Source: Mollicutes bacterium (lineage in GTDB: Bacteria > Bacillota_I > Bacilli_A > Izemoplasmatales > Izemoplasmataceae). Taken from it: DNA of 44,098 nt. The translations under genes and the position numbers were made by a program. Below the pieces are notes generated by a model. It searched no databases. It was not told the origin of the DNA and saw only the letters and a list, made by a program, of their open reading frames with translations. Location of the stretch: NCBI GenBank assembly GCA_003568315.1, contig PWYL01000037.1:1-44098 (forward strand). The letters run 5' to 3'. Of the stretch, positions 1 through 44,098 are shown piece by piece. The stretch's first letter is position 1; the number at the start of each line of letters is the position of its first letter.

Positions 1-283
1 CGCCTACAACGCCCGGAAGAAGGAACACCCAGAAGACCCGCGCGAAGGCCTGCTCGCGACCCTCGGGAGCGAGGATCAAAGCGAGAAGAGGACCTACCTC
101 GCGAAGCTCTTGCGGATCCTCACTGAAGAGGAAAAGGAGATCGTCGTCCGCCACGCCGTCCTCGGTGAAAAGCACAAGAGCATCGCCGAAACGCTCGACC
201 GTCCCTTGGGGACCGTGCTCTGGAAATATCGCAACGCCTTGAAGAAACTCAAGCGCGAAGGAGGTGACGACGATGCGGGATAA
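1..283 (+). CDS. RNA polymerase sigma factor, C-terminal part (sigma-70 region 4)
   Basis: The reading frame enters from outside the window (first full codon at base 2) and stops at TAA 281-283, so only the last 93 residues are visible. The end of the protein holds a region-4 helix-turn-helix: a TEEEKEIVV helix, then HKSIAETLDRPLGTVLWKYRNA, here given as HKSIAETLDRPLGTV followed by LWKYRNALKKL, the pattern that binds the -35 element in ECF-type sigma factors. Its 3' end overlaps the next gene by 11 bases, and that gene encodes a membrane protein with an RsgI-like extracytoplasmic domain. The two are therefore most likely a sigma/anti-sigma pair read from one message. The group of sigma factor (SigI-like or other ECF) cannot be fixed without the N-terminal region. 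Confidence 0.85.
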   Translation, partial: AYNARKKEHPEDPREGLLATLGSEDQSEKRTYLAKLLRILTEEEKEIVVRHAVLGEKHKSIAETLDRPLGTVLWKYRNALKKLKREGGDDDAG

Positions 284-1076
284 ACGAATCGAACGAAGGC
301 TCCGTTCCGCCGCGAAGAAGGACACGCCGGACCTCAAAGACGAGATCAAAGCTTCGAGTACCTATCAGGACCACATGGAGGAGGCGCATCAAAAACGCAT
401 CCCCAAAAGGGCCCCCTCTTTCGGATTGCGTTATGTCTATGCGGCCACCGTCGTGGTGCTTCTGCTCGTCGTCGCGTTCCTTCTTCCCTTCGGTGAAGAC
501 ATCGAGACGAGCGTCTATCTCGACATCAACCCCGGCATCCGCCTCGACCTCGACGGAGACGATGTCGTCAAAGGCTTGGCCCCCACCAACGACGACGGCG
601 AACAGTTTCTGCAAACCATCGCCGACACCCGGGGTTTCACACTCGATGACGCCATCGACCAGATCGTCGACGAGGCCATCGGGCAGGGGTTCCTCTCCGA
701 TGAGACCCCCTTCATCGTCTACGATGTCGTCGGCGAAGACGAAAGCCACCGGGGACGCGTTCTCGGAAAGCTCGAAGAGCGCCTGCCCGAAGCCGCGCAG
801 GGACGGGTCGAAGGCTTCGCCATCATGCGCGGCGTCGCCGGGGACGAAACCCCCGAAGAGGCGGCGCGGGCCCGCGACCACGGCATGAGCGTGATGCGTC
901 TCCGGCTCGTCGAACACATTTTCGCCGAAACCGACGATTTCGATTTCGATGACCTGCAGGACCTCCCCGTGCAGGACCTCCGCGAAATCATGGAAGACAA
1001 GGGAATCCCGGAACCGCATCCCGGACCGCCCGATGGCGTTCCGGGTCCGCCGGATGGTGCCGGTCCCCCTTGGTGA
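273..1076 (+). CDS. RsgI-like membrane anti-sigma factor
   Basis: This 267-residue protein has a basic, charged cytoplasmic N-terminus (about residues 1-50), one membrane helix (about 53-72, VYAATVVVLLLVVAFLLP) and an extracytoplasmic part. That part opens with SVYLDINPGIRLDLDGDD, matching the D-[IV]-N-P-x-I pattern of the RsgI juxtamembrane domain. The C-terminus is a short Pro/Gly-rich tail with PGPPDG repeats. I chose ATG 273 because AAGGAGGTGA (258-267) lies 8 bases upstream; the GTG at 264 falls inside that ribosome site. The gene overlaps the sigma-factor gene and is followed at once by a terminator. The role, holding the upstream sigma factor at the membrane until a signal arrives, is inferred from the family and from the gene pair. 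No known carbohydrate-binding sensor domain is visible. Confidence 0.75.
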   Translation: MRDKRIERRLRSAAKKDTPDLKDEIKASSTYQDHMEEAHQKRIPKRAPSFGLRYVYAATVVVLLLVVAFLLPFGEDIETSVYLDINPGIRLDLDGDDVVKGLAPTNDDGEQFLQTIADTRGFTLDDAIDQIVDEAIGQGFLSDETPFIVYDVVGEDESHRGRVLGKLEERLPEAAQGRVEGFAIMRGVAGDETPEEAARARDHGMSVMRLRLVEHIFAETDDFDFDDLQDLPVQDLREIMEDKGIPEPHPGPPDGVPGPPDGAGPPW

Positions 1077-1079
1077 AAG

Positions 1080-1102
1080 AGCCCGCGAGGGCTTTTTCTT
1101 TT
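1080..1102 (+). terminator. Intrinsic terminator of the sigma/anti-sigma operon
   Basis: A 5-bp stem AGCCC/GGGCT with loop GCGA is followed by TTTTCTTTT, starting 3 bases after the stop codon of the anti-sigma gene. Confidence 0.8.
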
Positions 1103-1105
1103 GCG

Positions 1106-1134
1106 AAGGTAAATTATCATAACAAGTGCAACAC
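1106..1134 (+). repeat. IS30-type left terminal inverted repeat
   Basis: It starts AAGGTAA and ends AAGTGCAACAC. It pairs with 2166-2194 at 25 of 29 positions, with the inner 12 bases (CAAGTGCAACAC) identical. Confidence 0.85.
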
Positions 1135-1148
1135 TTAGGAATAAAAAG

Positions 1149-1209
1149 GTTCATGGGTTCCTGTATAATGATAGTAGTCCAACCACATTACAGGGAGGAA
1201 CCCATGAAC
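1149..1209 (+). promoter_or_regulatory. Transposase control region: TATAAT promoter and start-codon-sequestering inverted repeat
   Basis: A -10 box TATAAT lies at 1164-1169 without a good -35. The 13-bp sequence GTTCATGGGTTCC at 1149-1161 is the exact reverse complement of 1197-1209, which contains the end of the ribosome site and the ATG of the transposase. A transcript entering from outside the element would contain both arms and fold the start codon away. A transcript from the internal promoter would begin near 1176, lack the left arm and be translated. This logic is known for other insertion sequences (for example IS10); here it is read from the sequence only. Confidence 0.7.
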
Positions 1210-2178
1210 TACCATCATCTTACCATAGAAGAGCGTGCCTGTATATATCAGTTCCAACAGGCGGGCATGAGCCGAAGAAGCATAGCCAAGGCCCTGGGGC
1301 GCAACCCTTCCACCATCTCCCGGGAGTTGAACCGGAACCATTGTCAAAAGACCAACATGTATCAGCCCGTCCAAGCACAGAAGCGATATGATACCCTACG
1401 CTCCCAATGTCATCGGCTACTCACTGTGCCGGCCGAAAGCAAACGGTTGATCGAGGAAGGCATCGCCAAGCACTGGTCTCCCGAACAGATTGTTAATCGT
1501 CTGCGTTTGGAGGGGAAGGGTGGGAGTGTTCCCGCATTTTCGACCATCTATCGTTGGATCCACAAAGGTCTCATCATCCGGGGTGACATGGGGCGACTAC
1601 GAAGGAAAGGCAAATTCAAGCGACCACAAGAGACCCGGGGACGTTTCAACATCGGCAAACCGATCCGCCAACGTCCCAAAAGCGTTTATAAGCGTGAGGA
1701 TGGAGGTCATTGGGAAGCGGACACCGTCGAATCGGGACGGAACGGTCATCGCCGCAAGAGTCACCATGTCCTCGTGACGCTCGCGGAAAGGAAGTCAAGG
1801 ACATACTTGGTCAAGAAACTCCCCAACAAGTCCGCCGAACAGGTGACGAATGCCATCATCAAGCAACTCGCAAACTATGAGGTCAAGACGATCACCTGTG
1901 ACCGGGGGAAGGAATTCGCCGGTTACAAGGCCATCGAAAAGGCCTTGAAATGCGACATGTATTTCGCCGATCCCTACTGCGCTTGGCAAAAAGGGACCAA
2001 CGAGAACAGCAATGGTTTACTAAGAGAATTCTACCCAAAGGGAATGGACTTAGCGAAAGTGTGTGACCAAGAACTGGAACAAATCGTACAGTCAATCAAT
2101 AATCGACCAAGAAAGTGCTTGGGCTACCGGACCCCTAATGAGGCAATCCATGAACTCCCACTTGGGTGTTGCACTTGA
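1204..2178 (+). CDS. IS30-family DDE transposase
   Basis: This 324-residue enzyme would cut and rejoin the ends of its own element. The N-terminus holds the typical IS30 helix-turn-helix (residues 5-42, LTIEERACIYQF then SRRSIAKALGRNPSTISREL). The DDE catalytic triad is complete: D173 in HWEADTV, D233 in TCDRGKEF and E267 in TNENSNG. The length is normal for the family, so the gene looks functional. ATG 1204 is chosen because GGGAGG lies at 1193-1198 and family members start with a similar short N-terminus; the frame stays open further upstream, but there it is terminal-repeat DNA. The stop codon lies inside the right inverted repeat, which is usual for compact insertion sequences. Confidence 0.95.
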   Translation: MNYHHLTIEERACIYQFQQAGMSRRSIAKALGRNPSTISRELNRNHCQKTNMYQPVQAQKRYDTLRSQCHRLLTVPAESKRLIEEGIAKHWSPEQIVNRLRLEGKGGSVPAFSTIYRWIHKGLIIRGDMGRLRRKGKFKRPQETRGRFNIGKPIRQRPKSVYKREDGGHWEADTVESGRNGHRRKSHHVLVTLAERKSRTYLVKKLPNKSAEQVTNAIIKQLANYEVKTITCDRGKEFAGYKAIEKALKCDMYFADPYCAWQKGTNENSNGLLREFYPKGMDLAKVCDQELEQIVQSINNRPRKCLGYRTPNEAIHELPLGCCT

Positions 2179-2194
2179 TTTGACAAATTACCTT
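2166..2194 (-). repeat. IS30-type right terminal inverted repeat
   Basis: Read on the minus strand it starts AAGGTAA and ends AAGTGCAACAC. The transposase stop codon (2176-2178) lies inside this repeat. Confidence 0.85.
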
Positions 2195-2197
2195 GGA

Positions 2198-2220
2198 TAA
2201 AAAAAACGGCGTTGACGCCG
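2198..2220 (-). terminator. Intrinsic terminator downstream of tRNA-Thr
   Basis: On the minus strand CGGCG/CGCCG pairs around a TCAA loop and is followed by a run of eight T (2199-2206). It lies 56 bases past the 3' end of tRNA-Thr and only 4 bases from the right end of the IS30 element. Confidence 0.8.
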
Positions 2221-2275
2221 CGCGGATGTGGGCAAGGTTTGCAAAAAGGGCGATGATCGGAACAGAAGAAAAAGA

Positions 2276-2352
2276 TGGTGCCGCTTGCTGGACTCGAACC
2301 AGCAACCTCTTCCTTACCATGGAATTGCTCTACCGATTGGAGCTAAAGCGGC
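2276..2352 (-). tRNA. tRNA-Thr (anticodon GGU)
   Basis: Read on the minus strand the sequence folds as a cloverleaf: acceptor GCCGCTT/AAGCGGC, D stem GCTC/GAGC with GG in the loop, anticodon loop ATGGTAA (GGU, threonine), T arm GCTGG-TTCGAGT-CCAGC, discriminator A and an encoded CCA (2276-2278). Base pair 27-43 is A/G, otherwise the stems are regular. A terminator follows at 2198-2220. Confidence 0.95.
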
Positions 2353-2374
2353 ACAACGCATCGTTCCGTAGGAT

Positions 2375-2383
2375 ATTCTACCA
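2375..2383 (-). promoter_or_regulatory. Possible extended -10 promoter for tRNA-Thr
   Basis: The minus strand reads TGGTAGAAT (TG-N-TAGAAT), ending 22 bases before the tRNA. No convincing -35 is seen. Confidence 0.45.
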
Positions 2384-2414
2384 TGAATGCGGCGGCTTGA
2401 AAAGCCCTAAAATC

Positions 2415-2741
2415 TCACAAGTCGACGAAAACCTTGCCGTCTTGGATTTTCACGGCATATGTCTTGGCGGCTTGGGTTTTGACGGAAAAGAAGGCGATTT
2501 TCGGCTTTTGGACAATTTCCCCGGTCTTGATGTCGATTTGGGCACCGTGGTGCGGACATTTGACGATACCGTCCTTGAAGCCGCCTTTGTAGAGCGAGGC
2601 TTTGCGGTGGGGGCAGCGGTCGGAAAGCGCATAGACCTTCTCTTCGTGATGGATGAGGAGCACCGGTGTGTCCCCGCGCGTCTTTTTCATCTTCTTGCGC
2701 CGTTTCAGCGTGGCGAGATCGCACATCTCTCGATAGGCCAC
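2415..2741 (-). CDS. Small Rieske [2Fe-2S] ferredoxin-like protein
   Basis: This 108-residue protein is a single Rieske domain. The cluster ligands follow the Rieske pattern C-x-H-x16-C-x2-H: C43-P-H45 and C62-P-H-H65-G. There is no membrane helix or oxygenase domain, so it resembles stand-alone Rieske ferredoxins and the small nitrite-reductase-type (NirD-like) subunits. The likely role is one-electron transfer in the cytoplasm with an unknown partner. I place the start at GTG 2741 because AAGGAGG lies 8 bases upstream. The ATG two codons earlier (2747) would sit only one or two bases from that ribosome site. It is divergent from the nucleoside-kinase gene and is not in an operon with any oxygenase, so the context gives no partner. 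Confidence 0.8.
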   Translation of the reverse strand: MAYREMCDLATLKRRKKMKKTRGDTPVLLIHHEEKVYALSDRCPHRKASLYKGGFKDGIVKCPHHGAQIDIKTGEIVQKPKIAFFSVKTQAAKTYAVKIQDGKVFVDL

Positions 2742-2777
2742 AGTCATCCCTCCTTGATTTCTATCATCCCTATCATC

Positions 2778-2786
2778 ATTATACCA
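2778..2786 (-). promoter_or_regulatory. Extended -10 promoter for the Rieske gene
   Basis: The minus strand reads TGGTATAAT about 35 bases before the chosen start. A -35 match is poor, as is common with extended -10 promoters. Confidence 0.6.
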
Positions 2787-2816
2787 TTCTTTGCGCGTCT
2801 GGGGAATCTTCCTTTC

Positions 2817-2844
2817 TTGAAAAAAGCTTGCCAGCTGGTATAAT
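2817..2844 (+). promoter_or_regulatory. Promoter of the nucleoside kinase gene
   Basis: TTGAAA (2817-2822), a 16-base spacer and TATAAT (2839-2844) lie 36 bases before the ATG. It faces away from the Rieske promoter. Confidence 0.75.
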
Positions 2845-2880
2845 GGTACTACCGAAGACAACAACAGAAAGGAGACCGCC

Positions 2881-4518
2881 ATGTTCACATTGGACATAGA
2901 AGGCAAGAGAAAGACATTCCAAAACAAGGTGAGACTGCTCGATCTGCTGGATGACCGGAAGAAACGCCACTATATCGCCCTCGTCAACAACCGCCTCAGG
3001 GAACTCCACTATGAGGTGGATTACGACGCCGAGGTGGAATTCCTCGATTCGCACCATCCCGAGGCCGTGCACGCCTATGAGGCGAGTCTCCGCTTCTTGG
3101 TGGCGATGGCCTTCAAGAACATCTATCCGGACTACGACTTCAAGTTCAACTACAGCATCTCCCGTTCCGTGTTCTGCCATATCCTCAATCTCGAGGAAGG
3201 CGCGAACATCAGCGAGATCATCAAAAAGATCGAAAGCGAGATGGAACGTCTCGTCGCGGCGGACCTCTCCATCGTCCGCCACGAGATGGAAAAGGAAGAA
3301 GCGAAAGAATTCTACCAAAAACACGGCTACAATGACAAACTCGAGGTCATCCGCTACCGCCCCGAGGATATCGTCCACTTCTACGAGTGCGACGGATATC
3401 TGAACTACATGTACAGCCTCATGGTCCCTTCGACCGGCTATCTCAAGGAATTCTCCATGCGGGCCTATCCGCCGGGGTTCCTCGTCCAATACCCCCGCGC
3501 CGAGGCGGGCGCGAAGATTCCCACCTTCGAGGACGCACCAATCTATGGGAGGACTTTGCGGCAGGCCAACCGCTGGGTGGAACGGATCGACGCCCACACC
3601 ATCGCCCGCATCAACAAGCACGCCGGAAGCCGCCGGGTGGCCGATTTCGTGCAGATGAACGAATCCCGCCACAACCAGATGCTCGCCGAGATCGGCCAAA
3701 CCATCGAGGAAGCCGCGGGTGAGATAAGGCTCATCGCCATCGCCGGCCCCTCTTCTTCCGGCAAGACCACCTTCAGCCATCGTCTCCGGGTCGAACTCAT
3801 GACCCGCGGTCTGAAACCGGTGATGATTTCCTTGGACGACTACTATCTCGACCGCGACCAGATCGAGCCCGACGAGAACGGACAGATCGACCTCGAGCAC
3901 ATCAACACGCTCGATATCGACCTCTTCAACCGGAACATGCTCGATCTCATCCAGGGACGGGAAGTGGACATCCCCCATTTCGATTTCATGATCAAAAGAC
4001 GCACCGGCTACAAGAAACTGAAGATCCGCGCGGACAACCCGATCATCATCGAGGGGATCCACGCTCTGAACGAGACCCTCACCGAACTCATTCCCCATCA
4101 CCAGAAATACAAGATCTTCATCAGCCCGCAACTGCAGATAAACATCGACCACCACAACCCGATAAGCATCACGAACCTCCGGCTCTTGCGGAGGATCGTC
4201 CGCGACCGGAAATTCCGCAACGCACCGGCAAGCAAGACCATCCGCATGTGGCCGTCCGTCCGCAAGGGCGAGTTCCGCTGGATCTATCCCCACCAGGAAG
4301 GTTCCGACTACATCTTCAACAGCTCCTTGGCCTATGAACTCTGTGTGATGAAAAAACACGCCCTGGACACCCTCATGGAGATTCCCCGCGATAGCGAGCA
4401 CTTCATCACCGCCAACCGTCTCATCAAGTTCTTGAAATATTTCAAGGATATCGACGACGAACTGGTCCCCAACAACTCTCTCTTGAAAGAGTTCCTCGGG
4501 GGAAGCTGTTTTGATTAA
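2881..4518 (+). CDS. Uridine-kinase-family nucleoside kinase with TGS-like N-terminus
   Basis: This 545-residue two-part protein is of a kind common in Bacillota. Residues 1-60 look like a TGS/ubiquitin-like domain, and the region to about 250 resembles the second N-terminal domain of threonyl-tRNA synthetase. From about 280 on there is a uridine-kinase/phosphoribulokinase fold with the Walker A loop GPSSSGKTT (about 287-295) and the substrate-loop motif SLDDYYLDRDQ. It should transfer phosphate from NTP to a nucleoside, with uridine or cytidine most likely, in pyrimidine salvage; the role of the tRNA-synthetase-like part is unknown. The start ATG has AAAGGAG 6 bases upstream. It is a single-gene unit with its own promoter and a strong terminator at 4554-4589. 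Confidence 0.85.
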   Translation: MFTLDIEGKRKTFQNKVRLLDLLDDRKKRHYIALVNNRLRELHYEVDYDAEVEFLDSHHPEAVHAYEASLRFLVAMAFKNIYPDYDFKFNYSISRSVFCHILNLEEGANISEIIKKIESEMERLVAADLSIVRHEMEKEEAKEFYQKHGYNDKLEVIRYRPEDIVHFYECDGYLNYMYSLMVPSTGYLKEFSMRAYPPGFLVQYPRAEAGAKIPTFEDAPIYGRTLRQANRWVERIDAHTIARINKHAGSRRVADFVQMNESRHNQMLAEIGQTIEEAAGEIRLIAIAGPSSSGKTTFSHRLRVELMTRGLKPVMISLDDYYLDRDQIEPDENGQIDLEHINTLDIDLFNRNMLDLIQGREVDIPHFDFMIKRRTGYKKLKIRADNPIIIEGIHALNETLTELIPHHQKYKIFISPQLQINIDHHNPISITNLRLLRRIVRDRKFRNAPASKTIRMWPSVRKGEFRWIYPHQEGSDYIFNSSLAYELCVMKKHALDTLMEIPRDSEHFITANRLIKFLKYFKDIDDELVPNNSLLKEFLGGSCFD

Positions 4519-4553
4519 TTGGCACCTTCGTTGATGCATGTCCATATCGTGAA

Positions 4554-4589
4554 AAGCAGACATTCCCGGGAATGTCTGCTTGTTTTTTT
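4554..4589 (+). terminator. Strong intrinsic terminator after the nucleoside kinase
   Basis: A perfect palindromic stem centred on CCCGGG (AAGCAGACATTCCC on the left arm) is followed by TTGTTTTTTT. It starts 35 bases after the stop codon. Confidence 0.9.
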
Positions 4590-4608
4590 CCATACCCACG
4601 AGAGGGCT

Positions 4609-5208
4609 TCACTTGAACTCGGTATCGATGTCGTCCTCTTCTTCTTGTTCGGTGTAAGCTTCCTTGTGCATCGTCTCATGCGTCTCCTCCCCGTCCCGGA
4701 AGGGTCCGCTGAAACCTGCAAGATCGCTTATGAATTCCCCGACGGCATTGTAAAAATATCTTCCGCCGCGACGGTATCGGCCGCGTTTCGATGGGAAGAA
4801 TATGATGTTCACAATCGGTATGAGAAAGAGGATGAGCCATCCCGGATGCCAGAAGCCTTCAATCGCGATGCCCAAGACCACATAAAGAACGGTCATAAGA
4901 AAGGTGACGACGGTACGCGCATCGATATGAGGGCTCAAGACGATGTTTGACAAGGGAATCAAGAGGAAGACGACCCAGCCCGGATGCGGACGGCTGAAAC
5001 CGAGCCAAATCCAAAGGAATAGTGTTAACGAGATGAGCGGCATGAGCTGGTTCAGTCTCATCAAGGGATTGCGAAAAAGGATCAGGGTGGATAGGGGGAT
5101 GAGCAGGAAGAAGGAGACACCGAGTCCCCAACGGTCCCAGACGAATCCGCTCGTGAGGAAAAGGGCGAGGCTGATAAGTGGCATGGCGGCAACGATGCGT
5201 TCTTTCAT
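4609..5208 (-). CDS. Multi-pass membrane protein of unknown function
   Basis: I do not recognise a named family. The 199-residue protein has about six hydrophobic segments in its first 130 residues, arranged as three similar pairs. Each pair ends in FLLIPLS or FLIPIVN followed by a short polar stretch, which suggests internal triplication of a two-helix hairpin. A basic patch (SKRGRYRRGGRY) comes next, then a strongly acidic soluble C-terminus (TEQEEEDDIDTEF). The layout resembles small DUF5668/LiaI-type membrane proteins, but I cannot assign it. Its ATG overlaps the stop of mnmM in an ATGA arrangement, so the two genes are co-translated. No terminator is obvious after it on this strand. Confidence 0.7.
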   Translation of the reverse strand: MKERIVAAMPLISLALFLTSGFVWDRWGLGVSFFLLIPLSTLILFRNPLMRLNQLMPLISLTLFLWIWLGFSRPHPGWVVFLLIPLSNIVLSPHIDARTVVTFLMTVLYVVLGIAIEGFWHPGWLILFLIPIVNIIFFPSKRGRYRRGGRYFYNAVGEFISDLAGFSGPFRDGEETHETMHKEAYTEQEEEDDIDTEFK

Positions 5209-5762
5209 GTCGTTTTCTCCTTTCTTTTTTCGATGATGATGGGATAGGGAGCGTCTTTCCGGTTCAAAGGTTGGTATCTGACAACATCGGCAAGGCTTTT
5301 ATCCAAGTCCTTCACGAAGGCTGTGAGCGCTTCTTCTTCATTCTTGCCTTCTTGATGTCCCGGATAGACCATGATGACGATGATGCCGCCCGGCAGGAGG
5401 ATCTCGAGCATGTTCTCCACGGCTTCGACGGTCGCAGAGGCTTTGGTAGTGAGAAACTTGTCGCCTCCGGGTAGATAGCCGAGGGTGAACACGGCAGCTT
5501 TGATGTCTTCATGGATATGGAGGGGGATGTTCACATGGGAATCGTGGATGAGCGTCACGTTTGTGACGCTCTCTTTTTCCAGAAGGGCTCTCGTTCTTTC
5601 GAGCGCCTCTTTTTGGATGTCGAAAGCGAAGACATGCTCGCTTATCCGAGCGAGAAAGAGCGTGTCCTTCCCGTTGCCGGCGGTCGCATCGACGGTGCGG
5701 TCCGTCTTTTCCACATACTGTGCAAGCAAATCGTGGGTGAAACTGAGCGATCTTTTCAGCAA
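5205..5762 (-). CDS. mnmM: tRNA wobble-uridine methyltransferase MnmM (YtqB family)
   Basis: The 185-residue protein is a compact class I SAM-dependent methyltransferase. It aligns along its whole length with B. subtilis YtqB/MnmM: motif I VDATAGNGKDTLFLA (about residues 23-37), FDIQKEAL for the ribose-binding acid, LGYLPGGDK and a late VYPGHQEGK motif. The family methylates nm5(s2)U34 to mnm5(s2)U34 in certain tRNAs. The start is read as TTG 5760-5762, because GGAGGAGG lies 5 bases upstream and the protein then begins MLKRSLSF like the family; no in-frame ATG fits. It has its own extended -10 promoter and overlaps the downstream membrane-protein gene by 4 bases. Confidence 0.85.
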   Translation of the reverse strand: MLKRSLSFTHDLLAQYVEKTDRTVDATAGNGKDTLFLARISEHVFAFDIQKEALERTRALLEKESVTNVTLIHDSHVNIPLHIHEDIKAAVFTLGYLPGGDKFLTTKASATVEAVENMLEILLPGGIIVIMVYPGHQEGKNEEEALTAFVKDLDKSLADVVRYQPLNRKDAPYPIIIEKRKEKTT

Positions 5763-5797
5763 CCCGTCCTCCTCCTTCGTCCTTCCTTGTCATTCCC

Positions 5798-5826
5798 ATT
5801 ATAACAAAAACGCCAAAAAATGTGAG
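5798..5826 (-). promoter_or_regulatory. Promoter of mnmM
   Basis: The minus strand has CTCACA, a 17-base spacer and TATAAT (5798-5803). TG at 5805-5806 makes an extended -10. Confidence 0.65.
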
Positions 5827-5850
5827 TGAAACCGAAATTCCCCTTCTATC

Positions 5851-5879
5851 TTGTGCGAAACAGCATTCCAAGGTATAAT
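5851..5879 (+). promoter_or_regulatory. Promoter of guaD
   Basis: TTGTGC (5851-5856), a 17-base spacer and TATAAT (5874-5879) precede guaD. Transcription would begin near 5886, which rules out the in-frame ATG at 5878 as a start. Confidence 0.65.
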
Positions 5880-5901
5880 GTACTGTCAGGACAAGAAAGA
5901 G

Positions 5902-6396
5902 GTGAGAACCATCACAGAAAAGAAGGATGCGACGGACATCATGCGGCTCGCAATCAAGAGGGCGCGAGAAACCATGAACGAGGACCTGGGCGGACCTTTC
6001 GGCGCCGCTGTCGTCGATGAAGAAGGCGAAATCCTCGCCGTGGCTTCGAACACCGTCCTCGGCGACAACGACCCCACGGCCCACGCGGAGATCAACGCCA
6101 TAAGAGAAGCGGCCCGCAAGAAGGGGTCATATGACCTTTCCGGCTGCACATTGTACACGACGGCCCATCCCTGCCCGATGTGTCTCGGCGCCATCATCTG
6201 GGCGAACATCAAGCGTATCCTCTACGGCTGCCGGCCCGAGGATGCCGACGGCATCGGTTTCCGCGACGATTTCATCTATGATTTCATCAAAGGGGATATG
6301 GCAGACAAAGAGATTCTCGAAATCGCCGAAGACGAACGGGATGAATGCTTGAAACTCTTCGCGGAATACAAAAAGATGAACAAAGTGATCTATTGA
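5902..6396 (+). CDS. guaD: Guanine deaminase (CDA-fold)
   Basis: The protein, about 160-165 residues, is a zinc-dependent cytidine-deaminase-fold enzyme. It carries the ligand motifs HAE (in DPTAHAEINAIREA) and PCPMC (in TAHPCPMCLGAIIWA), plus the C-terminal GFRDDFIYDFI stretch seen in B. subtilis GuaD. GuaD converts guanine to xanthine and ammonia in the cytoplasm, which would feed the purine operon that converges on it. The start is uncertain. The best ribosome site, GAGGTGA at 5899-5905, points to ATC 5911. GTG 5902 is the nearest standard start but overlaps that site, and ATG 5941 would cut off the first helix. It shares a two-way terminator with the purine operon. Confidence 0.85.
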   Translation: MRTITEKKDATDIMRLAIKRARETMNEDLGGPFGAAVVDEEGEILAVASNTVLGDNDPTAHAEINAIREAARKKGSYDLSGCTLYTTAHPCPMCLGAIIWANIKRILYGCRPEDADGIGFRDDFIYDFIKGDMADKEILEIAEDERDECLKLFAEYKKMNKVIY

Positions 6397-6408
6397 GCGA
6401 ATTCCGAC

Positions 6409-6446
6409 GCAAAAGAGGCCTCCGCGTGAGCGGGGCCTCTTTTTGC
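6409..6446. terminator. Bidirectional terminator between guaD and the purine operon
   Basis: The left arm GCAAAAGAGGCC and right arm GGCCTCTTTTTGC pair, with an inner CCGC-GTGA-GCGG stem. The run of T on one side and of A on the other lets it stop guaD (plus) and ygeW (minus) transcripts. Confidence 0.9.
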
Positions 6447-6454
6447 GTGCAGTG

Positions 6455-7438
6455 TCATTTGTCGCCCATGGTCATGGCCATGACGGCTTTGGCCGTGTGC
6501 AGACGGTTCTCGGCCTCCTGATAGACGATGGAGTGTTCGCCGTCGATGACGCTGTCCTCGACCTCGTTGCCGCGGTCGGCGGGAAGGGCGTGCATGTAGT
6601 TGACATCCGCCTTGGCGAGCGCCATCTTCTCTTCGGTGCACTTCCAGTGGCGGTTCGCTTCGAGGATCTCGTCGATGACCTCGTCGCTCTCGTTCGACGC
6701 CCAGCTCCCCCAGTTCTTGGGGATGACGATGTCGGCGTCACGATAGGCTTCGTCCTGGTCATGGGTGACAATGAATGTGCCGCCGTTCTCTTGGGCGTTC
6801 TCCTTCGCCTTCTCGATGACCCAATCGGGCAGCTCATAGCCTTTGGGATGGGCGAGGACGACATCCATGCCGTAGCGCGGAAAAAGCAATGATTGCGTCA
6901 GGGGAACACTTATGGGCTTCTTGTGGCTGGTGGCATAGGCCCAGATGATGCCGACCTTGAGACGCTTGGTCTCTTTCTTCACTTCCTTGATGGTCATGAG
7001 GTCGGCGAGCCCCTGCATGGGATGATACAGGTCGCATTGGAGGTTCATGACGGGAACGGTAGCGTGAAGGGCCATCTCGCGGAGGAACTTGTTGCCGATC
7101 TTCCAAAAGCAGTTCCTGCAGGCGATGGCGTGGCCGTAGCTCGAGAGGATGATGGCCGTGTCTGTGCCGGTCTCGCCGTGGGCGATCTGCATGGTCGAGG
7201 TGTCGAGGAAGTTGGCATGACCGCCGAGTTGGGCGATGCCCGCCTCCATGGAATTCCGCGTGCGGGTGGATTGTTCGAAGAACATGAGGAAGGACGTCTT
7301 GTTCTTGAGATAGTCGGTCACCTCGTTAGCGAGGAATTTCCGTTTGAGTTCCGCGGAGACGTCGAGAAGCTTGTCGATCTCTGCTTTCTTCCAGTCTTCG
7401 AGGGTGATGAAATGTTTGCCTTTGAATAGCGGTTTCAT
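6455..7438 (-). CDS. ygeW: Knotted carbamoyltransferase YgeW-like
   Basis: The 327-residue protein belongs to the aspartate/ornithine carbamoyltransferase superfamily. It has the carbamoyl-phosphate loop STRTR (in EQSTRTRNS) and signatures of the YgeW branch: MQIAHGET, NLQCDLYHPMQ, WAYATSHKKPISVP, GMDVVLAHPKGY, WKCTEEKM and YMHALPAD. In catabolic clusters such enzymes are thought to run in the phosphorolytic direction, releasing carbamoyl phosphate from a ureido compound and so conserving ATP. The start at 7438 is preceded by AGGAGA; the upstream ATG at 7462 overlaps the ygeY stop and has no ribosome site. It is the last gene of the operon, before the shared terminator. Its true acceptor is unknown; family work points to ureido intermediates of purine breakdown. 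Confidence 0.88.
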   Translation of the reverse strand: MKPLFKGKHFITLEDWKKAEIDKLLDVSAELKRKFLANEVTDYLKNKTSFLMFFEQSTRTRNSMEAGIAQLGGHANFLDTSTMQIAHGETGTDTAIILSSYGHAIACRNCFWKIGNKFLREMALHATVPVMNLQCDLYHPMQGLADLMTIKEVKKETKRLKVGIIWAYATSHKKPISVPLTQSLLFPRYGMDVVLAHPKGYELPDWVIEKAKENAQENGGTFIVTHDQDEAYRDADIVIPKNWGSWASNESDEVIDEILEANRHWKCTEEKMALAKADVNYMHALPADRGNEVEDSVIDGEHSIVYQEAENRLHTAKAVMAMTMGDK

Positions 7439-7458
7439 GTTTATCTCTCCTAGTCTGT

Positions 7459-8667
7459 TCATTTTTTCAGTTCGAGATATTTATGGGGGATGATCGCATA
7501 CACGGCGGCGGCTCGCACGAGATGTTTTTTTTCGGTCTTTTCGTTGGGGGCGTGGGCCTCGTTCTCATGACCGGGACCGAACCCGATGCAGGGGATGTTG
7601 TAACGGCCCATGATGGATACACCGTTTGTCGAGAAGGTCCACTTGTCGACGAGGGGCTCTTTGTCGAAAAGGTCACGGTAGGCGCCGACGGCCGCCCGGG
7701 TGGCGATGTGGTCCTCGGGAAGGACCCAGGAAGGGAAATAGGCTTCGGTGGGATATTCCAACCCGGTGTAGGAAGGGCGGTCATAGGTGTACATCTCGAC
7801 TTTCGCCGCCGCGTTCTTCACGGAAGGAAGCTCCCTTATCTCTTCCAAGGCGCCTTCATGCGTCTCGCCGTGGGTGAGCCGTCTGTCGATGGAGATCGAG
7901 CAGCCGTCCGCCACCGCGCAACGGGAGGGTGACGAAGAGAAAATCTCGCTCACCGTGAGGGTGCCCTTGCCGAGGAAGGCATCATAGTGGAGTTTCTCGT
8001 TCAAATCCTCGAGTTCGGTCAAAATCGGCGCCATCTTGAAAATGGCGTTCTCACCGCGTTCTGGGGCGCTGCCGTGGCATGAGACACCGCGGGTCGAGAC
8101 CTTGATCTCCATGCGGCCGCGATGCCCCCTGTAGATGTTCAGACTCGTCGGTTCGGTGATGACGACGAAGTCGGGGCGTATTCCCATCTCTTCGATGATG
8201 TATTGCCAGCACAAGCCGTCGCAATCCTCCTCTTGCACGGTACCTGTCACAAGCAGGGTGTAATCGCCTTCGAGACCGAGGTCCTTGATGATCCTTCCGG
8301 CATAGACCATGGAAGCCATGCCACCTTCTTGATCGCTCGTGCCGCGGCCGCCGATGTGTGTCTCGTCTTCGAAACCCTCATAGGGGTCGAAATCCCAATT
8401 GTCCTTTTCACCGACACCCACGGTGTCGATATGGGCGTCCATGGCGATCAAGTGTTTTCCCGTGCCGATCCGGCCGTGGATGTTTCCCATGGGGTCAATC
8501 TCGACCTTGTCGAAGCCGACCTTCTCCATCTCGGTCTTGATCCTCTCGATGACTTCCTTCTCCTCTGCGCTTTCGGAGGGGATCCGCACCATGTCACGCA
8601 GAAACGCGGTCATGTCATGTTCGTATTCTTTCGCTTTCGCGAGGATTTTCTCCATTATCGCTTTCAT
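7459..8667 (-). CDS. ygeY: YgeY-family M20 metallohydrolase
   Basis: The 402-residue protein is of the M20/ArgE-DapE di-zinc amidohydrolase fold. Metal-site motifs are [28 protein letters not shown] and, near the C-terminus, [11 protein letters not shown]. The family is called YgeY and accompanies selenium/molybdenum hydroxylase gene sets. It is expected to hydrolyse an amide or ureido bond of a late intermediate in purine degradation. The start ATG 8667 overlaps the stop of the preceding PLP-enzyme gene (ATGA) and has GGAGGAG upstream; the longer open frame reaching to 8748 lies within that gene and is not used. Next in the operon is ygeW, 20 bases on. Confidence 0.88.
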
Positions 8668-10040
8668 CTTTTCTCCTCCTTTTCTTTGGTTCTTTTCTTG
8701 GCGATTTCCTCGTTGTAATAAAACACCTTCTCGTATTCGGCATCCCAAAAATCCATAGATTTCATCTTCTCAAGATAGGCCTTGTCGTAGCCGAACTTGA
8801 GCCAATCCTTCTCCTTTTGCGCGAAAAGGCGCTTTTTCATCTCCCAAGGGCGATAATCAACGATGTGGGCGGTATCGGCCCGTAAGAAGATGTCGCAAAA
8901 CCAACGCTCGAGGACGAAGTCCTCGGTCTCGAGATAGCGTTTCTCGAGCTCCTCCAACACACTGTCGTAGCGGTCGAATCCGTCCGTCGCGACGGTGACG
9001 ACGTTGTCTTCGGGCCCGAGGCGGAGGTATTTCGCCATCTTGATGGCGCCGATGATGTTGCAGATGCCGCTGACGCCGAAGAGTCCTTTGAGTGCTTTCG
9101 CCTCTGCGCTCGTGAGTCCCATCGCTTCGAGGATTTTCCTCCCGTCTTGGATGATCTTCAGTCCTCGCACGGCATCCTCGTCCTCGATGAGGGCGATGAA
9201 ATCGGTGGTCAAGACATTGTGGATGAGAGTGCACATCTTGTCGCCGATGCCTTCGATGCGGTGCTGGCCGCGGCCGCCGTCCATGAGCGTCGAACACTCA
9301 TAAGGCTCCAGGGCGGTTGTTTTCGCTTCGGGGAAGGACTCTTTGATCCTGTCGCCCGCCGCGAGCGTGCCCGCGCTTCCCGGTGCCGCCGCAAAACAGG
9401 CGATCCTTCCGTTGCCGATGCCTTCCACGGCTTCGATGGCGGCCCCGCCCGTCACGTGACGATGGAAACGGTAGTTGGGCATGAGCTCGAATTGCGCGAG
9501 GGCGACGTTCTTTTCCTCTCGGGCCATCTCGTGAGTCTTTTCGAGGGTGAGGATGACATCGCTCTCCGTGCCCGGTGTGAGTTCGAGGTTCGCACCATAA
9601 CCCTTGATGCGCTCATAGCGTTCTTTGCTCATGTTGTCGGGCATGATGACGGTGGAGTCGTATTTCATGAGATTGCAGATGTAGGCCACACCGATGCCGA
9701 AATTCCCGGTCGAAGGCCCGAGGATGTTGTGTTTGCCGGGGACGATGTCCCCATCCACCGCACCCTCGATGAGTGTGGCATAGGCGGGGCCGACCTTGTG
9801 CGAGCCGCTCGGGAAATCCTTCCCGATGAGCACCACGATGTTCGCTTCCACCCCGGTCAGCGCTTGCGGGAGGACGATTTTTCGCACTTGGTCATGTTCG
9901 TCCTTCCAGGTGATGTTGAAGAGGTTCATGGGGTCGAGTTCGTTCTTTTTCGCTTGCAGGGCCCATTTGCGGATGGCGGGATCGATTGTTTCGGGATGAA
10001 GCATCTCGTCATATGTGGGCCCGAAAGGGATCTTCTTCAT
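8664..10040 (-). CDS. PLP-dependent fold-type II enzyme in the ygeX (ammonia-lyase) position
   Basis: The 458-residue protein has the tryptophan-synthase-beta/cysteine-synthase fold. The PLP lysine is in [13 protein letters not shown], the cofactor phosphate loop in [13 protein letters not shown], and a glycine-rich loop in [12 protein letters not shown]. In known purine/urate clusters this slot holds YgeX, 2,3-diaminopropionate ammonia-lyase, which makes pyruvate and ammonia. This protein keeps the fold but not the YgeX motifs around the lysine (NAFKMLGG type), so it is a different branch; beta-elimination or ammonia-lyase chemistry is inferred. The start ATG 10040 has AAAGGAGG upstream and overlaps the stop of the threonine-synthase-like gene (ATGA). 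The C-terminal 60 residues are unusually rich in Lys and Glu. Confidence 0.75.
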
Positions 10041-11293
10041 TTTGTTCCTCCTTTGTGATGGTCTTTGTCGAAGTATTCTATGAGCTCCTCCAGGCCGCCT
10101 TGGAAATTTTTGATACGCCCGAGGCTCGCTTTCATGCTCAATGTGTCTTTGAGACCGTTTCCGGTCGAGACGAGGACGACATGTTCGTCCTTGCCGATGA
10201 TGCCTTCCCGTAGAGCTTTCTCGAGTCCGGCCAAGGAAGCGGCGGCGGCCGGCTCGGCGAAGACGCCTTCCTCTTTGCCCAAGGTCCGTACGGCTTCGAG
10301 GATGGCTTCGTCGGTCACCGTGACCCATTCGCCGGATGTCTCTTTGACAGCTCGCAGGGCTTTCACGGGATTTCGCGGGATGCCCACGGCGATGCTGTCG
10401 GCGATGGTGTCCCCGTTTGTCTCGCGGAGTCCGCGTCCTTCTTTTGCCGCTTCAAAGAATGGGGCGCAACCAACGCTTTGCACACCGAGAAGGCGCGGGG
10501 TCTTCTTGGTGAGACCGAGGGCTTCGAGTTCCTTGAAGCCTTTATGGACACCGGCGATCGTGCAGCCGTCGCCCACACTCACGACGACCCAGTCGGGAGG
10601 GTGGAAATCGAGTTGTTCAACGATCTCGAAGGCGACGGTCTTCTTGCCCTCGACCATGTGGGCGTTGATGGCGGCGTTGCGGTTGTACCAGCCGAAATGG
10701 CCGATCGCCGCTTTGGAGAGATTGTAGGCGGCTTTGTAGTCGCCTTCGACCCTCACCACCCTTGCGCCGAAGGCGATGAGTTGGCTCAATTTTCCCTTGG
10801 GCGCGCGGGAAGGCACGAAGATGACCGTCTTCACCCCGAGTCTCGCGGCATTCCCGGCCAAAGAAGAGGCGGCGTTTCCCGTCGAGCTGCAGGCGATGGT
10901 CGTGTTGCCCACCTCCAAGGCTTTCAACACGGCCACGGCCGAGGCGCGGTCTTTCAAGGAGCCCGTCGGATTCATGCCTTCGTCCTTTATATGAAACCTT
11001 TTCAGACCCATTGTGTCTTTCAGTCTCTTCGATGCGTAAAGCGGTGTCCAGCCCACACGGAGGGTGTCTTTCATGTGCGTCTCTTTCACGGGAAGGAGCG
11101 GGGCGTAGCGCCACATGGAAAAATCGCCCCGGGCGGCGAAGGTGTCGCGGGAGAGGTCAAGTTTCAACTTGTCGAGATCATACAAGACGTCGAGGATGCC
11201 CGTCTCGCCGCAGGATGGGCAGGTGTAGAAATCCACGGGGGCTTCATATGATTTTTGACAGAGTGTGCACTTGTAGTGGGTCACATAGTCCAT
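10037..11293 (-). CDS. Threonine-synthase-like PLP enzyme with N-terminal zinc ribbon
   Basis: The 418-residue protein begins with a Cys4 zinc ribbon (CTLC and CPSC, residues 8-29), then a fold-type II PLP domain. The Schiff-base lysine is in NPTGSLKDRAS and the phosphate loop in SSTGNAASSLAGN. The overall pattern matches archaeal-type threonine synthase, and database naming would probably be thrC. Its position inside a catabolic operon, directly before another fold-type II enzyme and with no homoserine genes, argues for a related elimination reaction on an amino-acid intermediate of purine breakdown instead of threonine synthesis. The start ATG 11293 lies 1 base after the adenine-deaminase stop, with AGAGG upstream. 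It overlaps the next gene by 4 bases. Confidence 0.8.
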   Translation of the reverse strand: MDYVTHYKCTLCQKSYEAPVDFYTCPSCGETGILDVLYDLDKLKLDLSRDTFAARGDFSMWRYAPLLPVKETHMKDTLRVGWTPLYASKRLKDTMGLKRFHIKDEGMNPTGSLKDRASAVAVLKALEVGNTTIACSSTGNAASSLAGNAARLGVKTVIFVPSRAPKGKLSQLIAFGARVVRVEGDYKAAYNLSKAAIGHFGWYNRNAAINAHMVEGKKTVAFEIVEQLDFHPPDWVVVSVGDGCTIAGVHKGFKELEALGLTKKTPRLLGVQSVGCAPFFEAAKEGRGLRETNGDTIADSIAVGIPRNPVKALRAVKETSGEWVTVTDEAILEAVRTLGKEEGVFAEPAAAASLAGLEKALREGIIGKDEHVVLVSTGNGLKDTLSMKASLGRIKNFQGGLEELIEYFDKDHHKGGTK

Positions 11294-11294
11294 G

Positions 11295-13019
11295 TCAATC
11301 CTCTTCTCCTTTTGTGAAAGTGATATCCACGTGTTGGAACTTCTCCACATCGAAAAGGCCGAGGTCGGTGAGTTTCAATTCGGGAATGACCGGCAGCGAA
11401 AGGAAAGAAAGCGGCACGAAAGGATCGGCGATCTTTCCGGAGAGTCCCATGGCGCGGATTTTCGTTTTCATCCTTTCGAGGGTCTTTGCGACCTTTGCGG
11501 GATCCTCGGCCGTCATGATGCCCGCAATCTCCAAGGGAAGGGAGTCTTCGACTTTGCCCTCTTTCACGAGGACGATGCCGCCTTGGATCCGTCTCATCTC
11601 TTTTGCGGCCAATCGCATGGCCTCGTCGTCATCACCGATGACGACGAGATTGTGGGAATCGTGGGCGATGGTCATGGCGAGGGCGCCGTGACGCATCCCA
11701 TAGCCCCTGATTAAGCCGAGACCGATGTTTCCCGTGTTCTTGTGGCGTTCGATGACGGCCGCTTTCAAGAGTTCCACTCCATCCTCGTCCCGGTAACGTC
11801 CGTCTTTTTCGGTCACTTCCGCGATGATGTGCCGGGTGGTGATGTTTCCGGGGACGAGACCGATGATGCGGGCTTTGCCTTTGAAAGGGGGCAAGGTGAA
11901 ATCGAGACGGTCCACATCGACTTTCACTGTGTCTGTCACCTGTTTCGAGCGGGTGATTTTCGCTTTTTGCCCGGGTTTTTGGTCCAAAGCGACGAGTTCT
12001 CCGTCCTTGTAGACCTCTTCGGGCTCGATCCGTTCGAGGCTCTTGAAGACGATGAAGTCGGCCTTCCTTCCCGGCGCGATCGCACCCCTGTCATGCAGCC
12101 GGTAGCACTCGGCCGCGTTCAAGGTGGCCATGGTGAGCGCCGTCTCGGCGGAGAATCCCGCCTCGATGGCGATGTTCACGTTTTTGTTGATGTGGCCTTC
12201 GGCGCGGATGTCCTCGGGATGTTTGTCGTCGGTGCAAAAGAGCACTCTTGACACGTTCGCTTTCGTCACGGCGGGAAGGAGGTCCTTGACATTTTTCGTG
12301 GCCGAGCCTTCCCTGAGATGCACATACATGCCCTTGCCGACACGCTCTTCAAGCTCTTCGGGAGTGCTGCATTCATGGTCGGTCATGACACCGCCGAGGA
12401 TGTAGGCGTTCAGATCCTTACCCTTGAGGCCCGGGGCGTGGCCGTCGATGATCTTTCCCTTGGCCAAGGCGATCTTTTTCATGATGTCGGCATCCGCCGC
12501 CAAGACGTCGGGATAGTTCATGACCTCGCCGAGGCCGAAGACGCCTTCTTCTTCGAGGAGGCTTTCGACGTCCTCGGCGGTGATGGACGCGCCCGCGGTC
12601 TCGAAACGGGTCGCGGGAACGCTCGAGGGGATCATCATGAAGATATCGAGCGGGGTCGAGGAGGCACTCTCCAACATGAAGCGGATGCCTTCCTTGCCCA
12701 AGACGTTCGCGATCTCGTGGGGGTCGGCGATGACGGTCGTCGTCCCCTTGGGGAGGATGATGTTTCCGAACTGGGCGGGGGTCACCATCGAGGACTCGAT
12801 GTGCACATGACCGTCGATCAGCCCCGGTGCCAGATAACGGCCGCCGAGGTCGATCTCCTTTTTCCCCCGATACTCTCCCACACCCAGGATCACGCCGTTC
12901 TCGACGGCGATGGAGGTCGTGTGGAAGGTCTTGTTGAAGACGTCGAGGACTCTCGCGTTCTTGAAGACCTTCTCGGTGGGTGTCTCGCCTCTCGCGATGC
13001 TTGCCGTTCTTTTGTCCAT
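11295..13019 (-). CDS. ade: Adenine deaminase
   Basis: The 574-residue protein is a full-length bacterial adenine deaminase of the amidohydrolase superfamily, converting adenine to hypoxanthine and ammonia. Metal-site motifs are GLIDGHVHIESS, DPHEIANVLG, GHAPGL and FCTDDKHPED. The C-terminal family domain is present, with GMRHGALAMTIAHDSHN and VVIGDDDEAM. It feeds hypoxanthine to the molybdenum hydroxylases encoded next to it. The start ATG 13019 is preceded by AGAGGGGG; the gap to the upstream FAD-subunit gene is 19 bases, one of the widest in the operon. The family assignment is secure. Confidence 0.95.
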   Translation of the reverse strand: MDKRTASIARGETPTEKVFKNARVLDVFNKTFHTTSIAVENGVILGVGEYRGKKEIDLGGRYLAPGLIDGHVHIESSMVTPAQFGNIILPKGTTTVIADPHEIANVLGKEGIRFMLESASSTPLDIFMMIPSSVPATRFETAGASITAEDVESLLEEEGVFGLGEVMNYPDVLAADADIMKKIALAKGKIIDGHAPGLKGKDLNAYILGGVMTDHECSTPEELEERVGKGMYVHLREGSATKNVKDLLPAVTKANVSRVLFCTDDKHPEDIRAEGHINKNVNIAIEAGFSAETALTMATLNAAECYRLHDRGAIAPGRKADFIVFKSLERIEPEEVYKDGELVALDQKPGQKAKITRSKQVTDTVKVDVDRLDFTLPPFKGKARIIGLVPGNITTRHIIAEVTEKDGRYRDEDGVELLKAAVIERHKNTGNIGLGLIRGYGMRHGALAMTIAHDSHNLVVIGDDDEAMRLAAKEMRRIQGGIVLVKEGKVEDSLPLEIAGIMTAEDPAKVAKTLERMKTKIRAMGLSGKIADPFVPLSFLSLPVIPELKLTDLGLFDVEKFQHVDITFTKGEED

Positions 13020-13038
13020 CGTGCTGTCCCCCTCTTGG

Positions 13039-13878
13039 TCAAAGGCTTGTGATGAATTGGCGGATCATGTTCAAGGCGACCTCTTTCCGGTAGGCCGCAT
13101 TCGAGCGTTGGTCGCTTATGGGGCGGACCAAGGGCGCATACGCCGCGACGATCTCTTCTGCGGAGTCTTTCATCTCGGTCTTCGTCTTCCCTTTGACACC
13201 TCTTTCGACATCCTCGTCCCGGAGGGTCTTCGGGGCCACGGCGCCGAGACTCAACCGGAAGTCGGCAACGTTTTCATCCGAAAACTTCACGGCACCACCG
13301 AAGGCGACCTTGCTGATGGCATCCGCCTTCCTGCCGCCGACCTTCCAAAAGACGGTCTTGTCGAAAGAAGCCTCGGGCAGACGGATTTCCTTGATGATCT
13401 CTCTCTTGCCGATGACGGTCTTTCCGGGACCGGTGACGACCTCTTTGTAGGGAATCGTCCTTGTGGAATCCTTGCTTTCGAGCACACATTGCGCATCGAG
13501 AAGACGCAACACGACAAGCGAGTCTCCCGCGGGTGAGGCGTTGCCGATGTTTCCCGCGAGGGTGCCCATCTTGCGGATGGCGGGACTCGCGAGAATCCGG
13601 AGGCAATCCCTGAGCACCGTCGGGACCCTCTCGTCATGGAGGAGGTCTTCATAGGAGGTGAGCGCGCCGATGGCGAGATGGCCTTTTTCTTCACTCACAT
13701 AGCGCAATTCGTCGAGATTGTGGATGTAGAGCACATCAGAGGCAAAGGGGACGGGGGTCTCGGAGAGTCTCCGGTTTCGCACCATGAGGTCGGTACCGCC
13801 GGCGAGGATGCGGTATGTCCCTTCGGAGAGTTTCTCCAAAGCGTCTTGGTAGTCCTTGGCGATGTGGTGGGTCACCAT
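13039..13878 (-). CDS. Molybdenum hydroxylase 1, FAD subunit
   Basis: The 279-residue protein is of the CO-dehydrogenase/xanthine-dehydrogenase flavoprotein (XdhB) family. FAD-binding motifs are ILAGGTDLMV near the N-terminus and TLAGNIGNASPAGDS in the middle. It takes electrons from the 2Fe-2S subunit and passes them to NAD+ or another acceptor. ATG 13878 overlaps the 2Fe-2S gene by 7 bases, so translation is coupled. The longer open frame upstream is the overlapping gene read in another frame. The subunit order in this set is Mo, FeS, FAD, the reverse of the second hydroxylase in the operon. Confidence 0.9.
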   Translation of the reverse strand: MVTHHIAKDYQDALEKLSEGTYRILAGGTDLMVRNRRLSETPVPFASDVLYIHNLDELRYVSEEKGHLAIGALTSYEDLLHDERVPTVLRDCLRILASPAIRKMGTLAGNIGNASPAGDSLVVLRLLDAQCVLESKDSTRTIPYKEVVTGPGKTVIGKREIIKEIRLPEASFDKTVFWKVGGRKADAISKVAFGGAVKFSDENVADFRLSLGAVAPKTLRDEDVERGVKGKTKTEMKDSAEEIVAAYAPLVRPISDQRSNAAYRKEVALNMIRQFITSL

Positions 13879-14345
13879 AGTCCTTCCCCCCTTTTCGTCG
13901 CCCGTTTCACGGCGGCGACGATCATGTTGTAGCCGGTGCAGCGGCAGAGATTGCCCGAAAGCCCGATGCGGATCTCTTCGTCCGTCGGGCGGGGATTGTG
14001 TCTGAGGAGGCTTTCGGCGGCGATCACCATGCCGGGTGTGCAAATGCCGCATTGCACGGCGCCTTCATGGACGAAGGCCTCTTGGATGGTCCGGAAACGC
14101 TCGGTCTGCTTGAAGCCTTCGATCGTCACGACATCTCTGCCGGAAACACTTCCCAAAGGGAGGAGGCAGGAATTCACGATGTGACCGTCAAGCAGAATCG
14201 CGCAAGCGCCGCATTCGCCTTCGCCGCATCCTTCCTTTTGTCCCGTGAGGTTCTTCTTGACACGCAACACATCGAGAAAGCGCATGTTCAAGGGCGCATC
14301 CACGGTCGTTCTTTCACCGTTCAGCGTGAAGGTGACTTCAGCCAT
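13872..14345 (-). CDS. Molybdenum hydroxylase 1, 2Fe-2S subunit
   Basis: The 157-residue protein has the two cluster domains of XdhC/CoxS-type small subunits. The plant-ferredoxin-like cluster uses CGEGECGAC plus a later Cys (VNSC). The alpha-helical cluster nearest the molybdenum uses QCGICTPGM and LCRCTGY. It relays electrons from the molybdopterin subunit to the FAD subunit. The gene overlaps both neighbours, by 8 bases upstream and 7 downstream, as expected for subunits made in equal amounts. All eight cysteine ligands are present. Confidence 0.93.
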   Translation of the reverse strand: MAEVTFTLNGERTTVDAPLNMRFLDVLRVKKNLTGQKEGCGEGECGACAILLDGHIVNSCLLPLGSVSGRDVVTIEGFKQTERFRTIQEAFVHEGAVQCGICTPGMVIAAESLLRHNPRPTDEEIRIGLSGNLCRCTGYNMIVAAVKRATKRGEGLW

Positions 14346-16443
14346 TGCGGATCAGCTCCATAATGTATTCGGGTGTGGCGGGGATTTTCTTGATCTGTCG
14401 GCCGATGGCGTCTTCGATGGCGAGTGCCACGGCGGGCGCGGCACCGACGAGGGTCAGTTCGCCGACACCTTTCGCGCCATAGGGGCCCAAGGGGTAGGGG
14501 TTGTCCATGACGAGGCTTTTCATCTTCGGCACATCGACGGCGGTGGGGATGATGTAGTCGGTGAGGTTCTTCTGCATGATTCTGCCGTTGTTGTGGCCCA
14601 TGACTTCCTGATAGCCATATGCGAGCCCTTGCACCTGTCCGCCCTCGATCTGGCCCAAGACGATGCGCTCATCGATCGCTTTGCCAAGGTCATAGACGCT
14701 CCAGACGTTCTTGATGGTGGGCTCATAGGTGGCTTTCGAGATTTCGACCTCGACGACATTCACACCCCACGAATAGGCGGGATAGGCGTCGCCTTGCATC
14801 TTCTCCTCGTCCCATTCGATGTATTCGGGTTGTTTGTATTGTTCGACGACAACTTGCTCGGACGATTCTTCCCATTCTTCACCGAGTCGTTTCGCCGCCC
14901 GGGCCAGGAGTCCGCCGACGACCATCATCGTGCGGGAGGCGACCGTCGGGCCCGAATCCGGCACATAGCGGGTGTCGGGGTAGTTGAAGACGACCTTTTC
15001 GAGGGGGATGTCCAAGACCTTCGCGACGAGTTTTCGGAATGTCGTTTTCGGGCCCTGTCCCATGTCGACCGCGGCGACGAGGATGTGGACATTGTCCTCT
15101 TCGTCCTTGCGCAGTTTCACCTGGGCCTTGATGATGTCGCTCTCGCCGCTTCCGGTGAAGCCGCAACCGTGGAAGAAGAAACTCATACCGATGCCCTTCC
15201 ATTCGTCGCTTTCGGCAAACGCCTTCTTCTTCTCGTGATAATCGGACATCTCGACGGCTTTCTCTATCATCTCCGGAAGGATGATCGGATCGCGGTAAAG
15301 GCCGGCAGTCGCCGTACGATCCCCTTGTTTGACGAGATGTCTTCTACGGAAATCGTAGGTGTCGAGACCGAGGTCTTGGGCGATGTGATGGATGAACATC
15401 TCGATGGAGAAGATCATCTGCGGGGCGCCGAAACCGCGGAAAGCCCCGTTCGGCACCGTGTTCGTCCGGAAAACGTCCCCTTTCACGGCGACATTCTCGA
15501 TTGTGTAGGCGTTCGTCACCGCGAGCATGCCGCGGGAGAGGACCACGCCCGAAAGGCCGATGTAGGCGCCGCCGTCAAGGGCCACGTGGCTTCTCATACC
15601 CGTGATGCGGCCCGTCTTGTCGATAGCGGCTTCCATCTTGACTTTCGCGGGATGCCTTTTTGTCGTGACCTCCATGTCCTCTTCTCTGTCATAGACGAGC
15701 TTGATGGGTCTATCCGTCTTTTGCAAGGCGACGGCGAGCTGGCAGGCCGTGAGGGAGGGAAATTCCTCCTTGCCGCCGAAGGCGCCGCCCACGGGAGCCT
15801 GGATCACCCGGACTTCGTTCTCGCCGGCGGCGAGTGTCTCCATGACGGCGTTCTTGACATAATAGGGACACTGGATGGAACCGACAAGCGTCGTCGTGTC
15901 CCCTTCTTTGTAGCCGACGAAGGCCTGGGGCTCGATGTAGGCTTGTTCTTGGTATCCGGTCTCATAGACTTTTTCGATTGTCTTTTCCGCTTCCCGGAAA
16001 GCGGTATCCGCATCATTCTTCGCGAAGGAAAAATCCACGACGCTTTCAGTGAAGTCGAAGACGGGCTTCTTCTCTTCATAATCGATCTCAATAGCCTCGA
16101 GAAGGTCCTGCACCTTCTCCTTGTCGGGGCCGACAAGGAGGAGGATCGGCTCGCCGATATGGTTCACTTCTTTTTCCGCGAACACCGGCCAGTCCTCATA
16201 GATCATCTTGACGATGTTCTTGCCGGGGATATCTTCACGGGTCACGGCGAAATAGCCTTCGGGAAGCTCGGGCAGACGGATATCCTTGATGAGGGCTTTG
16301 GGAACGCTTGCGCGGAACGTCCGCGCATGCAACATCCCCTCCAGTTGGATATCGGCGGTAAAGGGGGCGCTACCGTCGATCTTCTCGCGGCTGTCCACTT
16401 TGTCGATCGCTTTCGAGATGTCTTCTTTGATACGCATGGTCAT
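14338..16443 (-). CDS. Molybdenum hydroxylase 1, molybdopterin-binding catalytic subunit
   Basis: The 701-residue protein is of the xanthine dehydrogenase/aldehyde oxidase family. It shows the molybdopterin loop PVGGAFGGKEE and the active-site Glu near the C-terminus in YGAKGVGEL. Two residues that bind the purine ring in bovine XDH appear conserved: Glu in YDREEDM (E802 position) and Arg in GAFRGFGAPQ (R880 position). That favours a purine over an aldehyde substrate. In this setting the expected reactions are hypoxanthine to xanthine and/or xanthine to urate. The first ATG (16443) overlaps the preceding stop as TGATG; a second ATG two codons on (16437) is possible. Residue roles are by alignment from memory. 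Confidence 0.88.
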   Translation of the reverse strand: MTMRIKEDISKAIDKVDSREKIDGSAPFTADIQLEGMLHARTFRASVPKALIKDIRLPELPEGYFAVTREDIPGKNIVKMIYEDWPVFAEKEVNHIGEPILLLVGPDKEKVQDLLEAIEIDYEEKKPVFDFTESVVDFSFAKNDADTAFREAEKTIEKVYETGYQEQAYIEPQAFVGYKEGDTTTLVGSIQCPYYVKNAVMETLAAGENEVRVIQAPVGGAFGGKEEFPSLTACQLAVALQKTDRPIKLVYDREEDMEVTTKRHPAKVKMEAAIDKTGRITGMRSHVALDGGAYIGLSGVVLSRGMLAVTNAYTIENVAVKGDVFRTNTVPNGAFRGFGAPQMIFSIEMFIHHIAQDLGLDTYDFRRRHLVKQGDRTATAGLYRDPIILPEMIEKAVEMSDYHEKKKAFAESDEWKGIGMSFFFHGCGFTGSGESDIIKAQVKLRKDEEDNVHILVAAVDMGQGPKTTFRKLVAKVLDIPLEKVVFNYPDTRYVPDSGPTVASRTMMVVGGLLARAAKRLGEEWEESSEQVVVEQYKQPEYIEWDEEKMQGDAYPAYSWGVNVVEVEISKATYEPTIKNVWSVYDLGKAIDERIVLGQIEGGQVQGLAYGYQEVMGHNNGRIMQKNLTDYIIPTAVDVPKMKSLVMDNPYPLGPYGAKGVGELTLVGAAPAVALAIEDAIGRQIKKIPATPEYIMELIRNG

Positions 16444-17531
16444 CACCTGAGCCTCTCCATCTTGATGGCGTCCGTGGGGCACACGGAAACGCAGAGTCCG
16501 CAACTCGTGCAGGTTTTCGGATCGAATGTGATTCTCTCTTCGAACGTGATGGCGAAATAGGGACACACCTTCTTGCAGAGCATGCACTCGATGCATTTCT
16601 CCTCGATGAGTCCGGGCACGTCGTCTTCATAGCTCACGCTCTGTTCGAGGGTGGTCTTTTTCACATCTTCGATGCTTGCGAAACCGTACTTCTCGAGGGT
16701 CTTCGGCAAATCGTCGATGATTTTCTTGTACAAGCCCTTCCCCTTGAGAAGGGCGGCCGAAAGCATCTGCACGGCATCCGCGCCGGCGAGGAGGAATTCG
16801 ATGACATCTTTCGCGGTGGCGATGCCGCCGACACCGATGACGGTGAGGTCGGGTGCGGCTTGTTTCAGTTTTCTGACGGTGGCGAGGGCGAGATTCTTGA
16901 TGACGGGGCCGCTCGTCCAGACGAAGCCGTCTTCGCCGCCGTATTCAATGCGTCTTTTTTCGATGTTGATGTTCAAGGTCGGTCCGAGCGAGTTGATGGC
17001 GACGACGCCGTCGGCACCCGCTTTCTTGATGGTCTCGGCATAGCCTGCCACATCGGGGAGGTGGGGGCTTATCTTCATGTAGACGGGCTTTTTCGTGTGT
17101 GCGCGTATCGTCTTTACGGTCTCGCCGATGACGGAAAGATCCGTGCCGACGTAATGGGTGGAGACCTCGAAGGCGTCGGCGAACTTGTCCAGTTTCGGGA
17201 TGAGTACTTCCATGTCCTCCTTGGTGTAGCCCACGCTCACGATCAAAGGCCGGTCGCTTTCTTTTTTGTAGGCGGGAAGGAATTCCTCGATCCATTTTTC
17301 ACAAGGGTATTCGCTCCAGAGCTCGCTGTTTTGGACATAGTGTTTATCGCCATAGATGGCGGGTTTGGGGACTTTCGCCCCTTTTTGCGATATGGTCTTT
17401 GTGACCACGGCGCCCACGTCCGCCTCTTCACGCATGAAGCGGAGTTTCCCGGTGTCGCCGACAAGCGGTCCCGAAGCCGGCATCAGGGGATTTTTCAGTT
17501 CCAGACTATCGAATTTCACAGAGAGGTCCAC
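16443..17531 (-). CDS. Dihydroorotate-dehydrogenase-like (PreA-like) protein with two 4Fe-4S clusters
   Basis: The 362-residue protein has an FMN-binding TIM barrel of the DHOD/PreA type (DLSVKFDSLELKNPLMPASG at the start, then VIGVGGIATAKDVIEFLLAGADAVQ). A C-terminal bacterial ferredoxin domain carries two complete clusters, CIECMLCKKVC and CTSCGLCVSVC. PreA-type enzymes reduce or oxidise the 5,6 bond of pyrimidines. The catalytic loop here reads EVSTHYVGTDLS where PreA/DHOD have an N-x-S-C-P-N type motif, so the substrate probably differs. It may do the reductive ring step that YgfK is thought to do in other purine clusters. No PreT-like NAD(P)H subunit is adjacent. GTG 17531 fits the ribosome site GAGGTGG; GTG 17540 is the alternative. 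Confidence 0.78.
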   Translation of the reverse strand: MDLSVKFDSLELKNPLMPASGPLVGDTGKLRFMREEADVGAVVTKTISQKGAKVPKPAIYGDKHYVQNSELWSEYPCEKWIEEFLPAYKKESDRPLIVSVGYTKEDMEVLIPKLDKFADAFEVSTHYVGTDLSVIGETVKTIRAHTKKPVYMKISPHLPDVAGYAETIKKAGADGVVAINSLGPTLNINIEKRRIEYGGEDGFVWTSGPVIKNLALATVRKLKQAAPDLTVIGVGGIATAKDVIEFLLAGADAVQMLSAALLKGKGLYKKIIDDLPKTLEKYGFASIEDVKKTTLEQSVSYEDDVPGLIEEKCIECMLCKKVCPYFAITFEERITFDPKTCTSCGLCVSVCPTDAIKMERLR

Positions 17532-17532
17532 A

Positions 17533-18834
17533 TCATCCACCTCGCTCTTTTGTGTTTTCCCAGATTTTTTGGGCGCTTCGTTTCGCCCGGGCGTAGAGTT
17601 TCTTCGCTTCCGTGTGGATCTCGTGGTCTTTGACGATCCCTTTGCCGCCGACATAGACGTCTTGGGGACGGAAAGAAGAGAAGAGCCCGAAGAAGAGATG
17701 CCCGAGGGCGTTCTCTTCGTCCATGGGTGTGGGCGGGGTGTAGGGGATGACGAGGAGGTCGGCCTTGTGGCCTTCCTCGATCCGGCCGAGTTTCACACCG
17801 AGTCGGCGGCTCGCATAATCGTAAGCCGTCTTGATGATCGCCCAGACATCGTCGAGGCCGAAGGCGTTGAAGTCTTCGTGTTTGACGTGGGTGGCATACA
17901 TGAGAGTCTGCAGTTCGTTGGTGATACTCATCGAGAGGCCGTCGTTGCCGATGATGACAGGAATCCCTTTTCTCTTGAATAGCTTGTAGTCGGGGATGCC
18001 GACGGCGTTGTTCATGTTGGAAGAAGGGTTCAAGGCGACTAAGCAGTTGTTTCTCTTGATGATGTCGGCCTCTTTTTCATTGATATGGAGGGCGTGGACG
18101 AGGATGCTCCCCTCGTTCAAGAGCCCGTGGCGTTCGAGTCTTTCGAGGACCCTTTCGCCGTATTTTTCTTCACAGTCCTCTTGGTCGAGGGCGCTTTCGG
18201 CCGCGTGGATATGGATGGGGGCGTCACCGAGTGCCGCTTTCACCTTTTTCAAGGTCTTTTCGGAAAGGGAGAGTGAAGCGTGGAGCCCGAAATGGGCGGC
18301 GAAGGAACCGTTCTTCTCTTCGGCGAGGAAATCCTTGTTCTCGCGGATGGCCTTTTCGACATCGAAGCGGTCGCTCGTCTCGAAACAGAACATGCCCCGG
18401 AGGCCGATATCATCGCAAACGGCCTTTTTCAGACGTTTCAAAGACCCTTCGATTTCTCCGCTCGCATGGTGGTCGATGATTGTCGTGATGCCGTTTTTCA
18501 CATGGTCGGAGGCGCTTACGATGCCGGAGAGATGGATCGCCTCTTCTTCGAGCGCGGCATCGAGCCGCCACCATTGTTGTTCGAGGATGTCTGTGAAATT
18601 CTCGATCGCGGTCTCGTTCGGCCAGCCGCGGGCGAAAGCCGAATAGATGTGCGTGTGTCCGCAAACGAGTCCCGGGATGATGATTGACCCGCTTTTGTCT
18701 TCGATCTCGTAGCCCTTGTCGAAGAAATCCTCCATCTTTCCGACTTCTTGGATCTCTTCGTCGAAGACGACATAGCCTTTCTCGATGAAACGGACGAAAT
18801 CATAGATTGTGACATTCGTCAGTGCTTTCGCCAT
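17533..18834 (-). CDS. ssnA: SsnA-type aminohydrolase
   Basis: The 433-residue protein is of the amidohydrolase superfamily, in the guanine-deaminase/TrzN-like SsnA branch. Metal ligands are seen in CGHTHIYSAFARG (HxH), IHIHAAES, LVHALH and IGNDGLS (Asp). SsnA is a constant member of selenium-dependent molybdenum-hydroxylase and purine gene sets. Its reaction is not established; deamination or hydrolytic ring opening of a purine-derived compound is the likely role. ATG 18834 has GGGAGG 7 bases upstream and overlaps the hyuA 3' end by 16 bases. One base separates its stop codon from the GTG of the Fe-S reductase-like gene. Confidence 0.88.
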   Translation of the reverse strand: MAKALTNVTIYDFVRFIEKGYVVFDEEIQEVGKMEDFFDKGYEIEDKSGSIIIPGLVCGHTHIYSAFARGWPNETAIENFTDILEQQWWRLDAALEEEAIHLSGIVSASDHVKNGITTIIDHHASGEIEGSLKRLKKAVCDDIGLRGMFCFETSDRFDVEKAIRENKDFLAEEKNGSFAAHFGLHASLSLSEKTLKKVKAALGDAPIHIHAAESALDQEDCEEKYGERVLERLERHGLLNEGSILVHALHINEKEADIIKRNNCLVALNPSSNMNNAVGIPDYKLFKRKGIPVIIGNDGLSMSITNELQTLMYATHVKHEDFNAFGLDDVWAIIKTAYDYASRRLGVKLGRIEEGHKADLLVIPYTPPTPMDEENALGHLFFGLFSSFRPQDVYVGGKGIVKDHEIHTEAKKLYARAKRSAQKIWENTKERGG

Positions 18835-20138
18835 AAAGGTGCCTCCCTTTCGAGATATTCTCCTTGCGTCTCTTTCGCTTTTCCGTCACGAACGACAAAG
18901 CGGCCTTTCGAAATGGTGGTGCGAAGTCGCCCCTTGCGCGGGTGGCCTTCATAGACCGTGTGGTCGCTTCCGCCGTGGAAGGTATCGATCTTCCCTTTTT
19001 CGAGCTTGTAGACGAAGAGGTCGGCATCGCTCCCTTCGCGGATCGCGCCTTTTTTGGGGAAAAGTCCGTGGATCTTCGCCGGTCTCACGCTCATCCGCTC
19101 GATCGCCTCCATGCCGAAATAGTGATACATCACATCGAAGGCGTGCTCGACGCCGCCGATGCCGAGCGGCATGGCCGAAAGTCTTTCGGCTCTCATCTTC
19201 TCTTCCCGCAAAAAAGGGCAATGGTCGGTGCCGATCGTATCGACATGAGAGAAGCGGGCATGCAGGAGCTCTTGTTCTTTGTTTGTCCGCAAGGGGGGGG
19301 CGAAGGTGAAGAGCTTTCCTTCCCCGCCCTTGAGCTTATCTTCATCGAAGGCGAAATACTGCGGGCAGCTCTCGATGAAGAAGTGTTTCCCGAGAAGGGT
19401 GGGGTGTAGTTCCTTGAGTCGCTCCAAGGTCTTGCCGCTCGAAAGATGTACCATGTAGAGGTAACCTCCCGTCTCTTCGACGAGACGGGCGAGTTTCAAG
19501 GCTTCTTCCGTCTCGCTTCTTGCGGGGCGGCTTGTCGGCAAATCCTCATGGGTGAAGGCCTCATCCAGACGGATGAGTCTGTCCGCCTCGATGTGGGCGA
19601 GCGGGAGGAAACTTCTGTCCTTCGAAAGCGAGAGCAGTCTCTTGATGGTCTTGTCTTTCGTGCGCCGATCGGTTTCGGAATAGGTCGTGAAGAGTTTCAA
19701 GGTGACGATGCCCTTTTTCCGGATCGCTTCGACGAAGGTCTCGGGATCTTCGCGCAGATCCTTGATCGTGGCGTGGAAGGCATAATCGACGAGACTTTCT
19801 TTCGCGAGATTCCGGCGTCTTGCGAATTCCTTCTCGAAATCGCAGGTGTTGTCGACGGGGTCCAAAAAATCGATGATGGTCGTCACGCCGCCAAAAGCGG
19901 CGGCGAGGGAGCCCGTGCGGAAATCGTCGGCCGATTTGTGGGAACCGACTTCGAGCGAGATGTGGACATGCGGGTCGACGAGACCGGGGATGACGAGGTC
20001 GCCTTCGGCGTCATAGACGCTCTCTGCATGAAGACGCTCGTTTGTGATATGGCGGATCCTCCCCTTGTCGATATAGAGGTCCGTCATCCGGAAGGCGCCG
20101 TCGATATAGGCTTTCGCGTTCTTGATCCTCAGATCCAT
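18819..20138 (-). CDS. hyuA: Dihydropyrimidinase/hydantoinase-family cyclic amidohydrolase
   Basis: The 439-residue protein has the N-terminal metal motif GLVDPHVHISLE, later VTLKLFTTYSE holding the position of the carboxylated bridging lysine, PLAHIEAD, YLYMVHLSSGKT and the Asp motif IGTDHCPF. These are the marks of dihydropyrimidinase, hydantoinase and allantoinase. The family opens cyclic diamide or ureide rings, so in this operon it is the natural candidate for ring opening of a reduced or oxidised purine intermediate. The start at 20138 (MDLRIKNAK) has GGTGAAGGG upstream and lies 4 bases after the NTPase stop. Confidence 0.9.
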   Translation of the reverse strand: MDLRIKNAKAYIDGAFRMTDLYIDKGRIRHITNERLHAESVYDAEGDLVIPGLVDPHVHISLEVGSHKSADDFRTGSLAAAFGGVTTIIDFLDPVDNTCDFEKEFARRRNLAKESLVDYAFHATIKDLREDPETFVEAIRKKGIVTLKLFTTYSETDRRTKDKTIKRLLSLSKDRSFLPLAHIEADRLIRLDEAFTHEDLPTSRPARSETEEALKLARLVEETGGYLYMVHLSSGKTLERLKELHPTLLGKHFFIESCPQYFAFDEDKLKGGEGKLFTFAPPLRTNKEQELLHARFSHVDTIGTDHCPFLREEKMRAERLSAMPLGIGGVEHAFDVMYHYFGMEAIERMSVRPAKIHGLFPKKGAIREGSDADLFVYKLEKGKIDTFHGGSDHTVYEGHPRKGRLRTTISKGRFVVRDGKAKETQGEYLEREAPLWRKH

Positions 20139-20142
20139 CCCT

Positions 20143-20613
20143 TCACCCCCGGAGGATTTCGGCGTTTTCGAGTCCGTAGTGTCTTTCGACTTCCCGGACA
20201 AGGGAATCACGGACAGTGAGATAGATTTCCCGTCCGCTTGCGACCATTTCTTTGACCAGACCGTCGAAACCTCCGCCTTGGAGCTCCAAAAAGCCCACCT
20301 CGTCGAGATAGAGCGGCTCGACGCCTTCCTTGAGCAAAGAGCGCATCACTTCGTCTATCCGTTTGACGGCAAGGGCCGAAAAACGGTAGGGACCGATGGC
20401 GAAAGCGACGGCAAAATCGATATCGGCGTTTTCACCATGCGCTGAAAGCGGAAAGGTCTCGCCGGTGGAGAGTCTCTTCGCCAAGTATCCCTCGACCTTG
20501 CCGGCTTCCATCCTTTTTATGGCGACGAAGCCGTCGCCGCCTTTTTCGGCGTGGATTCCTTCCAACCTGGTGGTCTTGCCGGAATCAATCTTCCCAGTAA
20601 CGATACGGACCAT
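20143..20613 (-). CDS. P-loop NTPase, THEP1-like
   Basis: The 156-residue protein has Walker A TGKIDSGKTTRL at the very N-terminus and Walker B LYLDEVGFLEL about 95 residues later, which fits the small NTPase THEP1 (NTPase_1) family. I know of no fixed role for it in purine breakdown. Its place between xdhC and hyuA, overlapping xdhC by 29 bases, suggests a helper in cofactor insertion or maturation of the molybdenum hydroxylases, similar to the position of YqeC in related clusters. That is inference from position. ATG 20613 lies 9 bases from GAGGG; the GTG two codons earlier (20619) is too close to it. Confidence 0.7.
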   Translation of the reverse strand: MVRIVTGKIDSGKTTRLEGIHAEKGGDGFVAIKRMEAGKVEGYLAKRLSTGETFPLSAHGENADIDFAVAFAIGPYRFSALAVKRIDEVMRSLLKEGVEPLYLDEVGFLELQGGGFDGLVKEMVASGREIYLTVRDSLVREVERHYGLENAEILRG

Positions 20614-21433
20614 TTTCACTTTCCCTCATGTGGAGATGATTCTTCTTTCCGTGTGCTAAAGCGAGCATCTCGGCCGCGATGGAGACGGCGATCTCCTCGG
20701 GACTGTCGCCGCCGGTGTCGAGACCGACGGGCGCGTAGAAATTCGCCAGGTCGACGCCGCCGAACTTCTCTTTGATGCGGTCGAGATAGTCGCGCAGTTT
20801 CGCCGCCGAACAGAGCATGCCCATATAGGGGATGTCGAGGTCTTTCTCCAGGATCCTGTCGAGGACGTTGTAGTCGTATTTGTGGCTGGGTGTGCAGACG
20901 ATGACAAAGGAGCCTTCCTTCAAACCCTCCTCGTCGATGAAACCGGCGAAAGGCTTGTCCACGAGCCTGTCGGCATAAGGGTAGTCGGCCAACACCTCTT
21001 TGCGGTCGTCGATCACCACAAGGTGGAAATCAAGCGTCTTGAGGATTCTTCCGAGCGCCTTCGCCACATGGCCCGCGCCGAAGATGTAGACATGGCGCTT
21101 TTTGCCCGTGAATTCATAGTAGAGTGTGACCATGCCGCCGCATTTCATGGGGAGGCTCGTGTAGTTCTTTTTGGTCATCTGCGGGCCGTCCTCGTTCAAG
21201 AGGTAGCAAACGAGCCTGTTCTCGCGGTCTTTCATGAGTTCCTTGGCGGTCTCGATCGCCTTGTGCTCCAAAGCGCCGCCGCCGACGGTGCCGTAAAGCT
21301 TTCCGTCTTCACCGACAAAGAGTTTCTTGCCGACTTCGACGGGTCCTTCGCCCTTTTTTTCGACAGCGGTTATGAGCACGCCGTCGAGGCCTTTTTTTTT
21401 GTATTCGAGGACTTTCTCATAGATTTCGTCCAT
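20585..21433 (-). CDS. xdhC: XdhC-family molybdenum hydroxylase maturation protein
   Basis: The 282-residue protein has the XdhC/CoxI N-terminal domain (GVLITAVEKKGEGP, GTVGGGALEHKAIE) and the C-terminal Rossmann-like domain (VYIFGAGHVAKALGRIL, VIDDRKEVL). XdhC proteins bind molybdopterin cofactor and help load its sulfurated form into xanthine dehydrogenase; here it could serve both hydroxylases of the operon. ATG 21433 has GAGG upstream and the gene overlaps the end of hydroxylase-2 Mo subunit by 17 bases. No separate cofactor sulfurase gene is present in the window. Confidence 0.88.
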   Translation of the reverse strand: MDEIYEKVLEYKKKGLDGVLITAVEKKGEGPVEVGKKLFVGEDGKLYGTVGGGALEHKAIETAKELMKDRENRLVCYLLNEDGPQMTKKNYTSLPMKCGGMVTLYYEFTGKKRHVYIFGAGHVAKALGRILKTLDFHLVVIDDRKEVLADYPYADRLVDKPFAGFIDEEGLKEGSFVIVCTPSHKYDYNVLDRILEKDLDIPYMGMLCSAAKLRDYLDRIKEKFGGVDLANFYAPVGLDTGGDSPEEIAVSIAAEMLALAHGKKNHLHMRESENGPYRYWED

Positions 21434-23783
21434 CGTGTGACCTCATTCCCATCATGTGATGTTTTCCGTTCTTCTCCTTGAGGGCGGAAAGAATCTTCTC
21501 CGGTGTCACCGGGAGACTCTTGATTCTCACGCCTAAGGCGTTGTATACGGCGTTTGCGATGGCTGCGGGCGGGGTGTCGATGCCGATCTCCCCGACCGAT
21601 TTGGCGCCATAGGGGCCGCTTTTTTCGTAGCTTTCGGCGAATTCCGTCGTGAGTTTTCGTATGTCTTTTCCCGTGGGGATCTTGTAGTTCAAGAAGTCGG
21701 CCGTGATGAGTTTGCCGTTGGCGGCGATTTTCACATCTTCCGTCATCGCCATGCCGAGGCCTTGGACGACGCCGCCCTCGATTTGTCCCTGGGCGAGCTT
21801 GGGATTGATGGTGACGCCGCAGTCGACAACGCTCACATAGTCGATGACCTCGTATTCGCCCGTCTCCTTGTCGATCTCGATCTCGACGAAGCCGGCCATG
21901 AAGGGCGGGGGCGACTTGGTGCCGTAGTAACTCTCGGTGACGGAGAGCTGTTTTTGGTCGTCGTTGTAAAAAAGCGTGTTGGAAAGGTCGGAGAGCGTCA
22001 GTTCCTCATCGTCCTTTTTGTTTTTGAAGGAGGTACCTTGGAACTCGATGTCCTCCGGTTCCACACCAAGCGAGCGGGCGGCCTCGGCGATGAGGCGTTC
22101 TTTCATGGTCTTCGCCGCTTTCCATACGGCGTTGCCGCTGACATAGGTCGTGCTCGAGGCATAGGCTCCCGCGTCAAAAGGCGTGAGGTCGGTGTCGGAA
22201 GAATAGACGACCATCTTTTCGACATCGACGCCGAGTTCTTCGGCGGCGATCTGGGCGAGGATCGTGTCACTGCCCTGGCCGATGTCGGTGGCACCGACAA
22301 GGAGGTTGTAGAAGCCGTCGTCGTTCAGCTTGATGGTGGCGGCTCCCATGTCGATGTAGGGGATGCCGCTCCCCTGCATGGCGATGGCCATGCCGACGCT
22401 CCGCAACTTGTTCTTGCCGATCTCTTGCCGGGGATATTTGTCTTTGTAGCCGATGAGTTCCATGCCGCGTTTGACGCAATAGTCGAGCTTGCAGCTTTCC
22501 ATGTTCATGGCGGTGCCCGCGGTCCCTTCGCCCATGATCTCGAAGATGGGCGAGCTCTCGCCTTCGGCGATCATGTTCTTCTGTCTCAATGCCAAGGGGT
22601 CCATGCCGAGTTTTTCCGCGAGCATGTCGATGGCACTCTCGAGGGCATAATTCCCTTGGACGGCGCCATAGCCGCGGAAGGCTCCCGAGCTCATGCGGTT
22701 GGTGTAGACGATATCGCCGTGGAAACGGACGGCATCGACTTTGTTGTAGAGGGGGAGGACCTTGCTGCCTGTGACCATGAAGACGGTCAAAGCGTGTTCG
22801 CCGTAGGCGCCGGTGTCCGAGAGCCCATAACAATCGATCGCCGTGATGCGACCGTCCTTGGTGGCGCCGAGCCGCATGTCGATCCGCATGGGATGACGGC
22901 TGTAGGTCGCTTCAAAGACCTCTTTCCGGGTGTAGGTGAGTCGCGAGGGCTTCTTCGTTTTCATGGTGACCATCGCGGCGAGCATCTCGCCGTGGATGGC
23001 CTGTTTGCCGCCGAAACCGCCGCCTACGCGGGGTTTGATGACGCGAATCCTGTTCAAGGGGATCTCGAGTGCCTGTGAGAGGATGCGGCGGACGTGGAAA
23101 GGCGTCTGGGTCGATGAGTATATGACCAGCCGGTTCAGATAGTCGATCCGGGCGTTCACCGTATGCGGCTCTAACGCCGTGTGGGCTTGCGCCTGGGTGT
23201 AGAAGGAGCTTTCGATAGTGACTTCGCTTTCCGAAAGTCTCTTCTCGACATCGTCGACTTCCATGTGGTAGGCCGCGGCGACGTTCTTTTCGGGGTCGAA
23301 ACCGATGGGGAACATCTCGTGGATGCTCTCTTCGGCATGGATGACGCTTTCGTTTCCTTTGGCCTTTTCGAAATCGAGCACGGGCTCTTTGACTTCGTAA
23401 TCGACCTCGATCAGTTTCAGAGCCGCTTCCGCCGTCTTTTCGTCATGCGCGGCGACACAGGCGATCTCGTCCCCGACATAGCGGACATGGTCGTCTAAGG
23501 CGAACTTGTCGTGGGGGGAGGGCTCGGGATAGCCTTGACCCGCCCGGGTGAAGGGATTGCGGGGGAAATCCTCGTGGGTGAGGACGATTTCCACGCCGGG
23601 AAGGGCTTCGGCTTTGCTCTTGTCGATGCGTTTGATGCGCGCGAAAGCGTGCGGGCTCCTCAGCACCTTGATGACGAGCGCCGCTTTCGGGGCGAAATCG
23701 TCCGTGTAGGCGGCACGGCCCATCATGATGCCCTTTCCGTCTATGGAACGAACCTTCTGGTTCACAGTCTTCGTCTTTTTCAT
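21417..23783 (-). CDS. Molybdenum hydroxylase 2, molybdopterin-binding catalytic subunit
   Basis: The 788-residue protein is a second xanthine-dehydrogenase-family large subunit. It has the molybdopterin loop PRVGGGFGGKQA, the cluster-facing GATDIGQGSDT and the active-site Glu in YGAKSVGEIG. A Glu in the TRKEVF stretch and an Arg in GAFRGYGAVQ line up with the purine-binding E802 and R880 of bovine XDH, so a purine-type substrate is plausible. It differs widely from hydroxylase 1, being about 90 residues longer with low identity by eye. The start ATG overlaps the 2Fe-2S stop by 4 bases (ATGA). Which hydroxylase handles hypoxanthine, xanthine or a later compound cannot be told from sequence. 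Confidence 0.88.
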   Translation of the reverse strand: MKKTKTVNQKVRSIDGKGIMMGRAAYTDDFAPKAALVIKVLRSPHAFARIKRIDKSKAEALPGVEIVLTHEDFPRNPFTRAGQGYPEPSPHDKFALDDHVRYVGDEIACVAAHDEKTAEAALKLIEVDYEVKEPVLDFEKAKGNESVIHAEESIHEMFPIGFDPEKNVAAAYHMEVDDVEKRLSESEVTIESSFYTQAQAHTALEPHTVNARIDYLNRLVIYSSTQTPFHVRRILSQALEIPLNRIRVIKPRVGGGFGGKQAIHGEMLAAMVTMKTKKPSRLTYTRKEVFEATYSRHPMRIDMRLGATKDGRITAIDCYGLSDTGAYGEHALTVFMVTGSKVLPLYNKVDAVRFHGDIVYTNRMSSGAFRGYGAVQGNYALESAIDMLAEKLGMDPLALRQKNMIAEGESSPIFEIMGEGTAGTAMNMESCKLDYCVKRGMELIGYKDKYPRQEIGKNKLRSVGMAIAMQGSGIPYIDMGAATIKLNDDGFYNLLVGATDIGQGSDTILAQIAAEELGVDVEKMVVYSSDTDLTPFDAGAYASSTTYVSGNAVWKAAKTMKERLIAEAARSLGVEPEDIEFQGTSFKNKKDDEELTLSDLSNTLFYNDDQKQLSVTESYYGTKSPPPFMAGFVEIEIDKETGEYEVIDYVSVVDCGVTINPKLAQGQIEGGVVQGLGMAMTEDVKIAANGKLITADFLNYKIPTGKDIRKLTTEFAESYEKSGPYGAKSVGEIGIDTPPAAIANAVYNALGVRIKSLPVTPEKILSALKEKNGKHHMMGMRSHDGRNL

Positions 23784-24232
23784 TTCGCATCACCCAGATA
23801 TCGTTGGATCGCCTTGATTTGTGATTGATAGCCGCTGCAGCGGCAAAGATGTCCGACGAGATAGTGACGGAGGTTCTCTTCGGTGAAAGATTTTCGACTC
23901 AGCTTCAAAGCGTGTACGCTCAAAGCGATGCCGGGATTGCAAAAGCCGCATTGGTCGGCTCCTTCATCGCCGAAATGTTCGGCGAGGCGTTCCGCTTCTT
24001 CGGCGATCCCTTCGACGGTGGTGATCTCTTTTCCTTCCGCGCGGGCGGTGAGATAAGCGCAAGAAGGAACGGGCGAGCCGTCGACAAGGATCGTGCAGAC
24101 CCCGCAGCTCGTGGTGTCGCAACCCTTGCGGACGCTCGTGTAATCGTAGCGTTTCAAGGTGTCGGCGAGCAGTTCGTCGGGAGTGATGTCGAAAATGCGT
24201 TTATGGCCGTTGACGACAGTTTCAATCTTCAA
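23780..24232 (-). CDS. Molybdenum hydroxylase 2, 2Fe-2S subunit
   Basis: The 150-residue protein carries both cluster motifs of the family: CDTTSCGVC with a later PSC, and QCGFCNPGI with LCRCSGY. It relays electrons between the Mo and FAD subunits of hydroxylase 2. The start is read as TTG 24232 (MKIETVVNG), because GGAGG lies 9 bases upstream and no ATG or GTG gives the conserved N-terminus. A weak start may limit its synthesis, although coupling to the upstream gene (11-base overlap) should help. All eight expected cysteines are there. Confidence 0.92.
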   Translation of the reverse strand: MKIETVVNGHKRIFDITPDELLADTLKRYDYTSVRKGCDTTSCGVCTILVDGSPVPSCAYLTARAEGKEITTVEGIAEEAERLAEHFGDEGADQCGFCNPGIALSVHALKLSRKSFTEENLRHYLVGHLCRCSGYQSQIKAIQRYLGDAK

Positions 24233-25025
24233 GGCCGTTCACCTCCATGAGGCCCCGTCGCGTGTAGACTTCGGCGAGGTGGGCGCGGTATTCTGCGGAA
24301 GCGCGGTGGTTCGAGGAGTATTTCAGTGTCTCTTTGGCGAGTCGCGCAGTCTCGGCGATGATCACTTCGTCGGGGGTGGGGGCTTTTTCGAGATATTCCA
24401 TGGCCTCTTTCGCCAAAGAGGCGACAGAAGGCCGGCTACCGATGGCGATTCGTGTCCCCTTTTCCTTCTTCACGATGGCGACATTGAGAATCGGGAAGTC
24501 GTGCGCCGTCTTTTGCACTTTCTTGAAGAATCCTTTCGCAGCGCTCTTTTCGATGATGACAGCCTTCAGGATGTCGGTGACTTTCCCTTTCTCGTGCAAA
24601 AAATCAACAAGAGGGACAGTGCCGCGTTCATGAAAGTCGAGGCGGGCATCCAAAGCCAAAAGCGGCGTGATGCAGTCGGAAAAACCGTAACGGCCCATGA
24701 CGCTCCCGCCGATGGTGGCGACATTCCTGAGCTGGACACCCATGATGAAAGAGACCGCCCGGGGGAAGATGCCCGAAGCGACATTCCGCAACGCATCACT
24801 CTCTTCGATTCGGGAAAGCGTCGTCATGGCGCCGATCCGGATAACGTCTTCGTCTTCTTCGATCGTGTCGAGGCCGAGGTCGCAAAGATCCACGGCGGTG
24901 TCAATCTCGCGACGGGAGAGTTTGAGCCAAAGCCCCCCGCCGACAATGGTGTTCGTCTTGTCCTTTTGCAAGATTTCGTAGGCGTCCTCGATTGATTCCG
25001 CCCGGTGATAGTTCGCGAATTTCAC
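24222..25025 (-). CDS. Molybdenum hydroxylase 2, FAD subunit
   Basis: The 267-residue protein is of the XdhB-type FAD family, with TIVGGGLWLKL near the N-terminus and ATIGGSVMGRYG in the middle. It passes electrons from hydroxylase 2 to its acceptor. I favour GTG 25025 as the start because it forms a GTGA overlap with the mocA stop and lies 7 bases from GAGAGGAG. ATG 25031, two codons earlier, almost touches that site. The subunit order here is FAD, FeS, Mo, mirror to hydroxylase 1. Confidence 0.87.
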   Translation of the reverse strand: MKFANYHRAESIEDAYEILQKDKTNTIVGGGLWLKLSRREIDTAVDLCDLGLDTIEEDEDVIRIGAMTTLSRIEESDALRNVASGIFPRAVSFIMGVQLRNVATIGGSVMGRYGFSDCITPLLALDARLDFHERGTVPLVDFLHEKGKVTDILKAVIIEKSAAKGFFKKVQKTAHDFPILNVAIVKKEKGTRIAIGSRPSVASLAKEAMEYLEKAPTPDEVIIAETARLAKETLKYSSNHRASAEYRAHLAEVYTRRGLMEVNGLED

Positions 25026-25597
25026 GAGCATTCTCCTCTCTTCTCGAAGCGTCGCAGTTTCTCATGATCGGCCAAAGTGTCGACATCGAAAAGGATCCCT
25101 TCATCGAAGGTCTCGATGTATTCCACCCGATAGCGGTCGCGGAAGGCTTTCAGATTCGCATCGTTCGGCATGCATAACAAGGAATCTTTGAGCAAGGCCC
25201 GGAAAAAGACGGGATGTCCCCTTTTCCCTTCGAAAAGGGGGACGCGAACAGGGCCTTTTCCGGCGAGAAGGGCTTCGTAGGTCTTCTTCCCGACGGCGGG
25301 GATGTCTCCGGGTAGTATGAAAAAATCCCCCGTGACGACATGGACGCCCGCTTTCACGGAGGTGAACATCCCTTCGTCATAGCGGTCGTTCTTGACGACT
25401 TCCACGAGGGGATCCTCCCCAAAAAGCGCCGCGATCTCGTCGTGATAGCGGCCGGTCACGACCACGATTCGTCTTACATGGGGACGCAGACCATCGACCG
25501 CGGCCGCGATGAGGGGTCTGCCCCGGAAGGGAAGCATCATCTTGTTGGTGCCCGCCCGCGAGGCATGGCCTCCGGCGAGAACGATTCCTTCTGTCAT
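25022..25597 (-). CDS. mocA: MocA/YgfJ-type molybdenum cofactor cytidylyltransferase
   Basis: The 191-residue protein is of the GT-A nucleotidyltransferase fold, with the N-terminal signature VLAGGHASRAGTNKMMLPF and the acidic metal motif LPGDIPAVG. Close relatives (MocA, YgfJ) add CMP to molybdopterin to make the cytosine dinucleotide cofactor, or act as accessory proteins of selenium-dependent molybdenum hydroxylases. It is the first gene of the 17-gene operon, so cofactor finishing would be made ahead of the enzymes that need it. ATG 25597 has AAGGAA upstream. Confidence 0.88.
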   Translation of the reverse strand: MTEGIVLAGGHASRAGTNKMMLPFRGRPLIAAAVDGLRPHVRRIVVVTGRYHDEIAALFGEDPLVEVVKNDRYDEGMFTSVKAGVHVVTGDFFILPGDIPAVGKKTYEALLAGKGPVRVPLFEGKRGHPVFFRALLKDSLLCMPNDANLKAFRDRYRVEYIETFDEGILFDVDTLADHEKLRRFEKRGECS

Positions 25598-25614
25598 GCC
25601 ACATTCCTTTCCCG

Positions 25615-25634
25615 TTCGACATCAGGCCGTCGAA
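25615..25634 (-). other. Hairpin in the leader of the purine operon
   Basis: TTCGAC and GTCGAA pair perfectly around an 8-base loop, ending 18 bases before the mocA start, just upstream of its ribosome site. It has no U tract and is too short for a known riboswitch. Confidence 0.4.
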
Positions 25635-25654
25635 TCCGTTTTATCTAACATAAT

Positions 25655-25693
25655 AGTATATCATATACCACCCGCAGTTTCCATACCTGCGGG
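25655..25693 (-). promoter_or_regulatory. Promoter of the 17-gene purine operon with overlapping dyads
   Basis: The minus strand has TGGAAA (25678-25683), a 17-base spacer and TATACT (25655-25660), about 60 bases before mocA. The -35 sits in the 9-base gap of a perfect 7-bp dyad, CCCGCAG-N9-CTGCGGG (25671-25693). A second small dyad, GTATA-TGA-TATAC, overlaps the -10. Either could be the operator of a purine- or urate-responsive regulator; none is encoded in the window. Confidence 0.6.
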
Positions 25694-25710
25694 ACTTGGA
25701 AAAGGGGCTT

Positions 25711-25741
25711 ACAAAAAACGTCCCGTGAGGATCAGGGACGT
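25711..25741 (-). terminator. Intrinsic terminator of plsY
   Basis: On the minus strand ACGTCCC and GGGACGT pair around a 10-base loop and run into TTTTTTG. It begins 8 bases after the plsY stop and separates plsY from the purine operon. Confidence 0.9.
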
Positions 25742-25749
25742 GAAAATGT

Positions 25750-26340
25750 TCAGGGAAGCTCTTGTTCTTCTTTGCCGCGCTTGATGAGGGCGCAAAAATC
25801 CCTTTTGTGTTTGTAGAGGATGGGGATGAGGACGATCGCATAGGCGATGACGAGGGCGACATGGACCTCCCGGATCAAGAGGACGAGCGGTAGCGCGACC
25901 ATGCCGATGCCGCTTCCCGCGCTAGAATCGCGGATGACGAGGGAGACGAGACCGACAATGCCGTAGGCGAAAAGGATGGCCAAGGGCGAGACGACGAGGA
26001 GGGTCCCCACGAGCGCCGCGAAACCCTTGCCGCCGGAAAATTTGAGGAAGGGGCTGAAATTGTGGCCGGTGATGACGAAAACGACAGCGATGGCGGGAAG
26101 GTGTTCGTAAGCGCCGAATTCGCGGGCGAGCACGACACTGAGTGCCCCCTTGCCGACATCGATGGTGAGCGTCAAGAATCCCGCGAGGAAACTCACGTTC
26201 AAAAACGTGTTCATCGCCCCGACATTCCGGGTGCCGATCTTGCGGACATCGGTCTTTTTGAAGAGCTTGCCGAAAAGATACCCGGTCGGGAAGGAACCGA
26301 GGAGGAATGCCAAGACAAGCAGAAAGAAATCGTTCAACAT
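25750..26340 (-). CDS. plsY: Glycerol-3-phosphate acyltransferase PlsY
   Basis: The 196-residue membrane protein has five hydrophobic segments. The PlsY motifs are GSFPTGYLFGK at the N-terminus, GTRNVGAMNT (the G-N-x-G-A-x-N motif) and FSGGKGFAAL (acyl-phosphate site). PlsY transfers the acyl group from acyl phosphate to glycerol-3-phosphate, the first step of phospholipid synthesis. ATG 26340 gives the family N-terminus; the ribosome site AAGG is 12 bases away and weak. It is divergent from fakA, whose product helps make acyl phosphate, so the neighbourhood forms a lipid-salvage unit. Confidence 0.93.
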   Translation of the reverse strand: MLNDFFLLVLAFLLGSFPTGYLFGKLFKKTDVRKIGTRNVGAMNTFLNVSFLAGFLTLTIDVGKGALSVVLAREFGAYEHLPAIAVVFVITGHNFSPFLKFSGGKGFAALVGTLLVVSPLAILFAYGIVGLVSLVIRDSSAGSGIGMVALPLVLLIREVHVALVIAYAIVLIPILYKHKRDFCALIKRGKEEQELP

Positions 26341-26448
26341 GGCACACACACACCTTGGGGGTTTTATGGCCCGTTGCGAAAACAATCGGGCAGAATCGTT
26401 CGCTTTCTTTCCGGGAGGGGATTCAGGGTGTTCACGGCGGCGATTTTG

Positions 26449-26457
26449 TGAGATAAT
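26449..26457 (+). promoter_or_regulatory. Extended -10 promoter of fakA
   Basis: TGAGATAAT (TG-N-GATAAT) ends 34 bases before the fakA start. The -35 region is poor. Confidence 0.55.
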
Positions 26458-26491
26458 ACCGGTAGAGTCCAAGGCCGGGGAGGAAGGGCAT

Positions 26492-28006
26492 ATGGTATTG
26501 AAGCATCTCGACGGCGACACCTTCAAGACGGCACTCGAAGAAACCGTGAATGAACTGGAGAAAAAACGGCAGAGTCTGAACCGGATCAACGTCTTTCCCG
26601 TCCCCGACGGCGATACCGGCAACAACATGTTAGCGACCCTCGAGAGCGCCGTTGAGTCTCTGCGGTCAGCCGAATCGGCAAGCCTCTCGGCGGTCGCTTC
26701 TTTGGCTTACCGTGGAGCCCAGGAAGGCTCCACCGGCAATTCGGGCGCGATTTTCGCACAATATCTGAAGGGGATCGCCCAATCATTCCATGAAGCCGAA
26801 CGGGCCGATGCGGCGCTTTTGGAGAAAGCTTTGCGGCAAGGGGCCGAACGGGCCTACGAAGCCGTTGACAATCCGAAAGAGGGCACGATTCTCACCATCG
26901 CCCGGGAAGCGGCCGATGCCGCGAAGAAGGCTGCCGGCAAGAACGGTCTCGAGACGACGCTTCTTTCCACCTATCTGGAGGCGAAACGTTCCTTGGAAAG
27001 GACCGGAAGGGTGCTTCCCGAACTCCGGGAGCGGAAAGTGATCGATGCCGGAGGGTGGGGTCTTTTGATCTTCTTTTCGGCCCTGCTCAGGGCGCTCGGC
27101 ATTCCCAAAGCCGGAAAAGAGTTCGATTTCTCGCCCAAGAGGGACTATTTCGAAAACGAAGACGATTTCCTCTTCGAGAACCCCTTCGACATGGAGTTCG
27201 CGCTGAAGACGGATGAGAGTGGCGCAAAAAAGATACGGGAACTCTTGCACGAAGCGGGGGACGAACTCATCATCCAACCGGACACGGACAAGACCCATGT
27301 CCACATCCACACGCACAATCCGCTCGATGTCGTCGAACGCTGTGCTCGCGTCACCCCCGCTTTCGACCTTGTCATCCGCAACATGAAAACCCAGCACGAT
27401 GTCATAAGACAGCGCGCCAAACGCCCCGAAGAGAATCTGAAGGACTATCTCACCATGGTTTTCGGCGAAAGTCCCGGCTTCTTGGCGATGTTCGCCATGG
27501 CGGGCGCAGATACCGTCATAAGCGCGAACCTCGCGGCGAAGAAGCACCGTCTGATCGAAGAACACTGTGCGGGGGACGTGCTCGTCATCACCCCCGAGCG
27601 TATCGACATCGAATGCGGAGTAGAGCCCGTCGTCGTCGAGGGGGAATGCCGTTTGCTCGCCTCACTCGTCGCGGTCTATTCGACAAGCAGACCGGGTTCA
27701 GAGATCGTCAGGGACACTTCGCGCCATCCCCGGATCGCGAGCATCGAAAGCCGGGGAGAAAACTACATTGCCAATCCCGCGGACAAGAGCCTGCAGGAGG
27801 GTGACCTATTCGATATCCTCAAGCGGACCGTCAAGGAGCTCTCTCCCGAAAGCGGGGAGATGCTCACCGTGTATTACAACTCCTTGCCTTCGCGAAAGCG
27901 GCTCGAAAAAATGATTGGAAGAATCCGCGAATCCTTCCCCGTCCTCGAGAACGTGGACCTCTACTACGGAGGGCAGGATACACCCTTCATCGTCAGCATC
28001 GAGTGA
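26492..28006 (+). CDS. fakA: Fatty acid kinase catalytic subunit FakA
   Basis: The 504-residue protein is of the DhaL/DegV-associated kinase family. The N-terminal DhaL domain holds the Mg-ATP site PVPDGDTGNN (residues 37-45 region), NSGAIFAQ and IDAGGWG. The C-terminal half is the long FakA extension, including HVHIHTHNP. FakA phosphorylates fatty acids carried by FakB proteins, giving acyl phosphate for PlsY. ATG 26492 has GGGGAGG 8 bases upstream; the frame is open further upstream only by chance, across the promoter. The gene converges on fakB with 3 bases between the stop codons. Confidence 0.92.
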   Translation: MVLKHLDGDTFKTALEETVNELEKKRQSLNRINVFPVPDGDTGNNMLATLESAVESLRSAESASLSAVASLAYRGAQEGSTGNSGAIFAQYLKGIAQSFHEAERADAALLEKALRQGAERAYEAVDNPKEGTILTIAREAADAAKKAAGKNGLETTLLSTYLEAKRSLERTGRVLPELRERKVIDAGGWGLLIFFSALLRALGIPKAGKEFDFSPKRDYFENEDDFLFENPFDMEFALKTDESGAKKIRELLHEAGDELIIQPDTDKTHVHIHTHNPLDVVERCARVTPAFDLVIRNMKTQHDVIRQRAKRPEENLKDYLTMVFGESPGFLAMFAMAGADTVISANLAAKKHRLIEEHCAGDVLVITPERIDIECGVEPVVVEGECRLLASLVAVYSTSRPGSEIVRDTSRHPRIASIESRGENYIANPADKSLQEGDLFDILKRTVKELSPESGEMLTVYYNSLPSRKRLEKMIGRIRESFPVLENVDLYYGGQDTPFIVSIE

Positions 28007-28009
28007 GGC

Positions 28010-28867
28010 TCAATCCTTTTCGACGAGGTAGCCGACACCGAGGACGCCTTCTCCCGTATGGGCTCCCATGGCGGGCGTGAACGGCACATGGTCCTCGATG
28101 ACGACATTTTCGATTTGCGAAAGCCCCTTCTTCAACCATGACAACCCTTCGTTATCGCGGGCGTCCGTGAGTACGCAAGAAACCCTCTTGGCGTCGCGGG
28201 CGTCCTTTTTTATGCGGGAGAGGAGCCTTTTCACCGCCTGGCGCCTTCCGCGGGCGAGGCCGAAGGGGCGGATCTCGGCGTTTTCAAGCGAGAAGAGCGG
28301 TTTCAAACGGAAGAGTCCCGTGGAGAAGGCGGCGAGTCGTCCCACCCGGCCGCTTCTCTCAATGTGGTCGAGGCTGTCGATCATGCCGATGAACGTCGTC
28401 TTTTCCCGCAAGGCGGCGAGCGCTTTTTCTATTGCCGGAAGAGTGAGGCCCTCTTTTGCCATCTTGTAGGCTTTCAGGACCAGGATGGCTCCCGCGGCTC
28501 CGGCGGTCGTCGTGTCGAAAATCCCGATGCGGGCCTTCTTTTCCCCGGAAAACGTCTCTTTCGCCTGCAAAGCGATGTTGAAGGTGTTGCTCAGCTGTCT
28601 TCCCACCGTCAGACAGATGCAACCCTCATGCGTAGAAAGGGCCTCTCGGAAGGCGTTTTGGAAGCGCCCCACGGATGGCGCGGACGTCGTCGGGAGCTCG
28701 GAAGAGTCCTTGAGACGGGCATAGAAGTCATCAGGGTCCAAACCGTGGAGGTCCTCGTAGACGGAAGGGCCGAAATGGATGTTCAAGGGGACGATGCGGA
28801 CCAGAGCTTCTTCGGCCCTTTGCAAAGAGGGGGCGATGATACTGTCACAGATGACACGCAAAGACAT
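28010..28867 (-). CDS. fakB: DegV/FakB fatty acid-binding protein 1
   Basis: The 285-residue protein is a DegV-family lipid carrier with the N-terminal VICDSIIAPS, the headgroup-binding PTTSAPS (residues 59-65) and the C-terminal GAHTGEGVLGVGY. FakB proteins hold a fatty acid while FakA phosphorylates it. ATG 28867 has AAGGAAGG upstream. It follows a close paralogue by 16 bases; the two differ enough to suggest different chain or saturation preference, as known for FakB1 and FakB2 in staphylococci. Confidence 0.9.
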   Translation of the reverse strand: MSLRVICDSIIAPSLQRAEEALVRIVPLNIHFGPSVYEDLHGLDPDDFYARLKDSSELPTTSAPSVGRFQNAFREALSTHEGCICLTVGRQLSNTFNIALQAKETFSGEKKARIGIFDTTTAGAAGAILVLKAYKMAKEGLTLPAIEKALAALREKTTFIGMIDSLDHIERSGRVGRLAAFSTGLFRLKPLFSLENAEIRPFGLARGRRQAVKRLLSRIKKDARDAKRVSCVLTDARDNEGLSWLKKGLSQIENVVIEDHVPFTPAMGAHTGEGVLGVGYLVEKD

Positions 28868-28883
28868 GGGCGATCCTTCCTTC

Positions 28884-29741
28884 TCACTCGTCATGGAAGA
28901 TGTAGCCGATGCCGATGACACCGGGACCGGCATGGCTTCCCATCGCCGAGGTGAAGGGGACGATGTCCGCTTCAATCCCGGGATGCTTCTCCTTGAGGGC
29001 GTCGATGAAGGGCTGGACGTTCTCGCGGGCGTTCGCGTGGGTCACGGCGAGACGGATGAAGGGTTTGTCCGCCGCATCCTTCTCGAATTCTTCGAGAATC
29101 ATCCGCACGGCTTGTTTTTGTCCGCGGGCGCGACCGAAGAAATCGGGTTTGCTCTTTTGGAAGACGATCAAAGGCTTCACGCGGAAGAGGTTTCCGGCCA
29201 CCGCGGCGACTTTGCCCACCTTGCCGCTCTTTTCGATGTATGTGAGCGTGTCGAACATGACGACGAGTTTGGTGTTGGAACGGAGTTCATCGATTTTTTG
29301 GGCGATTTCGGAGAGAATCCTACCTTCTTGCGCCATTTCCGCCGCATGCACGGTGAGGAGGCTCGCCGCGGCGCCGGCGACCATGGTGTCCACGACGCGG
29401 ATGCGGGCGGCGTCTTCTTTCTTGAAGTCCGCTTGAGCCTTCTTCGCCGTCTGATGGGTGAGGCTCAGTTTCCCCGTCATCGTGAGACAGATGCAGTCGT
29501 CGCCTTGGTCGAGAATCTCTTTGAATACCTTTTTGAAACGTTCGGGAGAAGGCGCGGACGTTGTCGGGAGTTCCTTGACAATCTTCAGCCGCTCATAGAA
29601 ATCTTTGGGCGATATCCCGAGAAGGTCCTTGTATACCTCCTTGCCGAAATGGATGTTGATGGGAACGATTGTGATGCCGAGTTTTTCGGCTTTTTCCAGC
29701 GATGGGGCACAGACACTGTCGCAAACGATGCGGACTGCCAT
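28884..29741 (-). CDS. fakB: DegV/FakB fatty acid-binding protein 2
   Basis: The 285-residue protein is a tandem paralogue of the next gene with the same length and motifs: IVCDSVCAPS, PTTSAPS and GSHAGPGVIGIGY. It should bind fatty acids for FakA. ATG 29741 has GGAGG 7 bases upstream. The gene sits in the order HAD phosphatase, fakB2, fakB1 with 24- and 16-base gaps, so the three are probably one message. Confidence 0.9.
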   Translation of the reverse strand: MAVRIVCDSVCAPSLEKAEKLGITIVPINIHFGKEVYKDLLGISPKDFYERLKIVKELPTTSAPSPERFKKVFKEILDQGDDCICLTMTGKLSLTHQTAKKAQADFKKEDAARIRVVDTMVAGAAASLLTVHAAEMAQEGRILSEIAQKIDELRSNTKLVVMFDTLTYIEKSGKVGKVAAVAGNLFRVKPLIVFQKSKPDFFGRARGQKQAVRMILEEFEKDAADKPFIRLAVTHANARENVQPFIDALKEKHPGIEADIVPFTSAMGSHAGPGVIGIGYIFHDE

Positions 29742-29765
29742 GGCGATTCCTCCATATAATGGTCC

Positions 29766-30554
29766 CTATTTTCCATCTATCAGACCGAAATGTTCTAGCG
29801 CCTGCGCGATTCCGTCGGCTTCGGGGGATGATGTGACGTAATCGCAAACGCTTTTGACCTCTTTTGGCGCATGTGACATGGCGACAGCTATGGTCGCCCT
29901 TTCCAACATGGGGATGTCGTTCGGGCTGTCGCCGAAGGCGTAGGTGTCCTCTTTGCCAAGCGTTAGCCTTTCCAGCACGAAATCCATTCCCGTTCCCTTG
30001 TTGTGGCCTTTCGGGAGGATCTCCCCGATGGAGCGCTCTTTGTTCAAGATGACGTCGAAACGGCCGGCGAAGGTTGCCGCCACCTTTTCGAGCGTCTTTG
30101 GACTTTCGGCGTAGAAAGTGAGCTTGTTCACCGTCGGGGGTTCTTTTTTGAAGCTCTTGACGATGCCCCGGCCCCGGTCGAGATAGCGGATGAGTTCTCC
30201 CATGAGACCTTTCGCGTCGACGTCGGCCACATAGATGTGCGTGGGCCCTTCCAACCAGACGGCGGCTTTCTCCCTTTCGAAGATCGGCAACATCGCCCGC
30301 AATTCCTCATGAGGGATGGTCTCTTCGAGAATCGTCTTGCCGAAAGCCTCGATCGAGGTCCCGCCGGCGGCGATCGCCCCGTCGAAGCCGATGTTTCTGA
30401 CATCCTCGCGGATGGCCGCGCGCGAGAGTCCCGTCGCGAGAAATGCCAGATGTCCCTTCTCGCGAAGCTTTTGGACGGCGCCTGCCACGGACGGGGGGAG
30501 ATTCTGCTCCTTGTCCGTAAGCGTGCCTTCGATATCGAAAAACACCACACTCAT
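29766..30554 (-). CDS. Cof-type HAD-IIB phosphatase
   Basis: The 262-residue protein is of the haloacid dehalogenase superfamily, with a C2-type cap. Motifs are FFDIEGTLT at the N-terminus (motif I), FLATGLSRAA (motif II), NKGTGMDFVLERL (motif III Lys region) and FGDSPNDIPML (motif IV). Motif I has Glu where most members have the second Asp (D-x-D), a change at the general acid/base position. It probably removes phosphate from a small sugar or cofactor phosphate; the substrate is unknown. ATG 30554 has GGGAGGGG upstream. It heads the fakB pair. Confidence 0.85.
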   Translation of the reverse strand: MSVVFFDIEGTLTDKEQNLPPSVAGAVQKLREKGHLAFLATGLSRAAIREDVRNIGFDGAIAAGGTSIEAFGKTILEETIPHEELRAMLPIFEREKAAVWLEGPTHIYVADVDAKGLMGELIRYLDRGRGIVKSFKKEPPTVNKLTFYAESPKTLEKVAATFAGRFDVILNKERSIGEILPKGHNKGTGMDFVLERLTLGKEDTYAFGDSPNDIPMLERATIAVAMSHAPKEVKSVCDYVTSSPEADGIAQALEHFGLIDGK

Positions 30555-30584
30555 GGTTTCCCCTCCCTTGTGGAATGATATACA

Positions 30585-30612
30585 CATAGCCGGCCCTTTT
30601 GGGCCGGCTATG
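30585..30612. repeat. Perfect GC-rich palindrome between tRNA-Ser and the HAD gene
   Basis: Two 12-base arms (CATAGCCGGCCC and its complement) flank a TTTT/AAAA loop. A weaker GC hairpin follows at about 30618-30632. Neither has a U tract. They may end the tRNA-Ser transcript or protect its 3' side, or be a dispersed repeat. Confidence 0.6.
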
Positions 30613-30647
30613 AGAACGGCCGCTCGCGGCGGTCGTGCGTTTGTCAA

Positions 30648-30739
30648 TGGCGGAGGGGAGGGGATTCGAACCCCCGCGTCGCGTCTAACGACCTACTAGC
30701 TTTCCAAGCCAGCCCCTTCAGCCTCTTGGGTACCCCTCC
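30648..30739 (-). tRNA. tRNA-Ser (anticodon GGA)
   Basis: Minus-strand reading gives acceptor GGAGGGG/CCCCTCC, anticodon stem-loop CTGGC-TTGGAAA-GCTAG (GGA, serine), a long class II variable arm (TAGGTCGTTAGACGCGACG), T arm with GGTTCGAATCC, and an encoded CCA (30648-30650). Confidence 0.96.
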
Positions 30740-30767
30740 GTCGGGTATGGGCCTCATCCCTTGACTA

Positions 30768-32288
30768 TCATACCATCCAACCCTTCATTCTGGCAAGCGC
30801 TTCCGGCAAGAAAGCGATAATATCCGTCGCGACCATCCCCTCTTCCCCGAAAGCTTCCTCCGCCATGATACCCGCTAGCGCATGGGCATAGACTCCGTGG
30901 GCGGCGGCCAGGGACGGTTCATCGCTTTGTCCGAGAAAGCGGGCGATGACGCCGGAGAGCACATCGCCGGTACCGGCCGTCGCCATGCCGGGTGTTCCGA
31001 GTGCGGAAAGGTATTGGACACTGTCAGTCGCGATGAGGGTGACGGGGCCCTTCAGGACGACAGTCGCACCGAAACGATTGACAAGACTCGTCGTGTGATA
31101 GAAGGGGTCACGGTTGACGGCCATAGACGTAGTCTCATGCAAAGCGGCGAGTTCGCCGGCATGGGGAGTGAGCACAACTTTCTCCAAAGAAGGCGTTTTT
31201 TCGAGAATTCCTTGCAAAATGTGCAGTCCGTCGGCGTCGATCACCGTGGGGATGTTCTTTTCGAGAAGTTTCCCGAGAATTTCCGTATCGACGGGGTTGT
31301 CTCGGCCGAGTCCCATACCGAAAGCGGCGGCTGTCGCTTTTTGCAGGAAAGGGGTGATATCGGAGACTTCCGCGTAGGCGTTTCGCATGATTTCGGGCGG
31401 ACACGGAGTGCGGCCCGAATCCGCCTGGGCCGGCGAGAGGATCCGCGCAAGCCCCGCGCCGCTCCGGAGGGCCGCTTCGGCGGAAAGGACCGCGGCGCCT
31501 TCCATGGAGCGGTTACCGCCGATGACGAGGATGTTTCCGTAATCGTACTTGTGGGTGTTCTTCTTCCGTGGCGGAAGGATTCCCGCGAAGGAGCCGTCTT
31601 CGATGAGATAGCGTTCGGTGAGCGAAGAAGCCATGAGAATGCCGGCATCGGCCACATGGATAACACCGTGATGATCCAGGGCGTCGGCGAGGAGATTCCC
31701 CGTCTTCAACGCTTGCACGACAATCGTGTGGTCGGCTTTGACGGCCTTGCCTTCCGCGATCCCATTATAGGCGTTCAATCCCGAAGGGACATCGAGGGAG
31801 ACGACCATCGCCGAAGTCTCATTCAGACAATCGATGACTTGAGCGGCGACGCCTTTGACGGCACCTTCCAGACCGATGCCGAAAAGCGCATCGACGGCGA
31901 GTTCACAATCCGCGAGTCGCTTTTCCAAAAGGCCGATGTCCGCAAGGGAACGGATGATGTGCAAGGCGCCGACTTCTTGTCTCAGCGTATCGAGCAGCTC
32001 GCGTGCGGGATCACGCAATTGTTCTTCGTCGCCCACGAGAAAGAGGACGACCGCGATTCCCTCGGCCATGAGGTGACGGGCCAGGCCGAAACCGTCACCG
32101 CCGTTGTTGCCGGGGCCGGAAACGACCACGGCGCGTTCTATGTCTTCGAGGATGCCTTCATCCTCCATGACGCCATAGATCGCCCGGGCGGCATCCTCCA
32201 TGAGGTCGAACTCGCGGATCCCTTTCTTCGCGAGGGTCGCCTTGTCCGAACGTCGCATCTCCTCGGGGGTGAGCACGCGCTTTTTCAT
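30768..32288 (-). CDS. nnr: Bifunctional NAD(P)H-hydrate epimerase / ADP-dependent dehydratase
   Basis: The 506-residue fusion protein repairs hydrated NAD(P)H. The N-terminal YjeF_N domain (epimerase) has GPGNNGGDGFGLARHL and DALFGIGL. The C-terminal carbohydrate-kinase-like dehydratase has NILVIGGNRSMEGAA, GLGRD, VIDADGLH, LTPHAGELA and GTPGMATAGTGDVLSG. Length and domain order match the usual bacterial enzyme. ATG 32288 has AAGGGAGGG upstream and lies 17 bases after the upp stop, so upp and nnr form an operon. tRNA-Ser follows 28 bases after its stop. Confidence 0.94.
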   Translation of the reverse strand: MKKRVLTPEEMRRSDKATLAKKGIREFDLMEDAARAIYGVMEDEGILEDIERAVVVSGPGNNGGDGFGLARHLMAEGIAVVLFLVGDEEQLRDPARELLDTLRQEVGALHIIRSLADIGLLEKRLADCELAVDALFGIGLEGAVKGVAAQVIDCLNETSAMVVSLDVPSGLNAYNGIAEGKAVKADHTIVVQALKTGNLLADALDHHGVIHVADAGILMASSLTERYLIEDGSFAGILPPRKKNTHKYDYGNILVIGGNRSMEGAAVLSAEAALRSGAGLARILSPAQADSGRTPCPPEIMRNAYAEVSDITPFLQKATAAAFGMGLGRDNPVDTEILGKLLEKNIPTVIDADGLHILQGILEKTPSLEKVVLTPHAGELAALHETTSMAVNRDPFYHTTSLVNRFGATVVLKGPVTLIATDSVQYLSALGTPGMATAGTGDVLSGVIARFLGQSDEPSLAAAHGVYAHALAGIMAEEAFGEEGMVATDIIAFLPEALARMKGWMV

Positions 32289-32305
32289 GCGAATCCCTCC
32301 CTTTG

Positions 32306-32929
32306 TCATTTGGTGCCGAAAAGTCTGTCCCCGGCATCACCGAGGCCCGGGACGATGTAATTCTTCTCGTTCAGCCCTTTATCGAGAGCCGCAAGATAGA
32401 CCTTGACGTCGGGACAGTGTTTCTCCACATAATCGAGGCCCTCCGGACAGCCGACGATGCTCACGAAGCGGATGTCTTCGGCTCCGCAGTCTTTCAGGAT
32501 GTCCACGGCGGCTTTCACCGTGCCGCCCGTGGCGAGCATCGGGTCGAGCACGAGCACGACGGCGTCTTTGAGACCTTTTGGTAGTTTGGCATAATATTGT
32601 CGGGGCGTTGCTGTCTCTTCATCCCGGTAAAGGCCGATGTGGCCGATCTTGGCGTGGGGGATGAGCATCTGGACGGTCTCGATCATGCCGAGCCCCGCCC
32701 GGAGGATGGGCACGAGCACGACCTCCTGGTCGAGCATGTCCGCTTCCGTCTCACACAAAGGGGTCTGGATGCGCACCTTCTTCATGCGGAGGTCTTTCGT
32801 CGCTTCATAGCACATGAGTCCCGAGAGTTCGCTCATGATCGAGCGGAACTGGGTCGTCTTCGTGTTCTTGTCGCGCAGCAATGCGACCTTGTTCTTGATG
32901 AGGGGGTGGTCGTAGAGAACGGTTTGCAT
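32306..32929 (-). CDS. upp: Uracil phosphoribosyltransferase
   Basis: The 207-residue protein makes UMP from uracil and PRPP in pyrimidine salvage. The PRPP loop is VLDPMLATGGT (129-137 region) and the uracil-binding C-terminal motif is IVPGLGDAGDRLFGTK, as in E. coli Upp. ATG 32929 has AAGGAGG 6 bases upstream. It has its own extended -10 promoter and leads nnr. Confidence 0.97.
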   Translation of the reverse strand: MQTVLYDHPLIKNKVALLRDKNTKTTQFRSIMSELSGLMCYEATKDLRMKKVRIQTPLCETEADMLDQEVVLVPILRAGLGMIETVQMLIPHAKIGHIGLYRDEETATPRQYYAKLPKGLKDAVVLVLDPMLATGGTVKAAVDILKDCGAEDIRFVSIVGCPEGLDYVEKHCPDVKVYLAALDKGLNEKNYIVPGLGDAGDRLFGTK

Positions 32930-32954
32930 GTTGGCCTCCTTCTTGGTCAATCCT

Positions 32955-32963
32955 ATTATAACA
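32955..32963 (-). promoter_or_regulatory. Extended -10 promoter of upp
   Basis: The minus strand reads TGTTATAAT, 25 bases before the upp ATG. The -35 is weak. Confidence 0.65.
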
Positions 32964-32999
32964 CCGTCGTTTCTTTTCATAAACTGCGATTTGCGCTGG

Positions 33000-33040
33000 A
33001 AAAAAGGAGGCGGACAACGCGATGCGCGTCGTCGGCCTCC
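33000..33040 (-). terminator. Intrinsic terminator of the hydrogenase operon
   Basis: On the minus strand a 16-bp stem beginning GGAGGC and closing GCCTCC, with one mismatch and one G-U pair, is followed by TTTTTT. It begins 6 bases after the hydA stop. Confidence 0.9.
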
Positions 33041-33046
33041 AATCGG

Positions 33047-34759
33047 TCAGTTCCGTTTGATGTAATGGGTGTGGAGAAGTTTGTGGGAACGATGGCCAAG
33101 GGGTTTTTCGAGGTACTCTTTATAGAGTTGGTCGATGGCGGGGTTTTCGTGGGATTTACGGAATTCCATCTCGCTGTCGACTTGGTAGGTCGAACGGATG
33201 CGTTCCTCGCGAGTGGCGTTCGTGGTTCCATAGGGCTGACCACCGCCGCCGATGCAGCCGCCGGGGCAGGCCATGACTTCGATGAAGGCGTATTCCGATT
33301 TGCCTTTTCTCACGTCTTCGGCGACCTTGCGCGCTTGCGAGAGCGTGTGGGCGACAGCGACCTTGACCTTGTTGCCGCCGAGTTCGATTTCGGCTTCTTT
33401 GATGCCGTTCATGCCACGGACGGTCTCGAAGTCGAGTTTCTCGAGCGGCTTCTCGTTGACGACTTCGCTCACGGTCCGGAGAGCGGCTTCCATGACCCCG
33501 CCGGTCGCGCCGAAGATGGCGGCGGCGCCGGTGGTGATGCCGAAGGGGTTGTCGAAGGGAGTCTTATCGAGTCTGTCGAATTCGATGCCCATCTGGCGGA
33601 TCATCCGGCCGAGTTCGCGGGTTGTCAAGACGACGTCGACATCGGGGTCGTCACCGATCACGGACATCTCTTCCCGGGCCGCTTCGAATTTCTTGGCGGT
33701 ACAGGGCATCATGCTCACGACGAAGAGGTCTTCGGGGTTGATGCCCTCTTTTTCGGCGTAATAGGTCTTCGCGAGCGCCCCGAACATCTGTTGGGGGGAT
33801 TTGCAGGTGGAGAGATTGTCGATGAGGTCGGGGTAGTTCTGTTCGACATAGCTGATCCAACCGGGACAACAAGAAGTCATCATCGGCAGGGCATTGCCTT
33901 CTTTGACGCGCTCGATGAGTTCGTGGCCTTCCTCGATGATGGTGAGGTCGGCGGTGAAGTCGGTGTCGAAGACGCGGTCGAAGCCGAGTTTCTTCAAGGC
34001 GGCGACCATCTGCTCGGTGACGATGCTTCCCGGCTCTTGTCCCATCTCTTCGCCCAAAGACACGCGGACAGCGGGAGCCACCTGGACGATGACATGCTTC
34101 TTCTCGTCGTGGAGGACCTCCCAGACTTTGTCCGTCTCGTCCTTTTCCGTGATCGCCGCGACGGGGCAGACGGAAGAGCACTGTCCGCAGAACGTGCAGT
34201 CCTCAAAGGAGAGATAGCGGCCATAGGTCGGCTCGACGGAGGTTTCGTGGCTTCTGTTCATGTAATCGATAACGTTGATCCCTTGGACTTCCTTGCAGAC
34301 TTCGATGCAGCGGCCGCATTTCACACAGCGGTTCGGATTGCGTACGACCGAGGGGTTGTGGTCGTCGATCTCTTTTTTCTCCCAGACGCTGCCGAAACGG
34401 TTCTCTTGGATGCCGAGGTTGCTCGCGAGACGTTGGAGTTCACATTGCAGGTTCTTCTCACACATCGTGCAGTTCGTGTCATGGTTGGCGAGCATGAGCT
34501 CGGTGACGACGCGGCGGCTTTCCAGCACGCGGGGCGCGTTCGTCTTCACTTCCATACCGTCACGGACTGTTGTCGAGCAGGCGGTGACGAGATTGCCCCA
34601 GTTGTCCTCGACGACACAGACGCGGCACTCGGAATGGATGTGCAAATCCGGGTAGTGACAAAGCGTGGGAATGTCGATATTGTTTTCCCGGGCGACTTCG
34701 AGAATCGTCTTTCCTTCTTCGGCTTGGACGGTTTGGTTGTTGATTTTCAATTCTACCAT
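33047..34759 (-). CDS. hydA: [FeFe]-hydrogenase catalytic subunit HydA
   Basis: The 570-residue protein makes or uses H2 at an H-cluster. Domains in order: 2Fe-2S ferredoxin-like (C34, C45, C48, C61), His-Cys3 4Fe-4S (H93, C97, C100, C106), two 4Fe-4S motifs (CVKCGRCIEVC and CTFCGQCSSVC), and the H-domain with L1 TSCCPGW (295-301), L2 MPCTAKK (351-357) and L3 MACPGGCIGGGGQ (496 on). All H-cluster ligands are present, followed by the small-subunit-like tail. With HydB and HydC it forms an NADH-linked trimer. The ATG overlaps the hydB stop by one base (TGATG). Maturation genes hydE, hydF and hydG are not in the window. Confidence 0.96.
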   Translation of the reverse strand: MVELKINNQTVQAEEGKTILEVARENNIDIPTLCHYPDLHIHSECRVCVVEDNWGNLVTACSTTVRDGMEVKTNAPRVLESRRVVTELMLANHDTNCTMCEKNLQCELQRLASNLGIQENRFGSVWEKKEIDDHNPSVVRNPNRCVKCGRCIEVCKEVQGINVIDYMNRSHETSVEPTYGRYLSFEDCTFCGQCSSVCPVAAITEKDETDKVWEVLHDEKKHVIVQVAPAVRVSLGEEMGQEPGSIVTEQMVAALKKLGFDRVFDTDFTADLTIIEEGHELIERVKEGNALPMMTSCCPGWISYVEQNYPDLIDNLSTCKSPQQMFGALAKTYYAEKEGINPEDLFVVSMMPCTAKKFEAAREEMSVIGDDPDVDVVLTTRELGRMIRQMGIEFDRLDKTPFDNPFGITTGAAAIFGATGGVMEAALRTVSEVVNEKPLEKLDFETVRGMNGIKEAEIELGGNKVKVAVAHTLSQARKVAEDVRKGKSEYAFIEVMACPGGCIGGGGQPYGTTNATREERIRSTYQVDSEMEFRKSHENPAIDQLYKEYLEKPLGHRSHKLLHTHYIKRN

Positions 34760-36012
34760 CAGGCATTCTCCTTTGTCTCGGTTTGCGCGAGGCGGTCACG
34801 GATTTGGTCTCCGAAACCATCGAGCGCGGTGGCGAGGGGGATCGGGGCGCTTTGACCGAGTCCGCAGAGGGAGACGTTGATCATCACATCGGCCAGATTC
34901 TCCATGACTCGCAGATCATCCGCGGTGGCGCTTCCCGCTTGAACTTTCCTAAGGAGGCGCACGAGGTGGAGGTTCCCTTCACGGCACGGTGTGCATTTAC
35001 CGCAGGATTCGTGTTCGAAGAATTCCGCGTGGCGCAAGAGGATATCGACGACGTCGGTGCGTTCGTCCATCACGATGATGGCGCCGGCGCCGATGTCGTG
35101 GTCGAAATCGATGGGAACGTCGATTTTTTCGGGGGGGAGGATCGGACCGCTCGCACCCGAGAGTTGGACCATCTTGAGCTTTCGGCCATCGGCGACGCCC
35201 CTGCCGAGTTTCGCGATGGCGTCTTTCACGGAGACACCGAAGGGGACTTCGAACACGCCACGGTTGGCGATGTTGCCCGAGAGGCTGATGAGTTTGGTGC
35301 CCTTCGAGGATTCGGTGCCGATCTTCGCATAGGCTTTTCCGCCCATCTCGAGAATGTGGGGGATGTTGGCGAAGGTCTCGACATTGTTGAGCATCGTGGG
35401 TTTCATGAAGACGCCCGCGGTTGTCGGGAAGGGGGGCTTCGGCCGCGAGCGGCCGCTCTTGCCTTCTATGGATTCGATCAAGGCGAACTCCTCGCCGCAC
35501 ACATAGGCGCCCGCGCCGCTTCTTATCTCGATATCGAAATCGAAGCCGGCTCCGAGGATGTTTTTGCCGAGATAGCCTTTTTCACGGGCTTGGGCGAGGG
35601 CCTCTCTCACGACGGCGATGGAATGGTCGTATTCACCGCGGATATAGATGTAGCCCTTTTTTGCCTTGGTGGTGTAGGCGCTGATGATCATGCCCTCGAT
35701 CATCTGGTGGGGGTCATTTTCCATGAGGTGGCGGTCCTTGAAATTCCCGGGCTCGCCTTCGTCGGCATTGCAGACGATGTAGCGGGTCTTCTCCTTTTCG
35801 CCGACGAGAGCCTTGAGCTTGATGAAGGTCGGGAACGCCGCGCCGCCGCGCCCGCGGAGTTTCGCGGTCTCGATTTCATCGATGATGGTGTCGCTTTCCA
35901 TCTTCACAGCGGCTTCAAGAGCTTCATAGCCGCCATTCTTGATGTAGTCATCGATCGAGAGGGGGTCGATCTTTCCGAAACGGGCTGTCAAGATTCGCTT
36001 TTCCATGGTCAT
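34759..36012 (-). CDS. hydB: NADH-binding hydrogenase subunit HydB (NuoF-like)
   Basis: The 417-residue protein is of the NuoF family. The NADH/FMN site has GRGGAAFPTFIK, CNADEGEPGNFKDR and GAGAYVCGEEFALIESIEGK, and the 4Fe-4S site has ESCGKCTPCREG plus a later Cys in SLCGLG. It oxidises NADH and passes electrons to HydA. Unlike the HydB of well-known bifurcating hydrogenases, it lacks both the N-terminal thioredoxin-like 2Fe-2S domain and the C-terminal pair of 4Fe-4S clusters. The start at 36012 overlaps the hydC stop (ATGA); ATG 36006 is an alternative with similar distance to GGGAGG. Confidence 0.94.
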   Translation of the reverse strand: MTMEKRILTARFGKIDPLSIDDYIKNGGYEALEAAVKMESDTIIDEIETAKLRGRGGAAFPTFIKLKALVGEKEKTRYIVCNADEGEPGNFKDRHLMENDPHQMIEGMIISAYTTKAKKGYIYIRGEYDHSIAVVREALAQAREKGYLGKNILGAGFDFDIEIRSGAGAYVCGEEFALIESIEGKSGRSRPKPPFPTTAGVFMKPTMLNNVETFANIPHILEMGGKAYAKIGTESSKGTKLISLSGNIANRGVFEVPFGVSVKDAIAKLGRGVADGRKLKMVQLSGASGPILPPEKIDVPIDFDHDIGAGAIIVMDERTDVVDILLRHAEFFEHESCGKCTPCREGNLHLVRLLRKVQAGSATADDLRVMENLADVMINVSLCGLGQSAPIPLATALDGFGDQIRDRLAQTETKENA

Positions 36013-36470
36013 TTCGCCTCCCGATATCCGGATATGATTTCCTTGACCTTTTGCGAATCGAGGTTCTCATACGTCTTCTTGCCGATGCGGACACTCGGAG
36101 AGCCGTCGCAATTGCCGAGACAGCTCGTCTCTTCGAGGGTGAAGAGTCCGTCCGCGGTCGTTTCGCCGATGTCACAGCCGAGGGCTTCCTTGACCGCCTC
36201 GAGGATGTTCTCGGAGCCGTTCAAGTAGCAAGGGACGTCTCGGCACACTTGCACAACGTGCTTGCCGCGGGGCCGCAAAGAAAGCAGCGTGTAGAAACTG
36301 GCCACGCTCGAGACACGGGTCGGGCTGATGCCGTAGTACTCGGCGATGTCCGCGATCTCCTCCTCGCTGATGCAAGGCTCGTCTTTGGCATCTTGCAAAG
36401 AGAGCAGCGTTTCAATGAGATAGTCTTCACTCTTCGGGTTTTGTTTCAGGATGTTTTGCAGAACACTCAT
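36009..36470 (-). CDS. hydC: 2Fe-2S hydrogenase subunit HydC (NuoE-like)
   Basis: The 153-residue protein is of the NuoE/thioredoxin-like 2Fe-2S family. The ligand pattern C-x4-C ... C-x3-C appears as VCRDVPC and SCLGNCDGSP. It should sit beside HydB and accept electrons from FMN. ATG 36470 has AAGGAGG 6 bases upstream. It is the first gene of hydCBA and lies about 100 bases from the promoter, behind a possible attenuator. Confidence 0.94.
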   Translation of the reverse strand: MSVLQNILKQNPKSEDYLIETLLSLQDAKDEPCISEEEIADIAEYYGISPTRVSSVASFYTLLSLRPRGKHVVQVCRDVPCYLNGSENILEAVKEALGCDIGETTADGLFTLEETSCLGNCDGSPSVRIGKKTYENLDSQKVKEIISGYREAK

Positions 36471-36509
36471 GTGATTCCTCCTTCGAAAGTCTCTATGTCA
36501 CAACAATAC

Positions 36510-36570
36510 AAAAAAAGAACGGACGCTGACATATTCTTGGTGTAAGACTCGTTTGGTGCCATTGTCCGTT
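36510..36570 (-). terminator. Possible attenuator in the hydCBA leader
   Basis: On the minus strand AACGGAC (36564-36570) pairs with GTCCGTT (36518-36524) and is followed by CTTTTTTT. The enclosed 39 bases can form further short stems (TGGC/GTCA and TCTT/AAGA). It lies between the promoter and hydC. It could stop early transcripts of hydCBA or read-through from the guanylate-kinase-like gene. Confidence 0.6.
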
Positions 36571-36573
36571 ATC

Positions 36574-36602
36574 ATTATAGAATTGTAATACAACCTTGTC
36601 AA
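36574..36602 (-). promoter_or_regulatory. Consensus promoter of hydCBA
   Basis: The minus strand has TTGACA (36597-36602), exactly 17 bases and TATAAT (36574-36579), a full match to the vegetative consensus. The spacer contains the small dyad TTGTA-T-TACAA. Confidence 0.93.
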
Positions 36603-36631
36603 CTGTCTATCACGAAGGAAGCGAAAATAGA

Positions 36632-36646
36632 TTAGAATCATTCTAA
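36632..36646. promoter_or_regulatory. Fur/PerR-type 7-1-7 dyad
   Basis: TTAGAAT-C-ATTCTAA is a perfect 7-1-7 inverted repeat, the form bound by Fur-family regulators; it differs from the PerR consensus TTATAAT-N-ATTATAA at one position per arm. It overlaps the stop of the guanylate-kinase-like gene and lies about 30 bases upstream of the hydCBA -35. Confidence 0.5.
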
Positions 36647-37194
36647 TTTTCACGCTCCCGTTTCCGAACTTCCTCCTTGTAGAAGCTTTGGAGCTTTTCC
36701 GCGAGACGTTCGAGACTGCCACCGCGGTTCTCGATGACCCAATCGACATGGTGCAGTCGGTGGATATCGAAACGTTCCTCGTCTGCTTCGAGACGTTTCT
36801 CGATATCCTCGAGCGAATCGCCGCGGGCGATCATCCGTTGCGCCCGGATCGATTTCGGGGTCTCGAGGAGGACGATGACCATGCGGTTCTCGAGTTTTTC
36901 ATACAGCGCGTTCGCGCCTTTGGGCTCGACGATGACCACCCGGTCGCGGCGGACATCGTTGAAGGAAGTGCCGTAAAGGTTGCCGTTGTATTCGGCCGTC
37001 TCGACGAATTCGTTCCGGGCGCGCTTTTCCAAGAAGGCGCGCAGGGAGAGAAAATGGTAGTCGATGCCGTCTTGTTCGTTCTTTCTCGGTTCCCTTGTCG
37101 TGTAGGTGACAAGCTTTTGGAACCCGTAATCGTGGATGAGGATCTTGGCGATCTCGGTCTTGCCGCTCGCGCTAGCGCCGATCAAAGTCAACAT
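36643..37194 (-). CDS. Guanylate-kinase-like P-loop kinase
   Basis: The 183-residue protein has Walker A GASASGKTE (residues 6-14), the GMP-binding stretch TYTTREPRKNEQDGIDYHF and YNGNLYGTS, and a lid region with RMIARGDSLEDIEKRL. These match guanylate kinase (GMP to GDP). The P-loop differs from the usual GPSGVGKGT, and a true gmk normally sits near rpoZ, so this may be a paralogue with another role. It follows the ion-channel gene by 33 bases with AGGTG as ribosome site and appears to be co-transcribed with it. Confidence 0.75.
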   Translation of the reverse strand: MLTLIGASASGKTEIAKILIHDYGFQKLVTYTTREPRKNEQDGIDYHFLSLRAFLEKRARNEFVETAEYNGNLYGTSFNDVRRDRVVIVEPKGANALYEKLENRMVIVLLETPKSIRAQRMIARGDSLEDIEKRLEADEERFDIHRLHHVDWVIENRGGSLERLAEKLQSFYKEEVRKREREN

Positions 37195-37227
37195 GTGAGT
37201 GCACCTCGCTGGGAAATCTTTCGTATC

Positions 37228-39060
37228 TCAATCGTCATGGACGGGAAGTTTCAAAAAGATGAGGCGATCGGTTTCGTCTATCGTCATTTCTTCGGCGTGA
37301 AGGTCGCCGAGGAAGATGTCGAGAACATCTTCGCGGATTCTGCCGATGCAGACGGCGGTTCTCTCTTGACTCTCATAGAGGGATACGATGAAGGATTTCA
37401 CATTGGCGAAGGTCAAGGGGAAATCCGCCTTGATGATGCGGGAGGCCTCGGCGATGACGATAGCCTCGTCGTCTTTGTTTGATTCATGCGGCTCGACGGA
37501 AAGGAGGTCCTCATAGAATTTTTCGGTCTTCGGAAAAAGGGCGAGTTTGGACAAAAGCAGGCTCACGATACGGTTGCTGATGATGGTGTTCTCGATGTTG
37601 AAATTCTTGATGAGGGAATCGTTCTTCGGATCGAGCAATTCGACGATGATGCGGACGTTCTCTCTTTTCAGACGGCTCTCGATCCGTAGGAGGTTGTCGG
37701 TGACATTGGCATCGAGCGCGTCCTCTTCCGCGGTATCGTCACTCAAGAGGAGGAGGGTCGCTTCCTTTTCACTTTCGTTCAACTCGTCGATGAGGGCGTC
37801 GAGTTCTTTCTCTTGTACGAGGCTCGCTTGGAATTCGCTGCCGTGAAGTCTCTCGAATGCGCGGAAGGATTCTTCGATGAAGGAACGCTTGTTGTTGTCG
37901 CCGATGATGAAGACTTCACGGAAGACGCGTTCATCGAAGGGTTCGACCGCGAGAGCGGTGCTCTCGATTGCGGCATCATCCTTGCGGATGTCTTTGGCGG
38001 CGTTATCGCTCGAAAGAACATAGAGGCCGTCTTCCAAAAGCTCGATGGGAATCGCATGGGTGTGTCTTTGCAGACACTCCGCAAAGGAGACACCCGCAAG
38101 ATGATAGATTTCTGCGCCCTCGAAGGAGAAAAGCGAGAGATAGACATCCTCGATGTCTTCTTCCACCACGGTCTGCGCCATGATCTGTCCCAACCGCCTG
38201 TCGAAACAGACCGGGATAAGACGATGGTCCTTGAGACGCTCCACCTTCCGGTTGATGGTGAGAATCTTCTCTTTGGTCTCGTTGCGGCGCACTTCCGTGA
38301 TGATGGGAACATCAGGGCCGATGTCGAGATGTGAAAGCGTCAAGATGATCTTGATGACGTTCAGATCGCTTTTTCCGAGTCCTTCGGCGCTTGTCATGGA
38401 CCGGACACGGGCGGGGCTCATGATGATGACGGCGTCGGCGGATTCGAGGCTGCTGTCCTCGAGTTCGCTCTTCGCCAAGGGATCGCCCCGTTTGACGAGG
38501 ATGGCGAGGTTTTGGAAAGTCGCCTTCTTCTTTTTCCGCAAAGCGTTCCGGATGGCTCTTTCGGCATGTTGTTTTTCCATGTCGGCGAGCACAAGCACAG
38601 TGACACGGCGGCTTTGCACATGGACCAAATCCGCCACGAGTTCGGGCACCTTCGCGTTCCAGTTCAAAATGACGATGTGGCGGTTGAGATAGACCTTGCC
38701 CGAGGCCGTCTTCTTCTTGTCGAAATAGTCGCGGATGGCATTCGTCGTCAAAGCGATGATCGTCCCCGTGAAAAGGACGAGTCCGACAATGAGTACGAGG
38801 ACGGCCAAAAAGAGTGTCTGGGCGCTTTCGATCTCGAGGATGGCGTTCGGGGTGAGCATCCAGGTGACGCTACCGTGAGCGAAGGCGTCGATGAAATTGT
38901 TGTAGTTCTCATCAATCGCCATGGCGACGAAAGCGGCGATGACGAGGATGACGAGGTTCATCGCGAGCATCGCGAGAATCACGAAAAGGCGGGGATGTTT
39001 GTGTGTTTTCACACTCATGGCGCTCCGGGCGTTCGCGAGCGCTCTCTTGATCCGTTTCAT
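37228..39060 (-). CDS. CASTOR/POLLUX-like two-TM RCK ion channel
   Basis: The 610-residue membrane protein has a basic N-terminus, TM1 (about 25-48), a short re-entrant-like segment (SVTWMLTPNA), TM2 (about 82-106) and then two cytosolic RCK/TrkA_N-like domains. The first of these begins YLNRHIVILNWN and the second near EVFIIGDNNKRS. The TVGYG potassium filter is absent. This fits the CASTOR/POLLUX/SYM8 group, whose members are cation channels gated by RCK domains; ion and ligand are unknown. ATG 39060 has GGAGG 5 bases upstream, and the open frame further upstream crosses the promoter. The guanylate-kinase-like gene follows in the same unit. Confidence 0.8.
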   Translation of the reverse strand: MKRIKRALANARSAMSVKTHKHPRLFVILAMLAMNLVILVIAAFVAMAIDENYNNFIDAFAHGSVTWMLTPNAILEIESAQTLFLAVLVLIVGLVLFTGTIIALTTNAIRDYFDKKKTASGKVYLNRHIVILNWNAKVPELVADLVHVQSRRVTVLVLADMEKQHAERAIRNALRKKKKATFQNLAILVKRGDPLAKSELEDSSLESADAVIIMSPARVRSMTSAEGLGKSDLNVIKIILTLSHLDIGPDVPIITEVRRNETKEKILTINRKVERLKDHRLIPVCFDRRLGQIMAQTVVEEDIEDVYLSLFSFEGAEIYHLAGVSFAECLQRHTHAIPIELLEDGLYVLSSDNAAKDIRKDDAAIESTALAVEPFDERVFREVFIIGDNNKRSFIEESFRAFERLHGSEFQASLVQEKELDALIDELNESEKEATLLLLSDDTAEEDALDANVTDNLLRIESRLKRENVRIIVELLDPKNDSLIKNFNIENTIISNRIVSLLLSKLALFPKTEKFYEDLLSVEPHESNKDDEAIVIAEASRIIKADFPLTFANVKSFIVSLYESQERTAVCIGRIREDVLDIFLGDLHAEEMTIDETDRLIFLKLPVHDD

Positions 39061-39096
39061 GGAGGCCTCCTCAATCCGGACATGGGAACTGTCTCC

Positions 39097-39125
39097 ATTA
39101 TAGTGGGCGCGGACCGTTCGCACAA
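39097..39125 (-). promoter_or_regulatory. Promoter of the ion-channel/kinase operon
   Basis: The minus strand has TTGTGC, a 17-base spacer and TATAAT (39097-39102), 37 bases before the ATG. The same -35 variant is used upstream of guaD. Confidence 0.75.
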
Positions 39126-39199
39126 GGCGGATTTTCCGCTTTCCCCGAAGAAACGAAACCGGGGGATGAGTGCTTGCGCCCGGTTTTCGGACACAACAT

Positions 39200-39228
39200 T
39201 TGGTCTCGCAGTAATAATTGCTTATAAT
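39200..39228 (+). promoter_or_regulatory. Promoter of the alpha/beta hydrolase gene
   Basis: TTGGTC (39200-39205), a 17-base spacer and TATAAT (39223-39228) precede the start by 28 bases. Confidence 0.75.
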
Positions 39229-39256
39229 GGGATTGTAAGACATATCCGGAAGGGTG

Positions 39257-40150
39257 ATGGACTTGAAGGATTACCGTCGCTACGAAATCGAGCTGGAAAA
39301 CAAAGAGACCTTGGCCTACAAAAAGCTGGAAGGTGGAGAGAAGACGCTTGTGCTTCTGCACGGGAATCTCTCCTCCTCGATCTGGTGGGACCTCTTCTTG
39401 GAAGAGTTCGAGGAAAAGATGACCATCTATGCCGTGGACCTCCGGGGATTCGGCGATTCGAGCTATTTCGAGAGCATCGATTCCATCAAGGACTTTTCCG
39501 AGGACCTCCGTCTTTTCCGGAAAGCCCTCGGCATCGAGAAATGTTTTCTTTCCGGCTGGTCTTTGGGGGGTGCCGTCGCCATGCGGCACGCGCTTGACCA
39601 CCCCGAGGCCGTCGAAAAACTGGTGTTGCTCGCATCGAGTGCTGTCACCGGGGCGCCTGTGCGCAAGAAACATCTCTTCGGGCTCTGGAAGACAGACAAC
39701 TATCTGAAAACCCGTGAAGAAATCGAAAAGGAACTGCGACCACTCCTCGAACTCATCAAAAAGGGACACCATCTTTCTCTCAAACGTTTCTTGAACAAGC
39801 ACCTCTTCCTCCGCGACAAGCCCCACGACAGACGCTATGAACGCTACATCGAGGGGCTTTTGAAACAGCGCAACCATGTCGATGTCGCCATGGCGCTCGC
39901 CCATTTCAACCTGTCGGCCAAACACAACGGCATCCGGGCGGGCACGGACGAGGCGAAAACAATCAAGCAGCCCCTGCGCATCATCCATGGTGCCGAAGAC
40001 AAGGTCGTTCCGCCTTCCCGGGCCGAAGAGGCGAAGGAAGCGATCGGGGAGAACGCAAAACTGCACATCCTTCCCCATGTCGGACACGCCCCGCTTGTGG
40101 ACGATATCCGGACGGTGATGGACCTCTATGAGCACTTCCTTCTCGATTGA
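39257..40150 (+). CDS. Alpha/beta hydrolase
   Basis: The 297-residue protein is a soluble alpha/beta hydrolase. The oxyanion-hole motif is LLHGNLSS, the nucleophile is S102 in SGWSLGG, the acid is D248 in HGAEDKVVP and the histidine is H277 in PHVGHAPL. The triad is complete. A small cap domain lies between about 135 and 225. It probably hydrolyses an ester or lactone; the substrate is unknown. ATG 39257 is close to AAGGG (3 bases), so TTG 39263 is a possible alternative. It is a single-gene unit with its own promoter and terminator. Confidence 0.85.
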   Translation: MDLKDYRRYEIELENKETLAYKKLEGGEKTLVLLHGNLSSSIWWDLFLEEFEEKMTIYAVDLRGFGDSSYFESIDSIKDFSEDLRLFRKALGIEKCFLSGWSLGGAVAMRHALDHPEAVEKLVLLASSAVTGAPVRKKHLFGLWKTDNYLKTREEIEKELRPLLELIKKGHHLSLKRFLNKHLFLRDKPHDRRYERYIEGLLKQRNHVDVAMALAHFNLSAKHNGIRAGTDEAKTIKQPLRIIHGAEDKVVPPSRAEEAKEAIGENAKLHILPHVGHAPLVDDIRTVMDLYEHFLLD

Positions 40151-40159
40151 TGACAAGTC

Positions 40160-40194
40160 GCGCCCCTTCGCTTTCGCCGAAGGGGCGCTTTTTT
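40160..40194 (+). terminator. Intrinsic terminator of the alpha/beta hydrolase gene
   Basis: GCGCCCCTTCG pairs with CGAAGGGGCGC around a 7-base loop, followed by six T. It starts 9 bases after the stop codon. Confidence 0.92.
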
Positions 40195-41078
40195 CATGTG
40201 CCTTCTTCCCGGGCGGTCTCTTCACCTTCTTTTTGCGAAGGGAACCAGGGGATGAGGGGCGGGGTCTTCTCTTTGTATTCCTTGTAGGCGGGACGTCTCT
40301 CGAGCTGGCGGTTCTCCATGAGGGGGATGCTCACGGCGATGAACATCAAAAGGTTCATGAGCGGGCCGAACACGGCAAACCAGTGTTCGAAGGCGACACC
40401 GAGCATCATCACATAGACGCCGAACCACATGAGGACCTCCCCGAAATAGTTCGGATGGCGACTGTAGCGCCAGAGTCCTTCATCAAGGACGGCCTTGCCG
40501 GAGTGCTTGCGGAAGCGGTGCATCTGCGTGTCACTCACGAGTTGGATACTCGCCGCGGCAATGCTCATCGCGGCTCCGAGAAGAACGAGGAAAGCGAGGC
40601 TTTCTGCGTTTTGCAAGAACAAAAAGGCGGGGATCATGACGAGAAAGACCACCACAGTCGGCATGAGATGGATGCCGAAGAGGTTCACGAGCGGCCAAAG
40701 ACGGGGGAAACGCTTACGGAAATACGCATATCGCCAATCTTCATAACGCGCGAGCCCCTTGAATGTGTACACCCAGTTCGCGGTGAGGCGGATGCCCCAA
40801 TAATAGAGCACAAACAACAAAAGGATGCTGGCGGGATTCAACGCCTGCACGAAGAAGGGGGCCATGACGAGCGGCGCCACGCTCCAATAGGGGTCATAGA
40901 CCGAGGAGTTCTTGAAGAGCGTGCTGAAGACATAGACGAAGAGTGTGGCCACGATGTCGGCGGCGAGGACCCTTAGGATCAAAGACTCCCAAGGCACGAC
41001 AAACGCCGTGAGAATACCCAAACCGAGAGCGGCGAGATAGATGAGAAAGATGACGATGAGACTCTTTGTGCGCTGCAT
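40194..41078 (-). CDS. DUF1295 / steroid-5-alpha-reductase-like membrane protein
   Basis: The 294-residue protein has seven or so hydrophobic segments. It carries the DUF1295 marks DPYWSVAPLVMA, the C-terminal GLWRYSRHPNYFGEVLMWFG and a final MENRQLERRPAYKEYKEKT. Relatives fall in the isoprenylcysteine methyltransferase/steroid reductase fold, which acts on lipid substrates inside the membrane, often with NADPH or SAM. The reaction in bacteria is not settled. ATG 41078 has GGAAG upstream. It follows thpR by 43 bases; a TTGACC overlapping the thpR stop and a TAATAC further on could give it a weak promoter of its own. Confidence 0.88.
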   Translation of the reverse strand: MQRTKSLIVIFLIYLAALGLGILTAFVVPWESLILRVLAADIVATLFVYVFSTLFKNSSVYDPYWSVAPLVMAPFFVQALNPASILLLFVLYYWGIRLTANWVYTFKGLARYEDWRYAYFRKRFPRLWPLVNLFGIHLMPTVVVFLVMIPAFLFLQNAESLAFLVLLGAAMSIAAASIQLVSDTQMHRFRKHSGKAVLDEGLWRYSRHPNYFGEVLMWFGVYVMMLGVAFEHWFAVFGPLMNLLMFIAVSIPLMENRQLERRPAYKEYKEKTPPLIPWFPSQKEGEETAREEGT

Positions 41079-41121
41079 ACATCCACTTCCTTCCCTGTAT
41101 TATGATTTTGATTCTTTGTGG

Positions 41122-41670
41122 TCAACCATCCTCTTTGGGAAAAGGCCGCACATGCAAAGCCGTATAGACCATGCGGCCCTCGATACGCTCCGAAAGCATG
41201 AGGGAGAGGGAACGCGGCACCGAATAAAAAGGTGTGAAATCTCCAGAAATCGCCCTTTCAGCCGTCTTTTCCACTTCCACCCGTCGTCCGATGGTCACAT
41301 GCGGAGAGAAAGGACGCTTGTCGAGGTGGAAGCCAATTTCAGCGAGTCCCCGGAAAAGCCCTTTGTGGATTCTTTCCAGCCGGCCGTCCTTTCGGATGCC
41401 GACCCAATAGATCTTCCCGGGTCTTTTGGGGTCGAAATAGCCCAGACGGTCGAAGGTGAGCTGCAAGGTGGGCAAAGTGATGTTGTCCATGGTTTGTTTG
41501 ATTCCTTCCACCCGGGACTCGTCGACATCCCCTAGAAAAAGGAGGGTGGCGTGGAAATTCCCATCGGGAACGAAAGTGCCGCTTCTCGCATGTTTTTGCA
41601 CGAGGTCGCGGCAAAAGGAAAAACGCTCTTGTGTGTCGTCGGCGAATTCCAATGCGATGAAGAGTCGCAT
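41122..41670 (-). CDS. thpR: RNA 2',3'-cyclic phosphodiesterase ThpR
   Basis: The 182-residue protein is of the 2H phosphoesterase family with its two H-x-T motifs, H40-A-T42 (FHATLLFLG) and H124-V-T126 (SPHVTIGRR). ThpR (once called 2'-5' RNA ligase) opens 2',3'-cyclic phosphates on RNA ends. The length matches the family. ATG 41670 has AAAGGGAG upstream and an extended -10 promoter 26 bases before it. It leads the DUF1295 gene. Confidence 0.93.
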   Translation of the reverse strand: MRLFIALEFADDTQERFSFCRDLVQKHARSGTFVPDGNFHATLLFLGDVDESRVEGIKQTMDNITLPTLQLTFDRLGYFDPKRPGKIYWVGIRKDGRLERIHKGLFRGLAEIGFHLDKRPFSPHVTIGRRVEVEKTAERAISGDFTPFYSVPRSLSLMLSERIEGRMVYTALHVRPFPKEDG

Positions 41671-41696
41671 GTGACCACTCCCTTTTCACAAGACCC

Positions 41697-41705
41697 ATTA
41701 TAGCA
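41697..41705 (-). promoter_or_regulatory. Extended -10 promoter of thpR
   Basis: The minus strand reads TGCTATAAT; no good -35 is visible. Confidence 0.65.
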
Positions 41706-41725
41706 TGTTCTTTCCTTCTTGGAAC

Positions 41726-41760
41726 AGAAAAACGGGCGTCCATGGTTTGCATGGACGCCC
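41726..41760 (-). terminator. Intrinsic terminator of the repeat-protein gene
   Basis: On the minus strand GGGCGTCCATG pairs with CATGGACGCCC around a 5-base loop, followed by GTTTTTCTG. It begins 10 bases after the stop codon. Confidence 0.9.
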
Positions 41761-41770
41761 TTGTTGTTTC

Positions 41771-44098
41771 TTACCAGCCGCCGTAGACCTCCTCGACGAC
41801 GTGGTCGACGCCTTCTTCGGTCAAGGCCGGAATGAGGGCATCGTCACGGTCTTCATTCTCGTAATAGGTCACGGGGATGGGCACAGCTTTGGAAGCGAGA
41901 TAAGCAGCTTCGAGATCCGGTGTCAGGGTGCCGCGGACGATCATCGATCCGAGCACAATCTCGCGGTCTTCTTCGTCGAGAGCCTGCAAATCGCTGATGT
42001 CGAAGGAAACGGTGGCGAAGTTCGCTCCGCCGAGCACATCGACGGCATTGATGAAGAGGATGATCTCATCACTCGTCGCGACAACGCCTTCGTCGTCGAC
42101 GTGAGCATAGAGTTCGGTCTCGGCGTATTCCGAGATCAGGATGTTGGCGTTCGACCGGAGCATGTCGTCGATCGTGATGTGGGCCGTGGCGCTCGCGAGG
42201 ATGGTGCCGAGTTGTTCGTCGGTCAAAGCCTGGATGATGTCGGCCGTGATGTCCGCGTCGAAGGTGAGGACGCCAAGTTCATCGAAAGCGGTGAGGAGCC
42301 GGCGGAGTTCGTCCTTTTCGATCTGTTCTTCGACCGCACCCTCGACAAGTATCCCTTCACGGTATTCATCAGTGACGATCATTCTCTCCGTGAGCGCCGG
42401 AGCCTGTCTGGTCGAGTGAGAGGCATCGAGGATGTTTTTCGAGATGGTCGCGTGGATGGAGACCGAGTCCAGGAGGTTGTCATAGTCCTCATCGGCACCA
42501 TCGAAGATGGTCGCGGGATTGAAGTTGAGGTTCTCGAGATCGTCGAGGCCGAGGTCCTCGAGCGCGATGAGGATGAGTTTGGTTTCTCCGCTTTCCACAT
42601 AGGTGAGATGATAGACATCTTCATCATCGTCGACATCGATCCGGATGGGATCGCCACTCACGTAGTGTTCGTCGGGAATGACGAGTTCGCCGCCCGTGTC
42701 GTTCAACATCTTGTCGGAGAGGGTGGCATGCAGCACGTTCGAGGCGAGCAGGAGGCCAATGTTCTCGTCTTCGGCATAAATGACCGAGAGATCGATGTCG
42801 CCGGTGTAGGTCTGCACATCGGTCACACCGAGCATGTCGAGGGCATAAATCATGTCTTTGACTTCTTCTTGTGTCAAATACTCGAACTCGGTGTTGGCAG
42901 CGAAGAACAATGAATCATCATCCATGCCCGTGGCGAGCCGCACTCTCGTGACGGTGTCTTCTTCGTAGTAGGGGACTTGGATGATGTTGTCATCACCGAG
43001 GTCGATGACCTGTTGGGCGATGGTCGCATGGATGATATGGCTTTCGAGGATGTCGTCGACTTGTCCCGCGGCGACGATTTCATCCAAAGCGATAGCACCG
43101 TCGAAATCGCGGACGTCGGTGATATTGAGGATGTTCATGACCACGATCAGTTCGTCTACCTCGCTGAAGAGCACATACTCGAAATCGGTGTTTTCGGCGG
43201 GATCACCCGTGATTTTTCTCACGGCCACATCGGCATGATTCGCGGGAGGCGTCTCGTAGGCCTCATAATGGGGGACGACGATGGTTCCCGCATCGTCGAG
43301 GTCGAGTAGCTGCGTCGAGATGGTCGCGTGCAGCACGGACGAATCGAGAACCGTGGCACGGTTTTCTTGATATGTGGTCTCGTCGGGATCCTCGAGCACG
43401 GCGAGGTTGACTTCGCCGACGAAATCGTCTATTTCATCCAGTCCGAGCATGAGCAAGGCATCGATCAGACGGTCGAGCTCGTCATAGGTCACATATTCGA
43501 AATCGGTGCCCTCACCTTCATCGCCCGTGTCCACCCGGATGAGGGTCGCATTGTCGCGGGCGAAATGGGGCACGGAGAGGATGTCATCGTCTTCGAGGTC
43601 GAAGAGTTGTGTGGACATCGTCGCGTGGATGATGGCGGAATCGAGGACTTTGCCCCGGTCGGTCTCGTCTTCGAGATGGCTGAAGGTCACGCTGCCGCCG
43701 AAGGCTTCAATGTCGGTCATATCGAGGATATGCAAGGCGACAAGGATCCGGCCGAGTTCTTCCGCTGTCACGTATTCGAAGCGGGTGTCTTCGTTCTCGA
43801 AGGCTGCATCGGTCTCTTCGCCGGTTTCTTTGCGCACGTTTCCTCCCGCCTCGCGCAAATGCGGGATGCTGATAGTGTCCGGATCAAGGTCGAATAGCTG
43901 TCCGGACATGGTCGCACTGATGACGGCGGAATCCGTGAGGATGGCGCGGTTTTCGGCATAGGTCGTTTCATCTTCGTCATAGATTTCCGCAAGGCTCACG
44001 GTACCGGTGAAGGCCTCGACATCGGTGACACCGAGGAGGATGAGCGCTTGCAGGATGTTGTCGATCTCGTCCTTCGCCACATAAGTGAAGGTCGTGTC
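41771..44098 (-). CDS. Large acidic repeat protein, C-terminal part
   Basis: The reading frame is open to the window edge, so the N-terminus lies outside; 775 residues are visible. They consist of about eight degenerate repeats of 80-105 residues. Each opens with an F-E-Y-V/L-T-x-E-E type strand and a helix ending in a-L-x-x-L-G-V/L-T-D-V. A stretch T-G-x-V/I-x-L-x-x-I follows, then a core S-x-x-x-H-A-T-I/M-S and a closing I-x-V-P-H/Y-Y. The sequence is very rich in Asp and Glu and has no cysteine that I can see. There is no LPxTG anchor or C-terminal membrane helix; it ends VVEEVYGGW. The last three repeats are more diverged. I recognise no named domain; a surface or secreted structural role is a guess from size and composition. 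Confidence 0.8.
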   Translation of the reverse strand, partial: DTTFTYVAKDEIDNILQALILLGVTDVEAFTGTVSLAEIYDEDETTYAENRAILTDSAVISATMSGQLFDLDPDTISIPHLREAGGNVRKETGEETDAAFENEDTRFEYVTAEELGRILVALHILDMTDIEAFGGSVTFSHLEDETDRGKVLDSAIIHATMSTQLFDLEDDDILSVPHFARDNATLIRVDTGDEGEGTDFEYVTYDELDRLIDALLMLGLDEIDDFVGEVNLAVLEDPDETTYQENRATVLDSSVLHATISTQLLDLDDAGTIVVPHYEAYETPPANHADVAVRKITGDPAENTDFEYVLFSEVDELIVVMNILNITDVRDFDGAIALDEIVAAGQVDDILESHIIHATIAQQVIDLGDDNIIQVPYYEEDTVTRVRLATGMDDDSLFFAANTEFEYLTQEEVKDMIYALDMLGVTDVQTYTGDIDLSVIYAEDENIGLLLASNVLHATLSDKMLNDTGGELVIPDEHYVSGDPIRIDVDDDEDVYHLTYVESGETKLILIALEDLGLDDLENLNFNPATIFDGADEDYDNLLDSVSIHATISKNILDASHSTRQAPALTERMIVTDEYREGILVEGAVEEQIEKDELRRLLTAFDELGVLTFDADITADIIQALTDEQLGTILASATAHITIDDMLRSNANILISEYAETELYAHVDDEGVVATSDEIILFINAVDVLGGANFATVSFDISDLQALDEEDREIVLGSMIVRGTLTPDLEAAYLASKAVPIPVTYYENEDRDDALIPALTEEGVDHVVEEVYGGW

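Follow-up and report, generated by a model that had tools for sequence, protein, structure and literature searches.

The window analysed here is the whole 44,098-nucleotide stretch of contig PWYL01000037.1 (assembly GCA_003568315.1, a Mollicutes bacterium). At its end, a minus-strand open frame of 775 aa (41771-44098) reaches past the window edge. An earlier note, made from the letters alone, had described this frame as a highly acidic protein of unknown family, extending beyond the window and containing about eight diverged repeats. To avoid circularity, the repeat HMM was built only from the nine repeats 4-12, none of which lies in the window; they are encoded by another contig of this genome, C43. 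This held-out HMM recovered eight units in the window part, seven of them with an i-E of 5.1e-5 or better (Table 1), and the whole-sequence E was 2.5e-87, whereas the best-scoring of 200 shuffled sequences reached 0.16. Over the whole array, successive cores are separated by 87-111 aa. The core, S-x-x-x-H/Q-A-T-I/V/M-S/T, is clear in window units 1-6 and decayed in the final two. The repeats of the window fragment are confirmed as real; their count, spacing and core had been given correctly, and the frame does run off the edge, with the remainder on contig C43.

Table 1. Features of the giant repeat gene in the window and on contig C43.
Feature	Position	Strand	Remark
C-terminal 775 residues of giant repeat protein	41771..44098	-	stop TAA
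Repeat unit 1 of window part	43850..44095	-	held-out HMM i-E 5.5e-12
Repeat unit 2, core SAIIHATMS	43550..43795	-	held-out HMM i-E 5.4e-19
Repeat unit 3, core SSVLHATIS	43259..43552	-	held-out HMM i-E 2.5e-20
Repeat unit 4, core SHIIHATIA	42953..43231	-	held-out HMM i-E 2.8e-18
Repeat unit 5, core SNVLHATLS	42701..42898	-	held-out HMM i-E 2.8e-12
Repeat unit 6, core SVSIHATIS	42413..42616	-	held-out HMM i-E 5.7e-7
Repeat unit 7, degenerate core SATAHITID	42158..42343	-	held-out HMM i-E 5.1e-5
Repeat unit 8, degenerate core SMIVRGTLT	41912..42073	-	weak, i-E 0.11; array position in support
121-bp end identical to first 121 bp of C43	43978..44098		closest other gene match 93/121
5' part of giant gene	C43, ATG at L009:5833	-	joins 41771..44098 of window

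The end of the window and the start of contig C43 overlap by exactly 121 bp. This stretch occurs once on each side of the join, and its nearest relative within the gene agrees at 93/121 positions. In a search of the own genome, the first 40 residues of the window part gave a 100% match at the start of C43, with further repeats beyond. Joining the window contig (C76) to C43 yields a frame of 2679 aa from the ATG, in which four N-terminal membrane helices are followed by about 21 repeats. The relative in genome G003 is encoded by a single uninterrupted frame, and the join is supported because the order of the repeats parallels that in the G003 frame. Since an assembly break within a repeat array can conceal copies, the 21 significant repeats of the joined protein are a minimum. 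The same architecture is found in single frames of relatives (for example, 2310, 2364 and 2037 aa). Between the anchor and the repeats, into which it merges, lies a conserved region (A4) of some 400 residues.

The membrane helices lie within residues 1 to about 195, with hydropathy peaks at 21, 47, 115/138 and 178, the third being possibly one long helix or two. Across 31 aligned rows, G29 and G33 are invariant and G168 and G172 nearly invariant, spaced four apart; we take such small-residue (glycine) motifs to be a mark of the CvpA family. The protein's own N-terminus alone matched no Pfam family, Colicin_V (PF02674) included (none at E ≤ 10). Colicin_V was the most frequent Pfam family for the N-terminal part of the relatives, being found at E ≤ 0.1 in 9 of 27 rows (best 7.4e-6) and at E ≤ 0.01 in 15 of the 31 rows of a broader set (best 1.1e-9), and paralogue G034 C4 passed the Colicin_V cut-off with its in-frame neighbours (30.3 bits). 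By hhalign, the anchor aligned to one set of CvpA relatives passing the Pfam cut-off with a probability of 96 (E 1.7e-9), and to two other CvpA sets with probabilities of 73 and 53. The CvpA link of the own N-terminus runs through its relatives. The signal peptide for which the earlier note proposed to look was not seen. In its place the protein begins with a membrane domain of four helices that resembles CvpA; the note could not show this domain, since it is encoded on another contig.

The charges of the loops were compared in 27 relatives. In the two loops predicted to be inside (one behind helix 1, the other ahead of helix 4), K+R exceeded D+E in 27/27 rows; in the helix 2-3 loop and in the 49 residues past helix 4 this was so in 0/27 rows, and the N-terminus was basic in 1/27. 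Given these uniform positive-inside charges, the repeats are expected to be extracytoplasmic. A tandem array on the predicted extracytoplasmic side would suit the long rod proposed earlier, whose extended shape is a supposition.

The protein resembles CvpA (Colicin V production protein) in its four N-terminal membrane helices, its glycines four apart and its basic cytoplasmic loops. It differs in that the CvpA-like frames of sortase families are 205-281 aa long, whereas the giant adds about 2450 residues of extracytoplasmic repeats; at 2679 aa it is CvpA-anchored rather than a short, stand-alone CvpA. LPxTG sortase-anchored proteins are long tandem-repeat surface proteins of Gram-positive bacteria. 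Unlike these, the giant contains no LPxTG (0 occurrences) and shows no signal peptide, its own genome (G000) has no sortase (PF04203) match, and its anchor is N-terminal and membrane-embedded. We consider it probable that the gene encodes a giant surface protein, a stalk or a coat, that is anchored in the membrane and depends on neither sortase nor wall. The CvpA-like four-helix domain, with both ends outside, would fix the giant in the cytoplasmic membrane, and the following ~2450 residues, with about 21 or more strand-plus-helix repeats, would form an extracytoplasmic stalk or coat. Long proteins could thereby be displayed without a wall anchor, in a lineage that apparently has neither peptidoglycan cross-linking nor sortase.

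The array differs in length between relatives. Repeats 1-3, encoded on C43, and 16-20, encoded in the window, have repeats 1-3 and 13-17 of the G003 protein as their best matches, whereas repeats 4-15 and 21 of the window's protein best match other repeats of that protein itself. Copy number changes in the middle of the array, and its ends are conserved. Copies gained and lost in the central part of the gene would alter its length, with the membrane-proximal and distal ends staying fixed. Adjacent tandem paralogues of differing length were found at six of the fetched f3 loci and two of the f7 loci; the loci with two CvpA-anchored giants in tandem, one long and one short, are L033, L034, L035, L036, L042, L043, L083 and L084. 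Mid-array copy turnover between conserved ends in a tandem array, together with such paralogues, would also suit an adhesin or biofilm matrix protein, whose repeats offer a binding tip or sticky shaft toward particles or cells and whose length tunes its reach. However, neither the window part nor the remainder of the protein showed a known adhesin domain, and no distinct tip domain was seen at the C-terminus; we regard such a role as possible but rather unlikely.

The high acidity noted earlier holds for the window part (D+E 22.8%, K+R 4.4%, pI 4.05) and for the joined protein (pI 4.05), which has no cysteine. Its extracellular part has 24.6% D+E, 4.6% K+R and a net charge of about -478. By comparison, 24 hand-picked long ORFs of the window have medians of 14% D+E, 13% K+R and pI 6.0, a set that includes the frame at 2779-4599. 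The latter, an acidic minus-strand frame of 606 aa, probably just shadows the uridine-kinase-like ORF at 2881-4518 on the plus strand. Since the other ORFs of the window are not unusually acidic, the acidity is a trait of the giant protein and not of the whole proteome. A stalk or coat of this composition could act as a polyanionic layer. As an explanation in itself, a polyanionic cation or pH buffer strikes us as possible but rather unlikely; the acidic repeats would then retain Na+, Ca2+ or protons close to the membrane of a wall-less cell living in saline or alkaline water. The net charge and an acidity far beyond that of the remaining window ORFs speak for it, as do the strong depletion of K+R in f1 and f3 relatives and the origin of the nearest named record in soda-lake sediment. 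However, the composition is milder in f2 and in several distant relatives (K+R 0.07-0.10), so that extreme charge is not constant, and the extracellular part contains no canonical calcium motif: DxDxDG, D-x-[DN]-x-[DN]-G and GGxGxD each occur 0 times. The calcium-binding modules suggested earlier are thereby not supported, and the giant does not qualify as an EF-hand, dockerin or RTX calcium-repeat protein; loose binding of cations by the acidic surface is possible.

The genes around the giant differ between lineages, and no class-wide conserved operon partner was found among the loci compared. In the window's genus, the upstream genes match Indigoidine_A and MatE, and also PfkB in G003, and the downstream genes encode a LigT-like and a DUF1295 protein. 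In f2, the giant gene is followed directly by one for an Obg-like GTPase at 3/3 loci (L044, L045 and L046; one scanned), and the gene on its upstream side matches an M50 peptidase below threshold. A neighbour cluster present at ten loci consists of ABC ATPases, judging by the two members scanned. In f3, a divergent trypsin_2-like lipoprotein candidate adjoins the giant gene at 9/9 fetched loci (one Pfam-scanned); this neighbour, for example L033 7131-8024, has a lipoprotein-type N-terminus. A 5'-nucleotidase-like gene lies downstream at five of the nine f3 loci (one scanned).

The membrane helices of MarP (Rv3671c) presumably belong to the CvpA family, and the giant likewise has four N-terminal membrane helices and an extracytoplasmic part. 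MarP carries a trypsin-like protease on the same chain, whereas the giant has no Pfam protease match. In PMC4992679, MarP is described as an extracytoplasmic domain preceded by four membrane helices at the N-terminus, and a homologue of 397 aa is described. A role in envelope quality control, in which the CvpA-type domain and extracytoplasmic part would partner the trypsin-like protease that MarP holds on one chain, draws on the divergently adjoining f3 gene. We find it improbable, as the genus of the window has Indigoidine_A-like and MatE genes upstream and no adjacent trypsin_2 neighbour, and the repeats have no protease match.

The designation as a protein of unknown family stands for the repeats, which have no Pfam match above threshold and no clear PDB relative; the window part has no NCBIfam match. 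With PDB sequence profiles, A3 and A4 gave nothing at E ≤ 1 and A5 gave two chance-like matches (0.64 and 1.3). Pfam, NCBIfam and PHROGs yielded nothing but weak, sub-threshold matches to the repeats, HDOD and staphylokinase among them, and an HDOD identity was rejected at 16.1 bits against a Pfam cut-off of 22.9. No relative of the repeat protein was found in the viral contigs searched. AlphaFold models of a repeat pair and a single repeat, with the window and one named relative as rows, had pLDDT values of 51.5 and 60.8. The strand-helix pattern described earlier is present in both models, in which a unit seems to consist of short strands and some three helices, at low confidence only. Foldseek with the single-repeat model returned 8 matches at E ≤ 10 and none at E ≤ 0.001. 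A triple-repeat alignment (A2) was discarded since its rows shared repeats and were out of register. A largely disordered acidic linker in place of folded repeats would fit the pLDDT values (51 and 61), the position of the extracellular part on the charge-hydropathy boundary (H 0.486 vs 0.485) and that of G003 just on its disordered side, but we find this improbable: 43% of the residues are hydrophobic, four of the five relatives examined fall on the folded side, 10-residue blocks over predicted helices have a mean pLDDT of 64-79 in places, and the repeat profile detects many units in distant families.

No 16S sequence turned up in the assembly, and its placement as Izemoplasmatales-like is tentative. 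With the C43-encoded part as query, matches were found in 25/41 genomes of the order (f1, 13/25; f2, 3/7; f3, 9/9). The extracellular profile matched 88/296 genomes of the class, strongly in f1, f3 and f10 and weakly in f2, f7, f9, f12, f16, f18 and f22, and the anchor profile matched 146/296. A frame length was listed for 116 of these 146 genomes, and in 113 of the 116 the frame was at least 700 aa; giants are thus present in at least 113/296 class genomes, at lengths of up to 6056 aa. Among the 30 unlisted anchor matches, 20 were checked, including all 18 with sortase. At 16 distant loci, chosen by hand, the first 230 residues of the giant frame contained at least three hydropathy peaks in 16/16 cases, and six or more repeats were detected at E < 0.01 in 7/16. 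In a draw from the phylum, 33/295 genomes matched, all shown as of the same class or closer, though most non-matching genomes were unlisted and the draw therefore does not define the reach outside the class. These data point to a wide family of CvpA-anchored giant surface repeat proteins, with surface location predicted, that current library models lack; a search of the paper library found no description of such a family.

The distribution of sortase and transpeptidase was compared with that of the giants. Transpeptidase was matched in 0/41 genomes of the order, compared with 10/14 controls; class-wide, it was present in 133/296 genomes, and sortase in 78/296. Between the at least 113 listed giant-bearing genomes and the 78 with sortase, the overlap was 0 among 296. 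The same held within the 133 transpeptidase-bearing genomes (34 giants, 78 sortase, overlap 0) and for the narrower extracellular profile (88 genomes, overlap 0). The 18 sortase genomes with an anchor match had frames of only 205-281 aa. Fisher tests gave 2.8e-20 for the 296 genomes and 1.6e-17 for the 133, treating genomes as independent, which they are not. By family, the giant was found in 11, sortase in 8 and both in none; 105/296 genomes had neither sortase nor a listed giant. The exclusion may stem from few phylogenetic events, and sequence distance could conceal diverged giants in sortase families. Wall loss as a rule was rejected, since 34/113 giant-bearing genomes carry transpeptidase, so that the giant is not tied to loss of the wall.

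In the survey PMC10868615, losses of sortase and peptidoglycan are reported for related orders, and sortase loss is read as reduced surface protein expression. In contrast to that reading, sortase-less lineages may use another anchor to display proteins of very large size. We tentatively suggest, at somewhat less than even odds, that in this class of walled and wall-less members CvpA is a general membrane base for giant surface polymers, which takes over upon loss of sortase and wall anchoring, so that sortase-less lineages carry CvpA-anchored giants (700 to 6056 aa) and sortase lineages only short CvpA. If this is true, CvpA, a widespread domain, gains a concrete structural role.

The nearest named record is L030 (PUJZ01000089.1), with 87% identity in the best segment. 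Its MAG is titled Methanomassiliicoccaceae archaeon, and the sample name denotes high-salinity soda-lake sediment; an archaeal S8e protein is encoded in this MAG, so the 4-kb contig probably represents contamination from a bacterium. Other f1 genomes (L055, L059, L063 and L064) carry CvpA in another fusion, some 660 aa long, with a tail unlike the repeats; three of the four are without a repeat-protein match, and L055 exceeds the Colicin_V cut-off.
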